The position numbers were made by a program, and so were the translations under genes. A stretch of 54,037 nucleotides of DNA from an uncultured Verrucomicrobia subdivision 3 bacterium (GTDB lineage: Bacteria; Verrucomicrobiota; Verrucomicrobiia; Limisphaerales; UBA11358), in the NCBI GenBank assembly GCA_903827955.1, contig CAIKKJ010000054.1:66298-120334 (forward strand), given 5' to 3'. The notes below the pieces were generated by a model. The model was not told the origin of the DNA and did not search any database. It was given only the letters and a program-made list of their open reading frames with translations. Numbering within the stretch: position 1 is the first letter of the stretch; every line of letters starts with the position of its first letter. Shown piece after piece: positions 1 through 54,037 of the stretch.

Positions 1-2
1 GA

Positions 3-134
3 ACGATTTTAGCGAAAAACTCGGCGGATGAAAGTTTCAAAACTGGAGCGCGACGAACCATAGGAAAGCATCGCCAGCACGTCATACCTGCTATGAGTGC
101 AATCAACATTGCGGACAAAGCCGCTGGTGCGTAA
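3..134 (+). CDS. 3' end of an unknown upstream ORF (partial)
   Basis: This frame is open from the window edge to a TAA at 132-134 and encodes about 43 residues ending MSAINIADKAAGA. It stops one base before an ATG of the RelE-like gene, the spacing expected for a coupled gene pair. The position would suit an antitoxin for the RelE-like protein, but no antitoxin motif is visible in the fragment, so this is inference from position only. The frame could also be open by chance. Confidence 0.3.
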   Translation, partial: TILAKNSADESFKTGARRTIGKHRQHVIPAMSAINIADKAAGA

Positions 135-135
135 G

Positions 136-519
136 ATGATTTCACATTCGATGAGCACGTTTCAAATCATCTTCACGCCGACCAGCGCCGCCGAACTCGG
201 GCGGATGCCGAAGGAATTGCAGTTGCAGATTCTCGGTGATTTTCGCGGCTTGCCGCAACACGTTCTCGGCACGGAATTGGAGGAGTTCGGCAAGTTGGAG
301 AGCGACGGCCAGATTTTGCACCGCTTCCGCATCGGCGATTACCGGATTTATTTCCAACGCCATCCGCTCGGTGTGCTCGTGCATCGCATCTTGAGCCGGA
401 ACACGCTGAAGGATTTTCTGTTCCGCTCCGGCATCAAGACCGGCGAAGACGAAGCTTTGCAGGAAAATCCGAAGTTTTGGGAGCTGATTGAGGCGGCGAA
501 AAGTTCCGACAAGAACTAA
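136..519 (+). CDS. RelE/ParE-like toxin family protein
   Basis: The product is about 127 residues. It begins with the strand pattern FQIIFTPTSAAEL followed by an L..i...f.glp helix and a central F+IGDYRIYF...VLVHRI block, which is the RelE/ParE fold signature (arginine-rich beta strands used to contact RNA or gyrase). RelE toxins usually have 85-100 residues; this one has a C-terminal acidic extension of about 30. Three starts are possible: GTG at 97, ATG at 136 and ATG at 151. ATG 136 is preferred because it follows the upstream TAA by one base, but the fold begins just after 151. Whether it is an active toxin cannot be seen. Confidence 0.65.
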   Translation: MISHSMSTFQIIFTPTSAAELGRMPKELQLQILGDFRGLPQHVLGTELEEFGKLESDGQILHRFRIGDYRIYFQRHPLGVLVHRILSRNTLKDFLFRSGIKTGEDEALQENPKFWELIEAAKSSDKN

Positions 520-548
520 AAATTTTGACGCACGGCCAATTTCCCTTC

Positions 549-576
549 TTGCCGCGCCGTCGTTTCAACGTAGAAT
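549..576 (+). promoter_or_regulatory. Possible sigma70-type promoter of the aminotransferase gene
   Basis: TTGCCG at 549-554 and TAGAAT at 571-576 are separated by 16 bases and match the -35/-10 consensus at 4 and 5 of 6 positions. They lie 19 bases before the ATG at 595 in the only gap between the RelE-like gene and the aminotransferase. The call rests on consensus similarity only. Confidence 0.35.
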
Positions 577-594
577 TTCCGCCGCTTTATTTTT

Positions 595-1770
595 ATGAAT
601 TACAAAATCTCCCAACGCGCCGCGTCGCTGGCTCCGTCACTGACTTTGGCGATTGATTCCAAGGCCAAAGCCATGAAAGCCGCCGGCGAAGATGTCGTCG
701 GCTTCGGCGCGGGCGAACCGGATTTCGACACGCCGCAGCACATCAAAGACGCCGCCGCCAAGGCGCTCGCCGGCGGGTTCACCAAATACACGCCGAGCAG
801 CGGCATCCCCGAATTGCGCGAGGCCATCGCGGAAAAATTCAAGCGCGAGAACGGCCTCATTTACAAGCCGTCGCAAATCATCGTTTCGTGCGGCGGCAAA
901 CATTCCTGCTACAACGTCATTCTCGCGACGTGCGAAGCGGGCGACGAAGTCATCATTCCCGCGCCGTATTGGTTGAGCTATCCCGAAATGGTCAAGCTCG
1001 CGGGCGCGAAGCCGGTCATCTTGACGACGACGGATAAGACCGAATTCAAAGTCACGCCGGAACAGCTCCGCGCCGCCATCACGCCGAACACGCGTTTGTT
1101 CGTGCTGAACTCGCCGAGCAATCCGACGGGCAGCGTTTACACACCGGAAGAAGTGAAAGCCCTCGGCGACATCTGCGTGGAAAAAGGCGTCCTCATCATG
1201 AGCGACGAAATTTACGAGCACCTGCTTTACGATGGCGCGAAGGTGAAGAGCGTCGCCAGTTTCTCGCAAGCGCATTACGACCACACGATCATCGTTCACG
1301 GATTGGCGAAGGCTTATTCCATGACCGGCTGGCGTTTGGGTTTTCTCGCCGCGCCGGAGCCGATTGCCAAAGCCATTGACGCCGTGCAGTCGCACAGCAC
1401 GAGCAACCCGACTTCGTTCGCGCAAAAAGGCGGCGTGGCCGCACTGACCGGTTCGCAGGAACATCTGCCGCTCTGGCTCGCGGAATACGACAAGCGCCGT
1501 CGCTATGCGCACGCGAAGCTCAACACCATGCCCGGCATCACCTGCGTGAATGCGAAAGGCGCATTTTATTTGTTCCCCAACATTTCCAAAACCGGCCTCA
1601 AGTCCGCCGAGTTCTGCGCGCGATTGTTGGAGCAGGAAAAAGTTGCCGCCGTGCCCGGCATCGCGTTCGGCGCGGACGACTACATCCGCTTGAGCTACGC
1701 GACCAGCCTCGCGAACATCGAAAAAGGTTTGGAACGCATGGACAAGTTTTGCAAAGCGCTGGTTAAATAA
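595..1770 (+). CDS. aspC: Pyridoxal-phosphate aspartate aminotransferase (class Ib)
   Basis: This 391-residue fold-type I aminotransferase transfers the amino group between aspartate/glutamate and 2-oxoacids in the cytoplasm. Visible motifs are VGFGAGEPDFDTP near residue 35, the substrate loop YTPSSG (65-70), SPSNPTG (173-179), SDEIYEH (203-209, PLP contacts Asp204 and Tyr207), and the Schiff-base lysine Lys239 in HGLAKAYSMTGWRLG. Length and N-terminus match class Ib enzymes, which in some bacteria also accept prephenate; that activity cannot be decided here. The gene lies 38 bases before ndk and may be cotranscribed with it. No Shine-Dalgarno sequence precedes the ATG. Confidence 0.93.
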   Translation: MNYKISQRAASLAPSLTLAIDSKAKAMKAAGEDVVGFGAGEPDFDTPQHIKDAAAKALAGGFTKYTPSSGIPELREAIAEKFKRENGLIYKPSQIIVSCGGKHSCYNVILATCEAGDEVIIPAPYWLSYPEMVKLAGAKPVILTTTDKTEFKVTPEQLRAAITPNTRLFVLNSPSNPTGSVYTPEEVKALGDICVEKGVLIMSDEIYEHLLYDGAKVKSVASFSQAHYDHTIIVHGLAKAYSMTGWRLGFLAAPEPIAKAIDAVQSHSTSNPTSFAQKGGVAALTGSQEHLPLWLAEYDKRRRYAHAKLNTMPGITCVNAKGAFYLFPNISKTGLKSAEFCARLLEQEKVAAVPGIAFGADDYIRLSYATSLANIEKGLERMDKFCKALVK

Positions 1771-1808
1771 TTTCGCCCGCCGCTGCAAACAACAAAATCA
1801 CGCGGGTT

Positions 1809-2303
1809 ATGCCGGAGGAACAAACACTGGTCATCATCAAGCCGGATGCTTTCTGGCGCGGCTTGGACACGCAGATCGAAACCCGCCTCCGCGCGCTCGG
1901 CCTGAAAGTCGTGGCTGAAAGCACGCTCGCTGGCGGCGACAATTTGCCGGAAGAAAAATGGCGCGAGTTTTATTTCCCATCCATCGGCGACCGTCCGCCG
2001 TGCATTGCCGGGACATCCAAATACATGGCACACGGCCCGGTCAAAGCCATCCGCCTGCACGGGGTTGACGCGATCCAAAAAGTCCGCACCGCTGTCGGCA
2101 AGACGCGTCCGTGGCAGGCCGAGGCCGGCACGATTCGCGGCGATTTCTGGCCGGGCGCGACGGAGGCGAACGCCGCGTATCGCCTGAAATTTCAGCAGCC
2201 GGGCGACGACCAGTTTTTGTTCAACCTGATTCACGCCTCCGATTCGGAAAAAAGTTTCGCGCGCGAAGTCCAGTTTTTCACCCGGCTCAACCTGACGGCG
2301 TAA
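1809..2303 (+). CDS. ndk: Nucleoside-diphosphate kinase, long variant
   Basis: The enzyme transfers the gamma phosphate of ATP to nucleoside diphosphates through a phosphohistidine. TLVIIKPDAF (6-15, with Lys11) is the N-terminal signature; GTIRGDF (107-113) supplies the nucleotide-contacting arginine; NLIHASDS (139-146) contains the catalytic His142. At 164 residues it is about 20 longer than common bacterial Ndk. The extra residues lie mainly between RGDF and NLIHAS, where usual enzymes have a short link, and HAS replaces the common HGS. The arrangement resembles the RGD...NLIHAS form I associate with some archaeal enzymes. It is a confident family call with an unusual insertion. Confidence 0.9.
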   Translation: MPEEQTLVIIKPDAFWRGLDTQIETRLRALGLKVVAESTLAGGDNLPEEKWREFYFPSIGDRPPCIAGTSKYMAHGPVKAIRLHGVDAIQKVRTAVGKTRPWQAEAGTIRGDFWPGATEANAAYRLKFQQPGDDQFLFNLIHASDSEKSFAREVQFFTRLNLTA

Positions 2304-2356
2304 GCGCGGCAGAAAAATTGGGTGGAAAGAATTTTGGCGGCGGTTACATTGGCTTC

Positions 2357-4084
2357 ATGTCCGAGCCGCAAGACAATACCATCGCCATCGTGTCCGTTGA
2401 GAAAATGCAACGGGAGTGGAGCGACCTCACCCTGCGCGTCGCGCAACTCGAAACCGGCAACAACGCGTTGCAACAGGAAAATAAAAACCTCCGCCAGACG
2501 CTCGAACGCGCCGTCGAATACCGCAAAAAATCCCACTCCGAACTCGTCACGCTCATTACCACCATCGTCAGCAAGATGCAGTCGAACGACGTCGGCGTGC
2601 TCGTCTCGCGCCTGATGGAGCACAGCCAGCACGTCAACGAAATCTCCTCCGCGCTCATCAACGGCAAAAATGACGACGCCATTTTGCAGCCCGCCATCCT
2701 GAAGCACCTCGACAAAACCAAGCGCGATTTGAGCACCGCCATCCCGCCGCTGGTCGAGGAATTGATCGCCTTGAAATCGCCGTTGGACACAGCCATGCTG
2801 CAATCGCTCGTCGAGAAGCCGGATAATTTTTACGCGCCGCCAGTCATCCGCGCCAGCCGTGGCTATGTCAAAGGCCAGATCCCGCGCGAACGCATCTTGA
2901 AAGAATTCGGCGAGGAAGCGCTGATTTTTTTCAAAGACCTCACGACCGACCCCAAATTTAATCCGCGCCCGAAGGCAGAAGAAATCATGCTTGGCCTCGC
3001 GCCTGACCTCGACGCATTACTCGCGCAAAATCCGAACGTGGCTGCCGCGAAACGCGATGAGTTGATGTCCTTGCTTCAGCGTGTCCGTGACGGCCGCACT
3101 TCGCGCGCGCAAAAAATTGCGTTCCTCAAATTATCTTTTGTCATCGAGCTGCTGCATTATTACCAGAACCAAAGCACGGAATCGCCGGATGTGATTTTTG
3201 CGCAGCGCCTCCCGCCACTCATCGAGCAACTCGTAACGTGCGGCGAAGGCGATTTACCGGACGAAGGTCTCATCAAGCAGGCCGAGGCGTTGCTTGCGCT
3301 CGTCATCAGCCCGGATCACCGGCAAGGTGTGGTGTATAATTTCGGCAAGACCAGCGGGCTGGCGCGCACGATGCGTTTCATCCTCACCTTCCGCGCGCTG
3401 ACCTTTAACGAACACGACCCGGCCACGGCGGAATTTTTACGGCAGCTGCTCTCGCTGGAAAAGTTAAACCGGCAGACCGCTTTTGCCAGCGCGCTGAAAT
3501 TTCTCAATGCCGACGGCCAGAAATCCGTCCTCCGCTGCCTCGTCAACAGCGGCAAACTGCGTCGCGAGGAAGGCGAACCACTCGCCAAGGAAGTCGCGAA
3601 GGCGATTGGCCTGGCGGAACAGGAATTATTTCCGAAGATTGAAGGCGCAACCGGCGGCACCGGAACCGGTGGCGGCTGGGATAACATCAAATTACTCATC
3701 GCCAGCCGCGCCGCGCCGAACGACATTACCGTGGCCATCCGCAACCGGCTCCACGCGAAATACGATTCGGAAGAGGTCAAACAAAGCTGGCTCATCCTCA
3801 CCGAGTCCGAGCCGATGACGCTGGTGCGTGTGTTCTGCCTGCTGCCGTATCTGCCCGACGGCCAGACCGACCCGATTGCCCGTGCCATTTTGGAATCTTA
3901 CGCCACGCGGCTCACGCATGAAAAATACGCCGTGACTTACAACAAAGTCATCGGGGCATTGAAAAATCTGTTCAAAGTGAAAGCTGACAGCCCGGCGCTG
4001 ATTAATTTCGTAGCGCTCGTAAAATGGGTTGATCCTACTTCCGCCGACAAAATCGCCCGCGACGTCGGCATGGCGGCGGCATAG
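2357..4084 (+). CDS. Hypothetical coiled-coil protein, 575 aa
   Basis: I do not recognise a named family. Residues about 15-70 form a heptad-rich coiled coil (LTLRVAQLETGNNALQQENK and following). The rest is mostly alpha-helical, with leucine-rich helices suggesting a HEAT/ARM-like scaffold, interrupted near residue 435 by a glycine-rich linker GGTGTGGG. There is no signal peptide or membrane segment, so it is probably cytoplasmic. The ATG at 2357 is chosen because the coiled coil starts soon after it; an in-frame extension to 2111 overlaps ndk and is rejected. It may be a structural or adaptor protein, but no function is supported. Confidence 0.75.
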   Translation: MSEPQDNTIAIVSVEKMQREWSDLTLRVAQLETGNNALQQENKNLRQTLERAVEYRKKSHSELVTLITTIVSKMQSNDVGVLVSRLMEHSQHVNEISSALINGKNDDAILQPAILKHLDKTKRDLSTAIPPLVEELIALKSPLDTAMLQSLVEKPDNFYAPPVIRASRGYVKGQIPRERILKEFGEEALIFFKDLTTDPKFNPRPKAEEIMLGLAPDLDALLAQNPNVAAAKRDELMSLLQRVRDGRTSRAQKIAFLKLSFVIELLHYYQNQSTESPDVIFAQRLPPLIEQLVTCGEGDLPDEGLIKQAEALLALVISPDHRQGVVYNFGKTSGLARTMRFILTFRALTFNEHDPATAEFLRQLLSLEKLNRQTAFASALKFLNADGQKSVLRCLVNSGKLRREEGEPLAKEVAKAIGLAEQELFPKIEGATGGTGTGGGWDNIKLLIASRAAPNDITVAIRNRLHAKYDSEEVKQSWLILTESEPMTLVRVFCLLPYLPDGQTDPIARAILESYATRLTHEKYAVTYNKVIGALKNLFKVKADSPALINFVALVKWVDPTSADKIARDVGMAAA

Positions 4085-4100
4085 TGGCAAGTTGCTGGGG

Positions 4101-4116
4101 CTGCGCTGCCGCGCAG
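4101..4116. other. GC-rich hairpin in the convergent gap
   Basis: CTGCGC and GCGCAG form a perfect 6-bp stem around a TGCC loop in the 71-base gap between two convergent genes. There is no T tract on either side, so it is a weak candidate terminator. Nothing else is evident in the gap. Confidence 0.25.
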
Positions 4117-4155
4117 TCTCGGCGGACCACCCGCAGGCTCTCCCGACCATTCCGT

Positions 4156-4659
4156 TCACCGCAAAAAATCTTTTTGCAACCGCGTCATCAGGTCATTGAC
4201 CGCGAGCATCAGTTCGCCGCGCTTCTCTGCGCCGGCCTCATCCGCCATATCAATCGGCGCGCTCATCGCCTCGGCATAGCGATGCGTCAGCGCCATCTGC
4301 TCATCACGCTGGCCGAGCGAACGCAGAAGGTCGCGCACCTCCCCGGCCCGCTTCTTCGCGTCGGAAATTTTTTTCAACGCCGCGTTCGCCGTCATCTCTC
4401 CACATTTAACACGCTTCAATAATCCGCACGCAAACAACCCGCACCGTTTCGGACGATCTTGGTAAATCTGACAAAGCTTGCCATCAAAGCACGCGCACGG
4501 CTGGGCAAATGCCAGTTTCGTCGGCGATTTTTTCTCAATCGTGAGGCCAAGTTTTTTCAGCCGTTTCGCATCATCGCCGGCACGTAGTTCTACATCCGCA
4601 AACAGCGTGCTGTCGCAGCATAGGCCGCAGTTGGGGCAAAGTTGGTCAATGCTCGTCAT
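4156..4659 (-). CDS. YkgJ-type zinc/iron-chelating cysteine-cluster protein
   Basis: This 167-residue protein opens with CPNCGLCCD (8-16), the CxxCxxCC cluster of the YkgJ/UPF0153 family, followed by further conserved cysteines in QPCACFDGKLCQIY and RPKRCGLFACG. The cysteines are expected to bind a metal; the physiological role of the family is not settled. The ATG lies one base beyond the stop of hrpB, so it is the last gene of the five-gene minus-strand operon starting at 9696. The C-terminal half is helical and charged, without motifs. Confidence 0.8.
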   Translation of the reverse strand: MTSIDQLCPNCGLCCDSTLFADVELRAGDDAKRLKKLGLTIEKKSPTKLAFAQPCACFDGKLCQIYQDRPKRCGLFACGLLKRVKCGEMTANAALKKISDAKKRAGEVRDLLRSLGQRDEQMALTHRYAEAMSAPIDMADEAGAEKRGELMLAVNDLMTRLQKDFLR

Positions 4660-4660
4660 A

Positions 4661-7234
4661 TTAGCGCCAAAGGTGCTTCGGGTATTTCCGCGCCAGCTCG
4701 GACTTTATTTTTGGATAATGCTCGCGCCAGAAATTCGCCAAGTCTTGCGTCACCTGAATCGGCTTCATGCCCGGTGTCAAAATATGAACCGTCACCGGCA
4801 CACGCCCCATCGCAATCTTCGGCGTCTGGTTCACATCATATAGTTCCTGAATGCGCAACGAGATGAACGGCGCGCGGCCCGGCTCGTAATTTACTTTCGG
4901 CGTCCGTTCGTTCGGCAGCTTCAAGCGCTCTGGCGCATGCTTGTCCAGCAATTCGCGCTGCGCGGGCGAGAGCCATGACATCACGATGGGTTTTACCTCG
5001 CGCTCTTTGATATCCTTGTAGCTCACCGCGCCGTGGCAAAGCTGTTCAATGATAGATTTTTTGTCGTCGTCCGTGATGGGGGGCAACTGTAAGTCGGCAC
5101 ATTCCTTGCACAACAGATTTAATCGCGCCAGCCATTGCTCGACGTGATGATCCCAGTTCGGCAGCAACAATCTTCCGGCAATAATTTCATCCGCGAGCAG
5201 CCGCGCGGCGGCCTCGGCGGGCGGCGGGTCAATGCGTTTCGCCGCGAGCGCCAGATCACGAAAACGCAATAATTCTGCGGCTAAAACTCGTTTTTCCCGC
5301 GCATCGAACTGCACATGGACATCGCGCTTGATGTCGTCGGGAAATAATTCTTTCAGCCACTCGACTTCAATCGCCGTGGCGAGCGAGAGGATCGTGTTCA
5401 CTTCATTGTCGCGTCCGCCGACCTCGCGAATTTCGGCAACGACGAACAACGGGCTTTGTTGCACCTTGCTTTCACGCGCCAGCACGCCGCGCCGTCCGTG
5501 GACGAGTTCACAGCGCAACGTGCCTTGATCCATCCGCTTCGTCACGCGATCGCTGAAGCCAATGAGGATGCACTTTTGTAAATTTTCGTCCTTGGCCTCG
5601 TGTGGTCGCGTGTCGAGACCTTCGTCCTTCGCAATGCGGAGAAATTGATCGAACAGCGGCCCGACCTGTTTCGCGGTGACGGCGTGGATACCGAGTTTGC
5701 GGCATGCGTCCAGACGAAACTGGTTGTTGAACGCGTAGCTCCAGGCGCGCATGAGAATCCAAAAGTCCGAACTCGCCTTTTCGCCAAGCAAATCTTCGCG
5801 CAACGATTCCACGTCGCGGCCGGCGTTGCGAATGAGCAAGTCGCGACCCTGGGTCAGCGCGGCGACGAGGCACGCCTGATGCACGCAACCATATTCCTGC
5901 GCCGCCAGCAGCATCCGCGCGTAACGCGGGTGTAAGGGAAACGCCAGCATTTTACGGCCAATCGCAGTGATTTTCTTGTCGTGACCAACCGCCCCCAAAT
6001 CTTCCAGCAATTCCTCCGCGTGCGTCAGCGAAATTTCATCCGGCTTGTCCAGCCAGCGGAATTTCCGCAAATCATCCAGGCCCGATGCCTTCAACGTCAG
6101 CACGACTTCCGACAAATCCAGCCGCCGGATTTCCGGCAGCTCGTGCGGCGCGCGTTCGTCGTGTTCACCTCGCGACCAAAGTCGGATGCACGTTCCCGGC
6201 GCGGTGCGCCCGGCGCGACCGGTGCGCTGGTCGGCGTTCGCCTGCGAAATTTTTCCCACGAGCAACGTGTTGAGGCCGCGGTTCGCGTCGTAGCGGGCGA
6301 TGCGCGCGAGGCCGGAATCAATCACCAGCCGCACGCCGTCAATCGTGATGCTCGTCTCCGCAACGTTCGTGGCGACAACGACCTTGCGGCGGTCATAACG
6401 CGCGACGGCAGCGTCCTGATCCTTCGGCTGCAACTCACCGTGCAACGGCAGAACGATAAAACCCTTCGCCTCGCTTGTGCTGCGGATGGCCTCGATGGTC
6501 TGCGAAATTTCAAAGCCGCCCGGCATGAACACCAACACATCGCCCTCGCCGCCGGAATTGATGTAGCGGGAGAATTGTTCCGCCGCAAGTTCCCAAACCA
6601 GCGGACCGTTGAGACCGACACGATGCGGCAGGTATTCCACCGCCACCGGAAACGTGCGGCCTTCGGAAGCGAGCGTGGAGCAATTGATTTCAGATTTCCG
6701 ATTTCCGATTTCCGATTTCCCAGAAAGATATTTTTCCAACTCTCCTGCGTTTAGCGTCGCGGACATTACGGCAAGCATCAAGTCGGGGCGATGCCGCTCC
6801 TGCTGGTCGAGCGCCTGCGCCAGTGTAATGTCGCCGTAAAGATGCCGCTCGTGAAATTCATCGAACAAAATCGCGGAGACGCCGCGCAGCTGCGGATCGT
6901 CAATCATCTGCCGCAGCAGCACGCCCTCAGTCACGAAACGGATTTTAGTTTTCGCCGATGTGACATTTTCAAAACGGATTTGGTAGCCAACCTCCTGACC
7001 AAGTTTCACGCCCAGCTCCTGCGCCACGCGCGTCGCGAGGAGCCGCGCTGCGAGCCGGCGCGGTTGCAGCACGACTACCTGACCATCGCCAAGCAAGCCG
7101 TGCTTCAACAGCATCTGCGGCACCTGCGTGGATTTGCCGGAGCCGGTGGGCGCGGATAAAATCAAACGGCGGTCGGCTTGCAAACGCGCAATGATATCGC
7201 GCTCGATTTCGTAAATAGGGAGACGGTCGGACAT
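4661..7234 (-). CDS. hrpB: ATP-dependent helicase HrpB
   Basis: The 857-residue protein has the full HrpB layout: Walker A APTGSGKSTQ (28-37), DEFH box (125-128, the HrpB variant of DEAH), SAT motif (158-160), helicase C-terminal domain with TNVAETSITIDGV and QRTGRAGR, then the long HrpB C-terminal region ending in the KYPKHLW-like tail. HrpB proteins are superfamily 2 nucleic-acid helicases of poorly defined role. Between the SAT motif and the conserved SEGRTFPV segment there is an extra KSEIGNRKSEI (173-183), encoded by a heptanucleotide tandem repeat (6686-6720) in a linker that is short in the family. The gene follows fmt by 14 bases and precedes the YkgJ-type gene by one. Confidence 0.93.
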   Translation of the reverse strand: MSDRLPIYEIERDIIARLQADRRLILSAPTGSGKSTQVPQMLLKHGLLGDGQVVVLQPRRLAARLLATRVAQELGVKLGQEVGYQIRFENVTSAKTKIRFVTEGVLLRQMIDDPQLRGVSAILFDEFHERHLYGDITLAQALDQQERHRPDLMLAVMSATLNAGELEKYLSGKSEIGNRKSEINCSTLASEGRTFPVAVEYLPHRVGLNGPLVWELAAEQFSRYINSGGEGDVLVFMPGGFEISQTIEAIRSTSEAKGFIVLPLHGELQPKDQDAAVARYDRRKVVVATNVAETSITIDGVRLVIDSGLARIARYDANRGLNTLLVGKISQANADQRTGRAGRTAPGTCIRLWSRGEHDERAPHELPEIRRLDLSEVVLTLKASGLDDLRKFRWLDKPDEISLTHAEELLEDLGAVGHDKKITAIGRKMLAFPLHPRYARMLLAAQEYGCVHQACLVAALTQGRDLLIRNAGRDVESLREDLLGEKASSDFWILMRAWSYAFNNQFRLDACRKLGIHAVTAKQVGPLFDQFLRIAKDEGLDTRPHEAKDENLQKCILIGFSDRVTKRMDQGTLRCELVHGRRGVLARESKVQQSPLFVVAEIREVGGRDNEVNTILSLATAIEVEWLKELFPDDIKRDVHVQFDAREKRVLAAELLRFRDLALAAKRIDPPPAEAAARLLADEIIAGRLLLPNWDHHVEQWLARLNLLCKECADLQLPPITDDDKKSIIEQLCHGAVSYKDIKEREVKPIVMSWLSPAQRELLDKHAPERLKLPNERTPKVNYEPGRAPFISLRIQELYDVNQTPKIAMGRVPVTVHILTPGMKPIQVTQDLANFWREHYPKIKSELARKYPKHLWR
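6686..6720. repeat. Heptanucleotide tandem repeat (GATTTCC) x5 inside hrpB
   Basis: Five consecutive 7-bp units read GATTTCA and then GATTTCC four times on the plus strand. Because 7 x 3 = 21, one cycle encodes seven residues (KSEIGNR) on the hrpB strand. The repeat keeps hrpB in frame. It looks like an expanded simple-sequence repeat tolerated in a surface linker between the two helicase lobes. Confidence 0.9.
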
Positions 7235-7248
7235 GAATCAAAACGAGG

Positions 7249-8205
7249 CTAAACCCGGCTCAAAAACATTGCGCCGATTTTCATCGGATGGCCAGCGAGG
7301 TATTGTTCCACTGACAGGCGCTTGCCGCCTTCGCGCTGGAGCTCCAAAATCCGCACCGCGTTTTTTTCGCAGCCGACGACGATGCCGGTTTTGTCCGCCG
7401 ACAAAACTTCCCCGGCGCGGCCGGATTGCTCCACCGGTTCCAGCTTCCAAATTTTTAACAACAGGGGCTTCGGCTCGGCCTGCAAAAACGTGAACGCCCC
7501 CGGCCACGGCGTGAAGGCGCGGAGCCGTTGCCAGATTTTTTCCGCCGGAGAATGCCAATCAATCTGGCCGTCCTCTTTTTTAATTTTTGCCGCGTAGGTC
7601 GAGCCTTCCGTTGGCTGTGGTTGCGGCACTATTTTTCCAGCGACGTAACCGGGAATCGTTTCCACCAAAAGTTCCGCGCCAAGTTGCGCGAGGCGATCGT
7701 GCAAACTTTGTGAATCATCGGTCGGTAGAATTGGCGTGCGGCGTATCGAGAGGACCGGCCCAGTGTCGAGGCCGGCATCCATCTGCATGATGGTCACGCC
7801 GGTTTCCGCATTGCCATCGGCGATGGCCCACTGGATCGGCGCGGCGCCGCGATATTTTGGCAGCAACGACGTGTGAACGTTCAGGCAGCCGAGCGGCGGC
7901 AGCTCCAAAATGGCGGGCGGCAAAATCTGGCCGTAGGCGACGACAACCAGCAAATCCGGCGTCAACGCACGCAGTTCGGAAATAAAATTTTCATCACGCG
8001 CCTTCAGCGGTTGCAGGACGGGCAGTGAAAATTTCTCCGCCAAAACTTTCACCGGCGAGGGGGTGAGCTTGAGTTCACGGCCCTTAGGCTTGTCCGGCTG
8101 CGTGACGACGGCAATGACTTGGAATGATTTTTCGCCGCAAAGTTTTTCCAGGCTGGCGCAGGAAAGTTCCGCCGTGCCCATGAAGATGATTCGCAGCGGC
8201 GGCAT
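7249..8205 (-). CDS. fmt: Methionyl-tRNA formyltransferase
   Basis: This 318-residue enzyme formylates initiator Met-tRNA using 10-formyltetrahydrofolate. Residues 4-11 (LRIIFMGT) open the Rossmann domain. The catalytic triad is Asn109, His111 (NVHTSLLPKYRGAAP) and Asp147 (MDAGLDTGP), close to Asn106/His108/Asp144 of the E. coli enzyme. The C-terminal OB-like domain that binds tRNA is present (FLQAEPKPLLLKIWKLE onward). Length is normal. It follows the adenylate-kinase-like gene by 10 bases; the peptide deformylase gene often paired with fmt is not here. Confidence 0.95.
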   Translation of the reverse strand: MPPLRIIFMGTAELSCASLEKLCGEKSFQVIAVVTQPDKPKGRELKLTPSPVKVLAEKFSLPVLQPLKARDENFISELRALTPDLLVVVAYGQILPPAILELPPLGCLNVHTSLLPKYRGAAPIQWAIADGNAETGVTIMQMDAGLDTGPVLSIRRTPILPTDDSQSLHDRLAQLGAELLVETIPGYVAGKIVPQPQPTEGSTYAAKIKKEDGQIDWHSPAEKIWQRLRAFTPWPGAFTFLQAEPKPLLLKIWKLEPVEQSGRAGEVLSADKTGIVVGCEKNAVRILELQREGGKRLSVEQYLAGHPMKIGAMFLSRV

Positions 8206-8215
8206 CGCGGGCGGA

Positions 8216-8797
8216 TTATTTTTGGACGGCGTAATGCAGTATGTCGGCGAGCACCTTGGCGGGCGACTGGTCGGCGTTGATGACGTGGACGAGTTTATTG
8301 CCGTAGTGCTTCAGCACCGGCTTGGTCTCGGCTTCGTAGGTTTTGAGGCGCTGTCTGATGATTTCCAAGTTGGCGTCATCGAGGCGGTTTTCCTTGATGG
8401 CGCGGCGCTGGATGCGCTCGATAAGCTTTTCCGGATTGGAATTCTCCAGATAAAAAACGCCCACGACATCTAGCGTGTCGCGCAGAATTTTCGCCTGGTT
8501 CACGTTGCGCGGAATGCCATCGAGCACGAGCAAATCATGCTTGGGATGAAAACGTCCAACGCTCGTGGCGGCCTTGATGCTTTCCTTCCAGAGCTTGATG
8601 GTCGGCTCGTCGGGGACAAGCTCGCCACGGCTGGAGTATTGGAGGAAAACTTTCCCCAGCGGCGTGTCGGTGCGGAGGTTGCGAAAGACATCACCGCAAG
8701 CGCAGTGAAAAAACTTCGGGATGGCACCAAAGATTTTGCCTTGAGTGCCTTTGCCAGCGCCGGGCGCGCCAAAAAGTAGGATGCAGCGATATTTCAC
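8216..8797 (-). CDS. Adenylate-kinase-like nucleoside monophosphate kinase
   Basis: The 193-residue protein has the P-loop FGAPGAGKGTQ (9-19), an NMP-binding segment CGDVFR (34-39), LDGIPRN (92-98) and a short-LID region with RLDD (138-141) and the R..Y...T.PVL.hY tail, all adenylate kinase features. In Adk the NMP segment reads TGD; here it is CGD, so the threonine that contacts AMP is cysteine. This, with the missing long LID, leaves the preferred nucleotide uncertain. It may be a paralogue rather than the housekeeping enzyme. The start overlaps the upstream stop by 4 bases (ATGA), showing translational coupling. Confidence 0.82.
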   Translation of the reverse strand: MKYRCILLFGAPGAGKGTQGKIFGAIPKFFHCACGDVFRNLRTDTPLGKVFLQYSSRGELVPDEPTIKLWKESIKAATSVGRFHPKHDLLVLDGIPRNVNQAKILRDTLDVVGVFYLENSNPEKLIERIQRRAIKENRLDDANLEIIRQRLKTYEAETKPVLKHYGNKLVHVINADQSPAKVLADILHYAVQK

Positions 8798-9696
8798 ACG
8801 AGCTTGGGGTTAAGTTTGATTTCCTGAATGTCAGTCAACGCGACCGCGACCGGACCGGCGGCGGTCTGCAGAACGACTTCCGCCGCACCGACAGAAGCAA
8901 TGCGCTCAACCGCCAGCGTCTCTTTGATGGTCTTCACTTCCATGGAAAACTTTTTGGCCTGCTCGCCTTCGGCATTGCCCAGATAGGCTGCGAACCTTGT
9001 CTCAATGAAGCGTTTGTTGAAGGTGAATTTGCCACGCGCATAAATCTGCGCCTCGGGCTTTTTTTCCTCCTGCGGTTTCCACGAAGCCTCACCGATCTGA
9101 ATCTGTTGTTCTTTTGGTTTCTGCCCGGAAACGCCGCCCGCCTCCGAAGCTCCGTCCGTTGCTTCCTCGACCGGCTTGGGAATATACATGGGCATGATCA
9201 GAAAAATCACCGGACTGATAATCGGCAGCAACGCTGACAGACCGATGACCTGTGCCGCCGAGCGTGCCTTGACGATGGAAATTTCATACGCCGCAAACAG
9301 GTTCGCCCCGTAAACCACAAGCAAAAGAAAAAGTCCGAGCGATGATTTGAACAAGCCGCCAAATAGCGATGGCGACGGCTGCACCAACCGCGACACGGCG
9401 TTCACCTGGATGTCAGCTTTTTGCGGACGTTGCGACTCAGTCGGCAGGATGAACGGCTCGACAAAACCTTTGATTTTTGGGTTTGCGGACAGTTGCTTCA
9501 AGGCGTCCTGCGAAAACCGAGCCCACGGAACGTTCGTATAAGTTTCCTCTGGCGTGTGGATCATGATGCCATTGTCGTCAAACTTCACGACCTCGCCCGC
9601 GACCGATCCGCCGTCGGCCAGCGGATAGGTTTCTGCACCCGCCGCCAGCATCACGATGCCGAGCCACAGGCTGAAAAGGAAAATGATTTTGCGCAC
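8794..9696 (-). CDS. Exported/membrane protein of unknown function
   Basis: The 300-residue protein starts with a clear signal peptide (MRKIIFLFSLWLGIVMLAAGA), followed by a small beta-rich segment about residues 22-70 (YPLADGGSVAGEVVKFDDNG...), similar in character to the exported 'G-x-V-hhh-D-x-x' domains of Verrucomicrobiota. Two hydrophobic segments lie near 125-145 and 148-172 (LGLFLLLVVYGANLFAAYEI; GLSALLPIISPVIFLIMPMY). The C-terminal half repeats the beta-rich type (KFTFNKRFIETRFAAYLG...). I do not recognise a family. It is the first gene of the operon with the adenylate-kinase-like gene, fmt and hrpB. Confidence 0.7.
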   Translation of the reverse strand: MRKIIFLFSLWLGIVMLAAGAETYPLADGGSVAGEVVKFDDNGIMIHTPEETYTNVPWARFSQDALKQLSANPKIKGFVEPFILPTESQRPQKADIQVNAVSRLVQPSPSLFGGLFKSSLGLFLLLVVYGANLFAAYEISIVKARSAAQVIGLSALLPIISPVIFLIMPMYIPKPVEEATDGASEAGGVSGQKPKEQQIQIGEASWKPQEEKKPEAQIYARGKFTFNKRFIETRFAAYLGNAEGEQAKKFSMEVKTIKETLAVERIASVGAAEVVLQTAAGPVAVALTDIQEIKLNPKLV

Positions 9697-9833
9697 GGCG
9701 TTTTTCTAGCAGAGCCGGCAAAGCGACGAAAGAAAATTCGCTTGGCGTCAGTATGGAATCTAGCGTGCCGCACCGGCTCAAATCACCACTTTTGGTTATT
9801 CTATGTTTCACTTTCTGGCGTTAACCTGCCGAC
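9697..9833. other. Divergent intergenic region
   Basis: These 137 bases separate the minus-strand operon beginning at 9696 from the GH2 gene at 9834 and must hold promoters for both. An AT-rich stretch TTATTCTATG near 9797-9806 could serve as a -10 element for the GH2 gene. No convincing -35 box, palindrome or small gene was found. Confidence 0.4.
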
Positions 9834-12785
9834 ATGAATCGCTTTATTTTTTTTGCGCTCTGGTCGACTTACTTGCTGCCATCCTTGCATGCCGCCGAAG
9901 TCTTGCCGCTGGCGGGTGAATGGCGGTTCGCGCTCGACCGCGGCGATGCCGGCGTGAGCGAAAAATGGTTCACCAAGAATCTGCCGGACAAAATTCAATT
10001 GCCCGGCATCTTGCAGGCGCAAGGCTATGGCGATGACATCAGCACAAACACGCCGTGGGTGACGTCACTTGGCGATGCGTGGTGGAAAACCCAGCCGGCG
10101 GGATTGCGCGAACATTTTTCGCAGCCGGGCAACGTGAAGGTTCCATTTCTCTCACAGCCACCGAAACATTTTCTCGGTGCCGCGTGGTATCAGCTCGACT
10201 TGGCGATTCCGACAAATTGGAGCGGCAAACATTTCACGCTGTTTCTCGAACGCGTCCACTGGAAGTCCACCGTCTGGGTCGACGAAACTGCAATTGGCTC
10301 GGACATCAGCTTGAGCACTCCGCACGAATTCGATTTAGGCAACGTCACGCCCGGCAAACATCGCCTCACGATCCGCGTGGACAACCGCACGCAGCTGCCG
10401 CTCGCTGGGCACCTGGTGGATTCGCACAGCATCTCCGACGCACTCGGTGCCGCGTGGAACGGCATCGTCGGGAAAATTGAACTGCGCGCCACGCCACCGG
10501 TATGGATTGAGGACGTTCAGGTATTTCCAAATCCAACGAACAAATACGCGCGGATTAAAATTCACATTGGTAATTCGTCGGGTTTCGATGGCAAAGCGGA
10601 AGTAAAAATTCTCTACGCCACCTGGATTAAATCAAACGCACCACATCATGCCAATTTGCCCATACAGGTTTTTCAGGGAGCAACGCTGGCGCACGCCACC
10701 AATTGGGCCACTGCTGAATTTGAATTCAAGTTGCCCGAGACCTGGGAAACCTGGGACGAATTTAATCCCATGCTTGTTAAGTTTAAAATTGCCCTGACCA
10801 GTGGTGATGCTATTGACGACGACCGAGGCGTGGTGTTTGGCTCTCGCGCAATTGCCACGCGGGACAAGGACATTCTTATCAACGGCTGTCCCGTCAACCT
10901 GCGGCTCACCCATTTCGGCGGCGATTTTCCACTCACCGGCTATCCGGCGATGGATGTCGCGTCGTGGAAAAAAATCATCCAAGCGTGCAAGGATTACGGG
11001 CTGAACGGAATCCGTTTCCATTCGTGGTGTCCACCGGAAGCGGCGTTTGAAGCGGCGGATGAGATGGGTTTTTATCTCCAGCCGGAGTGCGGACTTTGGG
11101 CGGATTTCGGCAACGCCGAAACGCGCGCATTTCTCGAAACCGAAACCGCGCGCATCTTGAAGGCTTACGGCAATCATCCGTCGTTCATTTTGCTATCGCC
11201 AAGCAACGAGCCTAAAAATTATTCGCGTTACCTGCCGACGTGGGCGGCGACGAATTACGCAAAAGACAATCGCCGGCTCTACTCCGCCGCCACTGGCTGG
11301 TCGGATCCGTCGCAGGTCAACGGCGGTGCGCAATTCGCCACACTCGTCCGCTATGGCGACGGCCAACTCCGCAACAGCAGCGGCTGGTTCGGCGGCGATT
11401 ATCGCGATGCGCTCACGGATGTTCACATTCCCGTCTTGTCGCACGAAGTCGGCCAGTGGTGCGCGTATCCCGACTTCGACGTGATGTGCAAATTCACCGG
11501 CTACTTGCAGCCCGGCAATTATGACATCTTCAAATACCTCGCGGAACAAAATGACGTGCTAGACGAGAATAAAGATTTCGCGTGGGCATCGGGACGTTTT
11601 CAACTGGCGTGCTACAAGGAAGAAATCGAGGCCAACCTCCGCACGCCCGGCCTCGCCGGTTTTCAACTGCTCGACCTGCACGATTATCTTGGCCAAGGCA
11701 CGGCACTCATCGGCGTGCTGGATGCGTTTTGGGAAAGCAAAGGCTATGTGTCGCCAGAAGAATTCAGAAAATTTTGCGGTCCGGTTGTGCCATTGGCACG
11801 CTTGAACAAAAGAGTTTTTACAACAGCGGATAAATTTGAGGTGCCTGTTGAAGTTGCAAATTTTGGCAATGAAATTTGGAAGCAGCACATGACCTTTTGG
11901 GCAATCGCAAACAGCAACAATGAATTCATGGTCAGTGGAAATTTGCGACCGACAGATATCCCAATTCAAAAAAATGTTTCGATCGGCTCAATTTCCGTTG
12001 ACCTCACAAAGTTGCCCGCGCCCGGAGCATATACCTTGATTATAATTGGCGAACCAAAAATTGTGGATGGAAATATTTCAACACCCTCATATGGGAACGA
12101 CTGGAACTTCTGGCTTTATCCCGCGCAGATTGAAGATTCAAAAACGAGCGACGTGCTCGTAACCAGCGTTTGGGCCGACGCAGAAAAAAAACTCACTGTA
12201 GGCGGCAAAGTTTTATTCATGCCGACCGCCGCCGACCTCGATCCGACGAAATGCCCGCCGATGAAGAACGTTCCCGTGTTTTGGAACATCCAGATGACCG
12301 TGCGCCCGCCGCAGAATCGCAGCCCACGCTTTGACGCAATGCTCGGACTGCTGTGCAATACCAATCATCCCGCGCTCGCGGCATTTCCAACGGACAAATA
12401 CTGCGACTGGCAGTGGACGCCGCTCATCAACGGCGTCCGCTCAGTGAATCTCACCGCCGCGCCGCGTGATTTGAAACCGATTGTGTGGGCGATTGATGAC
12501 TGGAACCGCAATTGGAAACTCGGCGTGATTTTTGAATGCAACGTGGGCCAAGGAAAGTTGCTGGTGTCGGGCATTAATCTGAACGACGAACGCGGCGGTT
12601 CCGAATTGAAACAGCTGCGCCGCTCGCTGCTGGATTACATGGGCGGTGAAAAATTTCACCCGGCGGCGACGCTCACGCCAAAGCAGGTCAGTGTTTTGTG
12701 GTCACGCGGAAATTTCATAGGCAGCGAACCTGCGCGCGTGTTCGACCCGGATTTGAATGACGGCAGCATTCTGAACCACAAATAA
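9834..12785 (+). CDS. Exported glycoside hydrolase family 2 enzyme
   Basis: The 983-residue protein begins with a signal peptide (FIFFALWSTYLLPSLHA) and shows the GH2 order: jelly-roll sugar-binding domain (about 25-220), Ig-like domain (about 225-345) and a TIM barrel. The acid/base is Glu459 in LLSPSNEP and the likely nucleophile is Glu538 in VLSHEVGQW. GH2 includes beta-galactosidases, beta-glucuronidases, beta-mannosidases and alpha-L-arabinofuranosidases; specificity cannot be read here. The long C-terminal part (about 660-983) is beta-rich and unassigned. The gene stands alone, with a divergent operon on its left and a convergent cupin gene on its right. Confidence 0.87.
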   Translation: MNRFIFFALWSTYLLPSLHAAEVLPLAGEWRFALDRGDAGVSEKWFTKNLPDKIQLPGILQAQGYGDDISTNTPWVTSLGDAWWKTQPAGLREHFSQPGNVKVPFLSQPPKHFLGAAWYQLDLAIPTNWSGKHFTLFLERVHWKSTVWVDETAIGSDISLSTPHEFDLGNVTPGKHRLTIRVDNRTQLPLAGHLVDSHSISDALGAAWNGIVGKIELRATPPVWIEDVQVFPNPTNKYARIKIHIGNSSGFDGKAEVKILYATWIKSNAPHHANLPIQVFQGATLAHATNWATAEFEFKLPETWETWDEFNPMLVKFKIALTSGDAIDDDRGVVFGSRAIATRDKDILINGCPVNLRLTHFGGDFPLTGYPAMDVASWKKIIQACKDYGLNGIRFHSWCPPEAAFEAADEMGFYLQPECGLWADFGNAETRAFLETETARILKAYGNHPSFILLSPSNEPKNYSRYLPTWAATNYAKDNRRLYSAATGWSDPSQVNGGAQFATLVRYGDGQLRNSSGWFGGDYRDALTDVHIPVLSHEVGQWCAYPDFDVMCKFTGYLQPGNYDIFKYLAEQNDVLDENKDFAWASGRFQLACYKEEIEANLRTPGLAGFQLLDLHDYLGQGTALIGVLDAFWESKGYVSPEEFRKFCGPVVPLARLNKRVFTTADKFEVPVEVANFGNEIWKQHMTFWAIANSNNEFMVSGNLRPTDIPIQKNVSIGSISVDLTKLPAPGAYTLIIIGEPKIVDGNISTPSYGNDWNFWLYPAQIEDSKTSDVLVTSVWADAEKKLTVGGKVLFMPTAADLDPTKCPPMKNVPVFWNIQMTVRPPQNRSPRFDAMLGLLCNTNHPALAAFPTDKYCDWQWTPLINGVRSVNLTAAPRDLKPIVWAIDDWNRNWKLGVIFECNVGQGKLLVSGINLNDERGGSELKQLRRSLLDYMGGEKFHPAATLTPKQVSVLWSRGNFIGSEPARVFDPDLNDGSILNHK

Positions 12786-12808
12786 AATTTACCGCGCGAC
12801 ACTAAAAA

Positions 12809-13174
12809 TTATTTTTCTGTGATGATTGTATCGGCATGCTCATAGCCGGGCGCGCAGCAGCAGAGCAGACGCAGAACCTCTTTGCCGGTGTTCCAGATTT
12901 TATGTTTCAGACCGGGCGGGATGGCAATTGCGTCACCAACTTTCACCTCGCGCGTCTCATTCTCAATTCGCATTTTTCCCGCACCGTGCGTGATGTAGTA
13001 GATCTCCTCACACTTTGGATGATAATGTTCAAGCGTCGCGCCGCCGACGGGGATGCGCGCCTCGGCGAGGCTCTGGTTGCGGATGGCGGAATTACGATGG
13101 GCAAGCAGCTCGCGGATTTCCGATCCATCCACGGTGATGAAGGAAGGAACTTCGTTTAGGTTTTTAACGTCCAT
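12809..13174 (-). CDS. Cupin-domain protein
   Basis: A single small cupin barrel of about 121 residues. Cupin motif 1 appears as G..LEHYHPKCEEIYYITHGAG, giving two histidines and a glutamate for metal, and motif 2 as GDAIAIPPGLKHKIWN, giving the third histidine. Single-domain cupins of this form include mannose-6-phosphate isomerase-like and oxygenase-like proteins; substrate is unknown. The ATG at 13174 is chosen over an upstream in-frame start at 13189 because the fold begins at MDVKNLNEV. It converges on the GH2 gene. Confidence 0.82.
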   Translation of the reverse strand: MDVKNLNEVPSFITVDGSEIRELLAHRNSAIRNQSLAEARIPVGGATLEHYHPKCEEIYYITHGAGKMRIENETREVKVGDAIAIPPGLKHKIWNTGKEVLRLLCCCAPGYEHADTIITEK

Positions 13175-13231
13175 AAATTTGGGCAACAAGATATTTTACC
13201 CGCACAGAAAATAGCGGAAAGTTTTTATTTT

Positions 13232-13633
13232 TCAGTTTGAAGGTAAAACTCCCAGCTTTGCAGCAGCCTCCGCATCGAAGGCAAAATAATCACACGTGAT
13301 TTCCTCACCAGCCGCGAGGTCCCGCCGCGCGACCGTTATCACCGGCAGGCAGCCGTGAAGTATCGCGCCAGTGTTTGGCTCCGACGAATGGTTCATGAAA
13401 CACGCATGGTCGCCGCTCAAATTCCAGCGCCCGGAGACAACATCCAGAAACGCGAACCAGCGCAGATGCCGTTGCGCTTCCGACGGCAAAGTGGCGAATT
13501 CTGCCGGTAAAAATTCACGGTCAAAGCCCGGCTGAAATTGCCACACCGGCTTGCCGCATGGGATAAATTTCACTGCGAATAATCCCAGCCCGTGAATTAC
13601 ACTCGGTGCCACGCGGGTTTCAATAAGGAGCAT
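13232..13633 (-). CDS. Small SET-domain protein (putative protein-lysine methyltransferase)
   Basis: The 133-residue protein consists almost only of a SET domain: GLGLFAVKFIPCG at the N-terminus, then CFMNHSSEPNT (matching the NHS..PN AdoMet-binding motif) and GEEITCDYF (the G.E...DY motif with the catalytic tyrosine). Such small bacterial SET proteins are related to eukaryotic histone methyltransferases; the target is unknown. The post-SET cysteines are absent. The ATG at 13633 is preferred to 13648. It is divergent from the squalene-hopene cyclase gene. Confidence 0.82.
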   Translation of the reverse strand: MLLIETRVAPSVIHGLGLFAVKFIPCGKPVWQFQPGFDREFLPAEFATLPSEAQRHLRWFAFLDVVSGRWNLSGDHACFMNHSSEPNTGAILHGCLPVITVARRDLAAGEEITCDYFAFDAEAAAKLGVLPSN

Positions 13634-13668
13634 AAAATATTCCGACAATTATCCCGCATTTCTGTGGC

Positions 13669-13686
13669 GAGTAAATTTCTTTACTC
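13669..13686. repeat. Short perfect hairpin upstream of shc
   Basis: GAGTAAA and TTTACTC form a perfect 7-bp inverted repeat around a TTTC loop in the 81-base region between the divergent SET-domain and squalene-hopene cyclase genes. It could be an operator or a leader hairpin; there is no evidence for a bound protein. Confidence 0.35.
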
Positions 13687-13714
13687 CAATTTCCCCAAAC
13701 CGCAAAATTAAGCC

Positions 13715-15709
13715 GTGTTGACCGCAAGTGATTCCCGGGCGTCCACGCAGCCTTCCGCCGCGAACGTCCCGCCAGCAAATTCCATTTCTGCCCAAGTCCA
13801 GGCCGCCACCCAGCGGTCGCAGAATTATCTTTTATCCGTCCAAAATCCCGAAGGCTACTGGGTTGGCGAGCTGATGGTGGACGCCACGCTCGTCGCGGAC
13901 ATGGTCGCCTATCATCACTGGGACGGTAGCGTGAACCAAGAATGGCAGCGCAAAGCCGTCAACCACATCTTCTCCATGCAGCTCCCGGACGGCGGCTGGA
14001 ACATTTACTACGGCGGCCCGTCGGAAGTGAACGCCACCATCAAGGCCTATCTCGCGCTGAAACTCGCCGGCGTGCCGGTGACCGATGCGCGTATGTTGAA
14101 GGCGCGGGAAGTCGCCCTGCATCTCGGCGGTGTGCCGCGCATGAATACGTTTTCCAAACTGTATCTCGCACTCATCGGCTTGTTTCCATGGGAATATGTC
14201 CCAACGATTCCGTGCGAAGTGCTGCTCATCGGCAAATGGTTTCACGTGAACTTCTGGGACATGAGCAATTGGTCCCGCGCCATGCTCGTGCCGCTCGCCA
14301 TCATCAATCACTTCAAGCCCACGCGCCCGGTGTCGGTGACACTGGACGAGCTTTATCCGCACGGCTATCACGAACGCGACCTAGCGCTGCCGCCCGACCC
14401 GGACAAAATTTCGCTCCGCAATTTTTTCCTTTGGCTCGACCGTTTGCACAAGCTCGCGGAATGGTTCGCGGAACATTCCATCCATCCGTTCCGCAAAACG
14501 GCGCTGAAAAAATGCGAACAGTGGATGCTCGAACGTTTCAAGGGCAGCGACGGTCTCGCGGCGATTTTTCCCGCGATGCTCAATTCCGTTATTGCCCTGA
14601 AAGCGCTCGGCTACAAGAGCGACAATCCGATTCTCCAACGCGAGGAGCGCGAACTTAAACGCCTCCAGCACGAGGAAAAAGATTCAATCCGCATCGAGCC
14701 GTGTTTCTCGCCCGTGTGGGACACCGCCATCGTCGCGATTTGCCTGCGCGAATCCGGCGTGCCCGCCGAACATCCCGCCATGAAAAAATGCGCGGAGTGG
14801 TTGATGGAAAAAGAAATCCGGATGCGCGGCGACTGGTATCACAAAAACCCCGTCGATGTCGAACCCAGCGGCTGGGTCTTTGAGTATCAAAACACCTGGA
14901 ACCCCGACGTGGACGACACCGCCATGGTTCTGCTCGCGCTCCGCCAGATTCCCACGGACAATCCCGCCAAGCGCGACGAAGTTTTCAAGCGCGGCATGAA
15001 ATGGATGATGGCCTTCCAATGCAAAGACGGCGGCTGGGCGGCGTTCGACCGGGATTGCACTAATAACATTCTGGAAAAAGTCCCTTTCGCCGACCACAAC
15101 GCCATGCTGGATCCCGAATGTGCCGACATCACCGCGCGCATTTTGGAATTGCTCGGCTACGAAAATTGGAGCCGCGACCATCATCAAATCCGCGACGCGC
15201 TCGACTACGTCAAGGCCGAGCAGGAAGACGACGGATCGTGGTATGGCCGCTGGGGCGTGAATTACATTTACGGCACCTGGCAAGTGTTGCGCGGCATCCG
15301 CGCCCTGAACTGGAACATGAACGAAGCCTGGCTCCAACGGGGCAAGGCCTGGCTCGAAAGCGTCCAGCGTCCCGACGGCGGCTGGGGTGAACGCTGCAAC
15401 ACTTACGACGATCCGATTTACAAAGGCCAAGGCCCCAGCACCGCTTCGCAAACCGCGTGGGCAGTCATGGGCTTGTGCGCCTTCGACGACTCGGAAAATC
15501 CGGCGCTCAAACGCGGCATCGAATATTTGTGCCGCACACAAAATGCCGACGGCTCGTGGAGCGAACTCGAAACTACCGGCACCGGTTTCCCGAAAGTGTT
15601 CTACCTGAAATACGACATGTATCGCAACGCGTGGCCGCTGCTCGCCCTTGCGACCTACCGGCAAATCTGCGAACGCGCGGCAGCAAAGAAAAACGGAGCC
15701 GCCAAGTAA
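13715..15709 (+). CDS. shc: Squalene-hopene cyclase
   Basis: The 664-residue triterpene cyclase folds squalene into hopene, the first committed step of hopanoid synthesis, at the membrane surface. The catalytic DVDD of the DxDDTA motif is at 398-401, and at least five QW-type repeats are visible (MQLPDGGWN, QCKDGGWAAF, QEDDGSWYGRW, QRPDGGWGE, QNADGSWSE). Length is in the normal range. The start is GTG (13715), with a TTG immediately after it; the first 30 residues are low in structure, so a later start is possible. Its stop codon abuts the pyrD ATG with no gap, so the two are probably cotranscribed. No other hopanoid gene is nearby. Confidence 0.95.
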   Translation: MLTASDSRASTQPSAANVPPANSISAQVQAATQRSQNYLLSVQNPEGYWVGELMVDATLVADMVAYHHWDGSVNQEWQRKAVNHIFSMQLPDGGWNIYYGGPSEVNATIKAYLALKLAGVPVTDARMLKAREVALHLGGVPRMNTFSKLYLALIGLFPWEYVPTIPCEVLLIGKWFHVNFWDMSNWSRAMLVPLAIINHFKPTRPVSVTLDELYPHGYHERDLALPPDPDKISLRNFFLWLDRLHKLAEWFAEHSIHPFRKTALKKCEQWMLERFKGSDGLAAIFPAMLNSVIALKALGYKSDNPILQREERELKRLQHEEKDSIRIEPCFSPVWDTAIVAICLRESGVPAEHPAMKKCAEWLMEKEIRMRGDWYHKNPVDVEPSGWVFEYQNTWNPDVDDTAMVLLALRQIPTDNPAKRDEVFKRGMKWMMAFQCKDGGWAAFDRDCTNNILEKVPFADHNAMLDPECADITARILELLGYENWSRDHHQIRDALDYVKAEQEDDGSWYGRWGVNYIYGTWQVLRGIRALNWNMNEAWLQRGKAWLESVQRPDGGWGERCNTYDDPIYKGQGPSTASQTAWAVMGLCAFDDSENPALKRGIEYLCRTQNADGSWSELETTGTGFPKVFYLKYDMYRNAWPLLALATYRQICERAAAKKNGAAK

Positions 15710-16807
15710 ATGGGCTGGCTCCACAAAAAACTGATCCGCCCCCTGCTCTTCCGGCAGGATTCCGAACGCGCCCACAACGCCGTCGTCAAACAACTCGCGT
15801 GGGTCAGCCGCAATTCTCTTGCCTGCGGCATAGTGAAATCACTTTATGGTGCGCCGGAACTGCCCGCGACAGTTTTCGGTCTGAAATTTCCCAATCCCGT
15901 CGGCCTCGCTGCTGGCATGGACAAACACGCTGCCGCCGTGCCCGGCTGGGCCGCGCTCGGTTTTGGCTTCACCGAACTCGGCGGCGTGACATGGCACGCG
16001 CAGGATGGCAATCCAAAACCCCGGATGTTCCGTGCGATTTCCGACGAAGCGGTCATCAACCGGATGGGCTTCAACAATTCCGGCGCAGAAGCCGTCGCCG
16101 AAAAACTTTCTGGCTGGAAAAAATCCGGCCGCTGGCCTGCACATCCCGTCGGCATCAACCTCGGCAAATCCAAAATCACACCGCTAGACAAAGCTGCCGA
16201 GGATTACGCCAATTCCTTCCGCGCACTGCGCGGCCTCGCGGATTTTTTTGTCGTCAACGTCAGTTCGCCCAACACGCCGAACCTGCGCCAGTTGCAGGAC
16301 AAGGCGGCGCTGGACGAAATTTTTGCGGCGCTGCAAACGTTGAATTCATCGCGAAAGCCAATCCTCGTAAAAGTCGCGCCTGATCTGACATTTGAAGCGC
16401 TGGATGAAATTCTGGAACTCGTCGCACCGCGCAACATCGCGGGTATCGTGGCGACCAATACCACTATCGCCCGCCCGCCGACCAATGACCTCGCGCTCCA
16501 AAAAATTTACGCCGAGACCGGCGGCTTGAGCGGCAAACCGTTGCGCCAGCGCAGCACGGAAGTGATCCGGCATCTTTTCCAACAGACGAACGGCAAACTG
16601 CCCATCATCGGCGTGGGCGGAATTTTTTCCACGGACGATGCGTGGGAGAAAATCACAGCGGGCGCAGCGTTGGTGCAATGTTACACCGGCCTCGTCTACG
16701 AAGGGCCGGGACTGGCGAGAAAAGTTGTGGCGGGTTTGCGTGAAACAATTTCAGCGGGGGGATTCAAAACCATTCAGGAAGCGGTTGGCTCGGCAGTCAA
16801 AATTTAA
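15710..16807 (+). CDS. pyrD: Dihydroorotate dehydrogenase, quinone-dependent (class 2)
   Basis: This 365-residue enzyme oxidises dihydroorotate to orotate in pyrimidine synthesis, passing electrons from FMN to membrane quinone. The N-terminal helical extension (residues 1-45) that marks class 2 enzymes is present. GLAAGMDKHA, VNVSSPNTPNLRQLQ (with the catalytic serine), KVAPDL, TNTT and GVGGIFS follow in the expected order. It begins at the base after the squalene-hopene cyclase stop. Its own stop overlaps the stop of the convergent UPF0314 gene by 4 bases. Confidence 0.95.
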   Translation: MGWLHKKLIRPLLFRQDSERAHNAVVKQLAWVSRNSLACGIVKSLYGAPELPATVFGLKFPNPVGLAAGMDKHAAAVPGWAALGFGFTELGGVTWHAQDGNPKPRMFRAISDEAVINRMGFNNSGAEAVAEKLSGWKKSGRWPAHPVGINLGKSKITPLDKAAEDYANSFRALRGLADFFVVNVSSPNTPNLRQLQDKAALDEIFAALQTLNSSRKPILVKVAPDLTFEALDEILELVAPRNIAGIVATNTTIARPPTNDLALQKIYAETGGLSGKPLRQRSTEVIRHLFQQTNGKLPIIGVGGIFSTDDAWEKITAGAALVQCYTGLVYEGPGLARKVVAGLRETISAGGFKTIQEAVGSAVKI

Positions 16808-17415
16808 GGCGTCGGCTGGCCGGCCATCTGCCAATGTCGGATTGCTTCGACAGGATGGATGAGCATGATGATGTTCAGCGTGAGATTGTCGCGCACCCAC
16901 AGCGCACAGCCGACTTCCATGACGGCCACAGCGGCGAGGCTGATGACTGGTTTTACCTTGCTCGCGAAAATGAAACCGGCCGTCATCATCAGCGCATCAC
17001 TCATCGAGTTCAAAACGCTGTCACCGGAATAGCCCAGCGCGACCGTGGCTTCGCGGTAGCGGTTGATGATGATGGGGGAATTTTCCAGCAGTTCCCAACT
17101 GACTTCCAGCGCCAGCGCAATGAGCAGGCGCTTTGCCGCCGGCAGCTTGCGTGCGAAAAGCCAGAGCAGTGCGTAAAATGAAATCCCGTGGACGATGTGG
17201 GAGAAGGAATACGGATCAGCAACACGCTGGGAATTTTCACTACTCCAGATGCTCGTCTCCCAAAATCCAAACCGGCCGTCCGGCCCGAAAAACAGTCGGC
17301 CCATCGAAAGCTCAATCCCCGCCATCAGCACCAGGACGGCGATGAAAATCAGGATGAGGTGCGACGTTTTCAAGCGGCTCAATTCTGCCGCCAGCTTAAC
17401 TGCCGTTGCCCGCAC
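16804..17415 (-). CDS. UPF0314/DUF2585-type membrane protein
   Basis: The 203-residue protein has a first hydrophobic helix (HLILIFIAVLVLMAGIEL) and further membrane segments. It matches the sequence pattern I know for DUF2585: IWSSENSQ, YSFSHIVHGISFY, WELLENSPIIINRYRE, YSGDSVLNSMSD and RDNLTLNIIMLI. The function of the family is unknown. A GTG at 17415 is the first start. It lies 30 bases after the YDG-repeat gene on the same strand and ends inside the pyrD stop region. Confidence 0.8.
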   Translation of the reverse strand: MRATAVKLAAELSRLKTSHLILIFIAVLVLMAGIELSMGRLFFGPDGRFGFWETSIWSSENSQRVADPYSFSHIVHGISFYALLWLFARKLPAAKRLLIALALEVSWELLENSPIIINRYREATVALGYSGDSVLNSMSDALMMTAGFIFASKVKPVISLAAVAVMEVGCALWVRDNLTLNIIMLIHPVEAIRHWQMAGQPTP

Positions 17416-17445
17416 GGCAATGCGATTTTTAATTTTCGCAAACGC

Positions 17446-19965
17446 TCACGGCAACGGCATCATGCCGCGATAATAACGGCTCGGATACGCGATGGCATTG
17501 GATTCGATGATGGAGATAACCCCATTGGTATCGGCCACATTGGTGGAGATGGATGTCCAGTGAATAAGATCACTCGAAGCTTGCAAAACAAACGTCTGGC
17601 CGGGCGTGCCGGACAGCGAGGCTTGAAACGTGCCGTCCGATTTCGGCGGTGTGATGGTCACTTTCCCGATGGTCGGCGGTGGCGCAATGGCAATCGCCTG
17701 GGTCATGCTGTTGGAACTGCTGTTAAAATTCCCTGCGGGGTCGGAAAACTCCGCCGTCACAATCACCGCGCTGCTGCTGGCGATGGTCGCCGCCGGAACC
17801 ACGAACGTGGTGACGCCGTTGGTCAGGCTGACCGGATTGCCGAGTGAGTTTGTGCCGTTGCACTTGAAGCGCACCTGGCCGGTCGGCGCGGGGGCACCGG
17901 AATTCAACGCGCTGACTTTGGTAACAAAAGTGATGTTCTGATTTGTTCGCGCGGGATTCAACGCAGAGGTCACCAGCGACGCCGTGCTAGCTGGCGTGAC
18001 TGTCAACGTGCCGTTGCTGAAAATAAAAGTGTAATTTGCCGCCGCCAAAGTTCCGTTGGTGATCTTGATGACGTAACTGCCGACCACGCTGTTCGTGCTG
18101 GCGGTCGCGGCCAAAACCGGCGTGCCAGCCACGCTCGTCGCCGCCGAATCTCCAGCCACAAAACCCAAGATTGAAAATGTCAGCGGCGGGTTCGTGATAC
18201 CAAACGGACGGGACAAGTTATCTGCCACGACGAGAAGTTTCGCCGCGCTGATGCCAGCAGTCGTAGTCGCATTGGTGTTTTGCAAAACATAGTTCGCCGC
18301 GTCCGTGCCGGAAACCGTGATGCCCGTGACCGTGACACTCTTGTTTGTGCCGACCAGTTGATTGGTAAAAATCGCGCCAGAATAACTGTCCGTCAGGACA
18401 TCCCCGACAATGCGATTGTCAGCCAGCGTCACCGTGGCGGCGGTAGTGCCATCGTAAGTTTTGTTCACACCCTTCGCCGAAACCGTCAAACCGGTCGGTG
18501 AAATACTTGCCGTGGTTACCGGCTGGGTAAGCGTATAGTTTCCCACGTTCGTGCCGCTGACGGTCAACGCGGAGATGGAAACCATTTTGTTCGTGCCGAT
18601 GTTTTTGTTCGCGAACGTGCCCTTGGCTAAAGCGGTGTTCAGCGCCAGCACATCGCCGCCGACCGCACCAATGAGCAACGCGCCAAAAACATTTAATCCG
18701 GCGGCAATCTTCGCATCATAAACCTTGTTGCTCGCAGTGATCCCGGAAACAGTGAGGGGCGCAGCGGTGATGCTGGCCGTGGCCGTGGCATTAGTGCTGG
18801 TGAGAAAATAATTCGCGTTATCTGTCCCGGAAATCGCAAGACCGGAAACAAATATCATTTTTCCACTGCCGATATTTTTATTGGTAAAAACCGCTGAGGT
18901 GTAGCTGTCCGTCAACAAGTCGCCACTAAAACGATTGTCCGCCAAGGTCACGGTCGCTACCGTTGAAGCATCGTAAATTTTGTTGGCCCCGCGTACCGTC
19001 ATCGTCAGACCAGCCGCACTAATGCTGGCAGTTGCGGTCGGCAGGGTGATGGCATAATTCGCAGAGTTCGTGCCGGAAATCGTGAGGCCGGTGATGTTGA
19101 CAATTTTCGCCACACCGACGTTTTTATTTGAAAAACTGCCGCGCACGTTGCTGGAATTCAGCAGCACGTTGTCGCCGGAAAGCACGCCGTTCAATAGGGC
19201 GTTGGTGGTGTTTAGCGATGCGGTCGTCCGCGCGTCATAGACTTTGTCCAACCCGGTGATGCCGGACACGGTGAGCGTTACCTTTGAAACTGTAAGCGAA
19301 AAAACTACCGAAGTGCTGGCGGCGAAATTGGTGTCGCCACCAAAAGTCGCCGTAAGATTGTGGCCGCCAGCAAGCAAACGATTGGTGACGGTGAGGCTTG
19401 CCGTTTGCGAACTCAACATCGCCGTTCCCAAAACCGTCGCACCGTCCCGGAACGTGACCGTGCCGGTCGGTGTCCCAGTGGCGGGAGCCACCGCGCTGAT
19501 TTTGGCGCTGATGGTGATGGGTTGGCCGTAAGTGATAACACTGGCCGACGCACTTAAAACATTCGTCGTCCGACCTTGCGTGATGTTGAACGCGCTGCTC
19601 GTATTGGATCGGTAATTTGATGCAAATGCCGCCAGCACATCGCCACTGCCGAACTGCACGATGGCAAGGCTATTGAAAATAGATTTTCCATTCGTATCTG
19701 TCACCACGTTGGTGGCGCCAGACAGACCAGCGCCCTTGGTCAGCGCGAGCGAGACGGGCACTCCGGCCAATGAAATATTGGTCCCGCGCGAATCGCGCAG
19801 TTGCACGACCACATTGGCCAGCACAGCCCCGACCTGCGCGCTGGTGGGCTGCGTGGTGAAAACCAGATTGGTCGTCACCGCGCTGTGCGCCATGTTGCCG
19901 GATAGTCCCGCCAGCAACATAGTCGCAAAACCCAAACACCGAGTTTTGTTTATAAAAAAGTGCAT
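17446..19965 (-). CDS. Secreted YDG/MBG and Ig-like repeat protein
   Basis: The 839-residue protein has a signal peptide ending near HSA (about residue 28), an N-terminal beta domain (30-130), an Ig-like domain of the Big_3 type (135-228, TPTGTVTFRDG...GDTNFAAS), four YDG repeats (230-576), one MBG-like domain (577-658, PFGITNPPLTFSILGFVAGD), another Ig-like domain (about 660-760), and a C-terminal LQASSDLIHWT...RYYRG domain common at the ends of exported Verrucomicrobiota proteins. Such proteins are probably cell-surface or secreted adhesin-like structures. There is no enzyme motif. It is read from the AT-rich gap on its right. Confidence 0.85.
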   Translation of the reverse strand: MHFFINKTRCLGFATMLLAGLSGNMAHSAVTTNLVFTTQPTSAQVGAVLANVVVQLRDSRGTNISLAGVPVSLALTKGAGLSGATNVVTDTNGKSIFNSLAIVQFGSGDVLAAFASNYRSNTSSAFNITQGRTTNVLSASASVITYGQPITISAKISAVAPATGTPTGTVTFRDGATVLGTAMLSSQTASLTVTNRLLAGGHNLTATFGGDTNFAASTSVVFSLTVSKVTLTVSGITGLDKVYDARTTASLNTTNALLNGVLSGDNVLLNSSNVRGSFSNKNVGVAKIVNITGLTISGTNSANYAITLPTATASISAAGLTMTVRGANKIYDASTVATVTLADNRFSGDLLTDSYTSAVFTNKNIGSGKMIFVSGLAISGTDNANYFLTSTNATATASITAAPLTVSGITASNKVYDAKIAAGLNVFGALLIGAVGGDVLALNTALAKGTFANKNIGTNKMVSISALTVSGTNVGNYTLTQPVTTASISPTGLTVSAKGVNKTYDGTTAATVTLADNRIVGDVLTDSYSGAIFTNQLVGTNKSVTVTGITVSGTDAANYVLQNTNATTTAGISAAKLLVVADNLSRPFGITNPPLTFSILGFVAGDSAATSVAGTPVLAATASTNSVVGSYVIKITNGTLAAANYTFIFSNGTLTVTPASTASLVTSALNPARTNQNITFVTKVSALNSGAPAPTGQVRFKCNGTNSLGNPVSLTNGVTTFVVPAATIASSSAVIVTAEFSDPAGNFNSSSNSMTQAIAIAPPPTIGKVTITPPKSDGTFQASLSGTPGQTFVLQASSDLIHWTSISTNVADTNGVISIIESNAIAYPSRYYRGMMPLP
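18238..19278 (-). repeat. Four YDG repeats in an A-B-A-B arrangement
   Basis: Residues 230-318, 319-403, 404-491 and 492-576 of the secreted protein are homologous repeats of about 85-89 residues, each with a K.YD motif near the start and SGT(N/D).(A/G)NY near the end. Repeats 2 and 4 share the segments VATVTLADNR or AATVTLADNR and TDSY; repeats 1 and 3 instead share SGIT..(D/N)KVYDA. The pattern points to duplication of a two-domain unit. Confidence 0.8.
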
Positions 19966-20183
19966 AATCTACCTAATCGGTTTCATCGTCTAAAACTGAA
20001 TTGCATTAAGCAAATATAAGGCCAGCGGGGGTTTTCCCTTATTTACAACGTATTTAACATCATTGACCGAATAAATCAGCCAGCGGGAAATCGTTCTGAA
20101 TTTACATTTGTGGACACTTCTGGACAAAGCCAAGACACGCAACGGCAACCGAAGATTGCATTTCGACCCGGCTTACGGAAAAT
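19966..20183. other. AT-rich divergent intergenic region
   Basis: These 218 bases lie between the YDG-repeat gene and the small membrane-protein gene, which are divergent, so promoters for both are expected. The stretch is clearly more AT-rich than its surroundings. GCCAGCGGG occurs as a direct repeat at 20021-20029 and 20079-20087. A TATATT on the minus strand (about 20014-20019) could be a -10 element. No small ORF with convincing coding character was seen. Confidence 0.4.
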
Positions 20184-20540
20184 GTGAGGGTGATTTTGCC
20201 CGAAAAACTCAACCGGTTTTTCAACGCTCCACAGCTAAACTGGCGGCGGATGACGGCGGCCGTGTTCATTGCTGTTGTGGCCGACGGGCTGCAAATATTA
20301 CTGGGGCCGCTCGGCTGGGCAGGATTGGATCAAGCGATTGATTTGCTGGCCATGCTGGCGACCATGTGGCTCGTAGGTTTCCATCCACTGCTGCTGCCGA
20401 CGTTCTTTATTGAAATTCTTCCTCTGGCCGACGAATTCCCGACTTGGACGGCGTGCGTGGTCAGTGTGATTATCTTACGCCGCCGGGAAGCAAATAAATC
20501 TGCAACCACAGCAGCGGAAAAACCGCACGTTGAAATCTGA
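20184..20540 (+). CDS. Small membrane protein of unknown function
   Basis: The product is about 118 residues with three hydrophobic stretches: MTAAVFIAVVADGLQILLGPL, AIDLLAMLATMWLVGF, and a less regular LLLPTFFIEILPLADEFPTWTACVVSVIIL, followed by a charged tail RRREANKS. The pattern WLVGFHPLLLPTFF.E..PL.D.FPTW is one I associate with small conserved proteins of Verrucomicrobiota and Acidobacteriota without known role. The start is uncertain: GTG 20184, or TTG 20196 preceded by GAGGGTGA. It ends 38 bases before leuD. Confidence 0.65.
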   Translation: MRVILPEKLNRFFNAPQLNWRRMTAAVFIAVVADGLQILLGPLGWAGLDQAIDLLAMLATMWLVGFHPLLLPTFFIEILPLADEFPTWTACVVSVIILRRREANKSATTAAEKPHVEI

Positions 20541-20578
20541 TTGAAAACTCCGCTGTCGCAAGGCACATTATCCTCGCT

Positions 20579-21130
20579 ATGCAATCTGTTTTTACCGGCC
20601 CGGTTTACGTCGTGCGCGACAACATTGACACTGACCAGATTATTTCCGCCCAATTTCTCAACCTCGTGCCGACCATTGCCGAGGAATACGAAAAGCTTGG
20701 CAGCTACGCCCTCGACGGCCTGCCCGCCTCGCTCTACCCCATCCGCTACGTCAAAGCCGGCCAGCTCGACAGCGATTATCCCATCGTCGTCGGCGGAAAA
20801 AATTTCGGCTGCGGCAGCTCGCGCGAACACGCGCCCATCGCGATGGGTTCCGCCAATTGCCAGCTCGTGCTCGCGGAAAGTTTTGCGCGCATTTTCTTTC
20901 GCAACTGTGTGGCCACCGGCGAACTTTATCCGTGCGAATGCGCCGACCGCCTCTGCGACATTTTGAAAACCGGCGACGTCGTGACCGTCGATCTTGATGC
21001 GGCCACTGTCATCGTTCAGGCTACCGGCAAGGTTTATCAATTTAAACCGCTCGGCGATGTCCGGCCGGTTGTGGATGCGGGTGGACTGTTTAATTATGCC
21101 CGTCAAAGCGGCATGATTGCTGCAAAATAA
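20579..21130 (+). CDS. leuD: 3-isopropylmalate dehydratase small subunit (LeuD-type)
   Basis: This 183-residue swivel-domain protein of the aconitase family matches the small subunit that pairs with LeuC to isomerise isopropylmalate in leucine synthesis. [13 protein letters not shown] near the N-terminus and [15 protein letters not shown] (residues about 77-91) are the diagnostic motifs. Homoaconitase or other hydro-lyase small subunits look similar, so the exact substrate rests on family resemblance. The large-subunit gene is not in the window. The following GH20-like gene begins 6 bases after the stop. Confidence 0.87.
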
Positions 21131-21136
21131 ATTCCG

Positions 21137-22906
21137 ATGAATCTTCTGCCTAATCCCCGTTCGCTCCAAAAGCGACCGGGGATTTTTACTTTACCGAAGC
21201 GGCGGCCACTCTCAGCAATCAAGGTTGCCCGCTCTAATACTGCGCCAAAAACTCCGGAAGGCTACGCGCTAACTATTTCCAAAAACGGCATCGAGATTGC
21301 CTTCCATGATTCCGGCGGTTTGCGCGCGGTGATGGCCACCTTGCGGCAATTGTTCCGCGAACATGGTCGTCGCCTGCCCTGCCTGAAGATTCGTGACTGG
21401 CCAGACTTTGCGCGGCGCGGCGTGATGCTCGACATCTCGCGCGGTCGCGTGCCGAAGCTGGGGACGTTGCTAGACCTGGTTGAAAAGCTCGCCGATTTCA
21501 AGATCAACGAATTCCAACTCTACACCGAACACACGTTCGCCTACAAAAAATACAAACACATCTGGCAAAGCTGGGGCGCGCTCACCGCCAAGGAAATTAA
21601 AATCCTCGACGCGCGCTGCCGCGAACTCGGCATTGACCTCGTGCCCAACCAAAATTCCTTCGGCCACCTGCGCTATTTTTTGGAAGACCCGCGTCTGAAA
21701 AAACTCGGTGAAATCTCCGAGCCGTTTCTCGCGGAGACCAAAGATTTTCTCCGCCGTCCGACCACACTTGCGCCGAATCATCCCGGCACCCTGCCCTTCG
21801 TGCGCGGGCTTTACGACGAATTGCTGCCGAATTTTTCCAGCCAGTTCTTCAACATCGGCGGCGATGAAACGTGGGACTTGGGCAAAGGCCAGAGCAAAAA
21901 ACTGTGTGAGACCAAAGGCAAAGGCCGCGTCTATCTCGACTTCATCCAGAAACTTCACCGTGAAGTTTCGTCACGCAAAAAAACGATGATGTTCTGGGGC
22001 GACATCATCCTCAAGCAGCCCACACTCATCCGCGAATTGCCGAAAAATCTCATCGCGCTGAACTGGGGCTACGAAATCAATCATCCATTTGAAAAAGAAG
22101 CCGCGCAGTTTGCAAAGGCCAAAATCCAATTCTACGTCTGCCCGGGAACATCAACGTGGCAAACCCTCGTCGGCAAGCACGACAACGGACTCGCCAACTT
22201 GCACGCCGCCGCCAAGGCCGGAAAAAAATTTGGTGCGATTGGTTTTCTCAACACCGACTGGGGCGATGGCGGCCATCCCCAACCGATCGCAGTGAGCTGG
22301 CCACTGTTCGCCGCCGGAGCGGCGCTGGCATGGAATTCAAAACCACTCGACGAAAAACAGATGCTCGCCGTTTTAAGCCGCGATGTGTTTGCCGACCCAA
22401 CCGGCAGGATAGCGGAAGCAGGGTTCAAACTAGGCTTCGCACATCTAAAACTTGGCGTGAAGGCGTTGAATGAAACACCGCTGGGCACAGTCATCGCCGC
22501 GCCAAAACCGGAAGACCGCGAACTGTTTTGCCGGAATGGATTGAAATGGGCGGCTAAAATCTCGAAGCGGAAAATTCTGGCGACGTTAAAGGAAATCCAG
22601 CAGCAGCGCGCAAAATTAAATTTGAGACTTTCACCCATCACCATTCCCAGAACAAAAATTCTAGTGACAGAGCTCCAACTGGCCGCGCGCATGGCCGAGC
22701 AATCGTGCCAATTCATGCTCTGGCAAAAGGCTGTCGCCGCCAAAAATAACCCGGAAGCAAACCAGCTAGCCCGAACCGGCATCCGTGAACTGCGACAACT
22801 TGAAGACGATTTCAAGGCGTATTGGCCGTTACGAAATAAGGCGACCACGAAGCATTGTTCGCCATTTTTAAAATGGCGCCTGGCAGATTATTTACGCGGC
22901 AAATAA
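21137..22906 (+). CDS. GH20-like beta-N-acetylhexosaminidase, no export signal
   Basis: The 589-residue protein has an N-terminal GH20b-like alpha/beta domain (about 15-85), then the TIM barrel starting at DFARRGVMLDISRGRVP (90-106). The catalytic pair Asp243-Glu244 is in FNIGGDETWDLG, the position used in GH20 substrate-assisted catalysis. The last ~150 residues are helical. No signal peptide is visible, so it probably acts in the cytoplasm on imported amino-sugar glycosides. It follows leuD by 6 bases, an odd partner, and is followed by a strong terminator. Confidence 0.85.
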   Translation: MNLLPNPRSLQKRPGIFTLPKRRPLSAIKVARSNTAPKTPEGYALTISKNGIEIAFHDSGGLRAVMATLRQLFREHGRRLPCLKIRDWPDFARRGVMLDISRGRVPKLGTLLDLVEKLADFKINEFQLYTEHTFAYKKYKHIWQSWGALTAKEIKILDARCRELGIDLVPNQNSFGHLRYFLEDPRLKKLGEISEPFLAETKDFLRRPTTLAPNHPGTLPFVRGLYDELLPNFSSQFFNIGGDETWDLGKGQSKKLCETKGKGRVYLDFIQKLHREVSSRKKTMMFWGDIILKQPTLIRELPKNLIALNWGYEINHPFEKEAAQFAKAKIQFYVCPGTSTWQTLVGKHDNGLANLHAAAKAGKKFGAIGFLNTDWGDGGHPQPIAVSWPLFAAGAALAWNSKPLDEKQMLAVLSRDVFADPTGRIAEAGFKLGFAHLKLGVKALNETPLGTVIAAPKPEDRELFCRNGLKWAAKISKRKILATLKEIQQQRAKLNLRLSPITIPRTKILVTELQLAARMAEQSCQFMLWQKAVAAKNNPEANQLARTGIRELRQLEDDFKAYWPLRNKATTKHCSPFLKWRLADYLRGK

Positions 22907-22940
22907 AAAACGCCCGCCGGAAATCCGGCGGGCGCTTTTT
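22905..22940. terminator. Strong bidirectional rho-independent terminator
   Basis: CGCCCGCCGG (22911-22920) and CCGGCGGGCG (22925-22934) form a perfect 10-bp GC stem around an AAAT loop, with six A on the left and a T run on the right. It sits between the convergent GH20-like and secG genes and can end transcripts from both sides. Confidence 0.93.
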
Positions 22941-22950
22941 GTTTGGTAGA

Positions 22951-23382
22951 TTACTTCACCGCGTTCGTGACTGCCGCAGCTGCACCTGAGATCGCCGCCG
23001 GAATCGTCGCTGGCTGGTTTGCTGGCGCAGGAGCGGTTTGCGCCGCCGGCTGCGGAGCGGGAGCAGACGCAGGAGCAGGTGCGGATTGCATCTGTTTTTG
23101 CTGAACCTGCTTTGCAAAGTCCGCCGCGTTGTTGGAATTGTGAGCCTTGTCCTGCAGGAATCCTAGAAACAGCGCCAGCAGGAGAAACACGACCGTAGCC
23201 CACTTGGTGATCTTGGTCAACGCGTTGCCAGAACCTGCGCCAAACAAAGCGTCTGCTGCACCGGAACCAAATGCCAGACCTGCGCCTGCATCTTTCTTGG
23301 GTAATTGAATCAGAACTAGTCCAATCAACATCACACAATTGATGATGAGAACGAATGTTAAAATACCAGCGATAAAACTCAT
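22951..23382 (-). CDS. secG: Protein translocase subunit SecG
   Basis: The 143-residue protein has two membrane helices (about 4-25 and 58-80) separated by the SecG loop LVLIQLPKKDAGAGLAFGSGAADALFG, including the typical Q...KG.G..FG.g pattern. A long alanine/proline-rich tail (about 95-143) follows, longer than in E. coli SecG. It belongs to the SecYEG channel in the inner membrane. It follows tpiA by 12 bases, and pgk-tpiA-secG is a familiar bacterial gene order. Confidence 0.93.
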   Translation of the reverse strand: MSFIAGILTFVLIINCVMLIGLVLIQLPKKDAGAGLAFGSGAADALFGAGSGNALTKITKWATVVFLLLALFLGFLQDKAHNSNNAADFAKQVQQKQMQSAPAPASAPAPQPAAQTAPAPANQPATIPAAISGAAAAVTNAVK

Positions 23383-23394
23383 ATTATTGTAAGG

Positions 23395-24159
<765 letters not shown>

Positions 24160-24192
24160 TTCAAAAATTCTTTCTAAAAATTATTTCTCGGA

Positions 24193-25437
24193 TTATTTCT
24201 CCGAAAGCGCCGCCACGCCGGGCAACACTTTGCCTTCGAGGAATTCCAACGACGCACCGCCGCCAGTCGAGGTGTGGGAAACTTTTTTATCCGCGCCAAA
24301 TTTCTTCGCCGCGGTCGCAGTATCGCCACCACCGACAACTGTAGTTGCACCGGCTGCAGTTGCGGCAACGATGGCATCGGCCATAGACTTGGTGGCTTTC
24401 TCGAATGCGGGAAATTCGAACACGCCGGGAGGTCCGTTCCAGATGATCGTCTTGGCGCGGGCGATGACCGCCGCGAATTGCTTGGACGATTCCGGGCCAG
24501 CATCCATGCCCTCCAAACCAGCGGGAATACCACTCGCCAAGGTCGCCGTGCCCACGTTCGCATCCGGGCCGAACTTGTCGCCCGTCATCCAATCCACCGG
24601 CAGATGGATCACCTTGCCTTTAGCTTTCGCCTTGGCGAGGAGTTCAGGAACGATCTTCGCGCCTTCCGCGTCGAAGAGTGATTTGCCAATCTCCATGTTG
24701 TCTTGAACCTTGCGGAAGGTGTAAGCCATACCGCCGCCGATGATGATTTCGTCGGCTTTGTCCAAAAGGTTGTTAATGAGCTGAATCTTGTCCGCGACTT
24801 TAGAGCCACCTAGGATGGCCAACAACGGACGCTTCGGGTGGTCGAGCACCGCGCCGAACGCGTCAAGTTCCTTCTTCATCAGGTAACCACACGCGCGTTG
24901 CGGAAGTTGCACGCCGGTCATTGAGCTGTGATCGCGATGCGCCGTGCCGAACGCGTCGTTGATGTAAACATCACCGAGCTTCGTCAGGCTCGCGCGGAAG
25001 GCTTTCACTTTTTCGGCGTCAGCCTTGAGCTTTGTGCCATCTTCGAGCTTCACTTTGCCCTCTTCCTCAATGTGGAAGCGGAGGTTCTCCAAAAGAATCA
25101 CGTCGCCGGGTTTTGCTTTCGCACAGGCGGCTTCAACTTCCGCGCCGACGCAGTCGTTGAGAAATTGCACCGGCTTGCCGAGCAGCTTGGCTAGCGCATC
25201 GGCCACGGGCTTGAGAGAAAATTTCTCGATGCGCTTGCCATCGGGACGGCCGAGATGGCTCATCAGCACAACCGAGGCACCTTTGTCGAGCGCGTAGCGG
25301 ATTGTCGGCAGCGCGGCTTCGATGCGCTTGGTGTTGGTGATGGCGCCGGTGATTTTGTCCTGCGGCACGTTGAAATCCACGCGGATGAGCGCGCGCTTGC
25401 CTTTTAATTCGACATCTTCAATGAAAAGTTTGGCCAT
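24193..25437 (-). CDS. pgk: Phosphoglycerate kinase
   Basis: The 414-residue two-domain kinase carries RVDFNVPQD near residue 20, [16 protein letters not shown], and the ATP-side GGSKVADKI and GGGDTATA motifs near the C-terminus. It forms ATP from 1,3-bisphosphoglycerate. It is somewhat longer than the usual ~395 residues. It heads pgk-tpiA-secG and starts 78 bases after the end of the GH27 gene on the same strand, so read-through from the arabinose locus is possible in principle. A small GTTTGC/GCAAAC hairpin (25453-25467) lies in its leader. Confidence 0.97.
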
Positions 25438-25502
25438 AAATAAAAATTGCCCGTTTGCCTCGCAAACAGAGCGGGACAGCTTATCAGAGGGAGCCGGTCA
25501 GT

Positions 25503-25527
25503 AAAGTGAATTTGCTCACTTCACTTT
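25503..25527. terminator. Weak hairpin at the end of the arabinose locus
   Basis: AAAGTGAA and TTCACTTT form a perfect 8-bp stem with a 9-base loop that contains the GH27 stop codon. It lacks a T run on the transcript side, so termination would be weak at best. Confidence 0.3.
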
Positions 25528-27624
25528 GATCAACACGCAGCCATGCGGCGGAATTTCGGCGGAGAAAGTTTCTGACGGCGGCAAATCTTTGCGCAACCAC
25601 AAATCGCGCACCGACCGTTTGCCGTTGAGAGCAAGACTGGCGAAAGACAGATTCGCAGTCGCGGAAACAGCGGGCGGATGCGGATCGGTGGTGAAAACGA
25701 GAAAGTGAATGGTCGCGCCGTTGTTCTGGCTCGTGCCGCCGATGTCGAGGCCGGCGCGCGTCGTGAAACGCGTGCTGCCAGCGGGCAGATTGTATTCGAT
25801 GACTGAAGGCGAATGGGTGCCGATGCCGTCGGCGCTCGTCTCGCCGGCAACGGTCAACGCACCTCCGCTGACACTGCGGTTGACGAGCGGTTTCTGCCAG
25901 CCAGCAGTGGCGGATTTCCATTTCAGGCTGGTGAGTTTCCTTTCGCCATCGGCAGTGAAAAGTTTTGGTTCCAACCAGTCGGCGTGATCGCAATCGTAAC
26001 TGTCGCCGCCGTCGTCCACAACCAACCAGAGTTTTTTCGCACCGGTCACGTCGAGGTCAATGTTGATGGGGCCGGGCGACGACCGCGTGACCAGCGGGCT
26101 TTTGAAAACGGCACGCGACTCGTCCGTGGCGCTGACGTTGCCGCGATTGATGAGCGCCACGGCCTGCGAACCGTCCGCTAGGGTTTTGGCCCAAACTTCG
26201 ATTTTATTTTCCGCCGCGACACGCACAGCGGCCTTGCCGAGCGGGTCTTGATTCACCGCCAGCACTTCGGGATTCGAGAGCAGCGCGGTCGTCCAGTCGT
26301 CGTTCTCCGGCAGATTCATGCCGAGCATCAGCGGCGAGGAAACGACCACCCACAGACTCATCAACGTGACTTGTTCATCGCGCGTGAACGCCGTCCAACG
26401 ATTTTTGCCCACGCTGCGCTTGCCGATTTTGCCGAGCGGAATCATGTCCGCGTCCGGCCAATGTCCCGGACCGGCCACGCCGCGCCACGCCGCGAGCAGA
26501 TCAAGATTGTGATCCATGAATTTCCAGTTGTCCCAAAAGTCGTCGGACATACGCCACATATTTGCTTGCGCCGAGATGTGTGCCGCGCTGGTCACGGGCG
26601 TTTCGCCGGGTGACGTGCTGAAGACGATGGAGCGTCCACTCTTCTCAATCGCGCGGTGAATCGCCTCAATCTCCGCCGTCGAATAAGGACGCGACAAATC
26701 GTCCACCTTGATGAAGTCCACGCCCCAGCTCGCGTAAAGCCGCAGGATGGAATCATACCACGCCTGCCCCGCTGGCTTCGTCGCGTCCACGCCGAACATA
26801 TCCGCGCACCAAGCGCATTTGCTATTCGTGTCCGCCGCGTCGGCAGCATGGAAGGAACTGCCTTCAATCGGCGTGTTCGCAACAACCGACTGGCGCGGAA
26901 TCCCGCGCATGACGTGAATGCCGAATTTCAATCCTAGCAAATGTGCGTAATCCGCAAGCGGCTTGAAACCCGCGCCGTCTGTCGCGCTCGGAAAACGGTT
27001 TGACGATGGTAACAGTCGGCCAAATTTATCCGCCGTAAGTTTTGCGCCAACGCGACCATTAGCGTTGTTATCGTGCGCGCCGGGGTCATACCAGCGATAA
27101 TCCACCACGACATATTCCCAGCCGAGCGGCTGCAAGTGCGCCTTGAACCAGTCCATGTTCGCGCGCATCTCCGCCTCGGTCACCGAATCGCCGAACGTGT
27201 CGTAACTGTTCCAACCCATCGGCGGCGTGAGCGCCAGCTGGTCGCCGCAAATGATTTTGATTTCCGCTCCAGCTTTGCCGGCAGAATTTTTTACCGCCGC
27301 GTAAAAAGCAAATTCTCCCGCCTGCTTCAACGAACCGGTGATAATTCCTGTTTTAGAATCCAGCTTCAACCCATGCGGCAAATTTTTCGCGGAAAAAGAA
27401 ACTGGTCGCGCTCCGCTCACCGCAAGCGAATACATCAGCGGCGTGTTCGGCCGGATGCCAACGACGCGCGCGCCATTGAACTGCGGCGCGGCTTCCACCT
27501 TCGTCGCCGCGACGAGTTGTTGTTCCAGCGAAGTAAGATTGGTGTTGGGCGACAAAACATCCGCCGCAAGCGAAACGACAGCGATGGAAACAAACAGCGC
27601 TGCCGTTAAAAAAGGCTTTTTCAT
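25516..27624 (-). CDS. Exported GH27 enzyme (alpha-galactosidase or beta-L-arabinopyranosidase)
   Basis: The 702-residue protein has a signal peptide (FLTAALFVSIAVVSLAADVL), a putative-Ig segment (about 55-126), and the GH27 barrel from LTPPMGWNSYDTF (132-144). The likely nucleophile is Asp308 in FIKVDDLS and the acid/base Asp362 in WRMSDDFWDNW. The barrel's second strand reads VVVDYRWYDP: Asp175 is followed by Tyr176 where alpha-galactosidases have a second aspartate that contacts the sugar O6. Loss of that aspartate is known in GH27 beta-L-arabinopyranosidases, which suits this locus. An NPCBM-like domain (about 560-640) is nested in the C-terminal beta domain. The ATG overlaps the permease stop by 4 bases. 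Confidence 0.88.
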   Translation of the reverse strand: MKKPFLTAALFVSIAVVSLAADVLSPNTNLTSLEQQLVAATKVEAAPQFNGARVVGIRPNTPLMYSLAVSGARPVSFSAKNLPHGLKLDSKTGIITGSLKQAGEFAFYAAVKNSAGKAGAEIKIICGDQLALTPPMGWNSYDTFGDSVTEAEMRANMDWFKAHLQPLGWEYVVVDYRWYDPGAHDNNANGRVGAKLTADKFGRLLPSSNRFPSATDGAGFKPLADYAHLLGLKFGIHVMRGIPRQSVVANTPIEGSSFHAADAADTNSKCAWCADMFGVDATKPAGQAWYDSILRLYASWGVDFIKVDDLSRPYSTAEIEAIHRAIEKSGRSIVFSTSPGETPVTSAAHISAQANMWRMSDDFWDNWKFMDHNLDLLAAWRGVAGPGHWPDADMIPLGKIGKRSVGKNRWTAFTRDEQVTLMSLWVVVSSPLMLGMNLPENDDWTTALLSNPEVLAVNQDPLGKAAVRVAAENKIEVWAKTLADGSQAVALINRGNVSATDESRAVFKSPLVTRSSPGPINIDLDVTGAKKLWLVVDDGGDSYDCDHADWLEPKLFTADGERKLTSLKWKSATAGWQKPLVNRSVSGGALTVAGETSADGIGTHSPSVIEYNLPAGSTRFTTRAGLDIGGTSQNNGATIHFLVFTTDPHPPAVSATANLSFASLALNGKRSVRDLWLRKDLPPSETFSAEIPPHGCVLIKVK

Positions 27625-28658
27625 TTAGCAGCGCGGACAGTTTTCTTCGCCGCACGGTTTTTGAAAAGTTGATCCGCCAGCACGCCGAACAGCACCACCG
27701 CGCCCATCACGGCGAAGTTGAGCGAACTCGGAATGCCCAGCAGATTCACAAGGTTTTGCAAAACCAGCAGCAATGCCGTGCCGATGACGATGCCGACTAC
27801 CGAGCCTTCGCCGCCGCGCAAACTGCACCCGCCCAGCACCGCTGCCGCGATGCCGTAGAGTTCGTAGAAGTTGCCATGGTTCGACGGCCCGACGGAGTTC
27901 GTGTAGAAGGCGATCATGATGCCCGAAATCCCCGTGAGCAATCCCGCGATAACATAAGCGCTGGCGGTGACGAGTTGCGTGTTGATACCGGAGAAGCGCG
28001 CGGCCTGCTCGTTGCGTCCGACAGCGAGCAGGTAGCGACCGTAAATCGAACGGTGCAGGACGAACCACATCACGATGGACAACACGATAAGAATGGCGAA
28101 GGGCGCGGGAATGCCAAAAAGTTTTCCACTCGCAAAGACACGCAACGGCTCGATGCCTTCCGCACCAGAAAAACCCTTTGTGCTATCCCCTGCGATAAAC
28201 CGGGCGATACCGCGATATAGCAGCAGTCCGCAGAGCGTGACGATGAACGGCTGCAACTTCCCGCGCGTGATCAGCACACCGTGAGTAAAACCAAGCAGGC
28301 CTGAAACTGCCAGCACCACCAGTGTTGCGATCTGCCATGACCAATGCCATTCCGTGACACCCATTGTAAGAATGATGCCCGTGAGCGCGCACAATGAACC
28401 GACTGACAGATCAATGCCACCGGTGATGATGACGAGGCCGAGGCCGAGGCTGAACACGCCGTAAAGCCCAATTAGGTTTCCAGTGTTGGTCAAATTGGCC
28501 TGCGAGAGAAATCGCGGCAGTTGCACCACCGGAGCCACTTCATTTGGGTGAGCAAGCTGAAATTCATGAATGACTCGTAACTGTTGAATCAGTTCAATCC
28601 CGCAAACAGTGAGGCAAAGCACCACAAACAACACCAACAATCCGATTTCTTTTTTCAT
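27621..28658 (-). CDS. RbsC/AraH-type sugar ABC transporter permease
   Basis: This 345-residue inner-membrane protein has about eight to ten hydrophobic helices and the BPD_transp_2 signatures GIDLSVGSLCALTGI near residue 85 and GIAAAVLGGCSLRGGEGS near residue 265. It forms the pore for a CUT2-type monosaccharide importer, together with the ATPase and binding protein upstream. The ATG at 28658 (MKKEIGLLVLF) is chosen; a longer in-frame extension to 28748 runs into the ATPase gene and reads as arginine/glycine-rich noise. It starts 17 bases after the ATPase gene and overlaps the GH27 gene. Confidence 0.92.
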   Translation of the reverse strand: MKKEIGLLVLFVVLCLTVCGIELIQQLRVIHEFQLAHPNEVAPVVQLPRFLSQANLTNTGNLIGLYGVFSLGLGLVIITGGIDLSVGSLCALTGIILTMGVTEWHWSWQIATLVVLAVSGLLGFTHGVLITRGKLQPFIVTLCGLLLYRGIARFIAGDSTKGFSGAEGIEPLRVFASGKLFGIPAPFAILIVLSIVMWFVLHRSIYGRYLLAVGRNEQAARFSGINTQLVTASAYVIAGLLTGISGIMIAFYTNSVGPSNHGNFYELYGIAAAVLGGCSLRGGEGSVVGIVIGTALLLVLQNLVNLLGIPSSLNFAVMGAVVLFGVLADQLFKNRAAKKTVRAAK

Positions 28659-28675
28659 GTCAAATTTTCCAAATT

Positions 28676-30199
28676 TCAATTCACCGCCGCCTTCGCCGCC
28701 GCGATGGTTTTGCCGACGGCGAGGTTCATCACGTTTTCCTCGTTGCAATGCTCGCGTTCGAGGATGCCGGTGATTTTGCCCTCGTGCATCACGGCCACGC
28801 GGTCGCTGACGTTAAGGACTTCCTCCATGTCGCTGCTGATCATGAGAATCACGCCGCCGCCATCCGCTAGCTCGCGCATGAGCCGGTAAATTTCCGCCTT
28901 CGCGCCGACATCAATGCCGCGCGTCGGTTCGTCGAGGATCATCACCTTGGGATTCATCGAAAGCCATTTGCCGAGGACGACCTTCTGCTGATTGCCGCCG
29001 CTCAAGTTCAGCACCAGCGTCTCGCCACCGGGTGTTTTGATGTTCAGCGATTTGATCTGCTCGTCCGTGACCTTGCGCTCGCGTTCCTTGCTGATGAGGT
29101 TGAACGTGGAATATTTTTTCAGCGACGGCAGTGTGGTGTTCTCGCGCACGCTCATGCCGGTGACGAGTCCTTCGCCGCGCCGATCTTCGGGCACGAGAAA
29201 AATTCCGTGACCAATCGCATCAGCGGGTGAATTGATGGAAATGCGTTCGTCACCAATCGTCACCTCCGCGCTGCCGGCGTTATCCAAGCCAACCATCGCC
29301 TTCACAATCTCCGAGCGCCCTGCCCCAACGAGTCCGGCGAATCCCAGAATCTCGCCGCGCGTCGCATCGAACTCCACCGTCCGCGCCGGATAGCGGCTGG
29401 AACGCGCGTTGCGGACTTTGAAAAATCCCGGCGTCTTCGCGCCGGTGGAAGCGGTGTAGGAACTTTTGATTTCGCGGCCGACCATCAGGCTCACAATCTT
29501 GTCGTGACAGATGTCGGCCTTGGGCAGTTCGCCGGCGTTCTTCCCGTCACGCAACACGACGACACGGTCGGCGATGTGCTCCACCTCGCTCAAGCGGTGC
29601 GAAATATAGACGATGCTCACGCCCGATTTCTTCAATTCAAGAACCAGTTCGAGCAAACGATCCGTCTCCGTCAACGTCAGGCTCGACGTCGGCTCGTCCA
29701 TGATGATGATGCGCGAGTTGAGCGAGAGCGCCTTAGCGATCTCCACCATCTGTTTCTGCGCGATAGAAAGCTTTTCCAGCGGCGTCTTGCTGGAGAGTTC
29801 GAGGCCCAGCCGTTTCAGCAACGGCTCGGTGTCGGCATGGATTTTTTTGAAGTCAATCAGGCCAAGCGCATTCTTCGGCTCGCGTCCGAGAAAGACATTC
29901 GCCGCCACGTCGAGATTGTCGAGGACGTTCAACTCCTGATGGATGAACGCCACGCGCAGTTTCATCGAGTCAGTGACGTTGTTGATCTTGACCGCCACAC
30001 CGTCCATGAACAGTTCCCCGGCGTCCGGCTGATAAACGCCGCCGAGGATCTTCATCATCGTGGACTTGCCCGCGCCATTCTCACCGCACAGCGCCACGAC
30101 CTCGCCCGCGCCGATGTCTAGCGAGACGTTGTCCAACGCAATGACGCCAGGGAATCGCTTGCCGATTCCGCGCATGGAGAGGAGCGGGCCGTTGCTCAT
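28676..30199 (-). CDS. RbsA/AraG-type sugar ABC transporter ATP-binding protein
   Basis: The 507-residue protein has two fused ABC domains as in AraG, RbsA and MglA. Domain 1 has Walker A GENGAGKST (39-47), an ABC signature in EKLSIAQKQMVEIAKAL, and Walker B IIIMDEPTSSLT. Domain 2 has the degenerate Walker A GLVGAGRSE typical of this class, then LSGGNQQKVVLGKWL and VMILDEPTRGIDVG. It energises monosaccharide import, by context L-arabinose. A 108-base gap containing an inverted repeat separates it from the binding-protein gene. Confidence 0.94.
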   Translation of the reverse strand: MSNGPLLSMRGIGKRFPGVIALDNVSLDIGAGEVVALCGENGAGKSTMMKILGGVYQPDAGELFMDGVAVKINNVTDSMKLRVAFIHQELNVLDNLDVAANVFLGREPKNALGLIDFKKIHADTEPLLKRLGLELSSKTPLEKLSIAQKQMVEIAKALSLNSRIIIMDEPTSSLTLTETDRLLELVLELKKSGVSIVYISHRLSEVEHIADRVVVLRDGKNAGELPKADICHDKIVSLMVGREIKSSYTASTGAKTPGFFKVRNARSSRYPARTVEFDATRGEILGFAGLVGAGRSEIVKAMVGLDNAGSAEVTIGDERISINSPADAIGHGIFLVPEDRRGEGLVTGMSVRENTTLPSLKKYSTFNLISKERERKVTDEQIKSLNIKTPGGETLVLNLSGGNQQKVVLGKWLSMNPKVMILDEPTRGIDVGAKAEIYRLMRELADGGGVILMISSDMEEVLNVSDRVAVMHEGKITGILEREHCNEENVMNLAVGKTIAAAKAAVN

Positions 30200-30214
30200 A
30201 TTCTGAATTATTTT

Positions 30215-30299
30215 TTAACCACGAAACACACTAAACACACGAAAGCAAAGAATGAACTTCGCAAACAACTTTTTCGCGTGGCTCATGTATTTCGTGGTT
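30215..30299. repeat. Imperfect long inverted repeat between SBP and ATPase genes
   Basis: The left arm (30217-30245, beginning AACCACGAAA) and the reverse complement of the right arm (30271-30299) share their first ten bases exactly and further blocks of identity over about 28 bases, around a 25-base loop. The arm sequence is the same TTAACCACGAA-type unit found beside the GNAT gene. In RNA it could fold into a long stem-loop after the binding-protein gene. It may act like REP elements that give binding-protein mRNA extra stability, or it may be a small mobile palindrome. Confidence 0.75.
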
Positions 30300-30307
30300 C
30301 CACCAAA

Positions 30308-31294
30308 TCACTTGCCGAGAATTTTCGCGAGGTCAGCCTTGAACGACGCGATGTCGTCCTTCTTCAGGCTGCGCGTCGCAACGATCTGCTTGCCGCCGGC
30401 GAGAGCGGCTTTGTCGCCGCCGAGATACTTCGCCATCTTGGTCATGGACTGTTTGCCGAACTCAAACGGCTGCTGCACGACCGTGCCGTAGATGTCGCCG
30501 CTCGCGACGCCGTCGAGCGTCTCGGCGTTTTCGTCGAAGCAGACGATCTTCACCTTGCCCTGTGCATTGGCGGCGCGGACGGCATTGAGGATGGCCGGAC
30601 CGTTGTAATTGTAGAGGCCGACGAGCATGGAGATGTCGGGATATTTCACGAGCGTATCCTCAGCGTTCTTCTGGGCGCGGACGTTGTCGGTGTCGTCGGT
30701 GCGAAGGTCAATGACTTCCACCTTTGAGCCTTCGAGCTCCTTCTTGATGCCGCCAAAACGATCCTTGGAGTTCTGCGCATCGGCGTAGCCGACGAACACC
30801 ATGATCTTGCCACCGTTGGGCAGCGCTTCTTTGATGAGCTTGCCAGCTTCCTGGCCCGCCGCGAAGTTGTCCGTGCCGATGTAGCAGACGCGCTTGCTGT
30901 CCGCCGCATCGCTGTCACAGCAGATGAGCAACGTCTGCGCGGCGATCTTGTTCAGGAAATCAATCTGGTTCTTCGGATCAATCGGACTGACCGCGATGCC
31001 GTCCACACCCTTGGCGACCAAGTCGTCAAGGATCTGCTGCTGCTCGGCGGCGCTGCCGGTGGACGGGATGCGGAAATCCACATCCACGTTGCCCAGTTCT
31101 TTCGCCGCTGCTTCGCAACCCGTGCGGGCGATGGTCCAGAATGTCGCTGCGTTGTTGGAGACGAACGCTAGCTTCAGTTTTTTGCCGGCAGCAGGCGCGT
31201 TACCGCCGTCAGATTTCGGCGCTTCAGATTTGCCGCAGCCGGAGACGATTGCCGCGACACACAGCGCGGCGAGAAGGGTTTGAATTTTTTTCAT
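30308..31294 (-). CDS. RbsB-type sugar-binding lipoprotein of the ABC importer
   Basis: The 328-residue protein has a lipoprotein signal with lipobox VSGC (Cys20), then a Peripla_BP_4 domain starting KLKLAFVSNNAATFW. DGIAVSPIDP, the hinge-region VCYIGTDNFAAGQEAGKLI and LVGLYNYNGPAIL are typical of ribose/galactose/arabinose-binding proteins. It is anchored outside the inner membrane and delivers monosaccharide to the permease. L-arabinose is the likely ligand by context only. It lies 29 bases after the mutarotase gene. Confidence 0.93.
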   Translation of the reverse strand: MKKIQTLLAALCVAAIVSGCGKSEAPKSDGGNAPAAGKKLKLAFVSNNAATFWTIARTGCEAAAKELGNVDVDFRIPSTGSAAEQQQILDDLVAKGVDGIAVSPIDPKNQIDFLNKIAAQTLLICCDSDAADSKRVCYIGTDNFAAGQEAGKLIKEALPNGGKIMVFVGYADAQNSKDRFGGIKKELEGSKVEVIDLRTDDTDNVRAQKNAEDTLVKYPDISMLVGLYNYNGPAILNAVRAANAQGKVKIVCFDENAETLDGVASGDIYGTVVQQPFEFGKQSMTKMAKYLGGDKAALAGGKQIVATRSLKKDDIASFKADLAKILGK

Positions 31295-31323
31295 GGTCTG
31301 GTTTTGGTGGTTAGTTGCCGTTT

Positions 31324-32469
31324 TTATTTCGCGGAAAATTTATAGATGATGGTGTTGTGGTATTTCTCGCCGGGGTTCAGCGTGGTGGTCGGGAACGCGG
31401 GATGATTGGGTGAATCAGGATAGTGCTGCGGCTCGAAGCAGAAGCCTTCGCGGAATTTGTAAGTCCAGCCGCCTTTGCCGGTGATGCTGCCGTCGAGGAA
31501 ATTGCCGGTATAGAACTGCGTGGCCGGCTCGGTGCTCCAGACTTCCATCGTGCGTCCACTGGTCGGTTCGTTGACGCTGGCCGCGAGCGAAAGTTCGTTG
31601 CCCTGCTTGTTCAAAACCCAGTTGTGGTCGTAACCACCACCGAGTTTGATTTGCTCGTCGGTGGCATTGATGCGTTCGCCGATTTTGTGCGGCGTGGTGA
31701 AATCAAACGGCGTTCCGGCAACCGGACGCAATTCACCGGTCGGAATCAAACCGCCGTCCACGGGCGTAAATTTGTCCGCATTGATGGTGACGACGTGACC
31801 AAGCACATCGCCGCTGCCGCGCAAGTTGAAGTAAGAATGATGCGTGAGATTCACAACCGTCTTCTCGCTGGTCGTCGCCGAGAAATCCACACGCAGTTCG
31901 TCGTCTTCCGTGACGGAATAAATCGCCGTGACTGACAGCGTGCCGGGATAGCCTTCTTCGCCAGACGGGCTGACGTAAGTGAGAATCAGCGACGGACCGT
32001 GCGCCGTCGGCAGCGCGCGACTGGTCCAGACGACTTTGTCAAAGCCCTTCAAGCCGCCGTGCAGATGGTTCGGCATGTTGTTCGTGGCGAGCGTATATTC
32101 CACGCCGTCGAGCGAAAATTTTCCGCGCGCAATGCGGTTGCCGTAACGCCCGATAAGCGCGCCGAAATACGGCGTGCTCTTGAGATAGCCGTCCAAGTTG
32201 TCGTAACCGAGCACCACGTCTCCGAACTTGCCGTGTTTGTCCGGCGTCTTGAGCGACGTGACGATGCCGCCATAAGTCATGATCGTCGCCTCCATGCCGT
32301 GGCTGTTGCGCAGCGTGTAGAGTTCAACGGCCTTGCCTTCGGGCGTCTGGCCGAAGTCGGCCTTCGTGATGGTTCCTTTGGGAGTGTTTGACATAGATTC
32401 GCAGCCGGTGAAACACGCCGCCGAAATTCCCAGCGCCGTGAGGGTGATCAGTTGGATAATTTTTTTCAT
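31324..32469 (-). CDS. galM: Exported aldose 1-epimerase (mutarotase)
   Basis: The 381-residue protein has an N-terminal signal with a possible lipoprotein site (CFTGC, Cys23), then the galactose mutarotase fold from about residue 35. GRYGNRIARGKF, NHLHGG (134-139), THHSYFNLRG and CFEPQHYPDSPN are the GalM active-site blocks (two histidines and a glutamate). GalM proteins usually interconvert aldose anomers in the cytoplasm; export puts this one where glycosidases release sugar and before import. L-arabinose is the expected substrate here, with galactose possible. The ATG at 32469 is chosen because the signal peptide begins there; the longer in-frame extension overlaps araD. Confidence 0.9.
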   Translation of the reverse strand: MKKIIQLITLTALGISAACFTGCESMSNTPKGTITKADFGQTPEGKAVELYTLRNSHGMEATIMTYGGIVTSLKTPDKHGKFGDVVLGYDNLDGYLKSTPYFGALIGRYGNRIARGKFSLDGVEYTLATNNMPNHLHGGLKGFDKVVWTSRALPTAHGPSLILTYVSPSGEEGYPGTLSVTAIYSVTEDDELRVDFSATTSEKTVVNLTHHSYFNLRGSGDVLGHVVTINADKFTPVDGGLIPTGELRPVAGTPFDFTTPHKIGERINATDEQIKLGGGYDHNWVLNKQGNELSLAASVNEPTSGRTMEVWSTEPATQFYTGNFLDGSITGKGGWTYKFREGFCFEPQHYPDSPNHPAFPTTTLNPGEKYHNTIIYKFSAK

Positions 32470-32491
32470 GGTTCGTTTGGTTGGTGGAAAT

Positions 32492-33190
32492 TTATTTCTG
32501 GCCATAATAAGCATTCGCACCGTGCTTGCGAAGAAAATGTTTGTCGAGCAAAGCACTTTGCATCGGTTTCAACTTGGGATTAATGCGCAAAGTCTCGCTG
32601 TTGAGCTTAGCGATGAATTCCAGCACGCTCGCATTGTGAACCGCGTCATGAACGTCCGCACCCCAGGTGAACGGCCCGTGGCTCGCGACCAGCACGGCAG
32701 GATGCTGCGACGGATCGTATTTCAACTTTCGGAACGTCTCCACGATCACGTCGCCCGTGTTCGCTTCGTAATTATTTTTGATTTCCGCCGCTGTCAGTTT
32801 GCGCGTGCACGGGACGTCGCCATACCAGTAATCCGCCTGCGTCGTGCCGTAGGCCAGCAACGGCCGGCACGCCTGCGCCCACGACGTCGCGAACAAACTG
32901 TGTGTATGCACCACGCCGCCGATTTTCGGAAAAGCGCGATAAAGAATTAGATGCGTGTCCGTATCTGAACTCGGCTTGAGTTTGCCCTCGACGACCTTGC
33001 CGGTTTCGAGCGACACGCAAACCATGTGCTGCGGTTTCATCTCCGAATACGGCACGCCGCTGGGCTTGATGACCATTAGGCCGCGCGCGCGATCCACGCC
33101 GCTGGCGTTGCCCCACGTCTGGATGACCAAACCTTTGGCGACCAGATCAAGGTTCGCCTGGCAGACTTCTGCTTTTAATTTTTCTAACAT
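32492..33190 (-). CDS. araD: L-ribulose-5-phosphate 4-epimerase
   Basis: This 232-residue class II aldolase-fold enzyme converts L-ribulose 5-phosphate to D-xylulose 5-phosphate, the last step of the pathway. The zinc histidines are His95 and His97 (VVHTHSLFA) and His171 (VASHGPF), exactly the E. coli AraD numbers when the ATG at 33190 is used, which supports that start over a TTG at 33199. GNASG (27-31) and KPSGVPY (42-48) bind the phosphate. It is 22 bases upstream of the mutarotase gene. Confidence 0.96.
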   Translation of the reverse strand: MLEKLKAEVCQANLDLVAKGLVIQTWGNASGVDRARGLMVIKPSGVPYSEMKPQHMVCVSLETGKVVEGKLKPSSDTDTHLILYRAFPKIGGVVHTHSLFATSWAQACRPLLAYGTTQADYWYGDVPCTRKLTAAEIKNNYEANTGDVIVETFRKLKYDPSQHPAVLVASHGPFTWGADVHDAVHNASVLEFIAKLNSETLRINPKLKPMQSALLDKHFLRKHGANAYYGQK

Positions 33191-33205
33191 AAGATTCAAA
33201 AGTTT

Positions 33206-33231
33206 TTAACCACGAATACACGAAAACAAGG
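33206..33231 (+). repeat. TTAACCACG-type repeat, left of the GNAT gene
   Basis: This unit begins TTAACCACG and continues with an A-rich CACGAAAA segment. It lies in the 45-base gap between araD and the GNAT gene, and an inverted copy lies on the other side of that gene (33717-33740). The two align over about 23 positions with one gap and two mismatches. Confidence 0.75.
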
Positions 33232-33235
33232 GAAA

Positions 33236-33694
33236 TCAAGCCGTGCTGTTATCTCCCATCCGATATGCGTCTAGATTATGAACCGCCATAAAATTTTCTG
33301 GATGCGTCAGCGGACGAAAGCCAAATTGCTCATAAAGACCGTGGGCATCTTGCGTAGCCAAAATAAACCGCCTCAACCCCTGTAGTTCAGGATGGTTGAC
33401 AATCGCCTTCATCAGCAATTTAGAAACGCCACGACCACGATGCTCTGGAACGACGAAAACATCAGCCAGATAAGCAATCGCAGCAAAGTCTGAAATGACT
33501 CTGGCAAAACCAACCTGCCGGCCATCGAGATATGCACCAAAGCAAAGCGAGTGTCGGATTGACCGCTCCACAACACTCCGAGGAATTCCCTTTGCCCAAT
33601 AAGACGCGGTCAAAAAATTATGAACGAGGGCTACATCCAATCGGCTCTGCTCGGAGGAAATTTCGTAAGCGATGGATGTTTGAGTGCCAGCCAT
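33236..33694 (-). CDS. GNAT-family N-acetyltransferase
   Basis: The 152-residue protein has the GNAT core: AYLADVFVVPEHRGRGVSKLL contains the acetyl-CoA pyrophosphate loop (R/Q-x-x-G-x-G/A form, here HRGRGV), followed by the late strand and YEQFGFRPL near the C-terminus. The acetylated substrate is unknown; it resembles small-molecule or antibiotic-type acetyltransferases of the Acetyltransf family. It has no evident role in arabinose use although it lies between araD and araB. It is flanked by inverted TTAACCACG-type repeats, suggesting insertion as a unit. No signal peptide is present. Confidence 0.87.
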   Translation of the reverse strand: MAGTQTSIAYEISSEQSRLDVALVHNFLTASYWAKGIPRSVVERSIRHSLCFGAYLDGRQVGFARVISDFAAIAYLADVFVVPEHRGRGVSKLLMKAIVNHPELQGLRRFILATQDAHGLYEQFGFRPLTHPENFMAVHNLDAYRMGDNSTA

Positions 33695-33716
33695 AAATTC
33701 AGTTGTGTATCAGTTT

Positions 33717-33740
33717 TCTTTTCGTGTCTTGCGTGGTTAA
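33717..33740 (-). repeat. TTAACCACG-type repeat, right of the GNAT gene
   Basis: On the minus strand this unit begins TTAACCACG and continues with a CACGAAAA block, so it is inverted relative to the copy at 33206-33231. It lies in the 56-base gap between araB and the GNAT gene. Together the two copies bracket the GNAT gene. Confidence 0.75.
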
Positions 33741-33750
33741 TTTCTTTTCT

Positions 33751-35427
33751 TCACTTCCTCACCCGCCCACGGATTTCAATCAGCTTCTTCATCACGCCAT
33801 AAAGCTTTCCGCCGCCGTCCTTCGTGCCGAAGGCGTCGTGGAGTTGCATGTAGAGCGCGTAAAGTTCCTTGTAAACCGCGTGGGCTTTCGGGTTCGGTTT
33901 GTAAACCGTCGGCTTGAGGCCGGTCATCTTCTTCTGCGCGGTGGCGAAGTCTTTGTGCGCCCCGGCTACCACGGCGGCGGCGATGGCGGAACCAAGCGCG
34001 CAGGTTTGCGCCGAGCGGGAGATCTTCATCGGACGCCCCGTCACGTCGGCGTAAATCTGCATGACGAGCGGACTTTTTTCCGCGATGCCACCGCAGTTCA
34101 CCACCGACGAAATCTTCACGCCGTATTCTTCAAAACGGTTGATGATGGTCAGCGCGCCAAACGCCGTCGCCTCGATGAGCGTGCGGAAAATTTCCGCCGG
34201 CGTCGTGTAAAGCGTCTGTCCGATGAGCAAGCCGGTAAGCCGCTGGTCAACAAGGATGGTGCGATTGCCATTGTTCCAATCCAACGCGAGCAAGCCGCTT
34301 TCGCCGGGCTGCAACTTCAGTGCGCCCTTGCTCAATTCAACATGCGAACCCGCTTCCTTGCCGCCGGGCTCAATGTAATTGACGAGCCAGTTGAACAAGT
34401 CGCCCACCGCTGATTGCCCCGCTTCGAGGCCGAAATATCCTGGCAACACGCTGCCGTCCACGATGCCGCAAAGGCCGGGCACATCCGCAAGCTTCTTGGT
34501 GTTCGCAGCAATCGCAATGTCGCAAGTGCTCGTGCCGATGATTTTAATAAGGCATCCCAGCGCAACGCCGGAACCGACCGCGCCAAGGTGCGCGTCGAAC
34601 GCGCCGACAGCGACCGGGATTCCAGCCGTCAAACCCGTGCGCTTAGCCCACGCCGCCGTGAGTCCACCGACCGCGCGGTCAATCGTGTGAACGCGCGTTG
34701 TGAGCCGCGCGCGAAGTTTACCGAGCTTGGGATTCAGCTTCGAAAGAAATATTGCGTCAGGGTAGCCGCCCCACTTCGCATTCCACATCGCCTTGTGACC
34801 GGCGGCGCAGACGCCCGCAACAAACCTGCTCGGATGTTCCGTGCCCGTGAGCGCGGCAGGAACAAAGTCGGAGAGTTCAATCCATGAATGCGCAGCGTTG
34901 AAAACCTCTGGCGAGACGCGCAGACATTTCAGCACCTTGCTCCAGAACCATTCGCTCGAATACGTCCCGCCGCATTTGGAGAGATATTGCGGGCGCATTT
35001 TTTTTGCGAGCGCGGTGATCTCGGCGGCTTCGTTGACGCCGGTGTGATCCTTCCACAACCACGCCATCGCCGCCGGATTGTCCGCAAACTTTTTCTGGAA
35101 TGCGAGCGGCTGACCGTTCGCATCTACCGGCAGCGGCGTGCTGCCAGTCGTGTCCACGCCAATTCCGATGACTTGGCTCGCGCTGAAACCCTTCACAGAT
35201 TTTTTCGCCGTGGCGAGCGCCTGCTTGATGGTGATCTCAGCGCCGTTGACGTAATCGGCCGGATGCTGCCGGGCGAGATTCGGGTCGCGCGCGAGAATCA
35301 CGCCCTGCGTGCCGTGCGAATAAGTCCACACAGCGGCGGCGATTTCCGCACCGTTGGCGACGTTGACGATGAGAGCGCGAACCGAGTTCGTGCCGTAGTC
35401 GAGACCGATGGTGTATTGGGATTTCAT
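33751..35427 (-). CDS. araB: Ribulokinase
   Basis: The 558-residue FGGY kinase phosphorylates L-ribulose in the cytoplasm. GLDYGTNSVRALIV (8-21) is the N-terminal ATPase-fold phosphate loop; GVDTTGSTPLPVD (90-102) and SEWFWSKVLK (158-167) are typical of AraB; the catalytic base is likely Asp278 in VGAFDAHLGAVGSG. The C-terminal half carries GGIAEKSPLVMQIYADVTGRP. Length matches AraB (about 560) rather than xylulokinase. Its start overlaps the stop of the preceding GH51 gene by 4 bases. Confidence 0.95.
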   Translation of the reverse strand: MKSQYTIGLDYGTNSVRALIVNVANGAEIAAAVWTYSHGTQGVILARDPNLARQHPADYVNGAEITIKQALATAKKSVKGFSASQVIGIGVDTTGSTPLPVDANGQPLAFQKKFADNPAAMAWLWKDHTGVNEAAEITALAKKMRPQYLSKCGGTYSSEWFWSKVLKCLRVSPEVFNAAHSWIELSDFVPAALTGTEHPSRFVAGVCAAGHKAMWNAKWGGYPDAIFLSKLNPKLGKLRARLTTRVHTIDRAVGGLTAAWAKRTGLTAGIPVAVGAFDAHLGAVGSGVALGCLIKIIGTSTCDIAIAANTKKLADVPGLCGIVDGSVLPGYFGLEAGQSAVGDLFNWLVNYIEPGGKEAGSHVELSKGALKLQPGESGLLALDWNNGNRTILVDQRLTGLLIGQTLYTTPAEIFRTLIEATAFGALTIINRFEEYGVKISSVVNCGGIAEKSPLVMQIYADVTGRPMKISRSAQTCALGSAIAAAVVAGAHKDFATAQKKMTGLKPTVYKPNPKAHAVYKELYALYMQLHDAFGTKDGGGKLYGVMKKLIEIRGRVRK

Positions 35428-37391
35428 TTAAGCCGGATGATGGTGAATGAGTTAGCCGGAAATTCATGTTGGAATTCCGGGCTAGAAATGTTCAAGGCCG
35501 TTTCTTTCGGAGAAATTTTCTGCGGCGCGGCAAACGAATTTTCACCACGCGGTTCTCCGGCCAGCACGATTGTTTTTGCCGCCGAAGAAATTTTTCCAAG
35601 ACCAGCGAGGTTGAGTTGCACGGCAACGGGCGCATTGTCGCCGTTGACGACCTTGAGGATGATTTCCCCGCTGGCATTGTCGCGGGTGGCCGAGGCGAAC
35701 AGCTTTGCGTCATCGGCGGCCTCCAGTTTCATCGGCAGCACCACGTCGCCGTGGTTGAGACTGAACATCTGCTGCACATAATAATTCGGCGTGCGATAGA
35801 CTCCGAGGCTGTTCACCCAAATCAGGTCGGGCGTCCACTGCCACGCCTCGGAGTTGGCGAACAGCGGCGCATAGCTCGCCATGCGGACGACATCGCCATT
35901 GCGTTCAAGGCCGGTCATGCACGCGGCCTCGGCGATGGCGCATTCAAGGGTGTTCCGGTTTTTTACGCTGACGATGTAGTCGCTCTGCGCGGCGTATTCG
36001 CCGAAGAACACTTTCGGCCCATTGCGATCGTAATTGTCATAGCGGTGCGTGCTGTTGAAAAACCAATCGGGCTTGGCGTAGCAATGTTCGTCCACGATGT
36101 CGGCGTGCAACTCGCGGAGTTTCGGCCAGGCGTATTTGAAATGGGCGTCGTCCGGCGACGGGCCGGCGCTGGAGACGAGTTGGATTTCCGGGTGCTGCGC
36201 TTTAAGCACGGCGTGAAATTTTGTGCAGCGTTCAAGGTAAGGCGCGTCCCAATTTTCATTGCCGACACCCATCATTTTCAAGTTGAAAGGTTCGGGATGC
36301 CCCATTGCCGCGCGCTGTGCGCCCCAAATCGTGTTCGTTGCGCCGTTGGCAAATTCAATCAGGTCGAGCGCGTCCTGGATGTAAGTGCCGAGGTCGCTCA
36401 TCGCGCAGGCTTCGCCGGAATTGAACTGGCACGCAAGGCCGCAACTCAAGATCGGCAGCGGCTGCGCGCCGATGTCTTCGCATAATTGAAAATATTCGTA
36501 GAAGCCAAGGCCGAACGATTGAAAATAATCAGGCGCGGGGCGATGGAGAAATTCGACGTTCCAGCGGTTGAGCATCAGTTCGCGTTCCGCCACCGGGCCG
36601 ATGGTTTTCTTCCACTGATAACGGTTCGTGAGATAGATGCCCTCGACGATGCAGCCACCGGGAAAGCGCATGAAGCCGGGATGCAAATCGGCGAGAGCCT
36701 GCACCATATCGGCGCGCAAACCGCCGGGACGATTTTTCCAAGTGTGTTCGGGGAACAGCGAAACCATGTCGAGATCCACCGCGCCTTTGCCTTCGAGCAG
36801 CACATACAGTTTTGCCTTGGCGTCGGTGTCTTTCGGATGCAGCACGGCAGTGATCTTCTTCCAATCGCCGGAAAAATCTTTCAGCATCACGGAGTCCAGC
36901 ACCGCGCCGTCGCCGCCGTAAAGCGCGACGCGCAATCTGGCGTTGCCGGAGACGTTGCGAAGTTGTGCGGAGAAATTGTAAGCCTCGTCTTTCTTCACAC
37001 CGATGCCGCGAAAGCCTTCGTTCGCGACGCCGAACACATCCTTGCCCTGCGACTCGATGCGGAGGTAGTGCGGGTTCTTGGCGTTGAAAGGATTCTCGTC
37101 GCGGATGGCCAGCGAACCGAGCGACTTGCTCGGCGAGAGTTTGCTCCAGCCCATCAGCGCATCGGGAAATTCAAACGCGCGGTTCTTCACCAGTTCCGCG
37201 TAAAGCCCGCCGTCCGCGCCGAAGTTGATGTCCTCGAAAAAGATTCCCCACATTGCAGGATTTAGTTTTGCGCCCGGTTGGTCGGTTTGCACGGTGAGGG
37301 ATGCCGCGTGCATGGTGATGCCACCGACAAACAACCCGACAAACAACCCGACAAACAACGACGAATACAAAATGGAATTTTTTAGAGTCAT
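35424..37391 (-). CDS. Exported GH51 alpha-L-arabinofuranosidase (1)
   Basis: The 655-residue protein has a signal peptide whose hydrophobic core is a tandem LFVG repeat (residues 12-23), a sugar-binding-like beta domain (about 85-215), then the GH51 barrel. The acid/base is Glu379 in GVGNENW and the nucleophile Glu465 in VFFGEYA; WGIFFEDINFGADGG near residue 48 is a GH51/exo-arabinofuranosidase hallmark. It should release terminal alpha-L-arabinofuranosyl groups outside the cytoplasm. It is coupled to araB by ATGA overlap and starts 4 bases after the GH127-like gene. Confidence 0.93.
   Translation of the reverse strand: MTLKNSILYSSLFVGLFVGLFVGGITMHAASLTVQTDQPGAKLNPAMWGIFFEDINFGADGGLYAELVKNRAFEFPDALMGWSKLSPSKSLGSLAIRDENPFNAKNPHYLRIESQGKDVFGVANEGFRGIGVKKDEAYNFSAQLRNVSGNARLRVALYGGDGAVLDSVMLKDFSGDWKKITAVLHPKDTDAKAKLYVLLEGKGAVDLDMVSLFPEHTWKNRPGGLRADMVQALADLHPGFMRFPGGCIVEGIYLTNRYQWKKTIGPVAERELMLNRWNVEFLHRPAPDYFQSFGLGFYEYFQLCEDIGAQPLPILSCGLACQFNSGEACAMSDLGTYIQDALDLIEFANGATNTIWGAQRAAMGHPEPFNLKMMGVGNENWDAPYLERCTKFHAVLKAQHPEIQLVSSAGPSPDDAHFKYAWPKLRELHADIVDEHCYAKPDWFFNSTHRYDNYDRNGPKVFFGEYAAQSDYIVSVKNRNTLECAIAEAACMTGLERNGDVVRMASYAPLFANSEAWQWTPDLIWVNSLGVYRTPNYYVQQMFSLNHGDVVLPMKLEAADDAKLFASATRDNASGEIILKVVNGDNAPVAVQLNLAGLGKISSAAKTIVLAGEPRGENSFAAPQKISPKETALNISSPEFQHEFPANSFTIIRLK
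37324..37359. repeat. 12-bp tandem repeat x3 in a signal-peptide coding region
   Basis: Three perfect copies of CCGACAAACAAC stand in tandem. On the gene strand they encode repeated LFVG units that form the hydrophobic core of the GH51 signal peptide. Because the unit is 12 bp, copy-number change would lengthen or shorten the core by four residues without a frameshift. Confidence 0.93.
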
Positions 37392-37395
37392 AAAA

Positions 37396-40053
37396 CTATT
37401 CTTTCATCCAAACCTGCGAGGTCGTCGCGCCGCGATTTTGGCGCGCGTAATTCGGTATTGCGAGCAGCGGCGAACCGTCGCTCCATTTGCCTTTGATGAC
37501 GAGAACGCCGCCGAGCAGATCGCCGCGCCATTCGGTCTTGAGCGACGTAAGGTCCGGCTGCAAATCCATGCGGGGCTGGTCAACGCTCTCAATCGTATAA
37601 ATCAAAGGCCCATATCGCAACGCCACGAGGCCACCGTCCTCCTTGATGCGCTTGTCAGCGCGCACAAACTGGATTCTCATCGGCAACTCGAACTCAATCT
37701 TGTCGCCAGCCTTCCACTCGCGCGTGATGACGAGGTAACCGTTTTCTTTTTCCGGCGTCAGGGCAACGCCATTCACCGTGAAAGCATCCATCCCACCAAT
37801 GCTTGGTTCGAGCGGGTAGAGTTCACTCGTCTCGCGGTCGGGAACACGCACAAACACGGTGAATTTCTTTGCCTGCTTCGGATTCACCGCGATGCTGACC
37901 TTGCCGCTCCACGGATAATCCGTCGCCTGGACCATTTCGACATCCGTGCCGGCGACGCGATCGACATTCACGCTACTGCCGATGAAAAGATTTACGTAAA
38001 TTCCATCATCGCTCTTCGTGTAAGTCCACGTCGGAACCATGAGCAGCGTGCGCGGAATGTTGCCGACGCAGCATGGACAGACGTGCCAAGGGTAGCGGGG
38101 CTTGTCCTCCACCAGCGGGTTGTCGTAGTAAAAATTCTTTCCGTCCAAATCCACCGCGCCGAGCAGCGCGTTATACATCGTCTCCTCATAAAGGTCCGCG
38201 AACTTAGCGGCGTGATAGGCGAGATTCATTTTCCATTGGAAGAAAATCAGGCCGCAGCTCGAACACGCTTCGTTGTAAGCCTCATTACGCAGCGAATAAT
38301 TATCGCCGAAGCCCTCGGACGTTTCGCCGCTACCAATGCCGCCGGTGACGTAATATTTTTTGTTGATGAGATTATCCCAAAGCGACATCACGGCGCTTTG
38401 ATAATCCGTGTCATGCGTTTCCGCCGCAACGTCGGACATCGCCGAAAACAGATACGATGCGCGCACCGCGTGGCCGACGGCTTCATATTGCTGCTGCACC
38501 GGCACTCGGCTCTGATCGTAATCGCTGCCGTGATTCCGGCAGTCGAGCAGAAATTTCGCCAATGCGATGTAGCTGTCGCCGCGGCCACCGCCTTCCATGT
38601 CGTTCACGAAGCGTCCGAAACGCACCAACCCTTGCTCCATCTGCTCGTGACCGTCATACCATTCCTTTTTGCCGGGACCGATGTTCGCCACCCAGCAGTC
38701 GCAAAGTTTTTTTGCCGCGTCGTAAAGCCGTTTATCTTTACCGCCCGTCATCGTGTAATGATTGATGGCAGACTCGATGAGGTAACCCATCACGTAGCCT
38801 TCATGATTGCCGCGCTGCGCCGGATTCCACCGCGACGGCCATTGCTTGCGGTCGGCGAGTGTGTAGGCGGTCTGCAAATAACCATCCGGTTCCTGCGCGG
38901 CGAGGATTTTCGGGATCCAATCTTCCAGCGTCGCTTTGAATTTCTCCTGCGCGGCCAAAATCTCCTTGTCGCCCTGCGCATCCACCATCAGCGCGATGCA
39001 CATCGCCTCGACCGTCTGATGCACCCACGCGTTCGCAAATACGAAGCCGCGCTGCCGCGCGTGCGGTTCGCCGCGCAACGCTTTCGCGGCCTCAATGAAA
39101 TTATCAATGCCGCCGTCGCCCTTGCCCTTCGCGATGTTTGTGGAATTTATCTCGTCAATGCAGTGCGGAATCCAGTTCACGATCAGCGCCTTCACCCGCG
39201 CGTTCCAAAACGCGCTGTTGATTTTGTAAGGCTTCGTATAGACGACTTCGAGGCGGTTGCTCGGTGGCGGCGTGACGACTTTGATTTTGAGCGTGGCGGA
39301 CGAACTTAATTTCCCTTCGCCCGCCGTCAACTTCAGAACATAGTCGCCCGGTGCGGGAAAAGTTGCCGTGGTCACGTTCGTTTGTGCGTCCACAAATGCC
39401 ACTTCACCCGGCCCGGAATCTTTGCTCCATAAAACTTTCGCCGACGAATCCGGCTTCAAAAATTTCACGTTGCCCGTCAGATAAGTTTTGCCACCCACCA
39501 TCACGTCGCGATCTACACCCGCATGAACGCGCGGCGGAAACTCCGGGGACTTGCCCGAATCCAAAACGCGCCATTCCAAAATGCCCGTGGAAAAACTCTC
39601 ACTGCCATCTATTTCCAACCGCAACTTAATCGTCGCAACTTCGGCAAATGTCGTCACGTTGAATTTGTTTCCCTCAATACCAAATGTGTTCGTCGCGCCC
39701 AGCGTGTTGACTTCGGTAAAATTTTTCCCGTCCCAAAATTTCAAACGGCTCGCCTTCGGCAGACGCACGCCCTGATGATCGTCCCACCAATACACTTCGA
39801 TCTGCTTCGTGCTGATCGGCTGGCTCCAATCATATTCCACCCACTGTGTGCCTTGATTTGGCCAGTTGCCGTAGCTGCCGCGCCGATTGTCACGCGAATT
39901 GCGCGGCGCGAACCCATCGTTCAATGCCGCGAGCGACGTGTCGCCCGAGACGTTCGAGGCCGACGGCATGGCAACGACGGCAAGGTTGACTTCCTGCGCC
40001 GACAGCGACGCCGCAAGGAATCCAGACAAACAAAATAAAATCGCGGATCTCAT
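37396..40053 (-). CDS. Exported GH127-type beta-L-arabinofuranosidase with accessory domains
   Basis: The 885-residue protein has a signal peptide (ILFCLSGFLAASLSAQE), a discoidin-like carbohydrate-binding segment (about 22-165, TQWVEYDWSQP...LRLEIDG), an Ig/PKD-like domain (about 172-262), and a GH127 catalytic domain (about 268-885). Expected zinc-site residues are visible: Glu595 and Cys597 in AYNEACSSCG, and Cys661-Cys662 in VCPCCVGNIPR, where the cysteine nucleophile of this family lies. GH127 enzymes remove beta-L-arabinofuranose, for example from hydroxyproline-linked chains. The stop is 4 bases before the first GH51 gene. Confidence 0.9.
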   Translation of the reverse strand: MRSAILFCLSGFLAASLSAQEVNLAVVAMPSASNVSGDTSLAALNDGFAPRNSRDNRRGSYGNWPNQGTQWVEYDWSQPISTKQIEVYWWDDHQGVRLPKASRLKFWDGKNFTEVNTLGATNTFGIEGNKFNVTTFAEVATIKLRLEIDGSESFSTGILEWRVLDSGKSPEFPPRVHAGVDRDVMVGGKTYLTGNVKFLKPDSSAKVLWSKDSGPGEVAFVDAQTNVTTATFPAPGDYVLKLTAGEGKLSSSATLKIKVVTPPPSNRLEVVYTKPYKINSAFWNARVKALIVNWIPHCIDEINSTNIAKGKGDGGIDNFIEAAKALRGEPHARQRGFVFANAWVHQTVEAMCIALMVDAQGDKEILAAQEKFKATLEDWIPKILAAQEPDGYLQTAYTLADRKQWPSRWNPAQRGNHEGYVMGYLIESAINHYTMTGGKDKRLYDAAKKLCDCWVANIGPGKKEWYDGHEQMEQGLVRFGRFVNDMEGGGRGDSYIALAKFLLDCRNHGSDYDQSRVPVQQQYEAVGHAVRASYLFSAMSDVAAETHDTDYQSAVMSLWDNLINKKYYVTGGIGSGETSEGFGDNYSLRNEAYNEACSSCGLIFFQWKMNLAYHAAKFADLYEETMYNALLGAVDLDGKNFYYDNPLVEDKPRYPWHVCPCCVGNIPRTLLMVPTWTYTKSDDGIYVNLFIGSSVNVDRVAGTDVEMVQATDYPWSGKVSIAVNPKQAKKFTVFVRVPDRETSELYPLEPSIGGMDAFTVNGVALTPEKENGYLVITREWKAGDKIEFELPMRIQFVRADKRIKEDGGLVALRYGPLIYTIESVDQPRMDLQPDLTSLKTEWRGDLLGGVLVIKGKWSDGSPLLAIPNYARQNRGATTSQVWMKE

Positions 40054-40054
40054 T

Positions 40055-42421
40055 TTATTTTCCCTTCATCACACGCAGTCCGAAAATTCCACCAGCATAA
40101 TTGTCGGGCTGCGCGGAAAATTTCACGGTAATTTTTTCTTTGCCCTTTGTGAGTTCCGCCGGAATCGGATACGTCGCGTCCCAGAAATTTCCAGGCTGAT
40201 TGTGCAGCAGTTTTTGTGACGCGATTTTCACACCGTCCACGAGGATGTCGAAATTGCGCTCACCGGTCTCATCGCCCCACCAGGTGCAGACGAGTTGGTT
40301 CGACGCGGCGGAATCCACTTTCAAGTCGTAGGAAAACCAACCGCCGTCGAAGGCGTGGCGCAACTTGCGACCGAGCGCCTCCAGCGGATCGGATTTTTCG
40401 CCTTGAACGTGGTGGTCAATTTCCGATTGTTGTTCGCCGGGGCGAACGATGTCCACCGTGCGCGCCTCTTCCGCGATGCGCTTGGCCTCAGCGACGGCGA
40501 GTTCAGCTTTCTGTTTTTGCCAAGTGTCTTCGGAAAGCAAATTCCAATACACCGAGTAACGCTGGCGGTGCATCTGGTAAAACGGGATCAACGTGACATC
40601 TTTCGGTTGGCCGATGCCTTCGGTGCGGAATGTTAGTGATTGGCCAGCGACCGGCTTGACGTGCCTTAGCAAATAACCAGTTGTGCCGACAAAAACTGGC
40701 GCGGCGGGCGCGGGCAGTCGGCTGTAGTCCGTCTGGCTTTTGGCGAATGGATTCGGCATATCGTTCGTGCCGAGTTCGCCGGCGAGCACAATCGGGCCGT
40801 AAAGCAAGGCCACTTGATTGGGCGTGTAGCGGAGAGATTCGGTGTGCAGTTTCATCGGCATCCGGATGGAAACTTCGTCGCCGTTATGCCACTCGCGTTG
40901 CAGTGTGAAATAACTTCCGGGAGACGAGGCGATAGATTGTGTTCTGCCGTTCACTAAAACCTCCACGTCTTCAAGCTCCCACAACGGATGCCGGATTTTC
41001 AGCGAGAAGCTCACAGGCTTGTCCGTTTTAATTTTCAGCGTGGTGAAATCGCTATCGGGAAACTTGGTTTCTTGCCGGACGGAAATTTTTTTCTCGGCCC
41101 AGTTGAGTTCGGACGCGATGAACAAATTCACCCACAGCGAATTCGCGTCGTGAAAATAAATCGTGTCCGTGTATTTGGAATGGTTTTCCATGCCCGTGCC
41201 CACACAGCACCAGAAGGAATCCTCCGGCGTTGAATACGTTTTGAAATGGCCCGGTTTGAGCGACATGAGATAGACGAACATGCCAGTTTCCGGATCTTGC
41301 GACGCGAGGATGTGGTTGTAGAGGCCGCGCTCATAAAAATCCATCTTCGCCGCATCCGGATGCAACGCGAACAGCTCACGCGAGAGCTTAAGCATATTGT
41401 AAGTGTTGCACGTCTCGGCAGTGTCCGTGGAAAGATGCCGCGCAAAATCATTCGTCGGGAAAAAATGTTCGTGATCACTGTGGCCGCCGATGACGTAGGA
41501 ACGGTGCAGCGCCACCGAATCCCAGAACGTCGTGGCGGTGGTCAGAAACTTTTTTTCGCCGGTGAGTTCGTATTCGCGAACCGTGCCGATGATTTTCGGA
41601 ATCTGCGTGTTGGCGTGCAGGCCGTTCAGCCGATCCTCGCCACGCGCGAGCGGGTCGAGCACGCGCTCGTGGTTGAACGCGGCGGAGAGCGCGAGGTAAT
41701 TCGTGTTGCCAGTGACGCCGTAGAGATTCGCGAGCACTTCATTCATGCCACCCTGCTCGGTGTCGAGCGAGCGCTGCATCTGCTCATGCGGGATGCGATC
41801 TACGCGAAATTTCACCCAGTCGGCCATCTTCACGAGCACGTCGAGCGCTTGAGCGTTGGTGCAAAGCTGGTTCGCGTCCAGCAGACCCGCCATGATTTTG
41901 TGGAGCGTATACCACGGCACCCAGACATTTTTACGCTGCTCCACGCGGTCAATGAACGATTCGGGAAACGCGGACAGATAACCCGCATGAAAACCCGCCG
42001 CCGGGGAATTGCTCTGGCACTTCGCGAGTTCGGCGACGATGTAATCCACGCGCTGCTTGAAACGTTCGTCGCCGGTGCTGGCATAGGTTAGCGACAGCGC
42101 GGAGAGATAATGGCCGAACGCATGACCGCGAATTTCAGTGTCCGGCTTTTCCCAACCGCCATAGGGTTTGGCGGTCGCGGGCAGATTCACATTCCCGCGG
42201 AACGTTTGCAGGAAACGATCCGGCTCCAGTGCGAGCAGATATTTTTCGTTGCGCTGCATCGCGTCGCGGAACGGTCCGTCGAGCAGCCGCACGTCGGTCA
42301 TCGCGAACGGCTCGGCGACGCGCAGAACTTTTGGTGCGGGTGCGTCGGCAAAGGCCGGAACTACCAAAACGATCGAAGCGACAACAACAACGCGGAGTGA
42401 CAAGCGGAGGAGAGTTTGCAT
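40055..42421 (-). CDS. Exported GH146/GH127-clan beta-L-arabinofuranosidase
   Basis: The 788-residue protein has a signal peptide (VVVVASIVLVVPAFADA) and an alpha/alpha-barrel of the DUF1680 type starting DVRLLDGPFRDAMQRNEKYL. The zinc/nucleophile residues are Glu336 and Cys338 in AETCNTYNML and Cys405-Cys406 in FWCCVGTGMENHSKY. Sequence style and length are closer to GH146 than to its GH127-like neighbour. The C-terminal ~190 residues are beta-rich (FSYDLKVDSAASNQLVCTWW), resembling a DUF4986/lectin-like module. It lies one base upstream of the GH127-like gene and 3 bases after the second GH51 gene. Confidence 0.88.
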   Translation of the reverse strand: MQTLLRLSLRVVVVASIVLVVPAFADAPAPKVLRVAEPFAMTDVRLLDGPFRDAMQRNEKYLLALEPDRFLQTFRGNVNLPATAKPYGGWEKPDTEIRGHAFGHYLSALSLTYASTGDERFKQRVDYIVAELAKCQSNSPAAGFHAGYLSAFPESFIDRVEQRKNVWVPWYTLHKIMAGLLDANQLCTNAQALDVLVKMADWVKFRVDRIPHEQMQRSLDTEQGGMNEVLANLYGVTGNTNYLALSAAFNHERVLDPLARGEDRLNGLHANTQIPKIIGTVREYELTGEKKFLTTATTFWDSVALHRSYVIGGHSDHEHFFPTNDFARHLSTDTAETCNTYNMLKLSRELFALHPDAAKMDFYERGLYNHILASQDPETGMFVYLMSLKPGHFKTYSTPEDSFWCCVGTGMENHSKYTDTIYFHDANSLWVNLFIASELNWAEKKISVRQETKFPDSDFTTLKIKTDKPVSFSLKIRHPLWELEDVEVLVNGRTQSIASSPGSYFTLQREWHNGDEVSIRMPMKLHTESLRYTPNQVALLYGPIVLAGELGTNDMPNPFAKSQTDYSRLPAPAAPVFVGTTGYLLRHVKPVAGQSLTFRTEGIGQPKDVTLIPFYQMHRQRYSVYWNLLSEDTWQKQKAELAVAEAKRIAEEARTVDIVRPGEQQSEIDHHVQGEKSDPLEALGRKLRHAFDGGWFSYDLKVDSAASNQLVCTWWGDETGERNFDILVDGVKIASQKLLHNQPGNFWDATYPIPAELTKGKEKITVKFSAQPDNYAGGIFGLRVMKGK

Positions 42422-42424
42422 TGA

Positions 42425-44809
42425 TTATTTTGATTTCAACCGCAGCACGGAGAATGAATTTCCCGGAAAAATACGTTTCAGATTCGTGCCGCTGAATTTC
42501 ACCGCCTCAGTCTTCGGCGAAACTTTCGTCGGTTCAGCAAGAGAATTTTCATCCGTGCCACTTTCGGAAGTCAGCACGGTGGCCGTCCCCTGCCCGGTCA
42601 AGGTTGCGCCGCCGAGATTAATTTCCGTTTCGAGCGGCTGCGTGTTCGCGTTGACAACTTTCACGATGAGATCGCCAGTTTTTTCGTCCGTCGCAGCGAC
42701 TGAATACAGACTTGTTACTTTGCTGTTCACGTCGAAGTCCACATCATGAATCATTTCACCGTCGAGCCAACACTTCACATTTTTCCCGCTGACCGTGACC
42801 TTCAGATCATACCAGCGATCCGTCTCGATATGACTCGGTTTTGAATCCAGCGTGCCGCCGGCTTCAATGCCATCAGCCGTGTTGCCCCAACCGCCGATGT
42901 TCCACCAGGTGCGATCCTCGTTGCCGCCGATGCGGAACATGACCATGAAACCTTCCGCGCCGGAAATTTTCCGCGCCTTCATCGTGATCGTGTAATCCAA
43001 CCATTCACGTTTGCCCGCAATGGCGCGGATGAATTCCTTTTCCGCCGTCTGACGCAAAGCACCGTTCACCGCTTTCCAATTTGCTCCGTCGCCGAGCAGC
43101 TTCCACCCTTTCGTGTCCTTGCTGAAATCAGACGCGAACAAAACTTTCCCATCCGGCGCGGTCACTTTGATGTCCTTGTATTCCGCCGCCGTGTTCCACG
43201 TCGCCACACCGATCATGCCGCCAGTCGGCGCGATTTCGGCCATCGGTGACTCGACCGTCGTCGGCAACGAAATATCGCCGCGATTTTCCGCGAACATTTT
43301 TTGGACGTAATAACTCGGCAGCCCATACCACTTCTCGCTGTCGAAATTAATGAGGTCAGGGTTCCACGCGCGATGATTCAGGTTCACCAGCAACGGTGCG
43401 TAACTCGCCATGACGACGTGATCAGAGTTGCGTTCGAGGCCGGTCATGAACGCCGCTTCACCAATCGCGCCGCGCAAATTTCCGAGGCCGCAGTTACGCG
43501 TCACCGCGTATTCGCCGACAAAAACTTTCGGGTCGTTACGGTCATACTTGTCGAAGTGCGTCGCGTGGCGCATGAAAAATTCCGGTGTGTCGTAAAAATG
43601 CTCGTCCTCGACATCAGGCTTCGGCGCTCTCGGATAACCACCGGCCCAGTTGTTCGCGACAAATTTTATTTCCGGATACTTCGCGTGAATCGCATTCACA
43701 AACACCGGCCAGCGTTCGTTGTAGGATGGCCCGCCGTTTTCATTCCCGATTTCCATGTAAACCAAATTGAACGGCGCGGGATGGCCGGCCTTCGCACGCA
43801 TCGCGCCCCACAAAGAATTTGTCGGACCGTTGGCATATTCCACCGCGTCGAACGCGTCCTGCACCCATTCGTTCATGCGATCCATCGGAATGATTTCCTT
43901 GTGGCTCATGCCGATGTTTATGTCAAACAACGGCGTCGCGCCGAGATCTTCGGCGAGCTGAAGATACTCGTGGAAGCCAAGACCGTGCGTGGAAAAATAT
44001 CCCCAGATGTTCCAGAGCGGCTCACGCACGTCCACGTTGCCAACGGTTTTCTTCCAATGATTCATGTGCGCGAAATCATCACCTTCCACCCAGCAGCCGC
44101 CGGGGAAGCGGAGAAATTTCGGATGTAACGCGTCCAGCGACTCGCCGAGGTCAACGCGCAAGCCGTGATCTTTCCATGTTTTTTTTGGAAGCAACGAAAC
44201 CATGTCGAGAAACAAAACACCTTTGCCATCGCCGGAAATTTCCAGCTTTGCTTTCGGATCGCTGCCACTCGCGGTCAAGTCCAGCGTGTGATAATTCCAC
44301 TTGCCGCCGATGCCGGAAATCTCACCGCTCGCGAGAGTTTTTCCGTCCGCGCTCAAAATTTTCGCCGTGAGCTTCCCTTCAAATTTTTCGCCGCGCGCGG
44401 CGAGCTTCAGTGTGTAACCGTCGCCGCTAACCATGTTCATCCCCCAGTAACCTTCGTTGACGAGCGAGAACGCACCGTCCGCTCTGATGCGAAGCGATTT
44501 ACGATTGAACGCATTCAGCGGCACGGGTTGACCATGCACGTCCGCCGTGCTGATGACCGCTTCGCCTTTGGCGCTGGTGAATTTCCAGTCCGCCGGCTTG
44601 TCCGCGTCCTCGAAAGAACGGTTCCGCACGAGTTCGGGATAAATGCCACCGTCGGCAGAGAGATTGATGTCCTCGAAGAAAATACCCCAGAGCGTCGGCG
44701 AGATGGCGTGCGCCGGATGCGCGACGTCCACGGAAATTTTCGCGGACTGAGCGTTGGTTGCAATGGCCGTGGCAAACAACGCAGCGACGAAATATTCTTT
44801 TAGCTTCAT
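42425..44809 (-). CDS. Exported GH51 alpha-L-arabinofuranosidase (2) with inserted lectin-like domain
   Basis: The 794-residue protein has a signal peptide (FVAALFATAIATNAQSA), then the GH51 pattern WGIFFEDINLSADGG, acid/base Glu357 in EIGNENG and nucleophile Glu433 in VFVGEYA. It is about 140 residues longer than the other GH51 here. The extra part (about 527-705: YKDIKVTAPDGKVLFASDFS...WWNIGGWGNT...DRWYDLKVTVSGKNV.CWLDGE) looks like a concanavalin/LamG-type domain placed inside the C-terminal beta domain, which resumes at TGDLIVKVVNANTQP. The insertion may bind polymer or extend the active site. Confidence 0.92.
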   Translation of the reverse strand: MKLKEYFVAALFATAIATNAQSAKISVDVAHPAHAISPTLWGIFFEDINLSADGGIYPELVRNRSFEDADKPADWKFTSAKGEAVISTADVHGQPVPLNAFNRKSLRIRADGAFSLVNEGYWGMNMVSGDGYTLKLAARGEKFEGKLTAKILSADGKTLASGEISGIGGKWNYHTLDLTASGSDPKAKLEISGDGKGVLFLDMVSLLPKKTWKDHGLRVDLGESLDALHPKFLRFPGGCWVEGDDFAHMNHWKKTVGNVDVREPLWNIWGYFSTHGLGFHEYLQLAEDLGATPLFDINIGMSHKEIIPMDRMNEWVQDAFDAVEYANGPTNSLWGAMRAKAGHPAPFNLVYMEIGNENGGPSYNERWPVFVNAIHAKYPEIKFVANNWAGGYPRAPKPDVEDEHFYDTPEFFMRHATHFDKYDRNDPKVFVGEYAVTRNCGLGNLRGAIGEAAFMTGLERNSDHVVMASYAPLLVNLNHRAWNPDLINFDSEKWYGLPSYYVQKMFAENRGDISLPTTVESPMAEIAPTGGMIGVATWNTAAEYKDIKVTAPDGKVLFASDFSKDTKGWKLLGDGANWKAVNGALRQTAEKEFIRAIAGKREWLDYTITMKARKISGAEGFMVMFRIGGNEDRTWWNIGGWGNTADGIEAGGTLDSKPSHIETDRWYDLKVTVSGKNVKCWLDGEMIHDVDFDVNSKVTSLYSVAATDEKTGDLIVKVVNANTQPLETEINLGGATLTGQGTATVLTSESGTDENSLAEPTKVSPKTEAVKFSGTNLKRIFPGNSFSVLRLKSK

Positions 44810-44855
44810 ACTTTTGGGGACAATTATTCTTTTGGGAAAACGATTTGAACTTCGT

Positions 44856-46370
44856 TTACGCCGCCCAGCCGCTTTTCAAACCGTAGGCCACGTCATTCCA
44901 CATGAGTTCCTGTTTGAACTGGCGCAGCTTCGTGTCCGCGTCAATCACCACGACTTCGATCCCAGCCATCGCCGCAAAATCTTCCAGCATCTCCGTAGTC
45001 ACGGCCTGGCTGAAGCCGGTGTGATGCGCGCCGCCGGCGTAAATCCAAGCCGCACACGCGTCCTCGAAATTCGGACGGCACTTCCACACGGCTTGCGCCA
45101 CGGGAAGTTTCGGCATCGAATGCTCTGGCGCGACGACATCCACTTCATTGATGAGCAGGCGAAAACGATTCCCGAAATCCATCAGCGATGCGTTGAGCGC
45201 CGGACCGGCGGGCGTATTGAAAACGAGGCGTGCCGGATCAGCCTTGCCGCCGATGCCGAGCGGATGCACTTGCAACGAGACCCTGCCATCCGCGATGCTC
45301 GGACAGATTTCGAGCATGTGCGAACCGAGCACGAGCTTGTTGCCCGGCTGCATGTGGTAGGTGTAATCCTCCATGAACGACGTGCCGCCTTCGAGGCCGC
45401 TCGCCATGACTTTCATCGCGCGCACGAGCGCGGACGTTTTCCAATCGCCTTCGCCGCCGAAGCCAAAACCTGCGGCCATCATGCGCTGAGAACCGACGCC
45501 GGGAAGTTGCGCGAGGCCGTGCAAATCTTCAAACGTGTCGGTGTAACCCTTGAATCTGCCAGCGGTCAAAAATTCTTCGAGGCCGAGTTCGATGCGCGCG
45601 GCGTCGCGAACAGACTTGTGACGTTTGCCGCCTTTTTTCAAATCGGCAGTCATGTCGTAAATGTCCGCATAAGTTTTGAAGAGCGCGTCCACTTCTTTTT
45701 CGGAAACGGCATTGACCACCTTCACCAAATCACCAACGCCGTGCGTGTTCACGGAGAAACCAAATTTCATCTGCGCAGAAACTTTGTCGCCGTCCGTCAC
45801 GGCCACTTCGCGCATGTTGTCGCCGAAGCGGACGAACTTCGCCGTCTGCCAATCGGCCCACGCGGCGGCAGCGCGCGTCCATGCGCCGAGTTTTTCCTGC
45901 GTGGCTTCTTCCTGCCAGAAACCGACGACCACCTTCCGGCTCAAACGCATCCGGCTCCAGATGAAACCATGCTCGCGGTCGCCGTGCGCGGCCTGGTTCA
46001 TGTTCATGAAATCCATGTCAATCGTGCCCCACGGGATATCGCGGTTGTATTGCGTGTGCAGATGCGCGACCGGCTTGCGGAGTTGCTTGAGTCCATTAAT
46101 CCACATCTTCGACGGCGAAAACGTGTGGCACCAAGTGATGAGGCCAATGCACTTCGCGGCGTTGTTCGCCGACTGGCATAGTTCGGTGATGGCGTCCGGC
46201 GAAACCATGACGGGTTTGAAAACCACTTTCACCGGAATCGCCGACGAGGCGTTGAGCACCTTGGCGATTTCCTGCGAATGGACGGCGACGGCTTTTAGCG
46301 TTTCGGGTCCGTAAAGATGCTGGCTGCCGGTGACAAACCAAACTTCGTATTGCTTGAGGTTGATGTTCAT
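44856..46370 (-). CDS. araA: L-arabinose isomerase
   Basis: The 504-residue cytoplasmic enzyme converts L-arabinose to L-ribulose using Mn2+. Glu307, Glu334 and His351 match the E. coli metal ligands Glu306, Glu333 and His350, and [12 protein letters not shown] holds the fourth ligand histidine. The N-terminal [16 protein letters not shown] is diagnostic of AraA. Length is the usual 500. It lies 30 bases after the ROK regulator and 46 before the second GH51 gene. Confidence 0.98.
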
Positions 46371-46400
46371 TTGAAAAATTGCGGATGGTTGGTTGAAAAT

Positions 46401-47555
46401 TCAGTCGGGCAAATCAGGGACGACGAGGCGGTCCACGCCGATGGCGACCATTCCGGCGGCGCGACAGCGCGGCGCGCCGACACATTCCACCTTACCAAAG
46501 CGCGCCCACATTGCGCCGTTCTGCACGGAACGTGACAGGTGTGCGAGCACGGACGAGGACAATTCCGTCAGGCTGCCGGTGATGATGACGCGGCGCAGGC
46601 CCAGCACATTCAACGCGCCTGCAATCGCCACCGCCGCCGCGTCCAGTGACTGTGCGAGCCACGGTTCGATGCCATTGGCGGAAATAAAATTTTGCAAGGT
46701 CGCCCAGTCCTTTTTCAGTTTGGGATTTGCGGCAGAAAAACTTTCCAGCAGGCCGCGCCGCGAGACGAGCGTTTCCACGCAGCCGACCGCGCCGCAACCG
46801 CAGCGGCGATGGTTGCCCAGCGCCAGCGTGTGACCGAGTTCGCCGTTGATTGGCAGCGGGGAAACGAACGGCTTCCCGCCCACGATGACCGCGCCGCCGA
46901 CGCCGGTGCCGAAATCCACAAGCAAAAAATCCTCGTCACCGGGATGGTTGAAATGATGGCCCAGCGCCATCGCGCGCTCCTCCTGCACAACCAACACCGG
47001 CGCATTGCACACCCGCCCCACGATGGCCGGCAGATCCGCCGACTCTGTCCAGTGCAGGTTCGGCGAGAACACCACTTTGTTTTGCGCCTCGTCCACGATA
47101 CCCGGCGCGCTCAAGATAACGCCAAGAAATTTTTTGGCGGAAAGTTTTTTAAACGCCGCCCGCAAACTTTTCTCCCAAACCTCGGCGGAATTTCCGTTGG
47201 CTTGCGCGCTGGGAAAAGTCAGCTTCCAGAGCGAATCATCGGCGGCACCCAGCGGCAGTTCGGCCAGATCCGTCTCCACCACACCGAGACGGATACCCAG
47301 AAAGCCCGCGCGCGAACGGTTCAATTGTAATTGTCGTCCCGGACGCCCCAGGCGCGACGCGCCATTGTTTTCCAGCACTTCGACTTCCTCGAGAATTTTT
47401 TCCGCGAGCAATTCGTCCACAATTTTCCCCGCCGTCGGCTGGCTCATCCCCAGCGAACGCGCCAGCGTGGCCCGCGACGCGACGCCGGCTTTCTGCAACT
47501 GCCGGACGAGGGCGCGTTTGTTGTGCTGGCCCATGCGGGCGGGGTGGAAAATCAT
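46401..47555 (-). CDS. ROK-family transcriptional regulator of the arabinose locus
   Basis: The 384-residue protein has an N-terminal winged helix-turn-helix (about 12-58, SRATLARSLGMSQPTAGKIVDELL) and a ROK sugar-sensing domain. DFGTGVGGAVIVGG (214-227), GELGH (238-242) and the zinc motif CGCGAVGCVE (252-261) are clear. The catalytic Asp of ROK kinases is not at its expected place (QEER at 191-194), so it is likely a sensor, not a kinase. As the first gene of the run before araA it probably represses its own operon and responds to L-arabinose or a pathway intermediate. The start is 47555 or ATG 47534. Confidence 0.9.
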   Translation of the reverse strand: MIFHPARMGQHNKRALVRQLQKAGVASRATLARSLGMSQPTAGKIVDELLAEKILEEVEVLENNGASRLGRPGRQLQLNRSRAGFLGIRLGVVETDLAELPLGAADDSLWKLTFPSAQANGNSAEVWEKSLRAAFKKLSAKKFLGVILSAPGIVDEAQNKVVFSPNLHWTESADLPAIVGRVCNAPVLVVQEERAMALGHHFNHPGDEDFLLVDFGTGVGGAVIVGGKPFVSPLPINGELGHTLALGNHRRCGCGAVGCVETLVSRRGLLESFSAANPKLKKDWATLQNFISANGIEPWLAQSLDAAAVAIAGALNVLGLRRVIITGSLTELSSSVLAHLSRSVQNGAMWARFGKVECVGAPRCRAAGMVAIGVDRLVVPDLPD

Positions 47556-47695
47556 TTAATTAAGAAAACTACGGAAATCATCGCACGTCAATCATTATTC
47601 GGCAAAAAAGGAGATTGAACACATTCGGTAACGGCGCGTCCAAAAGAAAGTTGCGCCACCCGCCAAAAACTGAAATCGTTCACGAAATCTTACAC
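47556..47695. promoter_or_regulatory. Divergent regulatory region for the arabinose operon and the TlpA-like gene
   Basis: These 140 bases must hold the main promoter of the ROK-araA operon. On the minus strand a TTGACG (47591-47586) is a good -35, but no matching -10 lies 16-18 bases on. A perfect palindrome TTAATTAA (47556-47563) directly precedes the ROK ATG. ATTCGG occurs twice in direct orientation (47597-47602 and 47623-47628). An operator for the ROK protein is expected here but cannot be fixed. Confidence 0.4.
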
Positions 47696-48529
47696 ATGAA
47701 ACAAATCGTCCTGCTCCTTGCCGTTATCGGGTTTCTCACCGTCGGCCCCCATGCTCCGGCCCAAACCACCAACGCCGTGCAAGCCGAGTTGAACACCGTT
47801 ATCCAACACGTCCGCACTAAAATCATGGCCGGTAAAAACACTGAAGCCGATCTGGCCGATGAGTTGAAGGGATTTGATGCCATCGTCGCCAAACAAAATG
47901 GCGCGAAGTCCGATGACGTAGCGCAGATCATCTACATGAAAGCCATGCTTTATGTGGAAGTTCTTAACGACATGGACAAAGGCTCCGCCCTCATCAAACA
48001 AATCCAGACGGATTATCCCGAAACAAAATTCGGCAAGCGCGCCACGCAGATTCTCGAATCGATGAACAAGCAGGCGGCGGCAAAAAAAGTTCAGGCCGCT
48101 CTCGCCAACGGGGCAAGCTTTCCTGACTTCTCCGAAAAAAATCTGGCCGGCCAGCCGCTTTCCGTCGGCGCGCTCGCGGGTAAGGTAGTGCTCGTGGATT
48201 TCTGGGCGACGTGGTGCGGCCCGTGCCGCGCGGAGCTACCGAACGTCATCGCCACCTACAAAAAACATCACGGCGAAGGTTTTGAAATCATCGGCGTCAG
48301 CCTCGACTCCGAACGCGAAAAACTGGATGCTTTTCTGAAAAAGACCGATGGCATGACCTGGCCGCAATATTATGATGGCCAAGGCTGGAGCAACAAACTC
48401 GCGGTGAAATACGGCGTGGAATCCATCCCCTTCGCCGTGCTCGTCGGCCGGGACGGCAAAATCATCGGCAAAGAATTGCGCGGTGAAGAGTTGGAAAAAG
48501 CCGTCGCCGCCGCGCTCGTGAAAAAATAA
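47696..48529 (+). CDS. Exported TlpA-like thioredoxin
   Basis: The 277-residue protein has a signal peptide (QIVLLLAVIGFLTVGPHAPAQ), a helical domain (about 25-138) and a C-terminal TlpA/AhpC-type thioredoxin domain with WCGPC (173-177) and cis-proline segment VESIPFAVLVG. It probably acts as a thiol-disulfide oxidoreductase outside the inner membrane. The ATG at 47696 is chosen because the signal peptide starts there; a longer frame from 47615 adds a basic, non-signal stretch. It is divergent from the arabinose operon and has no visible functional link to it. Confidence 0.88.
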   Translation: MKQIVLLLAVIGFLTVGPHAPAQTTNAVQAELNTVIQHVRTKIMAGKNTEADLADELKGFDAIVAKQNGAKSDDVAQIIYMKAMLYVEVLNDMDKGSALIKQIQTDYPETKFGKRATQILESMNKQAAAKKVQAALANGASFPDFSEKNLAGQPLSVGALAGKVVLVDFWATWCGPCRAELPNVIATYKKHHGEGFEIIGVSLDSEREKLDAFLKKTDGMTWPQYYDGQGWSNKLAVKYGVESIPFAVLVGRDGKIIGKELRGEELEKAVAAALVKK

Positions 48530-48558
48530 AATCCAGAGCGCACTCTGCCGGGCAGCGC

Positions 48559-49959
48559 CTACTGACTGGCGTAATGCGCGTCCACCTTGGCGCCGACATC
48601 GCGATACGTCACGTCCATCTCGTAAATCATCAAGAACTGCTCGATAGCCTCGGCTGGCTTGGCCATTTTCTCGAACACGCAGCCGAGGTTGTAGATTAAA
48701 TCTTTCTTCTCCTCGTCGAACGCGGGTTTCTCCTTGATGGCGTTCTGCAACGTGCGCACAGCGGAATCATTCATCCCGCGCCTGGCAAAACATTGCGCGA
48801 GATAGCTCATGGCGGCGATACGTTTGTGCGGGTTTTGTTGCGCCTTTTGGAATTCCGCGATGGCCTCGCCGATTTTTCCCGTTTGAAAATACAACGCGCC
48901 GAGCTCAAACCGGAACGCCAGGTCGGTCGGATATTTTTCCACGCGCCGCTGGCATTCGTTGATCTGAAAATTAAATTTCTCCGCCTCATGGCTCGCCACC
49001 TGCGCCGCGTAATCAGGTGCGGCAGCATCCAACTGCGCGATGGCAAAATCAAACTTTCGCACGATCGTCTCCGAAATCGCGCGGTCGAGCGCCGAATCAT
49101 TCCCCTGCTCCGAACTTTTAATGCGCTGATAAATCTCCAGCGCCTCGTCGAACTTATTTTTCTGCGTGTAAAGCTCCGCTAGTGAGCGCAAAACCTTAAG
49201 ATTGTCCGGCTCCTGCTGGATACGCGTTTCGTATTCGCCAATGAGCCGCTCGGCCACGTCCTCGGTTTTCTGCACACGCTTTTCCTGCTCCAGCGAAACC
49301 GCCTCCTCCTTGTTCCGCAAAATGTCGCGGTAGGAGCCTGAACCGTCCTCCAAAGCGCCGTAGCCGCCCTCGTCCATCGTCTTATGCGCGGAAAGATTTT
49401 TTTGCGCCTGCAACAAATCGCCGTCGTAAGGCGAGGTGCGGATGAGTTCGTTCAGGATTTTTTCCGCCACGCCCGCATTGCTCTTGGTCTCGGCGACCGC
49501 CTGGGCGAACTCCATCACGAGCGCTTTGTCCTTCGGCGAAATTTTCGCCATCGTCTCCAGCGTGAACACCCACGTCTGCGGCAAGTCCAGCACCTGCGCC
49601 GCGTCTGCGATGATGCGGTGCGCCATCAGATTGTTCGGGTCGCCACTCAACACCGTTTCCGCCACCGCCATCGCCTCGCCGGGATTTTTGTTCAACGCCA
49701 TTTTCGCCTTCGCGATCTGCGGCGACGAACCCGCGCCGCTCAACATCTTTTTGAAAAAGCCCGTGCTCGCCACGCCCGCCTTGGAAAATTGCGCCGCGCG
49801 CAGCGCCTTGCGACATTCAAAAAAGCCCGGCTCCTTTTCCAGAATCTGACAGAAGAGCGCTATGGCGTAGTCGGTGTTCTCGCGCTGCGCGGCCTCGACT
49901 GCCTTGGTGTGCAGGCGACGTGTGTCGCCGGAGATTTCGGGGACGGATTTTTCAGCCAT
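48559..49959 (-). CDS. TPR-repeat protein
   Basis: The 466-residue protein consists almost wholly of helical tetratricopeptide-like repeats, for example PDNLKVLRSLAELYTQKNKF with DEALEIYQRI, and PTDLAFRFELGALYFQTGKI with GEAIAEFQKA. No signal peptide or membrane segment is visible, so it is likely a cytoplasmic scaffold. A charged segment near residues 215-245 separates the N-terminal repeats from the others. The ATG at 49959 (MAEKSVPE) is preferred to 49980. It converges with the TlpA-like gene. The partner is unknown. Confidence 0.85.
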   Translation of the reverse strand: MAEKSVPEISGDTRRLHTKAVEAAQRENTDYAIALFCQILEKEPGFFECRKALRAAQFSKAGVASTGFFKKMLSGAGSSPQIAKAKMALNKNPGEAMAVAETVLSGDPNNLMAHRIIADAAQVLDLPQTWVFTLETMAKISPKDKALVMEFAQAVAETKSNAGVAEKILNELIRTSPYDGDLLQAQKNLSAHKTMDEGGYGALEDGSGSYRDILRNKEEAVSLEQEKRVQKTEDVAERLIGEYETRIQQEPDNLKVLRSLAELYTQKNKFDEALEIYQRIKSSEQGNDSALDRAISETIVRKFDFAIAQLDAAAPDYAAQVASHEAEKFNFQINECQRRVEKYPTDLAFRFELGALYFQTGKIGEAIAEFQKAQQNPHKRIAAMSYLAQCFARRGMNDSAVRTLQNAIKEKPAFDEEKKDLIYNLGCVFEKMAKPAEAIEQFLMIYEMDVTYRDVGAKVDAHYASQ

Positions 49960-50002
49960 AGAAAATTTGAGTTGGTGCAACCTCGCGCAAGTTCCGAATA
50001 AA

Positions 50003-51085
50003 TCAACTACACTGGGCGCGGTGGCGCAGTGCGTGATCCACGAGCACCAGCGCAGTCATTGCCTCTACCATCGGCACGGCACGCGGCAAGACGCACGGGT
50101 CGTGACGGCCACGACCTTTGAGCGTGGTGTTTTTCAATTGCTCATCCACCGTGTCTTGCTCGTGCATCACAGTCGCGACCGGCTTGAACGCGGTGCGAAA
50201 GAAAATCGTCTCGCCGTTCGAGATGCCGCCTTGGATACCGCCGGAGCGGTTTGCGGTCGTGAAAACTTTTCCAGATTTCGCGCGCATCGGGTCGTTGTGT
50301 TCCAAACCGGTCAGCAAAATTCCACTGAAGCCATCGCCGCTTTCAAAACCTTTGCACGCGGGCAAGCTCAACATCGCCTTGGCCAAATCCGCTTCGAGTT
50401 TGTCGAACACCGGTTCGCCCCAGCCAGCGGGAACGCCGCGCGCGATGCCTTCGACGATGCCGCCGACTGTGTTGCCATCGCTGCGCATTTTTTCGATGAG
50501 CCGAATCATCCGCTCCGCCGCCTTCACATCGGGACAGCGGACGATGTTCGCTTCCACATCCTTGAGCTTCACCTTGTCAGGATTCACGTAGCCGATAATT
50601 TTTTGCACCTGCTTGACGTAGGCAAGAACTTCCACGCCGAATTTTTCGCGCAAAATCTTTTTAGCAATCGCCCCGGCAGCCACGCGACCAACGGTTTCGC
50701 GCGCGCTCGCGCGGCCGCCGCCCTGCCACGCGCGGATGCCGAACTTCGCAAAGTAAGTAAAGTCCGCGTGCGACGGGCGGAACTTGTCTTTCATCTCGTT
50801 GTAAGCCTCGGAGCGCTGGTCTTCGTTTTTGACCCACATGGAAATGGGCGTGCCGAGCGTGAGACCTTTTTCAGAAATGCCGGAAAGAATTTGAATCGTG
50901 TCGGACTCTTTGCGTGGCGTGACGATTTTGGATTGGCCGGGCCGACGACGATCCAAGTCTGGCTGGATATCCGCCTCGCTCAATTTCAATCGCGGCGGGC
51001 AGCCGTCCACGACGACACCCACGCCGCCACCGTGCGATTCGCCCCACGTTGTGATGCGGAACAATTGTCCAAAGCTGCTTGCCAT
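50003..51085 (-). CDS. aroC: Chorismate synthase
   Basis: The 360-residue enzyme makes chorismate from EPSP, needing reduced FMN, as the last shikimate-pathway step. [54 protein letters not shown], and [18 protein letters not shown] are the family signatures, and [10 protein letters not shown] lies near the C-terminus. The ATG at 51085 ([19 protein letters not shown]) is the true start; an in-frame extension to 51289 runs through the trpA gene and is rejected. It is divergent from trpA, and both feed aromatic amino-acid synthesis. Confidence 0.96.
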
Positions 51086-51140
51086 GCGGTGATGATGCGG
51101 AAAAAACGGCGACCGGTCAATGCGGACAACATTTTCAAAA

Positions 51141-51168
51141 CTTGAAACTTGCGACTTGAAACCTGAAA
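51141..51168. repeat. Heptanucleotide repeat between aroC and trpA
   Basis: Four 7-bp units read CTTGAAA, CTTGCGA, CTTGAAA and CCTGAAA, in the 92-base divergent gap 51086-51177. The 7-bp period is the same as that of the hrpB repeat, with a different unit. The gap must also hold both promoters; no clear -35/-10 pair was identified. Confidence 0.7.
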
Positions 51169-51177
51169 CTGCCGTGA

Positions 51178-51978
51178 ATGAATCGCATCGTTGAGAAGTT
51201 CGCGCAGTTGAAGTCCGCCGGCAAAAAAGGTCTCGTTGTTTACATCGGTGCGGGCGACCCACATCTGCAAGCCACGCATGACCTCGCACTCGCCTTTGAC
51301 AAAGCGGGCGTGGACATCTTAGAACTCGGCGTGCCGTTCAGCGATCCGCTTGCCGACGGTCTCGTGAACCAGCTCGCCGCCCAGCGCGGTCTGGAATCGG
51401 GAACGACCCCACCCAAACTGCTCGCTACCATTAAGGAGATCCGCAAGCGATCGCAGATTCCGTTGGTGCTCTACATTTATTTCAACCTCATCCACAAAGT
51501 CGGCTTGGAAAAATTCATCAACGACTGCGCGGCTGCGGGTGTAGATGGTTTGCTCGTGCTCGATTTGCCGCCGGAAGAATCTGACAACTACGAAGCGCTG
51601 ATGAAAAAGGCTGGCCTCTGCCACATCTACCTCGTCGCGCCGACCACGCCGGAAAATCGCATGGCGCTCATCGTCAAGCGCGGCGCGGGATTCATCTATT
51701 ACATTTCCCGCGAAGGCGTTACCGGCATGCAGACGAACGTGGCCACGAATCTTTCCACCCAGATCGCCAAGCTGCGTTCGCACACGAACCTGCCCATCGC
51801 CATCGGCTTCGGCATTTCCAACCCTGACCAAGCCAAAGCCGTTGCGAAGGAAGGCGACGCCTGTGTGGTCGGCAGCGCCATCGTGAACCAGATCGCCGAG
51901 CACGGCAAATCACCCGAACTCGTCGCCAAAGTGGGCGCGTTTGTGAAATCACTGGCGGACGCGGTGAAAACGATTTGA
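51178..51978 (+). CDS. trpA: Tryptophan synthase alpha chain
   Basis: The 266-residue TIM barrel cleaves indole-3-glycerol phosphate. The catalytic acids Glu49 and Asp60 stand in [15 protein letters not shown] at the same numbers as in E. coli Trp[13 protein letters not shown] and [14 protein letters not shown] are the phosphate-binding loops. The partner gene trpB is not adjacent, which is unusual but not rare outside Proteobacteria. It is divergent from aroC. Confidence 0.96.
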
Positions 51979-52185
51979 GCCACAGATGGACACAATCTGA
52001 AGCATTGATTCAGATAAAAGGAAATTAGCAGATTGCGGGGAAAATTGAAGAGTATTCTGGTCAAACCGGCAGAATTTTCGGCTATTGGTGGCAGCTTTTA
52101 CTGACAGTTTGACTGGATGCGACATTAGGCTGTTAAAACAGATTTGTCAAAAATATTTCCCGACTCGTTAGACACATTATTTTTC
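51979..52185. other. Convergent intergenic region with degenerate repeat
   Basis: These 207 bases separate trpA from the convergent esterase gene. GCCACAGATGGACACA directly after the trpA stop resembles the CCACAGATG-type intergenic repeats of environmental bacterial genomes. ATCTGAA and TTCAGAT (51995-52015) form a 7-bp stem with no T run. A short CTGTT/AACAG palindrome lies near 52131-52142. The region is AT-rich and no gene is supported. Confidence 0.4.
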
Positions 52186-54037
52186 TTAGACTGTGGCAGG
52201 CCAGATGAGTTTGGCCGGGGCGACGTAGCCGTCCGGATAAAGCCAGCGGAGGGTGAACCCCCATGCGAGACCGCCGTTGAGATCCATTGCGACCGTCAAA
52301 CGATGTTTGCCCGCCGCGAGGCGCACGGGAACAACGGCTTCGTCGGCCACCACGGGATTGATGCCGTTGGGATTGTTGTGAATCTCGCGGTCGTCCAGCC
52401 AGACGCGAATCGGCCCGTCATAGCCCAACCCGATCAGCAGTCGTGCGGCTGATTTCATTTCCACTTCCGCCGTGCAGCAGGCAATGCCGCTGCGCCTGGC
52501 CCAGCGTTCGTGAAAGTTCATGAAGGCCGGCCACCAGGTATCACCGTGGATGTGCGGCGCATCCATTTGCGCCAAAGTCACAGCGGAAGCGACGCTTAAA
52601 TATGTCAGCTTTTCTGAATGTATCGTTTCGCCGCCGGCCCATTTCACCACCGCCGGGCCATAGCAATATTCGTTCTCAATTTTCAACGGTCCGGCCACGG
52701 GTAGCGTGAGGTCGCGCCCATCGGTCACCGCCGCCGCCGGATTGCACCCGTGGCCATACATCAAGCGCAAGCCCGGTTTCAAACAGCCCGTCCAGACATG
52801 CACGAGCAAACGGTCGCCGTCCGGGCGCACGCGGAAAACACCTTCCACGATCCTGTGCTCGCCGTCCACCAACGCCACGGCATGGTCAGCGTTTCCGCGC
52901 AGTCCGCCGACGACATTCGCGCAGCGGATTTCATAGAGCGATTCAGGCGTTTGGGGAACAATCTCGCGCACGCGCCGCGCGCCAAGAATTTGCGGCGGCG
53001 GCAATTCCTTCCGGTCGTCGTGAACCAACCGGCTGGCGAGCCGCGCGAGTCGAACACCGAGCCGCCGCTGGCCGTCGCCACTGAGGTGAATGGGGTCACA
53101 CAACGGCAAATCCACCGCCGGCACGACGCCGACACGCGTGATTTTTTCCGGCATCTGACGCTGCTGTTCCTGCACCGAGTTCCAAGCCCGCGCACCGGCA
53201 GCTCCGGCATTGACGACGCGCCCGATCTGGACGGTCAGCACGGGCAGTTGGGGTTGCTGCAAATCGCGGCGCACAGCGCGGACAAAATGGGCAAAGCGTT
53301 TGGTGTAAACGGCGGCGTCTTTATCATTGGCGTCGGATTCGCCTTGATACCAGAGCAGCCCGGCCACCGGCTGACCGGTCGCGCGCCAGGCACGGAGCAT
53401 TGATCCGTATAGCGATTTGCCGCCCTCATGTTTGAGCGCGGGACTCCATTGCGTGAGCGAAGTGCCGCCATGCGCGCACGGAATCAATCCCTGCGGCACA
53501 CCGGTGCGACGAAACATCTCGGCGGCAAACGACAGCGCCGGTCCAGCACCGGTATTGGCCGCGCGGCGAAGTTTTGCGGCATCTTGGTCTGATACTGTCC
53601 GCGTCGTGTGAACCGGGTCGGGCGATTCTTCCATCAGATGAATCGGCTCAACCGCAGCGTCCCAGCGGCCGGACATCGTGGCGCTGAAGACACCCGGCGC
53701 GCGCCGCAAGGCGGTGGCGACATCGCCGATGCCCTGCATGTTGCTCTGGCCGGCCAGCAGCCAGACATCGCCGACGCGCACACCGTCCACCACGACGGAT
53801 TCCACGCCGCAGCAAAACTCAATCCAGTATGGTCCACCGACCGGCAAGCCGTTGAGTTGGGCTGAAAATTTTCGGCGCTTCGCCGTTCCAACCGGTCTGG
53901 CTTGCCAGCCGCGCAATCCGCGAATGGTCGCGATGACTTTGCCCGACTGCGTCGTCTCGCCGGTGATTGTGGCCGAGGCGAGACCGCGATGATTGCGTTG
54001 CAGAACTTGGTTGGGAACCAGGCCGTGATGGATGTGC
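52186..54037 (-). CDS. Sialate O-acetylesterase-like SGNH esterase (5' end outside window)
   Basis: The frame is open from the right window edge, so the gene is partial; a TTG at 53916 is an internal leucine rather than a start, because VPNQVLQRNHRG and a beta-rich segment precede it as in sialate O-acetylesterases. The SGNH catalytic blocks are visible: LLAGQSNMQGIG with the nucleophile serine, WYQGESDAND, and DPIHLSGDGQRR with the Asp/His pair. Enzymes of this family remove O-acetyl groups from sialic acid or plant polysaccharides. A C-terminal beta domain (about the last 100 residues, YDGPIRVWLDDREIHNN) may bind sugar. An acetyl-xylan or pectin substrate is possible; none can be assigned. 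Confidence 0.87.
   Translation of the reverse strand, partial: HIHHGLVPNQVLQRNHRGLASATITGETTQSGKVIATIRGLRGWQARPVGTAKRRKFSAQLNGLPVGGPYWIEFCCGVESVVVDGVRVGDVWLLAGQSNMQGIGDVATALRRAPGVFSATMSGRWDAAVEPIHLMEESPDPVHTTRTVSDQDAAKLRRAANTGAGPALSFAAEMFRRTGVPQGLIPCAHGGTSLTQWSPALKHEGGKSLYGSMLRAWRATGQPVAGLLWYQGESDANDKDAAVYTKRFAHFVRAVRRDLQQPQLPVLTVQIGRVVNAGAAGARAWNSVQEQQRQMPEKITRVGVVPAVDLPLCDPIHLSGDGQRRLGVRLARLASRLVHDDRKELPPPQILGARRVREIVPQTPESLYEIRCANVVGGLRGNADHAVALVDGEHRIVEGVFRVRPDGDRLLVHVWTGCLKPGLRLMYGHGCNPAAAVTDGRDLTLPVAGPLKIENEYCYGPAVVKWAGGETIHSEKLTYLSVASAVTLAQMDAPHIHGDTWWPAFMNFHERWARRSGIACCTAEVEMKSAARLLIGLGYDGPIRVWLDDREIHNNPNGINPVVADEAVVPVRLAAGKHRLTVAMDLNGGLAWGFTLRWLYPDGYVAPAKLIWPATV

Follow-up and report, generated by a model that had tools for sequence, protein, structure and literature searches.

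The window, a stretch of 54,037 nt on contig C54 of the host genome (G000; 3.86 Mb, 95% complete), carries an ara operon on its minus strand in the order araB, a GNAT gene, araD, an aldose epimerase gene and sugar ABC transporter genes; all coordinates given here are positions within this window. The ribulokinase gene araB (33751..35427, minus strand; NF003154, 2.5e-200) lies upstream and the L-ribulose-5-phosphate 4-epimerase gene araD (32492..33190, minus strand, ATG at 33190; NF006047, 2.7e-107) lies downstream of a 560-bp segment that runs on the minus strand from the araB stop codon to the araD ATG (33191..33750). Inside this segment, a gene that reads with the ara operon (33236..33694, minus strand) encodes a 152-aa GNAT acetyltransferase which matches PF00583 (8.7e-15) and PF13508 (9.5e-15), and whose closest solved relative is XCC2953 (2OZH; 5.6e-49). 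The profile matches confirm all three genes as they had been named in the original prediction. Because only about 22 bp separate the GNAT start codon from the adjacent repeat arm, the gene probably depends on the ara operon for its transcription. Elsewhere in the window, two arabinofuranosidase-like genes (35424-37391 and about 43380-44690) lie about 7.4 kb apart and are about 73-75% identical at the DNA level over several stretches, which makes them a diverged duplication.

The GNAT gene is bracketed by an arm at the araD end (33206..33231, plus strand; TTAACCACGAATACACGAAAACAAGG), which holds two CACGAA words spaced 8 bp apart, and an arm at the araB end (33717..33740, read on the minus strand; TTAACCACGCAAGACACGAAAAGA), in which the word spacing is 9 bp. 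The two form an inverted pair (AAAAGAAATTAACCACGCAAGACACGAAAAGAA and AAAAGTTTTTAACCACGAATACACGAAAACAA) with an alignment score of 40, which none of 2000 Markov shuffles reached (best shuffle 39). The opposite orientation of the repeats claimed for the two gaps is confirmed, and the proposed alignment over about 23 positions with one gap and two mismatches is correct to within one mismatch. Moreover, these arms are iterations of 6-7 bp words (CACGAA, mostly at a 9-bp period) and not plain terminal repeats. Three exact copies of TTAACCACG are present in the window, at 30215 (plus), 33206 (plus) and 33732-33740 (minus), and the first of these opens a hairpin element without cargo, whose left arm (30215..30244, plus strand) carries CACGAA and CACTAA words spaced 9 bp apart and whose right arm lies at 30272..30299 (minus strand). 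This inverted pair, also predicted, is real, with 28-nt arms that are 79% complementary and separated by 27 nt. A pattern search of the 3.86-Mb genome with ACCACGAAN{1,4}CACGAA gave eight matches and its reversed control gave none; such repeats are rare, go together with insertions and are not scattered at random over most intergenic gaps. An Rfam scan of 29500-34500 returned nothing at E ≤ 1.

For comparison with the host genome, 48 congeners were available, and the junction was compared in 31 congeneric genomes, the host included, in which araB lies upstream of araD. Ten of these 31 junctions are empty, with only 1-16 bp from stop to start, and the GNAT gene is found at this junction in the host alone, its homologues in other genomes being located elsewhere on other contigs. 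The gene is therefore not conserved at this place among the 31 junctions, and the expectation that related junctions without it exist holds for all 30 others. Among the 11 gaps of at least 250 bp, eight have significant inverted arms at both ends, and the seven of these outside the host enclose different inserts: a 179-aa protein (G044; arm words CGCGAA/CACGAA), a 177-aa protein (G026), a 217-aa protein (G036; CACAGAT), a WD40-like 491-aa protein (G040; CACGGAT), a DnaJ-domain 531-aa protein (G029; CACGGAT), a composite insert with a GxxExxY gene after its left arm (G015) and a 252-bp insert in which a clear ORF is absent (G037), alongside the GNAT gene of the host with its arm word CACGAA. 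The wording of the arms is common to both arms of one insert and differs between inserts. G027 carries a homologue of the G026 cargo at the junction and has no recognisable arms, as would be expected of an older, eroded insertion, and short hairpins without cargo occupy the junction in G033 and G019. That two short A/T-rich repeats resemble each other by chance around a vertically inherited gene might be suggested by arms which are short and imperfect, but this explanation, to which we give almost no credence, is already contradicted by the junction survey, because the GNAT gene is missing from the 30 other junctions and matched arms bracket other inserts there, and it also leaves unexplained that no shuffle reached the observed score.

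Homologues of the GNAT protein with 55-59% identity are encoded at the rpsI-argC junction of four congeners (G009, G017, G021 and G024; loci L006, L007, L008 and L010). No arms surround these four rpsI-argC genes, which indicates that the GNAT gene is not an obligate gene of the element, and they represent a possible source pool of cargo. A GNAT gene within arms is known from this one junction. In two genomes a second copy of the first part of araD precedes the intact gene and is separated from it by an insert; the copied part spans about 35 bp in G015 (L094) and about 47 codons in G007 (L098). In G015 this insert carries REP-like repeats and the gene for a Y1 transposase, which lies in a REP-like insertion of its own, distinct from the armed element and with repeats of another kind.

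At the 30.2-kb hairpin site, a related hairpin is kept in close relatives, the site is empty in G002 with a 1-bp gap, and in G028 a GxxExxY gene lies between arms at exactly this site, which supports the suggestion that 30215-30299 is a form of the element without cargo. With the GxxExxY gene at the araB-araD junction of G015, each of the two window sites thus holds a GxxExxY gene in at least one relative. A second cassette is present in the host genome, where an ORF for a 124-aa membrane protein lies within an arm pair between ruvC and ruvA; the ruvC-ruvA gap is 0-1 bp in five relatives, and G031 has an armed insert of its own. Across the loci read (L401-L430), the ruvC-ruvA gap is a hot spot with different small ORFs, iterated hairpins of multiple dialects and two arm-bounded cassettes.

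The GxxExxY family (PF13366/TIGR04256) is present in 43 of the 49 genomes. Of its 90 loci in the genus, 83 have flanking inverted arms at p ≤ 0.05 and 71 still do so at p ≤ 0.005, and the same statistic detected arms at only 6 of 79 control genes (ParE toxins 3/28, SBP-family 3/27 and araD 0/24). Each GxxExxY arm repeats its word about three times (ACAGGAT, CGCAGAT, CACAGAG, CAAAGG, CACGAA and others), and arms start with TTAACC/GCCC/CACGAA. The tree of the GxxExxY proteins parallels the arm words. Protein identity and arm similarity were correlated in Mantel tests from which pairs at homologous insertion sites had been removed, with r = 0.36 (n = 85), rising to 0.41 (n = 153) when cross-phylum loci were added, and the maxima over 2000 permutations were 0.08 and 0.10. 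Among named sequences, the element genes are closest to those of Verrucomicrobia subdivision 3/Limisphaerales MAGs. Five loci (L131, L137, L138, L157 and L160) seem to share an orthologous site at which a GxxExxY gene lies upstream of a sugar-nucleotide epimerase/dehydratase-like gene; the arm words at this site differ by species (AACAAAGG versus GCGAAGACGCAAAG), as if arms and protein had changed together. In G043, several GxxExxY genes (C72, C18, C116, C89 and C120) contain in-frame TAG codons, which reflect either decay or TAG recoding. A PADLOC defence search with the GNAT and GxxExxY proteins gave nothing of weight, the GxxExxY match reaching just E 0.001 over 46 residues.

All four arms in the window have their best match among the arms of one GxxExxY subfamily, marked by the motif GACFEVYKEKG, and for the short GNAT arms the match is modest (scores of 18 and 15 versus 13 for the best other subfamily). 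A scan of a genome collection for this subfamily found 80 loci in Verrucomicrobiota, Planctomycetota, Calditrichota, Hydrogenedentota, Acidobacteria, Chloroflexi, Gamma-, Beta- and Zetaproteobacteria, Bacteroidota and others, 71 of which have inverted arms. Neighbouring words in these arms are spaced exactly 9 bp apart in 188 of 213 pairs, and word pairs were present in both flanks at 42 of the 80 loci, compared with 0 of 80 after shuffling and 13 of 85 loci of other subfamilies. The host genome has four detected GxxExxY genes, all of other dialects, in an assembly that is 95% complete. At the level of whole genomes, the number of CACGAA arms looks, by eye, weakly related to whether the matching GxxExxY subfamily is present.

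Arms of a similar plan also accompany another gene family, since in the 49 genomes 22 of 29 loci (L201-L230) of PF05635 four-helix-bundle genes have inverted iterated arms, built from the words GTTGAGG, GTTCAGT and AGTCCAC at a spacing of about 7 bp. Given these arms of other words, GxxExxY may be neither the only agent nor a direct one; the PF05635 loci apparently represent a parallel element family, and the two are either analogous families or products of one common mechanism. The armed four-helix-bundle genes, together with the many bare hairpin copies and the high diversity of the cargo, would also suit a situation in which the arms are MITE-like or REP-like mobile hairpins moved by another enzyme, with the GxxExxY and GNAT genes as captured passengers. 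We consider this rather unlikely, because passive capture does not predict that words track GxxExxY subfamilies across phyla at a fixed 9-bp spacing, and because ParE, an unrelated family of mobile small genes, is without arms in all but 3 of 28 loci. The arms could nevertheless accompany GxxExxY genes by descent, without being a substrate of the protein.

An AlphaFold2 model of GxxExxY (pLDDT 93.5) has its best fold match in SSO0001 (4IC1; Z 10.1), a Cas4 protein, and also matches lambda-exonuclease, restriction and Holliday-junction-resolvase folds. Residues D70, E80, K82, Q94 and Y98 are invariant or at least 90% conserved and, by analogy with the PD-(D/E)XK superfamily, may be catalytic. 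A sequence search of the PDB returned no relative of GxxExxY, so the fold assignment follows from the AlphaFold2 model, which predicts a PD-(D/E)XK nuclease of the Cas4/lambda-exonuclease-like type.

The flanks of the arms were compared for target-site duplications, which the original prediction had proposed to look for. Over 135 GxxExxY loci, the direct-repeat score outside the arms was 4.73 for a locus's own flanks and 4.49 for cross pairs, and a general signal of short duplications was absent; the araB-araD flanks are of low complexity. Long direct duplications of the target, variable in length, are present at a few loci (58 bp in L117, 30 bp in L341, and L345), and duplication scores of at least 14 were obtained for 3.9% of 129 loci and for 0% of cross pairs. 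Such variable long duplications, those of the araD start in G015 and G007 included, fit break repair with variable copying better than staggered cutting of the transposase type. These results also bear on whether the insert stems from a known IS family, as a regular mobile insertion cassette or MITE with the ends of a DDE transposase. Inverted ends around cargo without a transposase are a known type of mobile insertion cassette (MIC), and the GNAT cassette shares these three traits. We nevertheless hold this origin to be very improbable, as the arms are iterated words unlike IS-type terminal inverted repeats, target duplications of fixed length were not detected across the GxxExxY loci, and no transposase lies between such arms among the loci read. 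Of the earlier view of a small non-autonomous cassette with one gene and no transposase, the cassette itself is supported by the empty junctions, the other inserts with matched arms and the filled hairpin site, whereas simple terminal repeats give way to iterated words.

We suggest that the GNAT gene is probably a passenger of a non-autonomous cassette from an undescribed family of elements, in which a GxxExxY nuclease is the resident gene. In this proposal, inverted arms of iterated CACGAA-type words would form the ends of the cassette, and the family would occur in three forms, namely bare hairpins such as that at 30215-30299, cargo cassettes (the GNAT gene at ara, the 124-aa membrane protein at ruvC-ruvA and many proteins in relatives) and forms in which a GxxExxY gene is resident. 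The nuclease may recognise the iterated words, either as DNA or as an extruded hairpin, and may cut at them and so start the movement of any segment with cognate arms, after which host repair would finish the insertion in short operon gaps. The GNAT cassette would have moved in trans, because none of the four GxxExxY genes detected in the host belongs to the matching subfamily. The evidence for movement is comparative and consists of presence or absence at the junctions together with the linkage of arms to genes. The earlier interpretation of the cassette is partly supported, and what it lacked is that the arms are written in the dialect which accompanies a specific GxxExxY subfamily.

The arms might instead act at the level of RNA, with an mRNA stem removed by RNase III or by the resident nuclease, so that insertion is neutral as for the intervening sequences (IVS) of 23S rRNA, and with ordinary recombination moving the cassettes. 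A 23S rRNA intervening sequence with a 28-bp terminal stem and an internal ORF is excised by RNase III (PMC4990558), a plan shared by the present elements, and the PF05635 family of these sequences has iterated arms here. At the ara junction, the principal cargo ORFs point in the direction of the operon. GxxExxY genes, however, are co-directional with both neighbours at just 73 of 157 loci by a rough ORF estimate, and dialect-specific words at 9-bp spacing resemble recognition of sequence by a protein, beyond what stem formation needs; we regard the RNA-level explanation as unlikely.

The proposal can be extended tentatively, and with slightly more doubt than trust, to GxxExxY proteins as the mobilising nucleases of a large unrecognised class of transposase-free elements in many phyla, in which each subfamily would move itself, bare hairpins and single-gene cargo into operon gaps through its own arms. 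GxxExxY (TIGR04256/PF13366) is a common family named by its motif alone, and the subfamily-specific arms give it a testable function as the sequence-specific nuclease of a mobile element. If true, this would account for a class of intergenic repeats and of orphan genes embedded in operons in Verrucomicrobiota, Planctomycetota and others, and it suggests how single genes could come to lie in operons with neither a transposase nor an integrase at work. No papers on the role or mobility of GxxExxY were found in the open-access literature, and the arm repeat words appear in no paper of the open-access literature searched; judged against this literature, the evidence points to an undescribed element family.

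Compared with known systems, the cassette resembles MICs and MITEs in being non-autonomous, in its inverted ends, in arbitrary cargo that replaces a transposase and in presumed movement in trans. It differs in having iterated words where those elements have IS terminal repeats, in the lack of a detected fixed target duplication, and in an apparent partner that is a single-domain protein of the predicted PD-(D/E)XK nuclease type rather than a DDE transposase. REP/RAYT systems (REPtrons, BIMEs) likewise have a chromosomal gene of nuclease type bracketed by enzyme-specific inverted repeats, and many hairpin copies without cargo, but they use a Y1/HUH transposase and a GTAG/CGTC tag, whereas a Cas4-like fold is predicted here and the CACGAA-type iterations carry no tag. 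Membership in REP/RAYT is ruled out by the lack of the GTAG/CGTC tag and by bracketed genes which are GNAT or GxxExxY rather than a Y1 transposase. The 23S rRNA intervening sequences with an S23p/IVP four-helix-bundle ORF (PF05635) share the single ORF within stem-forming inverted ends and are proposed to be selfish, and in this genus their family has iterated arms outside rRNA; the present elements differ in occupying an operon gap, in enclosing a GNAT or GxxExxY gene and in the type of arm word. The position of the cassette between araB and araD and its GNAT product rule out its membership in that group. Integron cassettes (attC) likewise consist of single promoterless genes that are recruited at a site and whose function is arbitrary, but here arms flank both sides of the gene, and there is no array and no attC-type layout. 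In dialect and in site, the window agrees with the proposed class of iterated-arm elements, since all four arms fit the GACFEVYKEKG subfamily best and its two sites hold GxxExxY genes in relatives, araB-araD in G015 and the 30.2-kb hairpin site in G028.
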